Shown here piece after piece: positions 1 through 29,124 of a stretch of 29,124 nt of DNA. The position numbers were made by a program, and so were the translations under genes. The notes below the pieces were generated by a model that was not told where the DNA came from, ran no database searches, and was given only the letters and a program-made list of their open reading frames with translations. The stretch comes from a virus. Each line of letters begins with the position of its first letter. Positions within the stretch are counted from its first letter, which is position 1. The stretch is from IMG/VR virus record IMGVR_UViG_3300030406_002810, positions 1 through 29,124 of that record. One strand, 5' to 3'.

Positions 1-865
1 CCTGAGATTTACCTATACCTGAGCCTGCACAGAATGTAGTTATCTCACCTTTTCTAATACCATGTGTTAATCTATTTAATCCTACAAAAGGATAATCAAC
101 ACTTTCATTATGTTTAGGTGTAACTAATCTTTCATACAAGTCAGACCCATCAATAATATCATCAGGTCTCCAAACCTTTGCGTCCCAAAAAGCACTAATT
201 AATTCTTTAGTACGTTTTTGTTGTAGCATTTCATTAGGGTCTTTCAAGGGTAACTTAGCTACCTTTACTTTACCTACGGGTAATATATGTGCGGCATCTT
301 GAACAGCTTGTTGTCCTACCTCGTCCATATCAAACATAAGAATAACTTCTTCAAATTTATTAAGCCATTCTAAATGACGTTTGAACATAGCTTTTGCATT
401 CTGTGCACCCGCAGGTAATGAAACAACTTGCCATTTGTTATCACCAATAACTTGGCTTACAGTCAAACAATCTATTTCACCTTCAGTAATAGTTAATTTT
501 TTACCACCATTTTGAAATAGATGTTGACCATAAAAGTTTGTAGGACTTCCAATACATTTGAAAGTTTTATCTTCAAACCTTAATTTTTGTGCAACTGGTT
601 GTCTTTCACTATTATAATAAGTTGCTATATGGCATGGTTTATTTTCACACTTACCTATTTTATACCCATATCTTTTACAAGTATCTTCATTAATACCTCT
701 AGCTTTTAAAGGAAAAAAAGAACCCTCTAAAAAATTAGAAGGTGTATGTATAACTTTATCAACAACTTTGTGAGCAGGTTTAAACTCCCCACAACTAAAA
801 CATTTTGTAGAACCATCCTTGTTTAATGCTAAAGCATCACTACTCCCACATGTTTTACAAGGCAT
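1..865 (-). CDS. T7 gp4-like DNA primase-helicase, 3' end cut by window
   Basis: Replicative primase fused to a ring helicase that makes RNA primers and unwinds DNA at the phage fork. The visible 288 residues start at an ATG behind AAGGA, which overlaps the endonuclease I stop. I see a zinc-binding motif (C3, C6, C22, C25), a Toprim domain with E128 in TEGE and the acidic DMDE at 179-182, and then the start of the RecA-like helicase with a Walker A at 280-287 (AGSGIGKS). The reading frame runs off the window just after the Walker lysine, so most of the helicase half is not visible. T7 gp4 is 566 residues, so about half is missing. In T7 a lysozyme gene (3.5) separates endonuclease I and primase; here nothing lies between them. 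Identification is from recognisable motifs in order. Confidence 0.93.
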   Translation of the reverse strand, partial: MPCKTCGSSDALALNKDGSTKCFSCGEFKPAHKVVDKVIHTPSNFLEGSFFPLKARGINEDTCKRYGYKIGKCENKPCHIATYYNSERQPVAQKLRFEDKTFKCIGSPTNFYGQHLFQNGGKKLTITEGEIDCLTVSQVIGDNKWQVVSLPAGAQNAKAMFKRHLEWLNKFEEVILMFDMDEVGQQAVQDAAHILPVGKVKVAKLPLKDPNEMLQQKRTKELISAFWDAKVWRPDDIIDGSDLYERLVTPKHNESVDYPFVGLNRLTHGIRKGEITTFCAGSGIGKSQ

Positions 866-873
866 ATGTATCC

Positions 874-1239
874 TTACAAAATCCAACTCCTTGGTATATT
901 CCTTTGACACCATTTAAAACCTTTCTTATCACACCATTGTGCGTATGTTGTTTTACTCCTTTTACTCAACCTGTTGTGTGCATTCATAAAACAAAATCTA
1001 ATATCTACTTCAGGGTGAGCTTGTTTAATCTTCAAATGCTTTGACCTATCTGCTCCAGTAAAGTAACCTTTAACTTCAATAATAATTCCATTAGGTAAAA
1101 TAAAATCAGGCTTATACTTTCTTTCTACAATGTAGGGTAAAGAAAGTGATTCGTAGGAAAAGGCGACACCCTCTTTTGATAAAGCGTCAGCCACCATTTC
1201 CTCGAACCTAGACCTATATTTATTAGAAGTTTGGGGCAT
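874..1239 (-). CDS. T7 gp3-like endonuclease I (Holliday junction resolvase)
   Basis: Resolves branched DNA and, in T7, helps degrade host DNA. The 121-residue product carries the family's PD-(D/E)xK-like active site: E13 in RSRFEEM, D45 in KPDFILPNG, then E55 and K57 in IEVKG. These match T7 E20, D55, E65 and K67 in order and spacing. The frame is open further upstream to 1323, but the ATG at 1239 gives the family's usual N-terminus and overlaps the end of the ssDNA-binding protein gene by 17 bases, which suggests translational coupling. The overlap falls where that gene encodes its acidic tail. The primase ribosome-binding site overlaps its stop codon. Confidence 0.92.
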   Translation of the reverse strand: MPQTSNKYRSRFEEMVADALSKEGVAFSYESLSLPYIVERKYKPDFILPNGIIIEVKGYFTGADRSKHLKIKQAHPEVDIRFCFMNAHNRLSKRSKTTYAQWCDKKGFKWCQRNIPRSWIL

Positions 1240-1795
1240 CCTCGATGACCACTTCTTCAAAACTTTCGCCTTGTGTAAAGCCTGACTCCTTACTAAAACC
1301 ATGACCACTTGTAGTGTATTCAACTAGTTCAAGTATTTGAGCGGCTTTCAAACGAAGTGTATAACCAAAGCCTTGACTTGGTACATGCCAAAAATATGGT
1401 TGTACCGATAGTTTTATCTTAGACCCTGAACCAATGTTGGGCTCATTGGTTATTGGTTGTACATCTGCGTCATACAAAGCAATTTTAAACTCAATCACAT
1501 CGCCTTGTTTTGATGTAGTTTTTGCAACTTGCTTTGCATTTATTTCATGTTCACCCTCTGCATTAATACGCACAGGTTCTATTGCTTTTTTAATTGCATC
1601 CTTGCCTTGAGCAATACAATACTTGTGATACTCTTGCTCAATCAAAGGTTGTAGTTGAGCTCTGAAAGCATTGTAGTCTTCTTCACTCACTATTAATTTA
1701 CAACTAAACAATCCATCAGGATTGAATTTTGTATCAGGCTTTACTAGTTTTGGGTAAACCGCTTTGCCTGCGGGTGTTGCTATGGTATTAGCCAT
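1223..1795 (-). CDS. T7 gp2.5-like single-stranded DNA-binding protein
   Basis: Coats single-stranded DNA during replication and recombination and contacts polymerase and primase-helicase through its C-terminal tail. The product is 190 residues (T7 gp2.5 is 232). The N-terminus MANTIATPAGKAVYPKLVKP, the central beta-rich region with KIKLSVQPYFW, and an acidic tail ending in EDAPNF with a terminal aromatic residue fit the gp2.5/DUF2815 type. The ribosome-binding site is GGAGGAATTATT before ATG. It lies directly after the methyltransferase gene and overlaps endonuclease I, so it belongs to the replication operon. Confidence 0.87.
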   Translation of the reverse strand: MANTIATPAGKAVYPKLVKPDTKFNPDGLFSCKLIVSEEDYNAFRAQLQPLIEQEYHKYCIAQGKDAIKKAIEPVRINAEGEHEINAKQVAKTTSKQGDVIEFKIALYDADVQPITNEPNIGSGSKIKLSVQPYFWHVPSQGFGYTLRLKAAQILELVEYTTSGHGFSKESGFTQGESFEEVVIEDAPNF

Positions 1796-1811
1796 AATAA
1801 TTCCTCCATTG

Positions 1812-2645
1812 TTATGTTATATCCTCGCACCTTACGAGAAATCTATTATATAATGTTACAAAAGCTTTCATCACTACTTGTGGTTGACATCCATTTCCCA
1901 ACAACCTAAGTCTGTCCAACCTACAGTCAACCCCATAAGTTGTTCTACCCAATTTGGATTTAGTTCTTGGTTCTTCCCAGTTGAATTGGTCTTCGTTTTG
2001 TCTTGCGACAACATTCCTTTTCTCGCCAACGCACTCAAACAAGTCGTTGCTTGACTGTTTCCTTTCAACGCATATTTTTGTTCGTCGCTTGCCACTGGTG
2101 TTGGATAATTTTTTAATTCCAAAGACGAACACTCTTTGCCTTTGGTGCGGGTAGCCGACTTCAGACGAAGAGAATATTCCTGCTGTTGCTTGGTAACCCA
2201 ATCTTTCCAAGTCTGACAAGACATACTGGAGAACTGATTGTCCTTCTGCTGTTCTGCTTGAGATAATTCCTTTGACGTTTTCAAAGAAAACTGAAGTTGG
2301 GTTGCATTGTTCAATTCCTTTACTGATGAAGGGATAGATGTGCCTATCATCATTAACTCCTTTTCTAAGTCCTGACGAACTGAATGATTGGCAAGGAAAT
2401 CCCGCTGACAAAATAGATACTTTTCCAAAAAACTTTTTATAAGGGAAGGTTTTAACATCCGAGTAGATAGGTGCCGCATCCAACTGTTCGCTTTCCATCT
2501 TCTGAAGCAAGTTACAGATGGCATATGCTTCCCTCTCCACGTAACAAATTGTTCGCAAAGTTGGCAGAATTTTTTTAAGTCCGATTCCGATTCCATCGTA
2601 TCCTGAGCAGATTGAAAGGTGTGTAATTGCTTTGGTAGTATCCAC
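1812..2645 (-). CDS. C5-cytosine DNA methyltransferase (Dcm/HhaI type)
   Basis: Transfers a methyl group from S-adenosylmethionine to carbon 5 of cytosine in a specific DNA site. Motifs appear in the normal order: motif I around SICSGYDGIGIGL (11-23), catalytic Cys85 in GFPCQSF (motif IV), FENV at 121-124 (motif VI), QRQR at 168-171 (motif VIII) and DRLRLLGNG (motif IX, ending near 252). The target-recognition stretch between motifs VIII and IX is only about 60 residues. All catalytic elements look intact. It starts with GTG behind AGGGAGA, 17 bases after the RNA polymerase gene. No restriction endonuclease is visible, so it probably modifies phage DNA against host restriction; that role is inferred. 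A long overlapping frame inside it is a shadow. Confidence 0.93.
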   Translation of the reverse strand: MDTTKAITHLSICSGYDGIGIGLKKILPTLRTICYVEREAYAICNLLQKMESEQLDAAPIYSDVKTFPYKKFFGKVSILSAGFPCQSFSSSGLRKGVNDDRHIYPFISKGIEQCNPTSVFFENVKGIISSRTAEGQSVLQYVLSDLERLGYQATAGIFSSSEVGYPHQRQRVFVFGIKKLSNTSGKRRTKICVERKQSSNDLFECVGEKRNVVARQNEDQFNWEEPRTKSKLGRTTYGVDCRLDRLRLLGNGCQPQVVMKAFVTLYNRFLVRCEDIT

Positions 2646-2664
2646 ATAAATCTCCCTAAATTAT

Positions 2665-5100
2665 CTATGAAAAAAAGTATTTACTGTTTAAAACTTCTTT
2701 AGCTTCAAACACACCATATTTTGGTGGTTCAGGTATGTCAAGCTCTTTATGTTTGTTTTGTAATTGTTTTTTAAAATCTCTTAATAAATCAACGTTAAAT
2801 ATATTTACAGTTTGTTCTCTAAGTATTTTTGAAAACAACTCACAGTTATTTGAATGGGTTCCAAAAGAATCATGTATCATACTAAAATCATATATGCCTT
2901 GTTTGTTTGCTTCAATAACACTTTTTGTTAACAAAGAAGCGTCAAGACTGTGAACAAAGTTTGGACTGATACCATTTCTTTGTGAACGTTTACACAAAGA
3001 ATCTGTATGGTGTTTAAATTTTACCCACGTAGCTTTACCACTTATTTTTGTTTTTACTGATTGTCTTGAAAAAGATTTATAATCTTGTAACACAGGAAAA
3101 CCTGTAGGTGTAACCCAAGTTATATCTACATTATTATCTGTACATATTTCAGATACTTTTTTAAGCCAGTTCATACATTGCGTAGGTTTATCTAATACTT
3201 CATTGATTGAATCCCACACATGTCTTGCTAAATAGCCAGTTACTTTATAACGATTAGCTTCTGAAAAAGGGTTTGCTCTTCTTTCTTTTCGTAAACAATC
3301 CTGATACCATTCATCTACATAAGAACGACAAGAATAAAATGTACCGCCATATGGATAGACCATTGTTGGACGCTTAGCTAATTTTCTATCAATACCAAAA
3401 GTAAGCCATGCTGTAGCAATATCATCTCCTAAAATTTTATCGCTTTCTAATTTTTGTATTACTCTTTTAGATACTTCTCCATAAATATCTTGTGGTGAAT
3501 CGGTAGGAGCTACGTTAGTGGCGTAGGCTCCTACTTCATCACGCATTAGGAGGGAGAGTAGTTGCAAACCATTATTTGTGGCATCCATAGACACTGGTAA
3601 ATGTGTAGTAAGTTTACCTTCACGTGTCCATGTTGCCCATTCAAAACACCAAGCTAAAAACTGCCAAGGTTTATCAGCATCAACATAATCTTTATAAGTT
3701 ATTGGATTATCAGCAATCGCTTGTGCTTGTTTTGTAAAATCATATGCCCATTGTTCTCTTTCATTAAGAGTTACTTTATCATTACCAAATGTATTTGCAC
3801 CATGGATAGCTAACCAACGTGCTTGTTCTTTTGTTTTTAATTTCATTGGACGATTAAATTCAAGTAAAGCTCTACTTGGGTCATTACCCTGAATGCCTAA
3901 AAAACTTGGAATGTTATATATTCTACCTCTAAAATCACATTGAGATGGATAAAAGAAACGCACATCTCTAAATTTATCAGCAAGATGTAATGTTTTAGCT
4001 ATTAACAATCGTCTAGATTTAGTTGATAAATTTAAATCATATATCTTTGCTGCTTGTCTTCTCCATTCTCTATTTGATTCTTCATTTGTTTTTATGTCAT
4101 TTGGTACTGGAGGAAACTCTTCGTCTTTTCTGTTTGGAACATCACCTATAATTAAATTATTATCCCAAGACCACTTCATCACATCTAACACTTTTTTATT
4201 AACTTGCCATGGTGTTTGTTGTATTAAGTTTACTGCTTCCATTGGTTCATTCAATGGTTCAGTTATGTTACGTAAGTAATCCATATTAGTTGTTTTTATA
4301 AAAGGAACATGAGGTAAATATAAAGTAGCTTCATCGTATCCACCATCCCATACATTCTTCCAATCTTTAGGTACATCTATGGTAGGTAACCAAAAAGGTT
4401 CCATGAGTTCTCTGTCTGTATTAAAGTCTTCAATCCATTTTAATAATTCAGGTGTAGCTCCAACATATCTTGTTTGTTTCATTCTTTTTTTGTTAGAGTT
4501 TTTCTTTTCTAATATGTATGTATATTCAATCAAACTTGTAGACATACGTAACAATTCTACCATGTTCAATCCCATATTCATTTTGTCACGTAGGTTCCAT
4601 TTATTCCAATCTTCTTTACCACGTTTTTCTGCTTCGTGTTTCATAGAACCACGTACATGTCTTATCTTTGCTTTACTTCCTTTTCTTCTAGCTGCTCCAA
4701 GAAGTATACCTTCTGCTTTTTCTTCATTTGTAGCACAAAGAAAACGACATCTTAATTCATCTTCTATTCTTGCACCAAGATAAACAGCTACTTGAGATAA
4801 AGGACGTTTACGAGATATACTATCGATAATAGCTTTGATAGAAATAAAACCAATTATTTTAGAATCTAAATCTAAACAATCAATTTGATAGCGAGCTTTA
4901 TAATCATACCCTGATACAGTATCTTTCCAGTCTTGTATAGCTTCTACATATTTCGGAAGAGAAAAACGCATTAAACGTTGACCATGTTTACTTTCTAATT
5001 CAGCTTCTCTACTTTTTGCTGATTCAAGGTTAGAACGATAACGTCCCTTACCAAGTAAAACCATATCTTCATTTAATTGTTGTTGTGTTATATCGCTCAC
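2665..5100 (-). CDS. T7-like single-subunit DNA-directed RNA polymerase
   Basis: Transcribes the middle and late phage genes from phage promoters. At 811 residues it is slightly shorter than T7 RNA polymerase (883). Palm and fingers motifs are clear: motif A with the catalytic Asp in MDATNNGLQLL (about residue 505), motif B in RKLAKRPTMVYPYGG (about 575), and motif C with the second catalytic Asp in MIHDSFGTHS (about 743), preceded by NFVHSLDASLL. The start is GTG behind a strong AAGGAGG. Upstream lie a 53-residue ORF and a TTGACA-type promoter candidate. Downstream are the methyltransferase and replication genes, so it heads the early/middle operon. I could not identify its cognate promoter sequence by eye. 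Confidence 0.96.
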   Translation of the reverse strand: MSDITQQQLNEDMVLLGKGRYRSNLESAKSREAELESKHGQRLMRFSLPKYVEAIQDWKDTVSGYDYKARYQIDCLDLDSKIIGFISIKAIIDSISRKRPLSQVAVYLGARIEDELRCRFLCATNEEKAEGILLGAARRKGSKAKIRHVRGSMKHEAEKRGKEDWNKWNLRDKMNMGLNMVELLRMSTSLIEYTYILEKKNSNKKRMKQTRYVGATPELLKWIEDFNTDRELMEPFWLPTIDVPKDWKNVWDGGYDEATLYLPHVPFIKTTNMDYLRNITEPLNEPMEAVNLIQQTPWQVNKKVLDVMKWSWDNNLIIGDVPNRKDEEFPPVPNDIKTNEESNREWRRQAAKIYDLNLSTKSRRLLIAKTLHLADKFRDVRFFYPSQCDFRGRIYNIPSFLGIQGNDPSRALLEFNRPMKLKTKEQARWLAIHGANTFGNDKVTLNEREQWAYDFTKQAQAIADNPITYKDYVDADKPWQFLAWCFEWATWTREGKLTTHLPVSMDATNNGLQLLSLLMRDEVGAYATNVAPTDSPQDIYGEVSKRVIQKLESDKILGDDIATAWLTFGIDRKLAKRPTMVYPYGGTFYSCRSYVDEWYQDCLRKERRANPFSEANRYKVTGYLARHVWDSINEVLDKPTQCMNWLKKVSEICTDNNVDITWVTPTGFPVLQDYKSFSRQSVKTKISGKATWVKFKHHTDSLCKRSQRNGISPNFVHSLDASLLTKSVIEANKQGIYDFSMIHDSFGTHSNNCELFSKILREQTVNIFNVDLLRDFKKQLQNKHKELDIPEPPKYGVFEAKEVLNSKYFFS

Positions 5101-5162
5101 TAAACCTCCTTAATGATTCGATATAAATATATCTATTAAATAAAATCAATATTAATTTTTAA

Positions 5163-5324
5163 TTATTTTTTATCTTTAGAATATAAAACATTAATACTAT
5201 ATTGTATCCTTGAGATTTTACAGGATGGTTGTACAAGCTCCACTAAAAGCTTTTCTATAATATCTCTTATTATTTTTTTATCTTTATAATTTAAATGTTT
5301 ATTTATATCTTTTATTTCATCCAT
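5163..5324 (-). CDS. Small hypothetical protein upstream of RNA polymerase
   Basis: A 53-residue ORF, MDEIKDINKHLNYKDKKIIR onward, ending SKDKK. It is charged, probably helical, with no membrane segment and one cysteine. It ends 62 bases before the polymerase start and would be the first gene of the polymerase transcript from the promoter candidate just upstream. The Shine-Dalgarno is weak (AAAGATT). I do not recognise a family. Position suggests an early protein acting on the host or on transcription, but that is inference. Confidence 0.5.
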   Translation of the reverse strand: MDEIKDINKHLNYKDKKIIRDIIEKLLVELVQPSCKISRIQYSINVLYSKDKK

Positions 5325-5327
5325 AGC

Positions 5328-5370
5328 TAATCTTTAAGATTACTTTGTGTTTTCTCTATGTCAATCTTAA
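5328..5370 (-). promoter_or_regulatory. Candidate promoter with palindromic operator for the polymerase operon
   Basis: Read on the minus strand, a perfect TTGACA -35 hexamer (about 5357-5362) is followed 16 bases later by TAATCT. That -10-like segment falls inside a perfect 15-base palindrome, TAATCTTTAAGATTA (plus strand 5328-5342). A related half-site AATCTTAA lies at 5363-5370 just upstream of the -35. A repressor-type site over a host-type promoter driving the 53-residue ORF and RNA polymerase is a reasonable reading; no binding protein is identified. Confidence 0.45.
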
Positions 5371-5381
5371 AATAAAAAAAG

Positions 5382-5419
5382 TTGCGTCGGTATGTTAAAT
5401 CTTGCGTCGGTATGTTAAA
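5382..5419. repeat. Two tandem 18-bp direct repeats, 20-bp period
   Basis: TTGCGTCGGTATGTTAAA occurs at 5382-5399 and again, identical, at 5402-5419. The 20-base spacing is about two helical turns, so a protein would meet both copies on the same face. They sit upstream of the -35 element of the polymerase promoter candidate and are GC-richer than the DNA around them. I saw no other copies in the window. They could be regulator sites or iterons. Confidence 0.75.
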
Positions 5420-5446
5420 AAAATTTTTACAAAAAAAAATTAAAAA

Positions 5447-5476
5447 GTCACCAGGATTCGATAAAAAAATATCGAT
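5447..5476. repeat. Module-border direct repeat, left copy
   Basis: A 30-base stretch beginning GTCACCAGGATTCGATAAAA recurs at 8992-9021 in the same orientation with 27 of 30 bases identical. The two copies lie outside the outermost genes of the converging module. They may be recombination remnants, an ancient duplication around an insertion, or paired binding sites. Confidence 0.6.
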
Positions 5477-5512
5477 AAAAATATATCGATAAAAATATAT
5501 CGATAAAAAAAT
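5457..5512. repeat. 4 x 14-bp tandem array (ATCGATAAAAATAT type)
   Basis: Four head-to-tail 14-base units: TTCGATAAAAAAAT (5457-5470), ATCGATAAAAATAT (5471-5484), the same again (5485-5498) and ATCGATAAAAAAAT (5499-5512). Each contains the palindrome ATCGAT or a one-base variant. A single related unit occurs on the other side of the module at 9002-9021. Iteron-like arrays beside AT-rich DNA are typical of replication origins; there is no spacer structure, so it is not a CRISPR. Confidence 0.8.
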
Positions 5513-5521
5513 TTTTAATCA

Positions 5522-5620
5522 CCAGGTAACAATTTTGTAATTTTTTAAAAACTAATTTTAAATGAAAGATTAAGAAAAAATAAAAAATAATTTTAAAAAT
5601 CATTTGAAAAAAGTTTTTAA
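5522..5620. repeat. Module-border inverted repeat, left arm
   Basis: Two blocks match the reverse complement of the right border in the same order: CCAGGTAACAATTTTGTAA (5522-5540) against 8982-9000, 18 of 19 identical, and 5595-5620 against 8933-8958, 24 of 26 identical. Poly-A/T content lowers the weight of the second match, but the first contains non-trivial sequence. Both arms point into the module. Confidence 0.55.
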
Positions 5621-5756
5621 TTTTTTTTGGTTCATTTTTTACCCTGCTGTAATTTTTTGAAACCTGCTGTTTAAAAAAAATAATTTTAAAAAAAATATTT
5701 TTGCTTATTAAAAAAAGATTTAAACTTTTTAAAACTTAAAAATAGGAGCGGTTCAA

Positions 5757-6287
5757 ATGGTTACAAATAACATATATAAATTAAAACGTTATCTAAATTC
5801 ATTCGGTTATTTCGATTCAAAAGTTGTTCAAAATAGGTTGAATATAGTTAAGCGTTTAAAAGTAGATATTAAAAAAGAAAAAGGCTTTTTTAAAGTTTCT
5901 TTAAAATTAGATAATAAGAAATTTTTAAAAGAGTTTTCTTACATTTCCGATTGTGAAAAAGACGCATTCAAACAAGGGCAAGAATTTAAAAAACAAGTTG
6001 TTGTTTTATGGGTTAAATCAAGCGGTGTTCTTACAAAACCAATTGACTTAATGAAATATGCAAATCGACAAGATAGCATTTTTACACATTTAAATCGGCA
6101 AGATAGCATCTTTGAAAACGTTTGTTTAAATTGCAATTTGTATCCAGTCGTTGAAACTATATTTAATAAAATTTTTATACCTGATGATTTAAACAGATAT
6201 GTAAATGAGTATATGATTTCTGGTATTTGTTTAGATTGTCAAAATGAAGTATTTAAAAGGGAAGGCGTTGACCATGAAAACAATTAA
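5757..6287 (+). CDS. Zinc-knuckle-like hypothetical protein with 10-residue duplication
   Basis: A 176-residue protein of unrecognised family. Its N-terminal two thirds are Lys-rich (YKLKRYLNSFGYFDSKVV onward). In the middle a 10-residue unit starting NRQDSIF is directly duplicated, matching a 30-base period at 6062-6113. The C-terminal part has two cysteine pairs, CLNC and CLDC, about 35 residues apart, a likely four-cysteine zinc site. The start has a good ribosome-binding site (AGGAGCGG). Its stop overlaps the next ATG by 14 bases, so it is coupled to the gp88-like gene. It is the first gene of the rightward arm. A nucleic-acid-binding regulator or replication protein would fit, but this is inference. 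Confidence 0.7.
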   Translation: MVTNNIYKLKRYLNSFGYFDSKVVQNRLNIVKRLKVDIKKEKGFFKVSLKLDNKKFLKEFSYISDCEKDAFKQGQEFKKQVVVLWVKSSGVLTKPIDLMKYANRQDSIFTHLNRQDSIFENVCLNCNLYPVVETIFNKIFIPDDLNRYVNEYMISGICLDCQNEVFKREGVDHENN

Positions 6288-6912
6288 AGAATTAGAGCAA
6301 TCAATCGGCGGTCTTTCAAAGCCTTCTAAAATGCCTTGTTATGGGTTCAGCTTGCCCGCTTCCGCTTGCAAGATTGGAGCTCTATTGATGAACGTTGAAA
6401 ACTCAACTTGTAAAGGCTGTTACGCCTTTAAAAATAGATACTCTTTTAATGTTGTTCAAAACGCTTTGAATAGACGTTTAAACATTCTTTTAGAAGACGT
6501 TGATAAATGGCGTATCAATATAACTGAGTTAATCAGGAGAAAAGAAAAGAGCGGTTTTTTTCGGTGGCATGATTCAGGCGATTTGCAAAGTTATGAGCAT
6601 TTATCCGCTATTGTCAGAATAGCCATAGATTTGCCGAAAATTCGCTTTTGGTTGCCTACTCGAGAATATGGGCTAGTTAATGAATATATCGCTAAAAATG
6701 GCAATTTACCGCCTAATTTGACCATTAGGCTATCAGCCTATTTAAATGATAGCTACGCACCAAATATAAAGGGTTTAAAAACGTCATCAGTTAGCGATAA
6801 AAAACCGCTTATTGGCTGGAGTTGTAAAGCCCCGCAAAATTTCGGCAAATGCGGAACATGTCGGGCTTGCTGGTCTAAAAAAATTAAAAACGTTGTTTAT
6901 AAAAAACATTAA
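6274..6912 (+). CDS. gp88-like cysteine-rich phage/plasmid protein
   Basis: 212 residues from the ATG at 6274, which follows AAAGGGAAGG and overlaps the previous stop; the frame is also open for ten residues upstream. Cysteines cluster at both ends: a KMPCYGFSLPASACK block, then STCKGCYAFKNRYS, and at the C-terminus WSCKAPQNFGKCGTCRACW. The middle has FRWHDSGDLQS followed by RFWLPTRE. This layout (Cys block, CYA, W/R-x-H-x-SGD, T-R) resembles the 'gene product 88' family found in phages and plasmids, whose role is not established. The cysteines suggest a metal or iron-sulphur site. Family assignment is from memory of motifs and is moderate. Confidence 0.6.
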   Translation: MKTIKELEQSIGGLSKPSKMPCYGFSLPASACKIGALLMNVENSTCKGCYAFKNRYSFNVVQNALNRRLNILLEDVDKWRINITELIRRKEKSGFFRWHDSGDLQSYEHLSAIVRIAIDLPKIRFWLPTREYGLVNEYIAKNGNLPPNLTIRLSAYLNDSYAPNIKGLKTSSVSDKKPLIGWSCKAPQNFGKCGTCRACWSKKIKNVVYKKH

Positions 6913-6933
6913 AATTAGAAGGGATAAAAAAAA

Positions 6934-7155
6934 ATGAAATTAAAAGAATTAGAAGAACTTACATTGGAATATGTAAAGGATAAAAATTTATCGTTACCGC
7001 TTGATTTAACAAACGATAATATAAGAAAAAATTTTATAAGTTATTTAACTAAAAATAATGTATCTTTAAAAGATAGGATTTCCTTGTTGATGGGAAATTT
7101 TGAAGCATTTGAAGATGAAGAAGCAAAGGAGAAAAAATGGCAAAATATAGTGTAA
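6934..7155 (+). CDS. Small acidic hypothetical protein
   Basis: 73 residues, MKLKELEELTLEYVKDKNLS onward, with an acidic tail (EAFEDEEAKEKKW). It has a clear AGAAGGGA ribosome-binding site, and its end overlaps the start of the following small gene by 19 bases. It is predicted soluble and helical. No family recognised. It is part of the rightward operon with the zinc-knuckle and gp88-like genes; the short overlapping spacing supports co-expression. Confidence 0.6.
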   Translation: MKLKELEELTLEYVKDKNLSLPLDLTNDNIRKNFISYLTKNNVSLKDRISLLMGNFEAFEDEEAKEKKWQNIV

Positions 7156-7307
7156 TATTTACTGGTTGCGTTGAAGTTGAAGATGCGTCTTCAGAAGAGA
7201 GTGCAATTGCATATGTTAGAAATTATATAATAGATTCAGGTATATTAGAATATGAAGCTGAAAAAGTTAAAGACGATGAAGAAGCAGAAGACGAATTGAT
7301 ACTTTAA
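7137..7307 (+). CDS. Small acidic hypothetical protein, last gene of rightward arm
   Basis: A 56-residue ORF starting MAKYSVIFTGCVEVEDASSE and ending in a strongly acidic stretch (DDEEAEDELIL). The ATG follows GGAGAAAA, inside the end of the previous gene. The N-terminal pattern of alternating hydrophobic residues, then a helix (EESAIAYVRNYII), looks like a compact alpha/beta fold. The family is not recognised. The terminator for this transcript begins about 37 bases after its stop. Acidic mini-proteins in phages are sometimes DNA mimics, but nothing specific shows that here. Confidence 0.6.
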   Translation: MAKYSVIFTGCVEVEDASSEESAIAYVRNYIIDSGILEYEAEKVKDDEEAEDELIL

Positions 7308-7343
7308 AATTCAATTAAAAATAACTTTTAAAGTAACCACAAA

Positions 7344-7371
7344 AAAGCCCTTAAAATAAATTAAGGGCTTT
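7344..7371. terminator. Bidirectional intrinsic terminator between converging genes
   Basis: A perfect 11-base-pair stem, AAAGCCCTTAA against TTAAGGGCTTT, with a six-base AATAAA loop. A-tracts on the left and T-rich DNA on the right let it work on both strands. It separates the rightward genes ending at 7307 from the leftward DUF932 gene ending at 7417. A second, weaker hairpin (AGCTTAA/TTAAGCT, about 7402-7419) overlaps the DUF932 stop. Confidence 0.88.
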
Positions 7372-7416
7372 CGCATTTAGTTTTTTATAAGCCTACGCAA
7401 CCGCAAGCTTAAGGCA

Positions 7417-8253
7417 TTAAGCTGTAACGCCGATATTATATTTATTAAACGTATTTCTTAAGGCTTCGCTTCTAGATGCTGTTAAATGCGGAGTTGACCG
7501 CCAAATATTAGAAAACGCATTCTGTAAAGAATAAGCGTTCCTATCTTTAAATGCATCATGTTCGGGCTCATGCCATTGCTCTATAACTTGCCCTAATTTC
7601 GCCGAAGGAATAGCCTTATTTCGCATTGCTTCGCAAGATAATACATAAGCGTTGCGGTCATTCAAAGGCGTATTTTCAAGCATCTCAATACGCTTTAAAT
7701 TATCCGCTCTTGATTCCGCAAATGTTTCTACTGTTTCAAGCATCATTTTAGGCAAATCCGAAAGAATAAAAGTTGTATTCTTTCTTGATAAAGTAAGCTC
7801 GCCATTAAACTCTAAATTAGAGCATATAAGCGGAGCGTCACCAATTAACATAGATGAAGCAAAGCTTTTATCATGGCTTTGACGAAGACCGATAATTGTT
7901 CGGATATCGTCACGACCATTAAACCCGCTTACTTCCATCATTGAAAAACATCTTTCGCCATAAACAGTATTTTGAACATTTCTTGTTTTAGCTAATAAAT
8001 GCTTTTCTTGAACAATCGTTAAATCAAGATTATTTAACGTATCTTCAGCTAATTCTACTAAATCAAAAAATGGAACTGGCTTGTATGATTCAGTATGATT
8101 TGGCGTGAATTTGCGGTGCTCTTTTAGTGTTTCTCTTGTAACTGTCGAGCCTTCGCCTAATAAAGATAAATTAAGCTTTGGCTGTGGTTTCTCATCTTTA
8201 AAAGCAAAGCCTTCAAAATGAGTATTTGGAACTAATGAATTTAATTCTTGCAT
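7417..8253 (-). CDS. DUF932 family phage/plasmid-like protein
   Basis: 278 residues. The stretch VYGERCFSMMEVSG, then IIGLRQSHDKSFASSMLIGDAPLICSNLEFNGE and TLSRKNT, followed by a C-terminal RNAYSLQNAFSNIW, matches the DUF932 family (TIGR03299 group) common on conjugative plasmids and in phages. No biochemical role is established. Its start has AGAAGGGA, and the ribosome-binding site lies inside the end of the upstream gene. It ends the leftward arm of the module, facing the bidirectional terminator. Its presence is the strongest sign that the module has plasmid-like ancestry. Confidence 0.75.
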   Translation of the reverse strand: MQELNSLVPNTHFEGFAFKDEKPQPKLNLSLLGEGSTVTRETLKEHRKFTPNHTESYKPVPFFDLVELAEDTLNNLDLTIVQEKHLLAKTRNVQNTVYGERCFSMMEVSGFNGRDDIRTIIGLRQSHDKSFASSMLIGDAPLICSNLEFNGELTLSRKNTTFILSDLPKMMLETVETFAESRADNLKRIEMLENTPLNDRNAYVLSCEAMRNKAIPSAKLGQVIEQWHEPEHDAFKDRNAYSLQNAFSNIWRSTPHLTASRSEALRNTFNKYNIGVTA

Positions 8254-8255
8254 GG

Positions 8256-8465
8256 TTATTTTTCCCTTCTTATTTGATTTAATTTAATTGATAAATCACA
8301 TTTTTCTAAACGCAATTCATCGGCTAGTTTTTCCAGTCTTTCGATTTTACAATTTGCAATTGATTCGGCAAACGCCATATCTTGCAATTTTTTAAGACAC
8401 CATAAGCTTAAGCAAGCAAATATGATGAACCCTAAAAAGAATATTAATAATGCTATTTCTTGCAT
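8256..8465 (-). CDS. Small membrane-anchored coiled-coil protein
   Basis: 69 residues: an N-terminal hydrophobic segment (about 4-24, ALLIFFLGFIIFACLSLWCL), then a charged helix with heptad-like leucines (CKIERLEKLADELRLEKCDL) likely to form a coiled coil. This topology resembles inner-membrane spanin-like or septation-like small proteins, but no lipoprotein partner is visible, so no function is claimed. The leader and first three codons (26 bases, plus-strand 8459-8484) are repeated exactly before the DUF932 gene, and its last codons contain that gene's ribosome-binding site. Confidence 0.6.
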   Translation of the reverse strand: MQEIALLIFFLGFIIFACLSLWCLKKLQDMAFAESIANCKIERLEKLADELRLEKCDLSIKLNQIRREK

Positions 8466-8486
8466 GGTTATTTTTCCCTTCTAATT

Positions 8487-8747
8487 TTAAACTTCATATC
8501 CAAAAAATTTAACGAACCCTTTTTTGGCGTTTTTAACTTCTCGTTTAGGTAATGTTTCTTCAATTTCCAAAATCCTTGAATAAATCATTTCTTCTTTTAT
8601 TTCTAAAGCTTCAGTTGATTTTTCCAAGTCTTGCTTCATGGATATTATATTTACAACTTCATTATATTGATTTTGATATTTAATCCATTTGTTTATCAAT
8701 CTTTGATAATCACTATTTAGTGCTTTTATTTCTAATTTATTTTGCAT
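8487..8747 (-). CDS. Coiled-coil hypothetical protein, first gene of leftward arm
   Basis: 86 residues, starting MQNKLEIKALNSDYQRLINK, mostly helix with heptad-spaced hydrophobics (residues about 5-65), then a basic tail (KREVKNAKKGFVKFFGYEV). The start has a strong GGGGGT/AAGG-type ribosome-binding site about eight bases before ATG. It opens the leftward arm; the DNA upstream (8748-8886) is AT-rich and has no other gene. No family recognised. Confidence 0.55.
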   Translation of the reverse strand: MQNKLEIKALNSDYQRLINKWIKYQNQYNEVVNIISMKQDLEKSTEALEIKEEMIYSRILEIEETLPKREVKNAKKGFVKFFGYEV

Positions 8748-8932
8748 GTGGTAACCCCCTTTTAATTTTATAATTGCTTTAAAATATAGAATTGTTTTTT
8801 AAATGCAAGCTTATAAATCATTTATAATTAAACGTTAAATATTAAAAAACACCATCACATTTAAACAGATTTGAACCACTCAAAAATTAAACAACGCTTT
8901 GAAAATCGTTTTTTGTTTTTCCTGAAACTTTT

Positions 8933-9000
8933 TTAAAAACTTTTTTTGAATGATTTTTTAGATTTCTACAAAAATGTAATGTTACAAAATTGTCACCTGG
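8933..9000. repeat. Module-border inverted repeat, right arm
   Basis: TTACAAAATTGTCACCTGG (8982-9000) is the reverse complement of 5522-5540 with one mismatch, and 8933-8958 is the reverse complement of 5595-5620 with two mismatches. The order of the two blocks is kept but their spacing differs (23 bases here, 54 on the left), so the arms have diverged by insertion or deletion. Confidence 0.55.
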
Positions 9001-9021
9001 TATCGATAAAAAAATATCGAT
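8992..9021. repeat. Module-border direct repeat, right copy
   Basis: The stretch beginning GTCACCTGGTATCGATAAAA matches 5447-5476 at 27 of 30 positions in the same orientation. Within it, 9002-9021 is itself a perfect palindrome-flanked element, ATCGAT, seven A, T, ATCGAT. Only one unit is present here against four on the left side. Confidence 0.6.
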
Positions 9022-9129
9022 TAGCAATTTTATTTGCGATTTTCTAGCGATTTTTAAGATGCCTTCGGGGTAAAAAAACTTTCGATATATAACGTAAAGG
9101 GTTTCAGATTTTTGCACCAAAACAACAGG

Positions 9130-9393
9130 TCAGCAATACATATACTCTGTTTCATAGAGAGTGATAAAACCTTCACCCATATGTTGTAAAGGTAACACAT
9201 TAAATTCAACATACTCTATAGCTTCAGTCATAGACATATTACAAAAAGTAAAGTGTTTAAGAAACTGACTATAACTGTATACAAGAGTGTTGTGTTGAGA
9301 TATACCTACAATACAATCATCTAATCCATCTAGAATAACAGCACCTTCTTCTAGGTTTTGTTTTATATCTTCCATGTTTAGTTTAGGTTTCAT
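9130..9393 (-). CDS. Small early-type phage protein
   Basis: 87 residues. The pattern EEGAVILDGLDDCIVGISQ, then a variable loop with VYSY, then MTEAIEYVEFNVLPLQHMGE matches a small protein seen in many phages and plasmids (typically ending EEAxEYxEFNVxGAxxGE). Function unknown. There is no good Shine-Dalgarno before the ATG at 9393; a second ATG is at codon 7. It lies after the genome join, where T7-like phages keep early host-takeover genes. Confidence 0.65.
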   Translation of the reverse strand: MKPKLNMEDIKQNLEEGAVILDGLDDCIVGISQHNTLVYSYSQFLKHFTFCNMSMTEAIEYVEFNVLPLQHMGEGFITLYETEYMYC

Positions 9394-9455
9394 TATAGAT
9401 GAGTCTTTTAATAGTCTTACTCAGGACTTGGGAGTATAACACACACAATGTTAAA

Positions 9456-9683
9456 TTAGTTCTCCTCCTCTTCATCACTATCAAACACAATTTCCCAACC
9501 ATCGTCAACGATATTTTCTTTTAAAATATCAAGAGCTCTTTCGAGCATACCAATGGCTGCATACTGGTTATCAAATCTGATATGGAGTATATTTTTAAAT
9601 TTAGGGTCTATGGTTATAATACAATAACTAAGCATATGTTCGCCTAGAATTGCTTTAGCTTGTTCTATAGGTAATCTATTCAT
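9456..9683 (-). CDS. Small acidic early-region hypothetical protein
   Basis: 75 residues ending in FDSDEEEEN, highly acidic at the C-terminus, with a conserved-looking core IITIDPKFKNILHIRFDNQYAAIGMLERAL. No membrane segment. The ATG at 9683 lacks a Shine-Dalgarno and is preceded within 20 bases by the palindromes at 9692-9719, so translation may be leaderless or weak. First leftward gene after the genome join. No family recognised. Confidence 0.55.
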   Translation of the reverse strand: MNRLPIEQAKAILGEHMLSYCIITIDPKFKNILHIRFDNQYAAIGMLERALDILKENIVDDGWEIVFDSDEEEEN

Positions 9684-9691
9684 AATAAAGT

Positions 9692-9719
9692 GTAACGTTA
9701 CAGAACGTTTATAAACGTT
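9692..9719. promoter_or_regulatory. Twin palindromes, candidate operator between divergent genes
   Basis: GTAACGTTAC (9692-9701) and AACGTTTATAAACGTT (9704-9719) are both perfect palindromes sharing the AACGTT core, two bases apart. They lie between the leftward gene starting at 9683 and the rightward gene starting at 9780, where one bound regulator could control both. Confidence 0.55.
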
Positions 9720-9779
9720 TTAATAATTTACTTATACATATTATTAATGCATATTGCGAAAAATTAAAGGGAGAAAAGT

Positions 9780-10142
9780 ATGTCAAAAGAAAACTTAAAA
9801 GAAGAAATCATTAGTTTAATAAATAGAATTAAAGATGAAGTTCAAATACTTTGTTTTAATATAGATAGGTTAGAAATACAAATGGCTGAAGACATAGGTA
9901 AAGAAGCTGCTAGAAATATAAAAGTTATGTTAGAAAGAGATATTAATATAACAGTTGTTTATCCTACTCTTCAGGTAGTTGATGAACTTGTATTACTATC
10001 AAAATTAAATGAACAAGGGTTTGATTTAAAAAAGATAGATTTAAAGCTATTTAAATCGTTGTCTAATACTATACATGAACAAAATAAAAAAATGGATTCT
10101 ATAAAAAGAAAACAACTTGGTAAATACTTAAAGGATACTTAG
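9780..10142 (+). CDS. Helical hypothetical protein, plus strand at genome join
   Basis: 120 residues, MSKENLKEEIISLINRIKDE onward, almost entirely charged helix with likely coiled-coil segments and a basic C-terminus (KKMDSIKRKQLGKYLK). It has a strong GGGAGAA ribosome-binding site. It is the only plus-strand gene outside the repeat-bordered module, and it faces the large terminase tail to tail. The stop codon lies in the stem of its terminator. The twin palindromes upstream suggest repressor control. Family not recognised; a small DNA-binding or superinfection-type regulator is possible but unproven. Confidence 0.65.
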   Translation: MSKENLKEEIISLINRIKDEVQILCFNIDRLEIQMAEDIGKEAARNIKVMLERDINITVVYPTLQVVDELVLLSKLNEQGFDLKKIDLKLFKSLSNTIHEQNKKMDSIKRKQLGKYLKDT

Positions 10143-10156
10143 AGTTATCTCTAAGT
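10137..10156 (+). terminator. Intrinsic terminator after the plus-strand gene
   Basis: Eight-base-pair perfect stem ACTTAGAG/CTCTAAGT with a TTAT loop, followed on the plus strand by a T-rich run (GTCTCTTTATTAT). The stop codon at 10140-10142 lies inside the left stem. It prevents read-through toward the terminase gene. Confidence 0.7.
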
Positions 10157-10278
10157 GTCTCTTTATTATATTAATTATTATTATTATTTATAGTTATCAT
10201 TAATATATCAATTATCATTATTCACTTAATATTTCCTAGTATCCCCTCTCTCATATATGTCTACTCTCTGTAAGTTGT

Positions 10279-11946
10279 TTATATCCAACTAGTTACAGAA
10301 GTCTTACCAGTACACTTATAATAAGAGTCTTTAAAGCGTTCTAATTCTTCAGATATTAGTTCTTGTTTTCTTGTTTTTATTTGTTCATCAGCATCTTGAG
10401 CCATCTGTTCTACCCAATAGTTTATAGCTATAGATAAAGCATCAAGCCTATCATCGTGAGTAAGAGCACCTCTGTTTTTTGTTAATCTAGATAGCTGATA
10501 TATTAATTGATATTTAAGTTGTTGTTCAGGTGGATACCCTTGAGCACTTTCAAAATCATTTTTAATAACCTTTGGGTCTATAACTAGCCTATGTTGGTTC
10601 ATAACAGGCTCTAATGTATCAATTATTCGCTTTTCTTTCTGTATGTTATGTCTTACTTCATTAATAGTACAAGGGTATATTTTGCGTAATACAGGCATCA
10701 TAAGCTGATTAAACATACCATCACCGAAGTTTGACTCCACTATAATACTATTTACTTTGTTTTCCTTAGCTATATTAGCGAGTTTACTTAGCGTTTCTTC
10801 ATCATATCCGCCTTGAAACCCACCTGCATCAGGAACATATAGGTTACCATTAAGCATTTTAACTACAGCATAACCAGTTTCGTCCTTACCACGTCCCGCA
10901 GGGTCGATACTCATAACAGCCCCTGTATATTTTACCATACTTCCTAGCACTTGCATAGGGCGATAAAATCTGTCGCCTGATAAAGCTACGTTAGGAATAG
11001 AACTATCCCACTCTAATGTAGGGCTCTGTGCCCATACAATCTTCTCAGGAGCTACTTCAGGGTCAATATCCATAACGACTAGCTCAGATGTTTTAAGTGG
11101 GTGTCTATCTCTGTCAGATAATCGAGTATCTAACATAAATTGCATAGAGAATCCTGAGCGACCATAGGACGCTTCTCGTTCTGCTAAATCTATATCACTA
11201 AATCTTAATGGTTCTGTGCTACGACCCTCCTTTTCAGCGTTCACACAGAAGCTCGAAATACGCCCATTATAACGATTTATATTTACAGAAGGGGTAACAT
11301 ACTTACACGTCCATATTTTTGTCTTGTAGCCCCTCTCAGATAGCTTCTCGTAGACAGTATCTTCACACTGTGGAGTACCTAAAAAGATAACCTTTGCATC
11401 CTCATCAGGTTTAAGAATAGAATCGAACTCTTTGATTTGTTCAGAGAGCTTATCTCTCATGCCTTGTGTTGCACTATTGTTAGGAACTTCTACGTCATCT
11501 GCTACAATAATGTCTGCACGAGAACCAGTAAGCTGTGATGTAATACCTAATGACTTTACCGATGGTGCGTGAGATGCAGGTGCACCGCCTACATCAAAAC
11601 TTATTTTAGAGAACCTTTGCTTATCTGTGGGTTTCATATGTTGAAGCAAAGGCATCTCATGGATTAATCGTAGGGTGAATGTAGAGAAATCATCTGCACG
11701 TGTTTTACTAGCAGATACAACTAATATATTTTTAGTTGGGTCTAACAACAACTGATGGACAACAAACGCTGAGCAAATCCATGATTTACCTACACCTCGA
11801 AACCCCTCGATGATGGCACGTTTGTCCCCACTCTGCATATATTCTGCAATCTCATACTGAATAGGAGTAGGTTCAGGGAGATTCAACTCCTTCCATACTA
11901 AGTAAAGGAAGTTCCTGAAGTCCCTAAGCTGTTCGGGTATACTCAT
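10279..11946 (-). CDS. terL: Terminase large subunit (T7 gp19-like)
   Basis: ATP-driven motor and nuclease that packages concatemeric DNA through the portal. 555 residues (T7 gp19: 586). The ATPase has Walker A GFRGVGKS at 48-55 and a Walker B-type ADIIVADDVE at 144-153. The RNase H-like nuclease has Asp348 in SIDPAGRGKDETGYA, Glu404 in IIVESNFGDG and a late THDDRLDALS. All parts appear intact. It overlaps the small terminase gene by four bases (ATGA type) and ends the late operon; what follows on the minus strand is the early region. Confidence 0.95.
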   Translation of the reverse strand: MSIPEQLRDFRNFLYLVWKELNLPEPTPIQYEIAEYMQSGDKRAIIEGFRGVGKSWICSAFVVHQLLLDPTKNILVVSASKTRADDFSTFTLRLIHEMPLLQHMKPTDKQRFSKISFDVGGAPASHAPSVKSLGITSQLTGSRADIIVADDVEVPNNSATQGMRDKLSEQIKEFDSILKPDEDAKVIFLGTPQCEDTVYEKLSERGYKTKIWTCKYVTPSVNINRYNGRISSFCVNAEKEGRSTEPLRFSDIDLAEREASYGRSGFSMQFMLDTRLSDRDRHPLKTSELVVMDIDPEVAPEKIVWAQSPTLEWDSSIPNVALSGDRFYRPMQVLGSMVKYTGAVMSIDPAGRGKDETGYAVVKMLNGNLYVPDAGGFQGGYDEETLSKLANIAKENKVNSIIVESNFGDGMFNQLMMPVLRKIYPCTINEVRHNIQKEKRIIDTLEPVMNQHRLVIDPKVIKNDFESAQGYPPEQQLKYQLIYQLSRLTKNRGALTHDDRLDALSIAINYWVEQMAQDADEQIKTRKQELISEELERFKDSYYKCTGKTSVTSWI

Positions 11947-12194
11947 TCCTCTTCGATTATAATTTTAGGTTTTTGAGTAATTCTGTCGCTATCGTCTTCA
12001 AATGGTAATCCTGCTACAAGATTAGCTAATGGATTATCAGGTTTTAATTGAGCATATATATTATTATCTTTTAACAACTGTCTAGCTGCATTTAAATCAC
12101 TAGGAGAAGCATCACCGCTTTGTATTCTATAGATAAACTCTTCAATAAGAATATCTTGTAACTGATGTAACCTTTTTGTTTTATTTGCTGCCAT
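11943..12194 (-). CDS. Terminase small subunit (T7 gp18-like)
   Basis: DNA-recognition partner of the large terminase. 83 residues (T7 gp18: 89), helical, with ASPSDLNAARQLLKDNNIYA in the middle and an acidic C-terminus (IIIEEE). Identity rests on size, the helical DNA-binding-like sequence and position: directly before and overlapping the large subunit, directly after the holin-like gene. The ribosome-binding site AAGGAGAT lies inside the end of the holin-like frame. Confidence 0.85.
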   Translation of the reverse strand: MAANKTKRLHQLQDILIEEFIYRIQSGDASPSDLNAARQLLKDNNIYAQLKPDNPLANLVAGLPFEDDSDRITQKPKIIIEEE

Positions 12195-12345
12195 TTTTAA
12201 TCTCCTTATATATTCTAATAATTAAATATAAAACTGTTAATAAACCTACACAGAGACCTACCACTTGGTTTAGGTCGCTAACTGTAAAAGTTCCTAGTAA
12301 ACCAATAGTGCCAACCATAGGCGGAATGTGAGGAGAGTTTGTCAT
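12181..12345 (-). CDS. Small holin-like membrane protein (T7 gp17.5 position)
   Basis: A 54-residue ORF starting MTNSPHIPPMVGTIGLLGTF. It has one moderately hydrophobic stretch (10-22) and a clear membrane segment (28-45, VVGLCVGLLTVLYLIIRI) followed by a short positive tail (YKEIKNGSK). T7 gp17.5, the 67-residue class II holin, occupies the same place just before the small terminase. The start has AAAGGA, and its stop overlaps the terminase start by 14 bases. A membrane-permeabilising lysis role is inferred from size, topology and position. Confidence 0.75.
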   Translation of the reverse strand: MTNSPHIPPMVGTIGLLGTFTVSDLNQVVGLCVGLLTVLYLIIRIYKEIKNGSK

Positions 12346-12365
12346 AATTTATAAATCCTTTTTTG

Positions 12366-15300
12366 TTATAATCCTAAAATATCTAAAATGTTACCTTCGC
12401 CTACAACAGGAAGACTTTGTCTTTCTTTTATAATATCATAAATATTTTTACCATCTTTGTTTACAAAATCTCTAGCTATTCTTTTATTTGGATTTAAAAT
12501 ATTTTGTTTAGCTATTTTTCTTCTATTAGAGATTATAGGTTTTATAACCTCTTGTATTCCTAAATTTATTTTTTGTCCCGCATCGGTCATAACATAACCA
12601 CCACTTTTAGTTTCTCCATTATTTTTATATAATTTCTGAAAAATGGGTTTCTTTATTGCTTGGTTTAATTCTTGTCTTAAAGATATAACACCAGTCTTTT
12701 TATTTATTTCATTACCATAAAATGAATATAAAGTTTGTCCCTTTTCATTTACAAATTCCATTAAATTAAGTCTTTCAAATGATTTTGGTGTATCTGTAAT
12801 AGTACCAAATGTCATAGCATCTGTTAATAATACATCATCAATAGCTTCTCTCTTAACAACTTTTTTACCCGCAAAAGCTATAAAATAATTTAAAACATTA
12901 GGTTCTTCTCTTTTTAATGGTTCACCTAAAGTATTCAATCTATAGTTAGCTACTTGTTTTCCTAAAGCTTTTGATAGTGAATCTTCAAACATATTTTCAG
13001 GATTTGTATAATCAGGAATAAATTCTTGTTGAAAAGTATTATAACGTCTTATTTCTGAAGGAACAGGGATTAGTCCCGACACTATAGATTCAGCTGCTCT
13101 TTCTCTTACTTCTGCTATATCTGATGTTATTCCTGATACTTGTTTAACTCCTTGTGCAAAAGGAGATTCTGTATAAGCTGCTTTTATAAATGATGCAATA
13201 AACTTATCAAAAGTTTGGTCTTCTGTTAACATACCTTGTTCTTTCAAAGCGTTGTACATAGCTAAATCAGCAGCAAATGCTGACGATAATTTAATTGGGT
13301 CAAAATATCTGTAGTCATATTCTGCTTCACCATAAAGTGCTTTAAAAGGTTTAGGAGCTCCTTGTACTTTCATCATATCAAATCTTTGTTCATCTGTAAG
13401 AAAAGCCATTGTACCTGTAAGGTGTCCTTCTTTAGCCATTTCATAACTATGTAGAAAGATACCCATACCAATCGCTAATTTACCAAGTTGTTGGTATGAC
13501 TCTTCTCTTCTAAGTTGTTTTAATTCGCTTATTTCTTCTTTAGCTTTTGCTATTTGTATTAATGCTTCTTGTTTAGTTTTAGGGTCACCTGTGCTATTCA
13601 CTATATCTTGTTGTTTTGTTATAATCGTGTCTGCTTCTCCAATCGCTTTTTCATATTTTCCAACAGATACGTTACGTGTTCCTTTAAAATCAAATGTTAT
13701 TTTACTCTCTACACGAGCTGTTCCTCTTCTTGTTAAATCAGCTAATACTGGAACTGCTCCAAAAGGACTATAAGCTAAACTCTCTCTTGTAGCTCTTAAT
13801 GGTACACCTACAAACATCATTACTGTACGAGCTATTATACCTGCTTCATCGTGATTACCTTGTACTTGTGTTATCTTTTTAACCATATCATCTACAAGAT
13901 TATTTCTAATATCTTTAGGGTCTATATCTAACGTTCTAAAATGAGCTCTACGAACTTCATTTATATCATCAGCATACTTAGGGTCATAATTAAATTGAAC
14001 ATCCCCTTTATCTGACCTATTCAAAGCATTGTTTATATAATCATCAGAGTATGCTTTTACATCATCGACTCCATTTTCAATACCTTCTTTTATACCTGAT
14101 GCTCTTAAAGAACGATAAGCGTGTCCCATCAACGTCGCTTCTTCTAATGAACCTAATAAACTCATACCATGATTAAAGAAAAATCTACCTGCATCTCCTA
14201 ATTTACTATTCATTATATTAGCATTCAAACGTTTAATATATTCAGCATAGTTAGCAGTTGCGTCTTCTACACTCATAATTCTTTGAGTTTTACGTAAATC
14301 ATTTTGTAATTTCCATGGCATTACATTAGCAGGTTTAAAACTAGTATCAGGCATAAATCCATGTCTATCTCTATATATGAAATTACTTTCTCCTTGATTT
14401 CTGTAAGTATTTGCTATTCCTCGATATATTCCATATTTAGGCAAAATAGCTTTAAAATATTCTGTGGTAGCAAATAAGTCAGCACTTGCATATTGTAACT
14501 TTTTAGAAAGAGGAACGTTCAACCCATAAGCTTTTTGTATATTCGCAGGTGTATTTATTATAGGTTGTGTTATTCCTGTAATAGTAGCAGAAGGAACACC
14601 TACAAAAGCAGTTTTAGTTGCATTTAATGCTTGTAGTAAACGAGCACTAAAATAACTATCTATAGCTTGACCTAAAACTCCACCCTCTTTTTTAGTTTGA
14701 TTATACATATTATCTAGATGAACCATCATTCTTCTTATCTGTTCATCTCTAGCTTTTTGAGGATTTCCTAAATCTATCTTAAATTTTTTGTAATAAGCTA
14801 TGATTTCTTTACTTAAAGGTTTTCCATCTATAAAATCTTTAAGCATTTGTTCTAAATCTTTTAATTCTTTAGCTCTTTGATTTGCTCTTGCACTAACATT
14901 ATTTTGATAAATAGTTTTTCCTGCTTTTGCACTTTTACCTTGAAGGCTTGCTCCATAATTATAATCATGTCTGCTCATAGCATCATCGAATTTTCTATAT
15001 TTAGGAAGCCTTCCTAAAATAACTTTTGCTATTTTTATTTGTTCTTCTTGCGACTTAGCAGTTACTAATGTTTGAAAATCCCCCATAAATTTACTAGTAT
15101 AATTTTTAAAAATTATTTTAGTGTCTCTTGATATAGTAGCTCCTCGTCCATTAGCTGTATTTTGTAAAGTAGAATCTATTAATCTTATAGCTTCATCTAC
15201 ATCATCTATGTTAAAATCATTTAATGGAGACTTAGGTAATCCTGTAACTTGTTTGTTATTTTTTATTTTATTTTGAATAGCTTTTTTTAACTGGCTTTTA

Positions 15301-16145
15301 TTCATTTTTCCAGTATTTAAAAGTTTAAGTCTTCTAGCTTCTTTTTTAAGTTGACTGTAGGTAGCTGTATTAATATTAAATCTAGTATTATTAATTCCTC
15401 CTAAAAGTTTGTTAACATCTTCTTGTAATATTTTACCTTTAGCTATAGCAACATCTATTTCTTTAGCTGTCTTACCTGCAAACTTATTATATAATTTACT
15501 GTAACCAACTCCAAGTCCTTGACCTAGAGATGATATACCAAAACCTGCTCCTAGCCCGAGAGTAGTTCCTTTTACAAACTCTTCAAATGTAGGTAATCTT
15601 TGTTCATCAATAACGTAAAGTCCTGTGGTAAATGCACTTCCTTGTAATCCTCCTTTTAGAGTTTGTTCTCCTATTTTTCTAACTGCTGTTTTCCTAACAA
15701 CATCTGTACCACCTTTAACAGTTTTACCTGCGGGTAATATATTTAATAACCCGCTCATAATAGCTCTTCCTTGACTAACGTCTTCTGCTCCCTCTATTTG
15801 TGTTTGACTAAGTACACTAGCTCCATATCCTGCTCCAAATTTTATAAGAGGGTAAGTAATAAAAGCAGCAGGAGGAAAGGCAGACGCACCTGCTATAGCT
15901 ATGGGTTCAGAAGCTATCCCTATACCTACTTCTGTTGCTATTGAACCTGCTATTTGTCCACCTGATAATCCTTTTAATTCATCTTCTTCTGCATCAATTT
16001 CAGCAGCTACAAGTTCAGCTTGTTTATTTAATACAGCAAAATTAGGAATATTTGAAGGAGCGGGTTGGTTCTCTCTATATAGATAAGATGTATCATCGAA
16101 TTTTCTAGTTTTGTTTTCTTCTATAAGTTTGTCAAATACACCCAC
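12366..16145 (-). CDS. Internal virion protein D (T7 gp16-like)
   Basis: Very large ejection protein of the internal core, expected to enter the cell envelope and help DNA translocation. 1259 residues (T7 gp16: 1318). The N-terminal region has Gly/Ala-rich hydrophobic stretches (about 63-112, 120-140, 193-215) that could insert in membrane. A short SAP/Rho-N-like helix pair (about 260-296, YSQLKKEARRLKLLN then MNKSQLKKAIQNKI) may bind nucleic acid. I do not see the transglycosylase motif that T7 gp16 carries near its N-terminus. The gene follows gp15 by two bases and is followed directly by the holin-like gene rather than a tail fibre. Confidence 0.85.
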   Translation of the reverse strand: MGVFDKLIEENKTRKFDDTSYLYRENQPAPSNIPNFAVLNKQAELVAAEIDAEEDELKGLSGGQIAGSIATEVGIGIASEPIAIAGASAFPPAAFITYPLIKFGAGYGASVLSQTQIEGAEDVSQGRAIMSGLLNILPAGKTVKGGTDVVRKTAVRKIGEQTLKGGLQGSAFTTGLYVIDEQRLPTFEEFVKGTTLGLGAGFGISSLGQGLGVGYSKLYNKFAGKTAKEIDVAIAKGKILQEDVNKLLGGINNTRFNINTATYSQLKKEARRLKLLNTGKMNKSQLKKAIQNKIKNNKQVTGLPKSPLNDFNIDDVDEAIRLIDSTLQNTANGRGATISRDTKIIFKNYTSKFMGDFQTLVTAKSQEEQIKIAKVILGRLPKYRKFDDAMSRHDYNYGASLQGKSAKAGKTIYQNNVSARANQRAKELKDLEQMLKDFIDGKPLSKEIIAYYKKFKIDLGNPQKARDEQIRRMMVHLDNMYNQTKKEGGVLGQAIDSYFSARLLQALNATKTAFVGVPSATITGITQPIINTPANIQKAYGLNVPLSKKLQYASADLFATTEYFKAILPKYGIYRGIANTYRNQGESNFIYRDRHGFMPDTSFKPANVMPWKLQNDLRKTQRIMSVEDATANYAEYIKRLNANIMNSKLGDAGRFFFNHGMSLLGSLEEATLMGHAYRSLRASGIKEGIENGVDDVKAYSDDYINNALNRSDKGDVQFNYDPKYADDINEVRRAHFRTLDIDPKDIRNNLVDDMVKKITQVQGNHDEAGIIARTVMMFVGVPLRATRESLAYSPFGAVPVLADLTRRGTARVESKITFDFKGTRNVSVGKYEKAIGEADTIITKQQDIVNSTGDPKTKQEALIQIAKAKEEISELKQLRREESYQQLGKLAIGMGIFLHSYEMAKEGHLTGTMAFLTDEQRFDMMKVQGAPKPFKALYGEAEYDYRYFDPIKLSSAFAADLAMYNALKEQGMLTEDQTFDKFIASFIKAAYTESPFAQGVKQVSGITSDIAEVRERAAESIVSGLIPVPSEIRRYNTFQQEFIPDYTNPENMFEDSLSKALGKQVANYRLNTLGEPLKREEPNVLNYFIAFAGKKVVKREAIDDVLLTDAMTFGTITDTPKSFERLNLMEFVNEKGQTLYSFYGNEINKKTGVISLRQELNQAIKKPIFQKLYKNNGETKSGGYVMTDAGQKINLGIQEVIKPIISNRRKIAKQNILNPNKRIARDFVNKDGKNIYDIIKERQSLPVVGEGNILDILGL

Positions 16146-16147
16146 TA

Positions 16148-18400
16148 TTAATTACCTCCTCTAAATGGAGAAGTATTAAGTAATCTAAGTTTTCTATTTA
16201 TAACATCAGTTTGCACGCTAAGAATTGTTTCAAAATCTTCTAGACTATCTATACCAAACGATTGCCAAAACTTATAATTTTCTTTAGCTTCATCAGAAGC
16301 TTTAGGATTTTTAAATCCATCATTTTTAAAAAATTCACTAGCTACATTTAAGTGTTGTAACACTTCTTCACCTAAAGAGTTGAAGTAAAAAGGAACTCCT
16401 TCTAATTCTTCTATTAAGTCTTTATTTAATGAAGCCATAGTAGGAAACCCATGTAATAATACATGGTATTTTAATAATCTTTTTCTTTTATCAATATCAT
16501 CTATTTCTGCATAGATGGCATTTCTATCATTTAACATCTCTTCTTCTGTTGTACCATCAAAGAAAGATTTAAATTTATAAGGAGTTTCTATTCCAAAAAG
16601 TTTTTGAATAGCTGTTGGTTTTTCTCTTTCTTCTACTGTTGGTAAACTTTTCTCTTCTTCTTCTGCACGATTTTGAAGTAAGGTATCTAGGTCTAGACTT
16701 AATTCATCTTGAAGGTTTCTTCTAGCTTCTACTTCTTCTTTATAGTTATTTTCTAACTTACTTGCTTCTTCTCTTATTCTACTATTAAATATTTCAAAAC
16801 TACCATTTGATTCTTTCCATACTTGTGAAGCTATTCTTTGCATTTCATTTTTAAATTCAATGTCATACTCAGCAACGTAGTTATCATCAGCGGGGTTTGT
16901 ACCTGTAAAACTATCATTTTTACTTATTTGTGATGTAAACTCGCTTATAACATCATTATATCTACTATTTATTGTATCTGTCTTCCAACTTAAAGATTGT
17001 AGTTCTTTTTGACGCATAGCTGTATACATAGGGTCTTGGTTATGTACTGTTTTGTCTCCGATATTTTTAGGAAGGGATGGGTCAGTTAATCTTCTTGGGT
17101 CTCCATTAATAAAAGCTTCTCTTCTTTTAAAAAGTTCGTTCATTTCTTCTTGAGAAAAAGCACCTATATTAGAAGGTCTAGCTTTAGCATAAGTAGTAGC
17201 AAATTCTACATTTTTAAAAATTTGTGAAGAAACTAAGTCTCTATGATAATCAGTTGTTTGAGCTGCTTGAAATTTTAAGTAAGCTATTTGAAAACTTCTA
17301 AAGTCTCCTTTTTCTAAAGCAATTTTAAATTCTTCTCCACCTTTTAAGTTATATCTTTTTACTAATAGGTCTATACTTTTATCTAAGTCTTCTTTCGGTA
17401 TTCCAAGGTCAATAGAAGTTCTTATACCATCCATAGCAATACCAAAAGCTTTTGACTCATTAGTATAGTCTACCTCTGTTTCTTCTTCATACTCAGCTAC
17501 AGTTTTTCTAAAATTTGTAAAACTTATTTTTCTTTTTCCAGCCCCTAATTTAGCTCCTTTAAATACTTCAAATTTTTCTCCTGCTTCTATAAGTTTATTA
17601 GCTAGTTCTATATTTTTATTTTCTAAAGCAACAGCAACCCCTGCTTCTATTTGCTGAACCATTAGTTCACTTTTTTTGCTAGAGTCTATAGGTAATTTAT
17701 CTAAACCTGATTTATAAGCTGTTAAAACACTACCAACATCTATGTTAGGTATTTCTAAGTTTTCTAAAAAATTAGTATTCTCTTGTAATATAACACCCTC
17801 TTGGTGGTTAGCTAAATAATTTTCAGATGCTTTTTTAACAGCTTCTCCCATAATTTCATTAAACGCTTTATCGTTAGCTTCTGTTTGATAAGGATTAATT
17901 TTAAATAGTTCTGCGTTATCACTTCTAATTTTATTTACTTCTTTTTCAAGACTAGCATTAAAAGTTTTTATATCAGGGTTATTTTGTAAATCAGAAGCTA
18001 TTGCGTTAAAATTATTTATATATTTTTCAGCATTAATTTTGTAGTGTCGTTTTACTAAACCCTCGTTATACGCTTTATTATATCCAAAAATACTAACTGT
18101 TCTTTCATCACCTTTAGCTAATTCTTCGGCTACTTGTTCATCGGTTAATCCTGCTAAATCATCTGCTGCTTCAGCTTGAGCAATCCCTACTCCTTGACTA
18201 TAAACTTTTGGAATATCTCCAAGTGTTTCTGCTAGCTGTAACAATTCGTTAGTTCTAGGTGTAGGTAATACGCCTAAACTAGAACCTCCACTTGGAACAA
18301 TAGTACTGCTTAAAGTTGGTGTAACACCTTTAAATTCAACATCTACACGTTCTTCAGACGCACCTAATAAACTTTTTAAAGTTTGTATCTTTGAACTCAT
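16148..18400 (-). CDS. Internal virion protein C (T7 gp15-like)
   Basis: Ejection/internal core protein, 750 residues, almost the same length as T7 gp15 (747). Predominantly helical and rich in Glu/Lys, with an N-terminal low-complexity linker (TPTLSSTIVPSGGSSLGVLP) and a segment AAADDLAGLTDEQVAEELAKG-like at 54-75. No enzymatic motif seen. Placement between gp14-like and gp16-like genes with near-zero spacing supports the assignment. Confidence 0.85.
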   Translation of the reverse strand: MSSKIQTLKSLLGASEERVDVEFKGVTPTLSSTIVPSGGSSLGVLPTPRTNELLQLAETLGDIPKVYSQGVGIAQAEAADDLAGLTDEQVAEELAKGDERTVSIFGYNKAYNEGLVKRHYKINAEKYINNFNAIASDLQNNPDIKTFNASLEKEVNKIRSDNAELFKINPYQTEANDKAFNEIMGEAVKKASENYLANHQEGVILQENTNFLENLEIPNIDVGSVLTAYKSGLDKLPIDSSKKSELMVQQIEAGVAVALENKNIELANKLIEAGEKFEVFKGAKLGAGKRKISFTNFRKTVAEYEEETEVDYTNESKAFGIAMDGIRTSIDLGIPKEDLDKSIDLLVKRYNLKGGEEFKIALEKGDFRSFQIAYLKFQAAQTTDYHRDLVSSQIFKNVEFATTYAKARPSNIGAFSQEEMNELFKRREAFINGDPRRLTDPSLPKNIGDKTVHNQDPMYTAMRQKELQSLSWKTDTINSRYNDVISEFTSQISKNDSFTGTNPADDNYVAEYDIEFKNEMQRIASQVWKESNGSFEIFNSRIREEASKLENNYKEEVEARRNLQDELSLDLDTLLQNRAEEEEKSLPTVEEREKPTAIQKLFGIETPYKFKSFFDGTTEEEMLNDRNAIYAEIDDIDKRKRLLKYHVLLHGFPTMASLNKDLIEELEGVPFYFNSLGEEVLQHLNVASEFFKNDGFKNPKASDEAKENYKFWQSFGIDSLEDFETILSVQTDVINRKLRLLNTSPFRGGN

Positions 18401-18991
18401 TTATGCCCTTCCTATCGTAAATATATTTTTTAAATTTTCTCCAAGTGTTTCTAAACCTGTATCTAATCCTGCTTTATCCCCTACAGCATACATATTTAAT
18501 CCTGTTTGTAGACCTTGTAATACAGCTGCTCCTTTATTAACTGGAGCTATAGGAGTAGCATCATAACGCATAATATTATTTCTATAAGCTAATCCCATAT
18601 CTTTAAATCTTTGATTATAGCCTTGCCCTCTAAGTTTAGCTTGTTGTTCTATAATAAAGTTAGCATTAGCTCCACCTAATTCAAGGTCTCCTAATTTAGC
18701 TGAAACTACATTACCACCAACAAAGGATTCTCCTGCTGAAACTGTAGCTGTTGCTTCTGCTTGTATTAATCTTTTATCGTTCTCTTGTATTAGCTGAGCA
18801 TCAGTTATTCCATCTTGTATTTTTCTTAAATTTAAAGCAGTCTGTTCATTACTTACTCTTTCAGTTTCCGCAGTTTTAGCTAACTCTACATTTCTTTTTG
18901 TTATATTAGCATTATATTCTTGACCTTCTATAGAAAGTTTAGCTGTAGCAGCTGAAATTAAAGATGAAATTAATATTAAAGGTTGACACAT
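18401..18991 (-). CDS. Internal virion protein B (T7 gp14-like)
   Basis: Ejected internal core protein thought to form an outer-membrane channel in T7. 196 residues, the same length as T7 gp14. Starts MCQPLILISSLISAATAKLS, a hydrophobic N-terminus typical of the family, then a long amphipathic helix rich in Ala/Gln/Asn, and a Gly-rich C-terminus (ETLGENLKNIFTIGRA). Adjacent to gp13- and gp15-like genes in T7 order. Confidence 0.87.
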   Translation of the reverse strand: MCQPLILISSLISAATAKLSIEGQEYNANITKRNVELAKTAETERVSNEQTALNLRKIQDGITDAQLIQENDKRLIQAEATATVSAGESFVGGNVVSAKLGDLELGGANANFIIEQQAKLRGQGYNQRFKDMGLAYRNNIMRYDATPIAPVNKGAAVLQGLQTGLNMYAVGDKAGLDTGLETLGENLKNIFTIGRA

Positions 18992-18997
18992 ATTTAA

Positions 18998-19483
18998 TTA
19001 TTTTTCCTTCTTTGTTATATAAAATTTATAAAAATCTTGTCCACGTATATTTAATTTAGAACTAAAAATAGCTCCACACCATTTTAACCATCTGATAGAT
19101 AACTTATTATCTACATGAACATAGTTAGTAACTGTTCCATATTTATTAGTTAATTTATTTACCCAATATCTACAATTTCTAATAAATATTTTTTTATATT
19201 TAAAAACATCATTTGTACCTAACATCCATACATAAACTTCTTTATTAGGAGAAACACCACAACCAAAGATAATATATGGAACATTTTTATCATCTAATAA
19301 AATGTATGTTTCATCATCATATAATAAACCTTTAAATAAAGGTTCAATGGGGTCACTAGAAAAACAAGCAACTTCTAATAAATCGTGTTTACGTAAATTA
19401 TCTGCAATATGTTTAAAATATTTTTTATCTGCTTCAACTACTTTATGATTAGTAGCTCCAAAATATTCAACAAATTTATCCAA
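18998..19483 (-). CDS. Internal virion protein A (T7 gp13-like, GNAT-like fold)
   Basis: Small virion-assembly protein in T7 position 13; relatives (DUF2833) look like degenerate acetyltransferases. From a TTG at 19483 it has 161 residues: DLLEVACFS and YILLDDKNVPYIIFGCGV, then a VWMLGTN segment, as in the family. The frame is open to an ATG at 19555, but that would overlap 80 bases of the tail tubular B end and encode a peptide unlike the family. AGAAGGG lies about nine bases before the TTG. The start is therefore uncertain; T7 gp13 is 138 residues. Confidence 0.72.
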   Translation of the reverse strand: MDKFVEYFGATNHKVVEADKKYFKHIADNLRKHDLLEVACFSSDPIEPLFKGLLYDDETYILLDDKNVPYIIFGCGVSPNKEVYVWMLGTNDVFKYKKIFIRNCRYWVNKLTNKYGTVTNYVHVDNKLSIRWLKWCGAIFSSKLNIRGQDFYKFYITKKEK

Positions 19484-21962
19484 TCCTTGAAGCCCTTCTA
19501 TGTAAAAATATTTCAAACTCTGCACTAGTAAATTTAGATGGAAATGGGCTATCACTTTCTATTGATATTTTAGTATCTCCTACATCACCAAAAACAGGAA
19601 ATCTAAAGAATCCTGTATCTAATGAAGCTGAATCTGTTACTGAGTTTGTATATGTCGTAGAACCAGTAATACTTTCATTAGGTGTTACTTTAACATCAAA
19701 TCCTGAAGAGTCAGTAAAAAATATGGCACCATTTCTAATTTTATTTTTTATGAAACCTGATGGAGCTTTACTACTGCCTGCTTGTAAATTTAAAAATGGA
19801 TTAGTAAATGTATACTTCATTGTATAAGGACTACCAACATAAACTGTTCCTGTGTGAGCACTAGCCAATGTTACAAGTGTTGCTGTACCTGATAAAGGCA
19901 TAGATTCACTCAATGTTAGTTGATTACCTTCATCATCCCATACTTGTATTGTATCTCCTGCACTAGCAGTATACTCTAAATTTATAGCGTATTGAGCAAT
20001 AGTAGTTATTGAATTACCCATACCTGAATGATTATTACAAAAGTAATATGTAGTGCCTGTTGATGCGGGAGTATATTCTACCTTAGCTCCTGCTGTTCCT
20101 GCTGTTCCTGTAATTGTTACACCTGATGTTATAATACCACCTTCAGCTGAAGAACCTATTCTTAGGTCGTGCCCTGAGTTACTAGAGTCAGATAAGTCGA
20201 AAGTGTAAGTAACTCCTTGATTTAAAACTAACGCAGGATTCTTTTTTCTATCTAAATTAAATACATTTTGATAACCTGTTCCATCATCAGTTACACGAAC
20301 AGAAAATGTTTTCGCTGTGTTTACTTCTACTTTTTTACGTATATCTAAATGATTACTATAACTTAATCCTGAATCTTGAACAACATCACTTACAGGCATT
20401 TTTAAAAGATGTGTTTTACTTTCTTTTGTAGCTATAATAAACATAACACCTTCAAAAATATTAAAACTTCTTACTTCAAAATCAAATATAAATTTAGACC
20501 AAGAGCTTAATAATTTTTTATTACCACTCCAAAAATATTTGTATATATAAATTGTACTAGGAGTAGATGGAGCATAAGCAGCTATAATATCTTCAGAAGA
20601 ACTACCTTTCATAACTGTTATATCTTTTGGAATATATGTAGGAACATGTTCTGTTATTTCTGTAGCATCATAATTATCTGTTGTAGAGTTTACAATAAAT
20701 TCACGAATACCAGTTCCATTTTGTCTATTAAAAGCAAAGTAAAGATAAGAACCTAGAGCTATAGGCTTAACAGAATCGTTAGCATCAAAATTTGTTATGG
20801 GTGCTATAGATACTGTTGAAGGTGTTAATAGTGTACCGCTTTTTAAAACAAACTGACCATTATCAGCAAATAAAATTAAATTTTCTTGAAAACCTACAGC
20901 ATCTCTTAAATTAACAACTTGTGGAGAAGCGACTGTAACATCAATAGGGTCAGAGTCTAATAAAGATTGTGTGGTAGTTCTGAAAAAATTGTAACTAACT
21001 CTATTGTTTTCAAATACACCAAAACCTGCTTCTGAAAGAATTATATTATCTTCTGATAAAAATCCTAATCTATTTTTAAAAGAAAATATATTGTTAATTT
21101 TCTTACCTTTAAAAGATGGCATAGGATTAGTATTATCATCTCCTACTTGTCTTTGAGCAAAATTCATAGGCGATAATTCAAAACTATTATTTCCTGTATT
21201 AATTAATTCTTGTGGCATAGTAGTAGCATCTAAAGTAGTATTAATACCAAAACCCGCTGTTTCTTCCCAATACCCTTCATTAAAATCAGAATCATCGTTT
21301 GTAACAAATTTACAATAAAAATCATCTACTCCTGTTTCAGCGTTACCACCTACTTTTATTTTAAAATCTTTAGGAGCAACTAAAGGTAAATCAGTTATAG
21401 CTGCTACTTCTTTATGTACTTTTTTTAAACCAGCACCACCTAATCCATCTTCTACTGTGAAAGAAAAGTTAGCTCCATCATCTTTAGTTATTTTTATAGT
21501 AGCCCCTACTCTTTCAGTCGTAAATGAATTTGTAAAAGAAGTAGGCATGGTTCTGCTACTAAATCTACTAGCATCATGGTCATCACTTGTTACATCAGAT
21601 AATGCTCTTGCTATATCAGAAGTATCTGTTATCAAACTACCATCAGCAGCACTACTTTTTTCTGTAGTTGCTTCAACAACTCCAAAACCTGAAGCACTTG
21701 CTACACTAGGTGTATTTAATGTTATAGTACCACTAAAACCTTCACTAGGAACTGTTGTAGGAAATACAGGAGCATTTGACCCTGTATCATAACCCGAGCC
21801 ACCATTTAAAACAGTAATAGAAGAAACTTTTTGTCCTTGGTCAAAATCATTTGAAATAGTTGCTCCATTATTGCTATAACCACCACTAGAAGTTATAGCG
21901 GTTATAGCTGTACCACTAGCCCCACCTATAGTAGCTGATAAGTTAATTCTGTTATTAAACAT
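19476..21962 (-). CDS. Tail tubular protein B (T7 gp12-like), C-terminal 828 residues
   Basis: Forms the tail nozzle. This frame carries the body of gp12: EGYWEETAGFGINTTLDATT, then NIFSFKNRLGFLSEDNIILSEA, the beta-propeller region (PIDVTVASPQVVNLRDAV, ITEHVPTYIPKDI) and the C-terminal GFFRFPVFGDVGDTK and LHRRASRIG, all alignable by eye with T7 gp12. It lacks the N-terminal domain, which is the separate gene at 22533-23438 in the same frame, 1476 bases (492 codons) upstream. Its ATG overlaps the stop of the intervening oxygenase-like gene (TAATG). Around 570-660 it has an extra domain with H598, C642, H645 and M648 resembling a cupredoxin copper site. Glycine-rich repeats (NGGSGY) occur near the N-terminus. 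Confidence 0.9.
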   Translation of the reverse strand: MFNNRINLSATIGGASGTAITAITSSGGYSNNGATISNDFDQGQKVSSITVLNGGSGYDTGSNAPVFPTTVPSEGFSGTITLNTPSVASASGFGVVEATTEKSSAADGSLITDTSDIARALSDVTSDDHDASRFSSRTMPTSFTNSFTTERVGATIKITKDDGANFSFTVEDGLGGAGLKKVHKEVAAITDLPLVAPKDFKIKVGGNAETGVDDFYCKFVTNDDSDFNEGYWEETAGFGINTTLDATTMPQELINTGNNSFELSPMNFAQRQVGDDNTNPMPSFKGKKINNIFSFKNRLGFLSEDNIILSEAGFGVFENNRVSYNFFRTTTQSLLDSDPIDVTVASPQVVNLRDAVGFQENLILFADNGQFVLKSGTLLTPSTVSIAPITNFDANDSVKPIALGSYLYFAFNRQNGTGIREFIVNSTTDNYDATEITEHVPTYIPKDITVMKGSSSEDIIAAYAPSTPSTIYIYKYFWSGNKKLLSSWSKFIFDFEVRSFNIFEGVMFIIATKESKTHLLKMPVSDVVQDSGLSYSNHLDIRKKVEVNTAKTFSVRVTDDGTGYQNVFNLDRKKNPALVLNQGVTYTFDLSDSSNSGHDLRIGSSAEGGIITSGVTITGTAGTAGAKVEYTPASTGTTYYFCNNHSGMGNSITTIAQYAINLEYTASAGDTIQVWDDEGNQLTLSESMPLSGTATLVTLASAHTGTVYVGSPYTMKYTFTNPFLNLQAGSSKAPSGFIKNKIRNGAIFFTDSSGFDVKVTPNESITGSTTYTNSVTDSASLDTGFFRFPVFGDVGDTKISIESDSPFPSKFTSAEFEIFLHRRASRIG

Positions 21963-22546
21963 TATTCAGTCCCATCGTTATCATATTGTAAATTAAATCC
22001 TATGCTAATTCTATTTGTTTTACTTCCTACACAATGCCATAAAGGTTTTGTTTGTGTAATATTAAATGTATGAAAGTTAAATCCTTTTTTATCCCATTTA
22101 GTTACAAGTTCTTTTTTATCTTCATCATAGTATCTAAAGAAACTTTTGTTATCTTCCTCCGCCCAAGCAACATAAGTTCTGTCACCTTGCCCATCTTTTA
22201 AATTTGTATGCCAACCACAGTACCCATTTTTAGGATACCAAAAAAACCCAGTAATATTAAAGTTATAATTTTTTAAAAATAAACCTTCAAATGATTGTAG
22301 TGGGTGTCTTTCTATAGTTATACGATTATCATTATCTTCAATATCTCTAGCTTTATTTAATGTAGGAAAATTATTTTTTAAATAAATTAATCTAGATAAA
22401 GATGTCTTTTCTTCTATAGATAAATCAGAATAATCGTAACAATTTGTTCTAGTATGATATTGTAAATTAAGAATATCTTTTATTACTTTATCACCATAAC
22501 CTTCATCTACAAATTTATTAACTACTTCTAACTTAGTTATCGTCAT
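21962..22546 (-). CDS. 2OG-Fe(II) oxygenase-like protein inserted in tail tubular B gene
   Basis: 194 residues from the ATG at 22546, which lies 13 bases inside the end of the N-terminal gp12 gene. The second half looks like a jelly-roll oxygenase of a type I recall from marine phages: NGYCGWHTN with H113 and N115, GDRTYVAW, SFFRYYD, then PLWHCVGSKTNRISIGF with H171, R179 and S181. The metal triad would be H-x-N...H rather than H-x-D/E...H, so activity is uncertain. Possible role: hydroxylation of protein, or of a base or metabolite; the substrate is unknown. The ribosome-binding site is poor, as expected if it sits inside former gp12 coding DNA. Its 585 bases are an exact multiple of three. 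Confidence 0.65.
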   Translation of the reverse strand: MTITKLEVVNKFVDEGYGDKVIKDILNLQYHTRTNCYDYSDLSIEEKTSLSRLIYLKNNFPTLNKARDIEDNDNRITIERHPLQSFEGLFLKNYNFNITGFFWYPKNGYCGWHTNLKDGQGDRTYVAWAEEDNKSFFRYYDEDKKELVTKWDKKGFNFHTFNITQTKPLWHCVGSKTNRISIGFNLQYDNDGTE

Positions 22547-23438
22547 AACTAACCCAATTATATCTATAGGTTGCGGCTTCTCCTGCTCCTTCTCCAAAAT
22601 CCATTTTATATTGTTTACCAAAATCTCCTTGAGCTACAAACACTAAAGCATCAGTAGATTGAGCTGCTGATAAATCTGTAGTCATATCTGCTGTTTTTGT
22701 ATTGTTTAATAAAAAAGTTGAATCACCTATTGTTGTTGCTTTAACTTCAGTAGATGGTGTAGTGCTTGTTAAATAATGTGATGAAGAACTACTAGTAATG
22801 GTAACTACATTTGATGCAGGGTTAGCCACAGTAAAATCTGCATGTGCATTTATAGCAGTAAAAATATTATCAGCAGTTACATCATTGCTTGTATTAGGTC
22901 TCCAATTCAAAGAAGTTGAAGGAGAGCTTGAACCAACTGCTTCAGAGGTAAACGTTATAGTTTCTCCTTTTGTATTAGTTAATTGTATAGTAGTTCCTAC
23001 TGCAATATTAGCAAAATCAGTTACAGTAATAGTGTTTTCACTAACAGCTAATCTTGTAGAATCACTTGTATTAACAGGTACTTGTCCAATAGTATAACCA
23101 TCTTTATAAGATTGCACTCCTACTTTAATATTACATTCTTTACCTATTTCTCCTTCATTATCAGAATGTATTCTAAATATTCTTAATTTTGTACCATCAT
23201 GTAAAACTACATATTTTTCACTTTCACTTCTATTTATAAAATGAATAAAACTATTGGAACTAATAGCTGTTTCTAAAAGCTGTGCTAAATGTTCTGTTTG
23301 TGGTCTTTTACGTAAACCTTCTACAACAGAACTCATAGCGTTCTCTTGCTCTCTTCCTTGTCCCTCAAGTCTTTGTTTATCAGATTGTTGAGAAACACCT
23401 TGTATTAAATTAGGTACTGCTTTTGTAATTAATGGCAT
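22533..23438 (-). CDS. Tail tubular protein B, N-terminal 301 residues
   Basis: N-terminal domain of the T7 gp12-type tail nozzle. It starts MPLITKAVPNLIQGVSQQSD, then EGLRKRPQTEHLAQL, FIHFINRSESEKYVVLH and TKLRIFRI, all clear counterparts of the T7 gp12 start. After a Ser/Thr-rich variable part it reaches VFVAQGDFGKQYKMDFG, which in T7-like proteins continues into the body of the same chain. Here it stops after VSYDDN, where the oxygenase-like gene begins. It starts at the base where the gp11 stop ends. Probably expressed as a separate half of a split protein. Confidence 0.87.
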   Translation of the reverse strand: MPLITKAVPNLIQGVSQQSDKQRLEGQGREQENAMSSVVEGLRKRPQTEHLAQLLETAISSNSFIHFINRSESEKYVVLHDGTKLRIFRIHSDNEGEIGKECNIKVGVQSYKDGYTIGQVPVNTSDSTRLAVSENTITVTDFANIAVGTTIQLTNTKGETITFTSEAVGSSSPSTSLNWRPNTSNDVTADNIFTAINAHADFTVANPASNVVTITSSSSSHYLTSTTPSTEVKATTIGDSTFLLNNTKTADMTTDLSAAQSTDALVFVAQGDFGKQYKMDFGEGAGEAATYRYNWVSYDDN

Positions 23439-24031
23439 TATGATATATTATAGTTTCTATTTATTCCTACTCTAGCACTTGCATCAAAATTGTCAAATAT
23501 AGTTCTATCTGAATTACCACTATCATATTCTAATAATTCTGCACGTGACATAACTTCATCTCTAGCTAATAATGCTTCTAATTCTCTAGAGCCTACTAAC
23601 TGAGCTTGTAAAACTCTTGAAGATTTTATAGTTATATATCTTCTTGCTGATTCAGGTAAATCTGTAAAATCAAGTAAACTAACTGTATTTAATTCAATAT
23701 CAGCATCAAATTCAAATGTAGCATTTTCTCTGTCATATAGAAAAGCACCACGTATTACCACATCTTTAGTTTTATCATTAGCGTCTATTTTTACTACATC
23801 GGTAGGTATAGATATTTTATTTGTACTTGAATCAGGACTTAACGTAACTTTTGGTGCAGTATTAAAATGCCAACCTTCAAGTTGCACCTCTCTTGAAACA
23901 TCGGCTAATACAGTATTTGCAATAGTTACATGTACAGGTAAATTACCTCCTGTGATTGCAGATACTGGGCTTTCACCTATGTATCGTAACATTGTATTTA
24001 CTGCTTCTAATTCTGTAGTTGTTGTTGGCAT
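23438..24031 (-). CDS. Tail tubular protein A (T7 gp11-like)
   Basis: Adaptor ring between portal and nozzle. 197 residues (T7 gp11: 196). The start with ELEAVNTMLRYIGESPV, then VQLEGWHFN, DVVIRGAFLYDRENATF, and LPESARRYITIKSSRVLQ are typical of the family. It follows the strong terminator after the capsid gene, so its transcript is read-through or comes from a promoter I cannot see. It shares one base with the next gene. Confidence 0.93.
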   Translation of the reverse strand: MPTTTTELEAVNTMLRYIGESPVSAITGGNLPVHVTIANTVLADVSREVQLEGWHFNTAPKVTLSPDSSTNKISIPTDVVKIDANDKTKDVVIRGAFLYDRENATFEFDADIELNTVSLLDFTDLPESARRYITIKSSRVLQAQLVGSRELEALLARDEVMSRAELLEYDSGNSDRTIFDNFDASARVGINRNYNIS

Positions 24032-24039
24032 ATTTTCCT

Positions 24040-24070
24040 TTAAAAAAATTAAGGGGGCACAAAGCCCCCA
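24040..24070 (-). terminator. Strong intrinsic terminator after the capsid gene
   Basis: On the minus strand GGGGGC, loop TTTGT, GCCCCC (plus 24053-24069), followed by TTAATTTTTTT. It sits just after the major capsid stop, the same place as the T7 late terminator after gene 10, and would make capsid transcripts more abundant than tail transcripts. Confidence 0.92.
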
Positions 24071-24081
24071 ATAAGTATAAC

Positions 24082-25113
24082 TTACGTTACAACTCTAACT
24101 GCTGCTTCAGGACGAAGAACTCCATGACCCATAGCATATTTAGCGACTAAGGCTGTGCCTTGTTTAGTCATAATATACTCTGACTCAGTAGTTAAGTCCA
24201 TTAACTTAACAGTACCGATAGCTGCTTTGTGTCCCGCAAGGAACTCTAAAGTAGAACCATCGATGTTATAACCTGTTCCTGACGCACCTGCAACATCATT
24301 GTTGGAGTTGTCATCATCTTGGTCTTGTGATGCTTCAGCAACTGCAATATCTGATAAGTGAGTAGATTTCACAATATCAATACCTGCAACTTGTAGAACA
24401 CTACCTGACGCTAAGCTACCACCTGTACCTGCATTGAATCTGCTGTCAAGTGTAATAGCTGTTGAATCAGCACCTGCTAGTTTGTAGTAGTCAGCAGGTT
24501 TTAAGATAGCGAATCTGTCACCACTAGGGATATCATTTTCGTCTAACTTTTGAGCAACTAATGTTAGTGCTTGAATAAGCTTAGCCGCTGTAGCGATGTC
24601 AGCAGGAGCACCTGTAGTAGAACCTAAGTTAATAGTAATACCACCATTACCACCTATAAGACTCGCAGAGTCAGCAGTAGCTGCTAATGTTTTCATTGTA
24701 GCAATGTCGAAACGCTTAGCAAGAGCTTTACCTAATTCCTTAGAGTATATGCTTCTTACATCATAATGATTTTGCATTTCATCGATGTTAGCAATGAATG
24801 TTGAAGCTAATAGAACTTTATCAATATTGATTGTTCTTTCAGCATGTTTAATTTGAGAAGTGTAGTTAGAGCTAGACTCTAATATATCTTCTCCTACAGT
24901 ATGATACTTCGCAGAAGCAACACCTGTAATAGGGAACTGAGCACTTTTCCCTGATGATATTGTACGAACAGTATGAAGGTCTTTCATTACGTTAACTTCT
25001 TCAAACGTAGTAAGAACTTCATTCGCAAACACCTTCAAGAACAACTCAGTAAAGTTGGTTCCTGTATTATTTACAAGACCCAAACGTGACGCATTGAAGT
25101 CGCCATTTGCCAT
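24082..25113 (-). CDS. Major capsid protein (T7 gp10A-like)
   Basis: HK97-fold shell protein. 343 residues, close to T7 gp10A (345). Recognisable: RTISSGKSAQFPITGVASAKYHTVGEDI, then ERTINIDKVLLASTFIANIDEMQNHYDVRSIYSKELGKALAKRFD, and C-terminal KQGTALVAKYAMGHGVLRPEAAVRVVT, as in podoviral capsids. The ribosome-binding site is AAGGAGG. No frameshifted minor capsid form is evident. Its 5' region is unusual: a riboswitch-peptide cassette and two stem-loops precede it, and a strong terminator follows. Confidence 0.95.
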   Translation of the reverse strand: MANGDFNASRLGLVNNTGTNFTELFLKVFANEVLTTFEEVNVMKDLHTVRTISSGKSAQFPITGVASAKYHTVGEDILESSSNYTSQIKHAERTINIDKVLLASTFIANIDEMQNHYDVRSIYSKELGKALAKRFDIATMKTLAATADSASLIGGNGGITINLGSTTGAPADIATAAKLIQALTLVAQKLDENDIPSGDRFAILKPADYYKLAGADSTAITLDSRFNAGTGGSLASGSVLQVAGIDIVKSTHLSDIAVAEASQDQDDDNSNNDVAGASGTGYNIDGSTLEFLAGHKAAIGTVKLMDLTTESEYIMTKQGTALVAKYAMGHGVLRPEAAVRVVT

Positions 25114-25190
25114 AATAATCCTCCTTATGGATTAGTTGTTATTGTTGTTATTTGTTGAAGTGTCCTTTTCGCACATTTGGCTTTTGAGTT

Positions 25191-25206
25191 GTCCGACGCA
25201 TCGGGC
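25191..25206 (-). other. Stem-loop in the capsid 5' leader
   Basis: GTCCGA, loop CGCA, TCGGGC on the plus strand (one G-U pair), about 80 bases before the capsid start. No T-run follows, so it is more likely an mRNA stability or processing structure than a terminator. Confidence 0.45.
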
Positions 25207-25246
25207 TCACTAGTTACTCTGAACTAATTTAGACTCGAAATCGATA

Positions 25247-25264
25247 AGGGAGACAAAGCTCCCT
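25247..25264 (-). terminator. Stem-loop after the 19-residue peptide, terminator-like
   Basis: Minus strand AGGGAG, loop CTTTGT, CTCCCT, starting five bases after the peptide stop. The loop and stem design closely match the terminator after the capsid gene (GGGGGC-TTTGT-GCCCCC), but the following DNA (TATCGATTT) is a poor U-tract on this strand. It may be a weak terminator or attenuator; on the plus strand it is followed by a T-run. Confidence 0.5.
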
Positions 25265-25268
25265 AATT

Positions 25269-25328
25269 TTATTTTTTTACAATTTTAATGTATTTAGTAC
25301 CTCTGTAATTCAATACTATTTCTTGCAT
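25269..25328 (-). CDS. 19-residue downstream peptide with LxYRGxxY motif
   Basis: A complete micro-ORF, MQEIVLNYRGTKYIKIVKK, with a very good Shine-Dalgarno (GGAGG, six-base spacing to ATG). The L-x-Y-R-G-x-x-Y core is the hallmark at the start of DUF4278 mini-proteins from cyanobacteria and their phages. It lies 22 bases after the riboswitch-like RNA, the arrangement that gave 'Downstream-peptide' RNAs their name (peptides of about 17-100 residues). Role unknown; possibly a small regulator under glutamine control. Confidence 0.78.
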   Translation of the reverse strand: MQEIVLNYRGTKYIKIVKK

Positions 25329-25350
25329 TTAATACCTCCATGGTTGGATG

Positions 25351-25396
25351 CGTTCCTTCACAGACTATCTGCTACTTCCGAGGTTACCCTTGAACG
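25351..25396 (-). promoter_or_regulatory. Glutamine riboswitch (Downstream-peptide/glnA motif)
   Basis: Minus-strand RNA of 46 bases with the class architecture: P1 CGUUC (25396-25392) pairs with GAACG (25355-25351). P2 is AGG-GUAA-CCU (25390-25381), capped by a GNRA tetraloop. The conserved joining sequence CGGAAGUAG follows (25380-25372). P3 is CAGA-UAG-UCUG (25371-25361), and the conserved UGAAGGAACGC closes the core. These invariant blocks match the glutamine-sensing glnA/Downstream-peptide consensus. ACCUC in P2 (25384-25380) can instead pair with GAGGU in the peptide's Shine-Dalgarno (25338-25334). Ligand-stabilised P2 should therefore free the ribosome-binding site, predicting activation by glutamine. 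Confidence 0.87.
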
Positions 25397-25403
25397 TATT
25401 AAA

Positions 25404-25658
25404 TTATGCTCTTTTTATTTTTAAACTAACACGTGCAGGACGTGTATTAGCTACAAATTGTTTTCCTTTTGCTCCTGCTTTCTTTTTCTTTCTTGCAGTA
25501 GCAGCTCGTTGTGCTTTACTAAGACTCCTAGCTTTAGCCATAGGTAAACATCTATCAGGATTCTTTTTATTTTTACTGGTTCCACATTTACCTTTTATAG
25601 ACCCATCTGTTCCTATACGTACCCAGTTTTGTCTTCTCCATTTAGCTAGTTCCCCCAT
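25404..25658 (-). CDS. Basic small protein with WRRQNWVRI motif
   Basis: 84 residues. MGELAKWRRQNWVRIGTDGS is followed by KGKCGTSKNKKNPDRCLPMAKA and a Lys/Arg/Ala-rich tail. Two cysteines flank a GTSKNKKNPDR segment. This sequence type recurs as a small conserved protein in marine phages (possibly DUF5872); I know no established function. Strongly basic, so DNA or RNA binding or packaging with the genome is plausible. Its ATG shares a base with the stop of the preceding gene. Confidence 0.7.
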   Translation of the reverse strand: MGELAKWRRQNWVRIGTDGSIKGKCGTSKNKKNPDRCLPMAKARSLSKAQRAATARKKKKAGAKGKQFVANTRPARVSLKIKRA

Positions 25659-25816
25659 TACTTCTTCTTTCTAATTCTAAGTTTTTTACGCTTACTTCCT
25701 TTTGCATAGTTGGGGTCTTTACAATATTTTGAAGCCGCCATATTTGCATAAGCAGATGGATACTTGTCAAAGGTACGCTTTGCCCAAGCAATACCTTTCG
25801 GACATATTTTAGCCAT
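25658..25816 (-). CDS. Small basic protein KICPKGIAWAKRTFDKYPSAY type
   Basis: 52 residues beginning MAKICPKGIAWAKRTFDKYP, then a second cysteine in ASKYCKDPNYAKG and a basic tail (SKRKKLRIRKKK). It resembles short conserved proteins of marine phages with the same AWAKRTFDKYPSAYAN core. Directly follows the stop of the AT-hook protein (TAA immediately before ATG) and overlaps the next gene by one base, so the basic proteins form one coupled unit. Function unknown; nucleic-acid binding suspected from charge. Confidence 0.7.
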   Translation of the reverse strand: MAKICPKGIAWAKRTFDKYPSAYANMAASKYCKDPNYAKGSKRKKLRIRKKK

Positions 25817-25960
25817 TTATTTTTTTCTAGCTTTCTTAATTTTATCTTGTAACGCTTTTGGTAACGTCTTTTGTTTAGCAGTTAATTTTTTACCTGCTGT
25901 TTTCTTTTTCATTGGTGGTCTTCCACGCTTACTCCCATATGTTCCTTTACCTTTTGGCAT
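25817..25960 (-). CDS. Lys-rich mini-protein with AT-hook-like motif
   Basis: 47 residues beginning MPKGKGTYGSKRGRPPMKKK. The KRGRPP segment is an AT-hook-like core (R-G-R-P) that binds the minor groove of A/T tracts, and about 40 percent of residues are Lys or Arg. The ribosome-binding site is GGAGA. In an AT-rich phage such a protein could condense DNA or mark phage DNA, which is inference. Followed directly by the next basic gene. Confidence 0.7.
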   Translation of the reverse strand: MPKGKGTYGSKRGRPPMKKKTAGKKLTAKQKTLPKALQDKIKKARKK

Positions 25961-25962
25961 AA

Positions 25963-26229
25963 TTAGCATCTCCATTTTCTTAACGCCAACGCTTTTCTCG
26001 TTGGTCTACCCTTGCTATCTTTCATAGCACCTTTAACTCCACGCATCCTTGCACAGAACGATTTTCTTCTTTTAGCAGCTTTACTACCACGCTTTACTTT
26101 ACCTGTAACAGGACGTTGTAGATTACCGCCAGTAGCACGATTATACTTTCTTCTTCCTTTTTCAGATAATCCACCTGTAGGATTCTTATCTGCTTTAGTC
26201 ATGCTAACACTTAATTTTTTTCTTTTCAT
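25963..26229 (-). CDS. Basic protein, DUF6321-like
   Basis: 88 residues. MTKADKNPTGGLSEKGRRKYNRATGGNLQRPVTG, then KRRKSFCARMRGVKGAMKDSKGRPTRKALALRKWRC, matches a small conserved phage protein family that I recall as DUF6321. The family motif begins at the internal Met (residue 10), so the true start may be there rather than at the ATG directly after the 28-residue peptide stop. Highly basic with two cysteines. Function unknown. Confidence 0.72.
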   Translation of the reverse strand: MKRKKLSVSMTKADKNPTGGLSEKGRRKYNRATGGNLQRPVTGKVKRGSKAAKRRKSFCARMRGVKGAMKDSKGRPTRKALALRKWRC

Positions 26230-26316
26230 TTACTTTATAAACTTTTTTGAAAACTCTTTTAAGACTTCAATAATATTATTCCATATTTCTTTTATCTTAT
26301 TCCATAATTTTTTCAT
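26230..26316 (-). CDS. 28-residue cationic amphipathic peptide
   Basis: A micro-ORF beginning MKKLWNKIKEIWNNIIEVLK and ending FSKKFIK. Hydrophobic residues recur every three to four positions (4, 5, 8, 11, 12, 15, 16, 19, 22, 26), giving one clean hydrophobic face, with eight lysines and three glutamates on the other. This is the design of membrane-active peptides such as delta-lysin, and of phage lytic peptides like disruptin. AAAGGTAG precedes the ATG, and its TAA abuts the next ATG. A longer frame to 26424 overlaps the membrane protein gene and is unlikely. Confidence 0.6.
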   Translation of the reverse strand: MKKLWNKIKEIWNNIIEVLKEFSKKFIK

Positions 26317-26347
26317 AACTACCTTTTTGTTTAAATTAGTTTTATTT

Positions 26348-26776
26348 TTACCGATTTTTACTAGACAAAACCGAAGAACCGAAATAAAATCCCACGATTG
26401 CCAAAACTGATGAGCGTATCTCACTCGTCATTAAGTAGGAATTGGAAACAGTAATCATCTCTTTTGATACTAGTCCAAGAGTCGCTAATAGACCACTAGG
26501 TGCATCACCTTCAATAGTAACACTTCCTCCTATCAATCCCATTAAGAATGGAAAGATTATAACACCAGTTAGTACCATTATAACAATAAATCTTCTAACC
26601 CAAGCACCACCTTCGCCACCTCTAGCAGCAGCTCTGTCTGCACTATCATCAGCAGCTTGTTGTGATTTCATGTTTGCTTCAGCTAATCTTTGTGTAGCTT
26701 CTGCTTGGCTTGCTATTAGTTTAAATACAAAACCACTAACATTACCTGTTATAAGTGATATAAGTTCAATAGGCAT
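26348..26776 (-). CDS. Membrane protein, holin-like
   Basis: 142 residues. A soluble N-terminal Ala/Gln/Asp-rich helix (20-58) precedes RR at 61-62 and a strong membrane segment (62-84, RFIVIMVLTGVIIFPFLMGLIGG); a second hydrophobic segment lies near the C-terminus (122-138). The arrangement resembles small phage holin-like proteins such as the 3TM gene-transfer-agent group. It may be a lysis protein or a minor structural membrane protein. It shares one base with the 76-residue gene upstream. Confidence 0.6.
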   Translation of the reverse strand: MPIELISLITGNVSGFVFKLIASQAEATQRLAEANMKSQQAADDSADRAAARGGEGGAWVRRFIVIMVLTGVIIFPFLMGLIGGSVTIEGDAPSGLLATLGLVSKEMITVSNSYLMTSEIRSSVLAIVGFYFGSSVLSSKNR

Positions 26777-27006
26777 TATCTTAATTCCTTTAGTTTCTTA
26801 CCTAAAGATTGCATAGTCAGTGGTACCGCTCCTTTTGCTGCTTGTGCTCCTAATCTCATAACATTTTTAATAGGGTCATTTTTCTTTAATTTTTCCATGG
26901 CAACTTTTAAAGCAGGATTAATTGAACTTTGCATACCTTTTATAAACGCTCTTTTATTTCCAATAGTTAATCCTAGTCTTTTAAGACCTTGTAATTCTTT
27001 TTCCAT
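26776..27006 (-). CDS. Small basic hypothetical protein after the scaffold gene
   Basis: 76 residues, MEKELQGLKRLGLTIGNKRA onward, Lys-rich with a likely amphipathic C-terminal helix (GAVPLTMQSLGKKLKELR). No cysteine, no membrane segment. It shares one base with both the scaffold gene upstream and the membrane protein gene downstream, so it is translationally coupled. Family not recognised; a virion or assembly role is suggested only by position. Confidence 0.6.
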   Translation of the reverse strand: MEKELQGLKRLGLTIGNKRAFIKGMQSSINPALKVAMEKLKKNDPIKNVMRLGAQAAKGAVPLTMQSLGKKLKELR

Positions 27007-27773
27007 TATACATTACTCCTTGCTAATCTTTTTAATACTTCATCTCTATAAGCAGGGTCTGTTTCATATCGTTTATCCGCCATAGCAGCAGTAACTTGAG
27101 CTCTAGAACCAAAAGGCGGTACACCTGTACCATTAACAGAACCTTGTGCTATGCTAGGAGCACCTGCTTGTTGAAATTGTTTATATAAAGATTTGATAGC
27201 AAACTTAGCTTGTTGTACTGAACCTGATTCAACAGTTTGATTATAAGCTTCTAGGTCTTCATCAGACAAATGTTCAGCTGCCCAATTAGACATTTTTGTA
27301 TACTCTTGCATACCACCAATCTCATTTGTAATTTCCATTTGTTGTTGATTAAGAATAGCTTGTTGTCCTGCTATATAATTATCAACCATCAATCTACTTA
27401 ATCCACCTTCTTCAAGTGCTTTATAAGTTTCTTCAGATAATTCACCTTTTTCAGCATACTCTTCAGAAGCGTAGTTTATAGCATCTTGATAAGTAACTTC
27501 TTCATCTGTTGTTTCTTGTTCTGTTGTTTCTTCTTCTTTTGGTTGTGCACCCATTTTACTTTCAAGCTCACCATAAGCTTTTGCCATCTCTTCAACGTTA
27601 GCAAACTTTTCAGGAAGCCACTCAGGTCGAGTATCCTCTTCCGAATAAGTCATTGGTTTTTGAGCTTCTTCTGCTTGTTTTTCAGCTTGAGCATCAATAG
27701 CTTGTGCTGATTCTTCTAATGTTGGTTGTGCTTCAGCGTCTGCTGATGCTTCGTATCTATGAGATTCACCCAT
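27006..27773 (-). CDS. Scaffolding/capsid assembly protein (T7 gp9-like)
   Basis: Guides shell assembly and leaves the prohead before packaging. 255 residues (T7 gp9: 307), very acidic and Gln/Glu-rich, with the family's RPEWLPEKFANVEEMAKAYGELE near residue 49 and a coiled-coil-like middle. The C-terminus (ADKRYETDPAYRDEVLKRLAR) is typical of the capsid-binding end. Placed two bases after the portal gene, as in T7, but eight small genes rather than none separate it from the capsid gene. Confidence 0.93.
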   Translation of the reverse strand: MGESHRYEASADAEAQPTLEESAQAIDAQAEKQAEEAQKPMTYSEEDTRPEWLPEKFANVEEMAKAYGELESKMGAQPKEEETTEQETTDEEVTYQDAINYASEEYAEKGELSEETYKALEEGGLSRLMVDNYIAGQQAILNQQQMEITNEIGGMQEYTKMSNWAAEHLSDEDLEAYNQTVESGSVQQAKFAIKSLYKQFQQAGAPSIAQGSVNGTGVPPFGSRAQVTAAMADKRYETDPAYRDEVLKRLARSNV

Positions 27774-27775
27774 AA

Positions 27776-29124
27776 TTATACCTCCTCGCTAGGTTGTTGT
27801 TTACTTAGGTTAGTTACTTGGTCACTAACTGCTTTTATTGCCGCACCACCCATACTCTTCATGGCTTGTTCTTGTTGAGCAGCTTGTGCCATTCGTTGTT
27901 GTTCCATCATTAAATCTTGTTCAGTCTTAACAAGTCCACCAGTTTTAATACCTAGTGCTGTCGCTCTACGTTTAAAGTATTCTGTTACATTTACATGACT
28001 TGCAACAGCTTGTGCACCTACTACTTGAGCGGCACCTGCTAAGAATAAATCTAATTTTTGTAAATCATTTCCTCTACCTAATGCTTCTACACCTGTAATA
28101 ACAACAGGATTTACAATATCTTTTGGTAATTTAGGTATACGTTTATTTTTATTCATTACTGTTAATAAACGATTTATCATAGGTAATTGTAATTCATTAC
28201 TTAGTAAAGAATACAGACCACCTAAAGATGACTCTAACTCTTGAGAAAGCATACGTATTTCTTCAGCAGTAACTCTTTCTGCTTTACGAACTACATTACT
28301 AGTTAATAAGAAAGCGTGTCCTAATCTATCTCTTATCGCATTAATAGTTTCTGAAGCGATTCTAAAGTCATTAAATTTATTTAATTGTAATACAGATATA
28401 TCATTAGCATTACCTTGAGTTATAGCACCATTAGGACTTTCTGCTAATGTTCTAGCTCTTGTTGTACCATTAGGATTTACTAAGAATAATACTTTAGCAG
28501 CAGCACTAGAACCTTCAACAATAGCTTGTGTAAGTTTTTCTAATGATTGTAAATCACCTAGATATTCTTCTACATATCCACGACCATAATCTTCACCATC
28601 TATTTTACTAAAGCGTAAAGGAATGTAGGGTAAGTTATCTTCTTTATACATACCTGCTGTAGGCATTTGTATACCTTTAATATCTTGATATACTTTAAAA
28701 CCATCACAACATCTAACTACTGCTGTATATAAATCACAATTATCTGTTTTATCTTTTGAATAACCTGATAAAGCTTCTTGCATTTCTTCAGGTAAAGCTT
28801 TGTATGCTATTGTTTCTTTTGTAGCAATAGTCATAACATTACCCATAGGGTCACGTTTTATAACATATCTATCTAAATGAAAGACACGTAAACCACCTTC
28901 ATCAGGCATATATAACAAAGCATTACCAGTAACTATAAGATGTTTTAAAGCTTCGTGTATTCCTACTCTATAGGATTGAGCAGATACTTCATCCATCAAA
29001 GCATCTTCAATACGTTGTAATGTATTATCTATTTGCGTTAAAGCTTCTTCAGGAGCTCCTTCTTGACTTAAAATATAATCATCAACATTCAATCTAAAAA
29101 AAGGGGCATTAGGTGGCAAAAGAG
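27776..29124 (-). CDS. Portal/head-tail connector protein (T7 gp8-like), 5' end cut
   Basis: Dodecameric ring through which DNA is packaged and ejected. The frame is open to the window edge, so the N-terminus, about 80-90 residues by comparison with T7 gp8 (536), lies outside. Clear family stretches: SYRVGIHEALKHLIVTGNALLYMP, YIPLRFSKIDGEDYGRGYVEEYLGDLQSLEKLTQAIVEGS, RVTAEEIRMLSQELESSLGGLYSLLSNELQLP and GVEALGRGNDLQKLD. The C-terminus is Gln/Met-rich. An apparent TTG start at 29119 is an artefact of the window edge. Confidence 0.95.
   Translation of the reverse strand, partial: LLPPNAPFFRLNVDDYILSQEGAPEEALTQIDNTLQRIEDALMDEVSAQSYRVGIHEALKHLIVTGNALLYMPDEGGLRVFHLDRYVIKRDPMGNVMTIATKETIAYKALPEEMQEALSGYSKDKTDNCDLYTAVVRCCDGFKVYQDIKGIQMPTAGMYKEDNLPYIPLRFSKIDGEDYGRGYVEEYLGDLQSLEKLTQAIVEGSSAAAKVLFLVNPNGTTRARTLAESPNGAITQGNANDISVLQLNKFNDFRIASETINAIRDRLGHAFLLTSNVVRKAERVTAEEIRMLSQELESSLGGLYSLLSNELQLPMINRLLTVMNKNKRIPKLPKDIVNPVVITGVEALGRGNDLQKLDLFLAGAAQVVGAQAVASHVNVTEYFKRRATALGIKTGGLVKTEQDLMMEQQRMAQAAQQEQAMKSMGGAAIKAVSDQVTNLSKQQPSEEV

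Follow-up and report, generated by a model that had tools for sequence, protein, structure and literature searches.

A divergent DUF932 gene and an inverted gp88 unit in the early region of a T7-like phage

Genes and borders of the converging module

The window analysed here is the whole IMG/VR viral record IMGVR_UViG_3300030406_002810 (29,124 bp), which represents a T7-like phage. Its minus strand carries, in this order, portal, scaffold, capsid, tail, internal virion protein and terminase genes and two late genes of 75 and 87 aa, and then, after the 87-aa gene, the module, RNA polymerase (RNAP), DNA methyltransferase and SSB. In T7-like phages the physical genome end separates the late genes on the terminase side from the early region, so the record spans this end, and several long contigs of relatives stop 230–470 bp past the 87-aa gene, consistent with a genome end there. 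The module lies at the left genome end, in the interval from the terminase end to RNAP, as judged from the window and the gene order of its relatives, and the same genome encodes a single-subunit phage RNAP; both are features of an Autographiviridae early region. A nucleotide search of phage records gave no match.

As the original prediction described, two gene sets converge (Table 1): a plus-strand arm with the 176-aa protein, gp88 and the 73- and 56-aa proteins, and a minus-strand arm with the DUF932 protein (278 aa) and the 69- and 86-aa proteins. The hairpin between them had been taken for a single strong terminator. It is real, but because an immediate U-run is present only on the minus strand, the hairpin is predicted to terminate transcription well in the DUF932 arm and less well in the gp88 arm.

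Table 1. Features in and around the module (window coordinates; a dot marks features given without a strand)
Feature	Coordinates	Strand	Remarks
T7-like single-subunit RNA polymerase	2665..5100	-	phrog_414, E 8.8e-223
Promoter-like TTGACA-16-TAATCT before RNAP	5337..5364	-	second hexamer weak; read by eye
Two copies of TTTAACATACCGACGCAA between array and RNAP promoter	5382..5419	-	direct reading
ATCGAT array, RNAP side	5457..5504	.	14-bp period (5471, 5485, 5499); same place as L081 and L166 arrays
Leader A of gp88 arm	5508..5756	+	includes CACCAGGTAACAATTTTGTAA (5520-5540)
176-aa protein	5757..6287	+	zinc-ribbon-like by inspection of the sequence, with two CxxC pairs
gp88 (PF17338), 212 aa	6274..6912	+	orientation inverted relative to relatives
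73-aa protein	6934..7155	+	no homolog in fetched loci
56-aa acidic protein	7137..7307	+	no homolog in fetched loci
Hairpin between converging arms	7343..7372	.	-14.2 and -18.8 kcal/mol; immediate U-run on - strand only
Divergent DUF932 protein, 278 aa	7417..8253	-	31–44% identity to relatives' early-region DUF932 proteins
69-aa protein	8256..8465	-	membrane helix at the N terminus and a coiled coil, by inspection of the sequence
86-aa coiled-coil-like protein	8487..8747	-	no homolog in fetched loci
Leader B of DUF932 arm	8748..9001	-	includes TACCAGGTGACAATTTTGTAA (8982-9002); homologous to leader A, inverted
ATCGAT array, late-gene side	9002..9021	.	14-bp period (9002, 9016); same place as L020 array 2436-2511
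Conserved 20-nt noncoding element TTTTGGTGCAAAAATCTGAA	9103..9122	-	after last late gene; also written TTTTGGTGNAAAAATCTGAA

Gp88 matched PF17338 well above threshold (E 5.5e-30; 105.3 bits against a gathering cut-off of 24.4), and the match of the 278-aa protein to PF06067 was sub-threshold (E 0.036; 14.3 bits against a cut-off of 23). As many as 39 of the 42 aligned members of the latter's family do match PF06067, with E values up to 0.001, and by its homology to these 39 proteins the window protein is a divergent relative of DUF932. The 69-aa protein gave a weak holin-like PHROG match (E 0.014). No homologs of the 176-, 73-, 56-, 69- or 86-aa proteins were found in the fetched loci, and those of the 176-aa protein were also absent from the viral contigs searched. 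In agreement with the original prediction, none of the seven cassette proteins was recognized as an integrase, transposase or Rep using Pfam, PHROGs, NCBIfam and PADLOC, and none (0/7) matched a PADLOC model of an anti-phage defence system at E 0.1.

The fold of gp88 was predicted with high confidence (pLDDT 94). Its best structural matches were mostly radical SAM proteins (QueE, Z 6.1; TYW1, 5.9; viperin-like, 5.8), all with Z below 8, and the motif Cys32-x13-Cys46-x2-Cys49 together with four C-terminal cysteine residues is invariant in 53 sequences. The model thus gives a weak signal of a radical-SAM-like fold, a lead rather than an assignment, from which a putative enzyme function of gp88 becomes testable. 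For DUF932 the structural comparison reached Z 7.9 at most, with unrelated folds and no clear match, and the literature text available to us holds only incidental mentions of DUF932. In bacterial genomes gp88 was found at only 24 loci, many of them on short metagenome-assembled contigs.

We analysed further the repeats at the two borders. The coordinates and counts given by the original prediction proved exact, and above chance: positions 5522-5540 match the reverse complement of 8982-9000 at 18/19, 5595-5620 match 8933-8958 (inverted) at 24/26, and the direct repeat 5447-5476 matches 8992-9021 at 27/30. With up to three mismatches, CACCAGGTRACAATTTTGTAA was found at the two border places of the inverted block only, with 0 expected. 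The similarity extends beyond these short blocks, as the whole leaders (5447-5756 against the reverse complement of 8748-9060) aligned with a score of 79.5, compared with 46.2 ± 5.2 in dinucleotide shuffles (maximum 63.5 of 500), and still outscored the shuffles when the ATCGAT arrays were removed (64.5 compared with 39.3 ± 4.8; maximum 58). On this alignment evidence, the two leaders of approximately 300 bp are homologous from the ATCGAT array to the ribosome-binding site of each arm. Transposon or insertion-sequence ends were considered and rejected, because the inverted blocks belong to these homologous leaders.

The same slot in related phages

Relatives, too, have DUF932 and gp88 in the slot that separates terminase from RNAP. 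The order TERL...DUF932-gp88-RNAP, in one direction, is present in L020, L033, L081 (/L018), L082, L086, L089, L129 and L166, and in L178 and L237 gp88 precedes the DUF932-like gene. An empty site was seen in none of the inspected relatives spanning terminase to RNAP, so the comparison for presence or absence proposed in the original prediction yielded no relative lacking genes at this site. The outer borders of the module also match those of relatives, in the 20-nt element, the ATCGAT arrays and the repeats and promoter-like site before RNAP. Since DUF932 and gp88 occupy the same terminase–RNAP slot in relatives, the region is a native part of the phage, a hypervariable early region located at its left genome end, and not an inserted replicon.

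The 20-nt element was detected, with up to three mismatches, in 25 of the 62 terminase loci, 500–1100 nt after TERL and nowhere else in those loci (at 2329-2348 in L020). By its distribution it appears to identify the DNA beside the right genome end as native to the phage, and it is a candidate genome-end, packaging or promoter signal. The window has ATCGAT arrays of 14-bp period at both borders of the module; in L020 such an array follows the late genes, and in L081 and L166 it precedes RNAP.

Such arrays also occur elsewhere, and the idea that they are unique to this clade was rejected: three copies spaced by 14 bp are present in 19 viral stretches, and most of these lack homology to the genes of this phage. 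Among the array-bearing viral contigs, L270, L274, L275, L279, L281, L282, L284 and others showed no detectable homology to the window's early, terminase, RNAP or SSB genes. It is possible that the arrays are binding sites of a widespread regulator.

In the window, L081 and L166 alike, the region before RNAP reads, by eye, as an array, tandem repeats with an AACATRCC-like core and TTGACA-16-TANNNT. The promoter-like sites of L081 (TTGACA-16-TATAAT) and L166 (TTGACA-16-TAGAAT) have the same place and 16-nt spacing as that of the window, and their tandem repeats AACATGCCC are analogous to the TTTAACATACCGACGCAA copies; matches from a sigma-70 scan were no commoner than in shuffles. A strong terminator follows gp88, before RNAP, in both L020 and L081, suggesting that RNAP is a unit of its own in relatives. 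The module had been thought to break the usual path of transcription from early genes to polymerase. This view does not hold, because relatives already separate gp88 from RNAP by a terminator, and they too have a separate TTGACA promoter-like site before RNAP.

Orientation is where the window departs from its relatives. Gp88 is on the strand of RNAP in 18 of the 18 distinct contigs holding both, and the window alone has it on the opposite strand, so that its early genes are not all on the RNAP strand; such an arrangement is usual for early genes rather than strictly defining, and the early unit of L053 departs from it too. At that locus, a two-gene early unit (545 and 322 aa) lies at 4230-7148 (-) in L053 and in the opposite orientation at 4801-7473 (+) in L036. 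This pair, the one other case of the kind in the family, sets a precedent for early units facing either way. Integrase-like genes of ~340–366 aa, recognized by reading, are present between the early genes and RNAP in L082, L129, L163 and L053, and no such gene is seen at this place in the window.

Codon use, gene trees and the origin of the block

Codon use of the cassette deviates from that of the rest of the phage (G/codon 0.239, compared with a maximum of 0.204 for windows of equal size), although there are only about seven non-overlapping windows of this size. The two arms resemble each other: arm A is predicted by arm B at 0.110, compared with 0.176 (the minimum) for the best window of the rest, and both share codon preferences, e.g. 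GTT over GTA, and GGC. As controls, the early genes of L020 and L081 did not differ in codon use from their own genomes. This result is supportive of a foreign origin, not decisive. The part of the original prediction that saw a coherent foreign unit is therefore upheld by codon use, common to both arms and unlike the rest, whereas the part that made it an integrated plasmid, replicon or satellite is contradicted by the relatives' gene content and by outer borders made of phage-family sequence. A native region had been expected to show the same genes in the same place together with uniform codon use; the main gene families are indeed in the same place, and codon use is not uniform.

The trees of individual genes differ. 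In the RNAP tree the window forms a clade with L020, L081 and L166 (support 98/99). RNAP of L020, L081+L018 and L166 is 70–76% identical with that of the window, and for terminase and polymerase of close relatives the range is 70–85%. The window DUF932 is only 31–34% identical with the L020 and L081 copies, or 31–38% when L166 is included with L020 and L081+L018. The DUF932 tree rejects a clade of the window, L020 and L081 (p-AU 0.0013); a clade with L166 added was not rejected (p 0.176), no branch of the tree is starred, and the window row is long. No conflict was found in the gp88 tree (p 0.393). Between L020 and L081 the DUF932 path is about 0.13 and the RNAP path about 0.44, and the window DUF932 is at a path of more than 2 from every relative. 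As the L020 and L081 copies are nearly identical while their RNAPs differ, DUF932 is not fast-evolving in general. The reading that best fits these sequence comparisons is that the early block was replaced by a distant, xenologous version.

Taken together, we consider it probable (roughly 75%) that the module is a marine T7-like early region in its normal place, in which the usual DUF932-gp88 block was replaced by a xenologous version with the gp88 unit inverted. This reading draws directly on the position of the module, the gene content of relatives, the codon difference, the tree conflict, the inversion in the contig and the homology of the leaders.

Accelerated divergence and a local inversion under vertical inheritance, with no horizontal replacement, would agree with the gp88 tree, with the DUF932 clade kept when L166 is added and with the fast change of early regions; it is unlikely, however, given the short DUF932 path between L020 and L081 relative to RNAP, the distance of the window copy from all relatives and the odd codon use common to both arms. 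Somewhat less likely again is an assembly chimera, built by joining the early region of another phage from the same sample at the short ATCGAT repeats or in the AT-rich leaders, or by a foldback or amplification artefact that turned the gp88 arm round. The deviating codon use, the occurrence of the arrangement in one contig only and the inverted homologous leaders, a type of sequence where foldback joins arise, all speak for a chimera. Against it, the longest exact direct match between the borders is ~19 bp and the inverted matches are short too, below usual assembly k-mers; the gp88 arm has no bounding long inverted repeat, each arm has a complete leader, and both outer flanks carry the family elements in the expected order. 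An integrated plasmid-like replicon or satellite of ~3.5 kb, the circle of which would have divergent promoters round an iteron-like ATCGAT region and one terminator, would explain the layout, symmetrical if circularised at the 27/30 direct repeat, the foreign codon use and the repeats at both borders, but is very improbable, as DUF932 and gp88 are already in the slot in relatives, the arrays are common to the phage clade and lie within native flank sequence, neither a Rep, integrase or transposase nor an empty site in an inspected relative was found, and the proposed plasmid link found no plasmid relative, with no plasmid match for DUF932 and only eight weak actinobacterial matches for gp88.

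A suggested route of exchange and known systems

Under replacement of the early block, the usual DUF932-gp88 genes would have been swapped for the divergent version and the gp88 unit (176 aa, gp88, 73 aa and 56 aa) inverted, with two units from homologous outer leaders converging on the hairpin. Crossover for this swap may plausibly have taken place in the arrays on either side of the cassette. By analogy with T7 and LUZ100, host RNA polymerase may initiate, after DNA entry, in each outer leader and also from a separate promoter that precedes RNAP; both arms would be expressed early, and RNAP, as its own unit, would then switch on middle and late genes. RNAP need not be affected when the gp88 unit is turned round, since a terminator already shields it in relatives, and inversion of a unit with its own promoter and terminator is expected to be largely harmless. 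A broader idea, in which the early region of the clade is an exchangeable and invertible cassette by virtue of the arrays and the pair of inverted leaders, with whole host-takeover units swapped or flipped at these borders while the late genes and RNAP stay put, is doubtful.

The closest arrangements are those of the IMG/VR T7-like contigs L020, L081+L018 and L166, which share with the window the slot, DUF932 then gp88 and the 14-bp ATCGAT arrays, and, in L020 and L081, the terminator before RNAP. They differ in their single direction, other small genes and DUF932 sequence and, for L020 and L081, in uniform codon use. Marine Autographiviridae of Roseobacter (CRP-125 and others) and Pelagibacter (HTVC019P type) have a T7-like order as in the window, and CRP-125, CRP-113 and CRP-171 have a gp88 relative upstream of RNAP on the same strand (across record ends). 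However, these marine phages have no converging arms and their RNAP is only about 33% identical with that of the window; CRP-125 carries MarR and integrase genes before RNAP, neither of which is seen in the window.

As far as the available sections of the reports go, the early region of T7 and LUZ100 is driven by host promoters, with RNAP separately controlled in LUZ100 (PMC10134795), and the early regions of the temperate T7-like Rhizobium vTRX32-1 group are variable and probably horizontally acquired (PMC8631192). Unlike the window, no inverted early unit is described in those sections for T7, LUZ100 or the vTRX32-1 group (PMC10134795, PMC8631192). Our analysis suggests a route by which host-takeover genes of T7-like phages may change, in which a whole early block is replaced at conserved border elements and one unit is flipped, and the lineage keeps its polymerase and structural genes. 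It also connects the DUF932 and gp88 families with the early region in an abundant family of marine phages.

Two further genes of the window lie outside the module. An AT-rich 120-aa ORF (9780-10142, +), oriented opposite to terminase and the 75-aa gene on either side of it, is without a homolog in relatives, and its codon use resembles that of the rest of the phage. The DNA methyltransferase (1812-2645, -; phrog_363, E 8e-42) lies between RNAP and SSB, unlike in L020, L081 and L166, where SSB follows RNAP directly. Its codon use is the most deviant in the window, suggesting that it was probably acquired recently.

Follow-up and report, generated by a model that had tools for sequence, protein, structure and literature searches.

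The window, i.e., the whole stretch of DNA analyzed, is an entire IMG/VR virus record of 29,124 bases. It corresponds to a contig of a T7-like (Autographiviridae-type) marine phage, with homologues of T7-type RNA polymerase, endonuclease I, a single-stranded DNA-binding protein, portal, capsid, gp11, gp12, gp13, gp14 and terminase being encoded. Examination of the tail region revealed that gp12, the nozzle protein (tail tubular protein B), is not encoded as one polypeptide, as are T7-type nozzle proteins, but rather by two open reading frames (ORFs) with another gene inserted between them. The features of this region, all found on the minus strand, are listed here in the order of transcription:

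23438-24031, minus strand: gp11 (tail tubular protein A, adaptor; PF17212, E 7.8e-48), the stop codon of which overlaps the gp12 start codon as TAATG
22533-23438, minus strand: N-half of gp12 (nozzle, tail tubular protein B), 301 residues, ending in ...YNWVSYDDN (PF25675 profile positions 1-99, E 7.6e-42; T7 gp12 residues 1-167)
22533-22546, minus strand: 14-nt overlap of the N-half end and the insert start, TTATGACGATAACTAA, with the insert in the +1 frame (a TTATG start and the +1 frame are also seen in two other split phages, L001 and L025)
22546 (ATG) to 21962 (TAA), minus strand: inserted gene, 585 nt, encoding 194 residues predicted to form a double-stranded beta-helix (DSBH), with H113-T-N115...H171...R179-x-S181 (AlphaFold2 model and 57-row alignment)
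21961-21965, minus strand: TAATG, in which the insert stop and the C-half start overlap, as read from the sequence
19476-21962, minus strand: C-half of gp12, 828 residues, opening with about 90 hypervariable residues, followed by the beta-propeller and platform (PF25675, E 4.2e-143)
18998-19555, minus strand: gp13-like gene (PF11090, E 2.9e-9; phrog_308, E 7.8e-33), sharing an 80-nt overlap with the end of the gp12 C-half in another frame

Both halves match the PF25675 (Phage_nozzle) profile at successive positions, namely, 1-99 for the N-half and 176-607 for the C-half, and both match phrog_457. The original prediction had described a gp12 homologue in two ORFs of 301 and 828 residues surrounding an inserted gene, and its coordinates, overlaps and arithmetic all proved to be correct. 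The two halves are also, as was claimed, in one frame, 492 codons apart, such that removal of the 585 nt leaves a V-S-L-F-N-N reading. The further proposal that this exact in-frame unit is the sign of a clean insertion was, however, not borne out. Because the C-half is shifted by +1 against the N-half in both L001 and L025, the keeping of frame in the window is a one-in-three coincidence that is silent on mechanism. Nor can the overlaps and poor ribosome-binding site of the insert be taken as marks of cargo, as had been suggested, since the gp11 stop and the gp12 start likewise share a TAATG. As such, TAATG and weak ribosome-binding sites are ordinary in this operon. The TAATG at the border between the insert and the C-half likely leads to termination-reinitiation.

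The insert is not set apart by base composition, and neither a target-site duplication nor an inverted repeat was found at its borders, where flanking repeats were limited to weak, chance-like pairs. Two other kinds of intervening element were considered and rejected, namely, a self-splicing intron, since an Rfam scan of the window returned no intron family and the 585 nt are wholly ORF, and an intein, since the insert and gp12 are in different frames and the insert adopts a DSBH fold.

Elsewhere in the window, a glutamine riboswitch aptamer (RF01739, 43 bits; 25347-25398, minus strand) occupies the gap that precedes the major capsid gene. A short block of plus-strand genes that includes a GP88 (PF17338) homologue spans positions 5757-7155 of a contig that is otherwise minus-strand. 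Finally, a C-5 cytosine DNA methylase gene (1812-2645, minus strand) lies between the genes encoding the single-stranded DNA-binding protein and RNA polymerase, and is overlapped almost fully by a 257-residue open frame on the same strand.

Position of the break in the nozzle protein

Profile alignment of the N-halves extends up to T7 gp12 residue 167, and residues 91-824 of the C-half, as modeled with AlphaFold, align with T7 gp12 residues 170-791 (VIA Z about 18). Because confidence in the C-half model was middling (pLDDT 63.6, with residues 1-92 under 50), the model was used for mapping of the propeller and platform only. Jointly, the two halves thus cover residues 1-167 and 170-791 of T7 gp12, with no part of the T7 core missing.

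In T7 gp12, the chain leaves the base of the propeller near Y146, forms the nozzle tip and has returned by Y281, while the first 45 residues provide three strands of the platform barrel (PMC6702177). As residues 167-170 fall between Y146 and Y281, the break is assigned, on the basis of alignment and model, to the nozzle-tip segment, at the edge of a hypervariable region. Contiguous relatives also present a hypervariable stretch at the point where the C-half opens with its own. If this placement is right, then the N-chain would be woven into both the platform and the propeller, in which case the two chains could hardly work apart.

Recurrence of the split in other phages

From IMG/VR, 126 distinct gp12 N-termini were retrieved, of which 110 extend as a single frame of at least 600 residues and 14 are cut by contig ends. 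An early stop was seen in only two, those of L001 and L025, and in each of these a homologous insert, respectively 42 and 39% identical to that of the window, is found at the same site. Likewise, gp12 of AP013544.1, the nearest annotated phage, is a single ORF of 921 residues, relative to which nothing was lost at the break in the window. Contiguous gp12 is hence the rule in relatives, meaning that the split is a derived state, and the case in which the N-terminal part would always be a separate, unrelated protein is excluded. Same-site breakage of gp12 by an oxygenase-fold gene is rare and repeated. At least three lineages of T7-like phages, all uncultured, are affected, a number that is a count and not a frequency, since the gp12 collection was partly seeded with split genes.

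In the window, L001 and L025 alike, the N-half ends in Y-D-D and the insert starts with TTATG, shifted into the +1 frame with respect to the N-half. The second border varies. In L025, it consists of an in-frame stop and then 3 nt, and in L001, a further small gene lies between the insert and the gp12 C-half. The junction of the N-half and insert is repeated in L326, a contig from a different metagenome that shares 95% identity with L025 across 834 aligned bases, and in which the N-frame itself contains an apparent indel. Comparison of L025 and L326 yielded weakly informative dN/dS values of 0.044/0.082 for the N-half and 0.059/0.092 for the insert (63 codons).

The same site, +1 overlap, Y-D-D end and TTATG start in all three phages would be explained by one ancient insertion, with the N-half/insert block later being exchanged between lineages by recombination, such that the three cases reflect one event. 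Indeed, a single clade of the three was not rejected in the tree of the N-halves, where L001 and L025 group together (92/70; AU p 0.40), nor in that of the inserts (AU p 0.13). By contrast, a single clade was rejected in the C-half tree (AU p 0.029), in which L001, 68% identical to L079, groups with contiguous gp12s and the window is placed beside contiguous AP013544.1. Moreover, the L001 insert and the DGRHR-motif gene accompanying it (see below) are nearest to those of L084, located outside gp12, with the two insert copies lying side by side in the insert tree (99/90). All three trees are weakened by long branches. We give a single ancient insertion somewhat less than an even chance; as far as these sequences go, the site may have been entered repeatedly, or just once with recombination thereafter.

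L025 contains a gene for a gp11 (tube A) homologue of 1169 residues (1039-4548, plus strand), with a long repeat (DKQALTEVKxALDIVADTTLKG) within the PF17212 domain, and oversized ORFs are found at the gp11 position in several other loci. In L070 (1029-4740), a gp12 ORF of 1083 residues is followed by a second ORF repeating the C-terminal part of gp12, a possible partial duplication.

The inserted protein and its relatives

The original prediction had described the insert as 2OG-Fe(II)-oxygenase-like, a description that held for fold but not for sequence profile. No Pfam, PHROG or PDB sequence match other than noise was obtained for the insert. By contrast, its AlphaFold2 model (pLDDT 87.7, built on a 57-row alignment) presents the DSBH of the 2OG-Fe(II) oxygenase superfamily and matches PHD2 (3oui; VIA Z 10.7, 148 residues, rmsd 3.3) and P4H of Pseudomonas putida (Z 10.4). 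The best viral fold match is an uncharacterised phage protein, and several 2OG-Fe(II) oxygenases of T4-like cyanophages are included among the BFVD fold matches.

Five residues, namely, H113, N115, H171, R179 and S181, are invariant in the 57 aligned relatives and are positioned in the model on those core strands where prolyl 4-hydroxylase-type enzymes hold H, D, H and the 2OG-binding R-x-S. R179 and S181 are found 8-10 residues past H171, a spacing that suggests a role for this pair in binding the 2OG carboxylate. In place of the HxD/E...H metal triad, however, HxN...H is seen in all aligned relatives, with N115 replacing Asp/Glu. Because Asn replaces the acidic ligand, the insert is referred to as oxygenase-like in fold and is not filed as a 2OG-Fe(II) oxygenase; given this motif, it may be no 2OG oxygenase.

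When the insert alone served as query against viral contigs, nothing was found, since a single sequence lacks the sensitivity of a pattern; a 4-row alignment used as query returned 146 relatives. Relatives are found in IMG/VR contigs, in two annotated records of uncultured phages and in eight metagenome-assembled bacterial contigs (host or phage DNA), with the family being absent from every isolated-phage record searched. For 46 of 68 relatives, an ORF of at least 100 residues ends within 60 nt of their start, and in 5 of the 10 such upstream ORFs tested, this is a tail fibre, tail collar, tail tube or other virion gene, the rest being unknown. In addition, 23 of the 68 adjoin a small gene encoding a DGRHR motif. 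The extra gene of L001 is one of these, sharing 53% identity with that of L084, and in L091 the DGRHR gene is fused to an HxN oxygenase-like gene. Given these tail-gene and DGRHR neighbours, the insert is considered to belong to a tail-associated cassette, which is also present outside gp12. Judging by alignment and predicted fold, the insert is a member of an undescribed tail-associated DSBH family with an invariant Asn at the metal site. Absent from the original prediction were the two additional split lineages, the extra gene that accompanies the insert in one of these lineages, the HxN motif, and the association of this enzyme family with tail genes.

The DGRHR gene (phrog_35149, unknown function) was located at 1939-2295 in L001, 5570-5929 in L084, 5495-5845 in L135 and in 20 other contigs. 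In L084, two tandem, diverged HxN oxygenase-like genes occupy positions 4385-5570 (plus strand) of the tail-fibre region. The possibility that the acidic Y-D-D end of the N-half serves as a substrate tag was also considered and rejected. As the upstream proteins of other insert relatives do not share Y-D-D, the simpler explanation is that this end arises because the insert start overlaps the N-half there.

A proposed two-chain nozzle and its comparison with known systems

We consider it probable that an enzyme cassette associated with tail genes inserted at a permissive position and so broke the nozzle gene, resulting in a two-chain nozzle and a tail-modifying enzyme encoded in a coupled operon. 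The cassette gene would have entered the freely varying nozzle-tip segment, at the border of the hypervariable region, via ordinary phage recombination. The N-half, the enzyme and the C-half would then be translated, in this order, from one operon, probably being coupled through the overlap of stop and start codons at each border. Each gp12 half would retain its own part of the fold, with both chains building the nozzle. The nozzle hexamer would thus comprise six copies of each chain, with the N-chain (platform strands and first propeller strands) being interlocked with the C-chain. The enzyme would most likely modify a tail protein made together with it, perhaps the nozzle itself.

It is possible, if doubtful, that the insert is mainly a passenger with no role in the nozzle, hard to lose from between two essential halves, as argued for free-standing homing endonucleases. 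Genes left in pieces by such passengers are known, as with mobE in Aeh1 nrdA and mobA in T4 gene 60 (PMC2988022), and the cassette is also present at other tail-gene sites. The insert, however, has a DSBH fold and presents no endonuclease motif or family match in Pfam or PHROGs, and so has no evident means of homing. At the same time, the invariance of its active-site-like residues in 57 aligned relatives argues for selection on the insert protein itself. We regard it as rather unlikely that a mobile HxN DSBH cassette, often accompanied by the DGRHR gene, repeatedly and independently enters the nozzle-tip site, with the enzyme modifying the tip or fibres through the chemistry of an Asn-substituted metal site. 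Highly improbable is the generation of one chain from the three ORFs through one frameshift into the insert frame and another out of it. The frames do overlap at the first border and the oxygenase domain would come to be placed at the nozzle tip, yet the borders share no slippery sequence and the second consists of TAATG, a stop then 3 nt, or a whole extra gene, depending on the phage. Lastly, although the window is a single metagenome contig, a chimera or misassembly is exceedingly unlikely, since homologous, diverged splits (inserts 39-42% identical) are found in L001 and L025 and the junction is seen again in the independent contig L326.

A nozzle built from two chains would be a natural experiment on whether a tail machine that gates DNA can form from a nozzle cut in its tip segment, with the N-terminal strands coming from a separate chain. 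Phage genes in pieces are, moreover, not limited to replication enzymes or endonuclease inserts. With a tail-associated DSBH family bearing an invariant Asn having been exposed, the idea that phages encode a modification of virion proteins can be put to the test.

In terms of known systems, the split protein shares sequence, domain order and operon place between gp11 and gp13 with the T7 gp12 nozzle (PF25675) and P-SCSP1u gp23 (8i4m), yet differs in being encoded by two ORFs rather than one and in carrying, at the break, about 90 additional hypervariable residues. The insert shares with the prolyl 4-hydroxylase and PHD2 2OG-Fe(II) oxygenases the DSBH, the His ending the second core strand and the spacing of the second His and R-x-S, but has Asn in place of the Asp/Glu ligand and no Pfam profile match. 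The 2OG-Fe(II) oxygenases of T4-like cyanophages resemble the insert in size and are likewise DSBH proteins from marine phages, but their suggested targets are host nitrogen status or DNA repair (PMC3037559). Finally, in T4-like phages, genes have been left in pieces by homing endonucleases, i.e., Aeh1 nrdA by mobE and T4 gene 60 by mobA, as well as phage 25 gene 43 (PMC2988022). There too, relatives are contiguous, the splitting gene is free-standing, overlaps of start and stop codons suggest coupling and the products must reassemble (PMC2988022). By contrast, the gene in pieces described here is one for a virion structural protein, interrupted by an oxygenase-fold insert at one site in at least three lineages.

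Follow-up and report, generated by a model that had tools for sequence, protein, structure and literature searches.

Type-1 glutamine riboswitches in cyanobacteria activate DUF4278 and IF17 genes in response to glutamine, and IF17 can function without its DUF4278 part (PMC6316151). When the ligand binds, G23 is inserted and pairs with C60 beside the base of helix P1 (PMC11477058). Phage riboswitches in the literature are few and are mostly single cases. Glutamine riboswitches have been reported in methylophage Melnitz and pelagiphage Mosig (PMC9004378), and the reported phage cases include Prochlorococcus phage AG-345-P14 and T4-like cyanophages (PMC9004378, PMC9602691, PMC9964418), the latter being mentioned in two papers (PMC9602691, PMC9964418). 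No description of a micropeptide cassette was found in the literature searched, which is weak evidence that the cassette analyzed here is new to the literature.

This study was concerned with the record of a marine bacterial virus, 29,124 bases long (32% G+C), the whole of which is referred to as the window. The window encodes a single-subunit, T7-type RNA polymerase together with capsid, portal, scaffold and terminase proteins (PHROG families phrog_414, 267, 449, 1052 and 38), which is the gene set of a T7-like (Autographiviridae type) phage. The first-pass annotation had described a glutamine riboswitch and a 19-residue peptide within a T7-like structural operon, between basic mini-protein genes and the major capsid gene, and both the setting and the position were correct (Table 1). 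Of the named records, that of the uncultured Ayaqvirus MedDCM-OCT-S45-C18 is closest (terminase 70%, capsid 53%, polymerase 41%), and among isolates the terminase is nearest to those of Roseobacter and Pelagibacter phages. The second small basic protein is common to cyanophages, pelagiphages and methylophages, so it does not single out a host group. In contigs that carry the cassette but are unrelated in other respects its identity reaches 91%, and judging by this it was recently exchanged between phage lineages.

Table 1. Features of the cassette and its surroundings in the window.
Feature	Position	Strand	Basis or remark
Type-1 glutamine riboswitch aptamer (RF01739)	25347..25398	-	full-length 43-bit match, covariation in relatives
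Aptamer P1	25396-25392 / 25355-25351	-	sequence
Aptamer P2	25390-25388 / 25383-25381	-	sequence
Aptamer P3	25372-25368 / 25364-25360	-	sequence
Conserved aptamer blocks CGGAAGUA and GAAGGAACGC	within 25347..25398	-	sequence
C equivalent to crystal-structure C60	25350	-	just after P1
Possible OFF fold, 25404-25396 (AUUUAAUAC) paired with 25335-25327 (GUAUUAAAU)	25327..25404	-	minimum-free-energy fold
Shine-Dalgarno GGAGG of micropeptide	25335..25339	-	sequence
Micropeptide ORF, 19 aa MQEIVLNYRGTKYIKIVKK, DUF4278-N-terminus-like	25269..25328	-	sequence, codon pattern, cyanobacterial counterparts
Stem-loop GGGAG-CUUUGU-CUCCC after micropeptide, weak U tail	25248..25263	-	sequence; counterparts in most relatives
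Conserved structured leader of capsid gene, outside riboswitch cassette	25146..25245	-	covariation, model search; no Rfam match
Major capsid gene	24082..25113	-	phrog_267, E 7e-72
Small basic protein gene upstream of cassette	25404..25658	-	phrog_23735, unknown function
Second small basic protein, unknown function	25963-26229	-	

RF01739 (Glutamine) was the sole match when the whole window was scanned with cmscan against all of Rfam. The match covers model positions 1-53 of 53 and scores 43 bits against a gathering threshold of 35, with an E value of 2.2e-6 for the whole window and 4.9e-8 when the local stretch alone was rescanned. The Downstream-peptide model, RF01704, gave no match to the local stretch even at E<=5 in a covariance-model scan. 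The aptamer is therefore of the glnA (type-1) kind and not of the Downstream-peptide kind. The first-pass annotation had given it the joint label glnA/Downstream-peptide and had proposed an Infernal search with both models; the first half of the label was borne out, whereas the second half has to be dropped. The three-helix junction and invariant blocks that it had read at 25396-25351 are all present. Comparison of 28 distinct cassettes showed 99.7% of helix cells to be paired and two-sided changes at 7 of the 13 helix pairs, a covariation score reached by none of 500 shuffles. The covariation falls in P2 and P3, since P1 is invariant across the 28 sequences and is thus uninformative in this respect. 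At the level of sequence comparison, the window RNA is confirmed as a glutamine riboswitch aptamer that belongs to an established family.

Downstream of the aptamer lies the micropeptide ORF, which begins with an ATG at 25328 (-) and carries the N-terminal LxYRGxxY motif of DUF4278 directly after the aptamer. Cyanobacterial aptamer-linked ORFs start alike, with MKLxYRGxxY (for example, MKLTYRGVSY). In the genome contigs, the matches with the GGAAGUA block run into such LxYRG ORFs, and their titles are cyanobacterial; the non-cyanobacterial matches in the genome scan were regarded as chance, with no GGAAGUA block ahead of them. The inhibitory C-terminal part of IF17 has no counterpart in the window ORF, which ends after 19 residues. 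The micropeptides, which are too short, give no match to DUF4278 (PF14105) in Pfam. Three longer phage YRG peptides, each preceded by a glutamine aptamer or the same aptamer block, do pass the gathering cut-off (26-29 bits versus 25.3).

The cassettes were collected from IMG/VR with a search pattern that combined the 3' block of the aptamer with VxLxYRG. This pattern matched 52 stretches in all, which together with the loci already collected gave 47 distinct cassettes. Each is made up of the aptamer, a peptide of 16-20 amino acids and often a stem-loop, in many cases close after the stop codon. Nearly all of the peptides have 16-20 residues and the form M(E)VxLxYRGxxYxKxxK, with a common core of VxLxYRGxxYxK. 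Over 31 distinct codon rows pN/pS was 0.30, a value that indicates purifying selection and is partly shaped by the search pattern, and there were 2950 third-position differences versus 1393 and 1229 at the other positions. The Y at +5 and the K at +7 fall outside the search pattern and are invariant in all 31 rows despite synonymous codon changes. These patterns support the DUF4278-like micro-ORF claimed from the window alone as a real short peptide, and the stem-loop claimed to follow it is also present. On the coding strand this stem-loop does not score as a terminator and on the + strand it is terminator-like by score; it is a possible terminator or processing site.

These results bear on two alternative explanations. 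In one, the aptamer is real but exerts its effect through transcription or the stability of the RNA, or is simply an RNA that responds to glutamine, and the peptide has no function of its own. The stem-loop that lies close after the stop codon in many cassettes would suit this explanation, as would the small predicted change in Shine-Dalgarno exposure described below. We consider it unlikely, because the core motif is conserved at the amino-acid level with synonymous change and the spacing from Shine-Dalgarno to ATG is consistent across the cassettes. The other explanation treats the unit as a relic, an aptamer and a truncated DUF4278 gene captured from a cyanobacterium and both inactive in the present host. 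The peptide retains only about the first ten DUF4278 residues, while the cyanobacterial proteins mostly have 56-160 amino acids, and the present host is possibly not a cyanobacterium. A relic would decay, so the covarying helices, the retention of the invariant bases and the codon conservation of the peptide count against it. Together with the many lineages and positions in which the cassette occurs, they make a relic unlikely.

The settings of the cassettes were compared through homology of the surrounding genes to window genes, and both the positions and the phage lineages proved to be unrelated. The cassette stands before the capsid gene in the window, L001 and L003, after the terminase in L188, L424, L427 and L439, after an SSB-like gene in L163, beside a holin-like gene in L127 and the L418 group (several of them contigs of about 38 kb), and before an HK97-like phage terminase/portal in L088 and L112. 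In L188 the cassette comes after two small genes with homologues in the window as well as after the terminase. Twelve of the 13 whole contigs searched contain exactly one cassette and the remaining contig has two, near its ends. A TTGAC promoter box lies upstream of the aptamer in 24 of the 47 distinct cassettes, and clear terminators close the cassettes of L163 and L155. The aptamer, the conserved peptide, their repeated association, the varied positions, the promoter boxes and the terminators can thus all be read directly in the sequences. Among sequenced phage isolates nothing credible was found by blastn with two cassettes or by tblastn with a 20-residue peptide, and an RF01739 search of nine named phage records was negative for all nine.

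Glutamine aptamers as such are common in aquatic phages, since at least 120 stretches in IMG/VR match a strict glutamine-aptamer pattern and all 19 sampled loci pass the RF01739 cut-off. These counts and the published phage cases (PMC9004378, PMC9964418) contradict the rarity claimed in the first-pass annotation. Several of the other loci differ from the cassette in their architecture. L203, L204, L206, L213 and similar loci carry tandem or variant glutamine aptamers in which GACGCAAACGCCGACUGAAGGAACGC replaces CGGAAGUA, and these precede double-YRG peptides of 42-55 amino acids. L203 passes RF01739, while L206, L219 and L226 do not, and the GACGCAAACGCCGACUGAAGGAACGC type is possibly an under-modelled aptamer variant. 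L173 has a glutamine aptamer at 5563-5622 (-) and a two-YRG peptide of 36 amino acids adjoining a T4-type capsid-like gene, which makes it a second and independent case of a location next to a capsid gene. Lastly, in the presumed T4-like L083, L092, L095 and L101 the glutamine aptamers lie within about 2 kb of freshwater-2 RNAs, with manA RNAs also present in three of the four; these aptamers are part of a local regulatory-RNA cluster.

The position of the window cassette had suggested that the nitrogen status of the cell could tune capsid or late expression. In this view the riboswitch would control capsid and late-gene expression, the amount of capsid mRNA depending on how the stem-loop at 25263-25248 folds or is read through in response to glutamine, with the micro-ORF as a leader peptide. 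In the window, L001 and L003 the cassette does immediately precede the capsid gene, at an aptamer-to-gene distance of 262-266 bases, and it remains beside the capsid gene in L001, where the upstream genes differ from those of the window and L003. In addition, no promoter belonging to the window cassette itself could be recognized, and the capsid mRNA could therefore be subject to polar effects. We nevertheless regard capsid control as improbable for several reasons. First, the survey of relatives found the cassette in only three of the 74 loci of the window's capsid family. The two closest insert-bearing relatives (89% and 82% capsid identity) have the same cassette at the same distance upstream, but it is absent from L002 (78%) and from every more distant relative, 71 of 74 loci in all, which suggests a single insertion in a subclade, or else that L002 has lost the cassette. 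Secondly, in other phages the cassette often stands alone, with a terminator or stem-loop directly after the peptide. Third, on the coding strand the U tail of the window stem-loop is weak, and the stem-loop does not score as a terminator there. Lastly, a separate conserved leader RNA lies between the window cassette and the capsid start. Regulation of the capsid by glutamine is thus unlikely.

This capsid leader consists of a closing helix and an inner hairpin with GCCC...GGAYAAC, and it has counterparts in L001-L079, which are T7-like marine phages. Two-sided changes occur at 10 of its 15 pairs, and no slid version comes near this. A model built here found the leader directly upstream of the capsid gene in 39 of the sources searched, some of them outside the model-building set. 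Weak matches were obtained in three isolates, Prochlorococcus phage P-SCSP2 and the Pelagibacter phages HTVC168P and HTVC142P, in each case immediately before the capsid gene. It may be a more novel element than the riboswitch.

The peptide, rather than the capsid, is likely the regulated product. The stand-alone units hold little besides the peptide, and the varied positions and lineages, promoter boxes, terminators, purifying selection and P2/P3 covariation all lead to the same conclusion. As far as sequence comparison can tell, the switch probably regulates the micropeptide and not the shell protein.

How it would do so was approached by secondary-structure modelling. The first-pass annotation had predicted that ACCUC in P2 pairs with the GAGGU of the Shine-Dalgarno; this stretch reads AGCUC in the two closest relatives, L001 and L003, so the pairing is not conserved. 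The possible OFF fold in Table 1 would cover the last G of the Shine-Dalgarno and the start codon of the window, according to the minimum-free-energy prediction. Its z-score is only -1.16, and by inspection it is partly kept in L001 and L003. Enforcing the aptamer raised Shine-Dalgarno exposure from 0.70 to 0.73 across 45 cassettes, and from 0.17 to 0.27 in the window, where the start codon became slightly less exposed. Simple secondary-structure folding therefore does not predict glutamine-ON translation for the window, and this small change lends no support to switching. The bases that immediately follow P1 are able, in most cassettes, to pair over the start codon, as in CACU-AA-CAUUG-(SD)-CAAUG-GA-AGUG, and the unpaired probability of the start codon is below 0.2 in 22 of 36 distinct leaders (shuffled mean, 0.56). 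This hairpin was rejected as a general feature, as it is missing from most of the L088 group and only partial or unclear in the window, and its variation tracks phage groups, so its covariation is weak evidence. Where it forms, glutamine binding could pull the leader out of the start-codon hairpin. An ON response in translation would fit, by analogy, the published behavior of type-1 switches (PMC6316151). Glutamine binding, the ON direction and translational control are inferences.

The reading that we favor, and consider fairly probable, is an exchangeable cassette in which glutamine switches a YRG micropeptide, high glutamine leading to peptide translation, with the peptide as the output and the capsid gene as a neighbor. 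Each unit would have a type-1 glutamine riboswitch in its 5' leader, then the 16-20 residue micropeptide and, in most instances, a stem-loop at its end. At low glutamine the start codon or Shine-Dalgarno would be masked by the leader RNA. At high glutamine the aptamer would close, a pair would form between the G of CGGAAGUA and the C directly following P1, and translation of the micropeptide would proceed. The window unit would ride on the late operon, and many other phages would use their own host-type promoter box. Our guess is that the micropeptide may act on host nitrogen assimilation or another DUF4278-related target. A more far-reaching version, which we hold to be doubtful, is that unrelated marine phages, possibly infecting heterotrophic bacteria, share a self-contained cassette that moves horizontally. 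Its micropeptide would be an effector triggered by glutamine that acts on the nitrogen metabolism of the host or on the timing of infection, and opening of the start-codon hairpin would be coupled to the G-C pair formed at the aptamer base on glutamine binding.

A sensor-peptide-stem-loop unit that recurs with its parts kept while its position changes suggests that phages sense how much nitrogen the cell has and respond by making a peptide. Given its small size, the unit could be synthesized, assayed for a glutamine response and used to find the host target. Phages appear to keep just the first DUF4278 segment, so the cassette also informs on the role of the YRG motif.

Among the known systems close to the window unit are type-1 switches (RF01739) such as that of Synechocystis gifB/IF17, with which it shares the architecture, the conserved blocks and an LxYRG (DUF4278-type) ORF immediately 3'. 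The window unit differs from gifB in that it is found in a phage and its ORF, a matter of 16-20 codons, lacks both the remainder of DUF4278 and the C-terminal part of IF17. The type-2 Downstream-peptide RNAs (RF01704) of marine picocyanobacteria, whose published ligand is also glutamine, likewise have a short DUF4278-like peptide 3', but the window aptamer lies outside that family. Melnitz and Mosig, phages of streamlined marine heterotrophs, resemble the window in having a glutamine aptamer in a phage; theirs is linked to the tmRNA region of a T4-like myophage, whereas that of the window precedes a YRG micropeptide in a T7-like phage and belongs to a cassette that recurs across lineages. The T4-like cyanophage type (here L082-L101 and L173) also combines an aptamer with a small ORF, but its small proteins are longer and mostly different (about 26-65 amino acids) from the window peptide. 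The riboswitch family is known; its setting here, and its place in a compact micropeptide cassette that changes genome position, represent a new variation on it.
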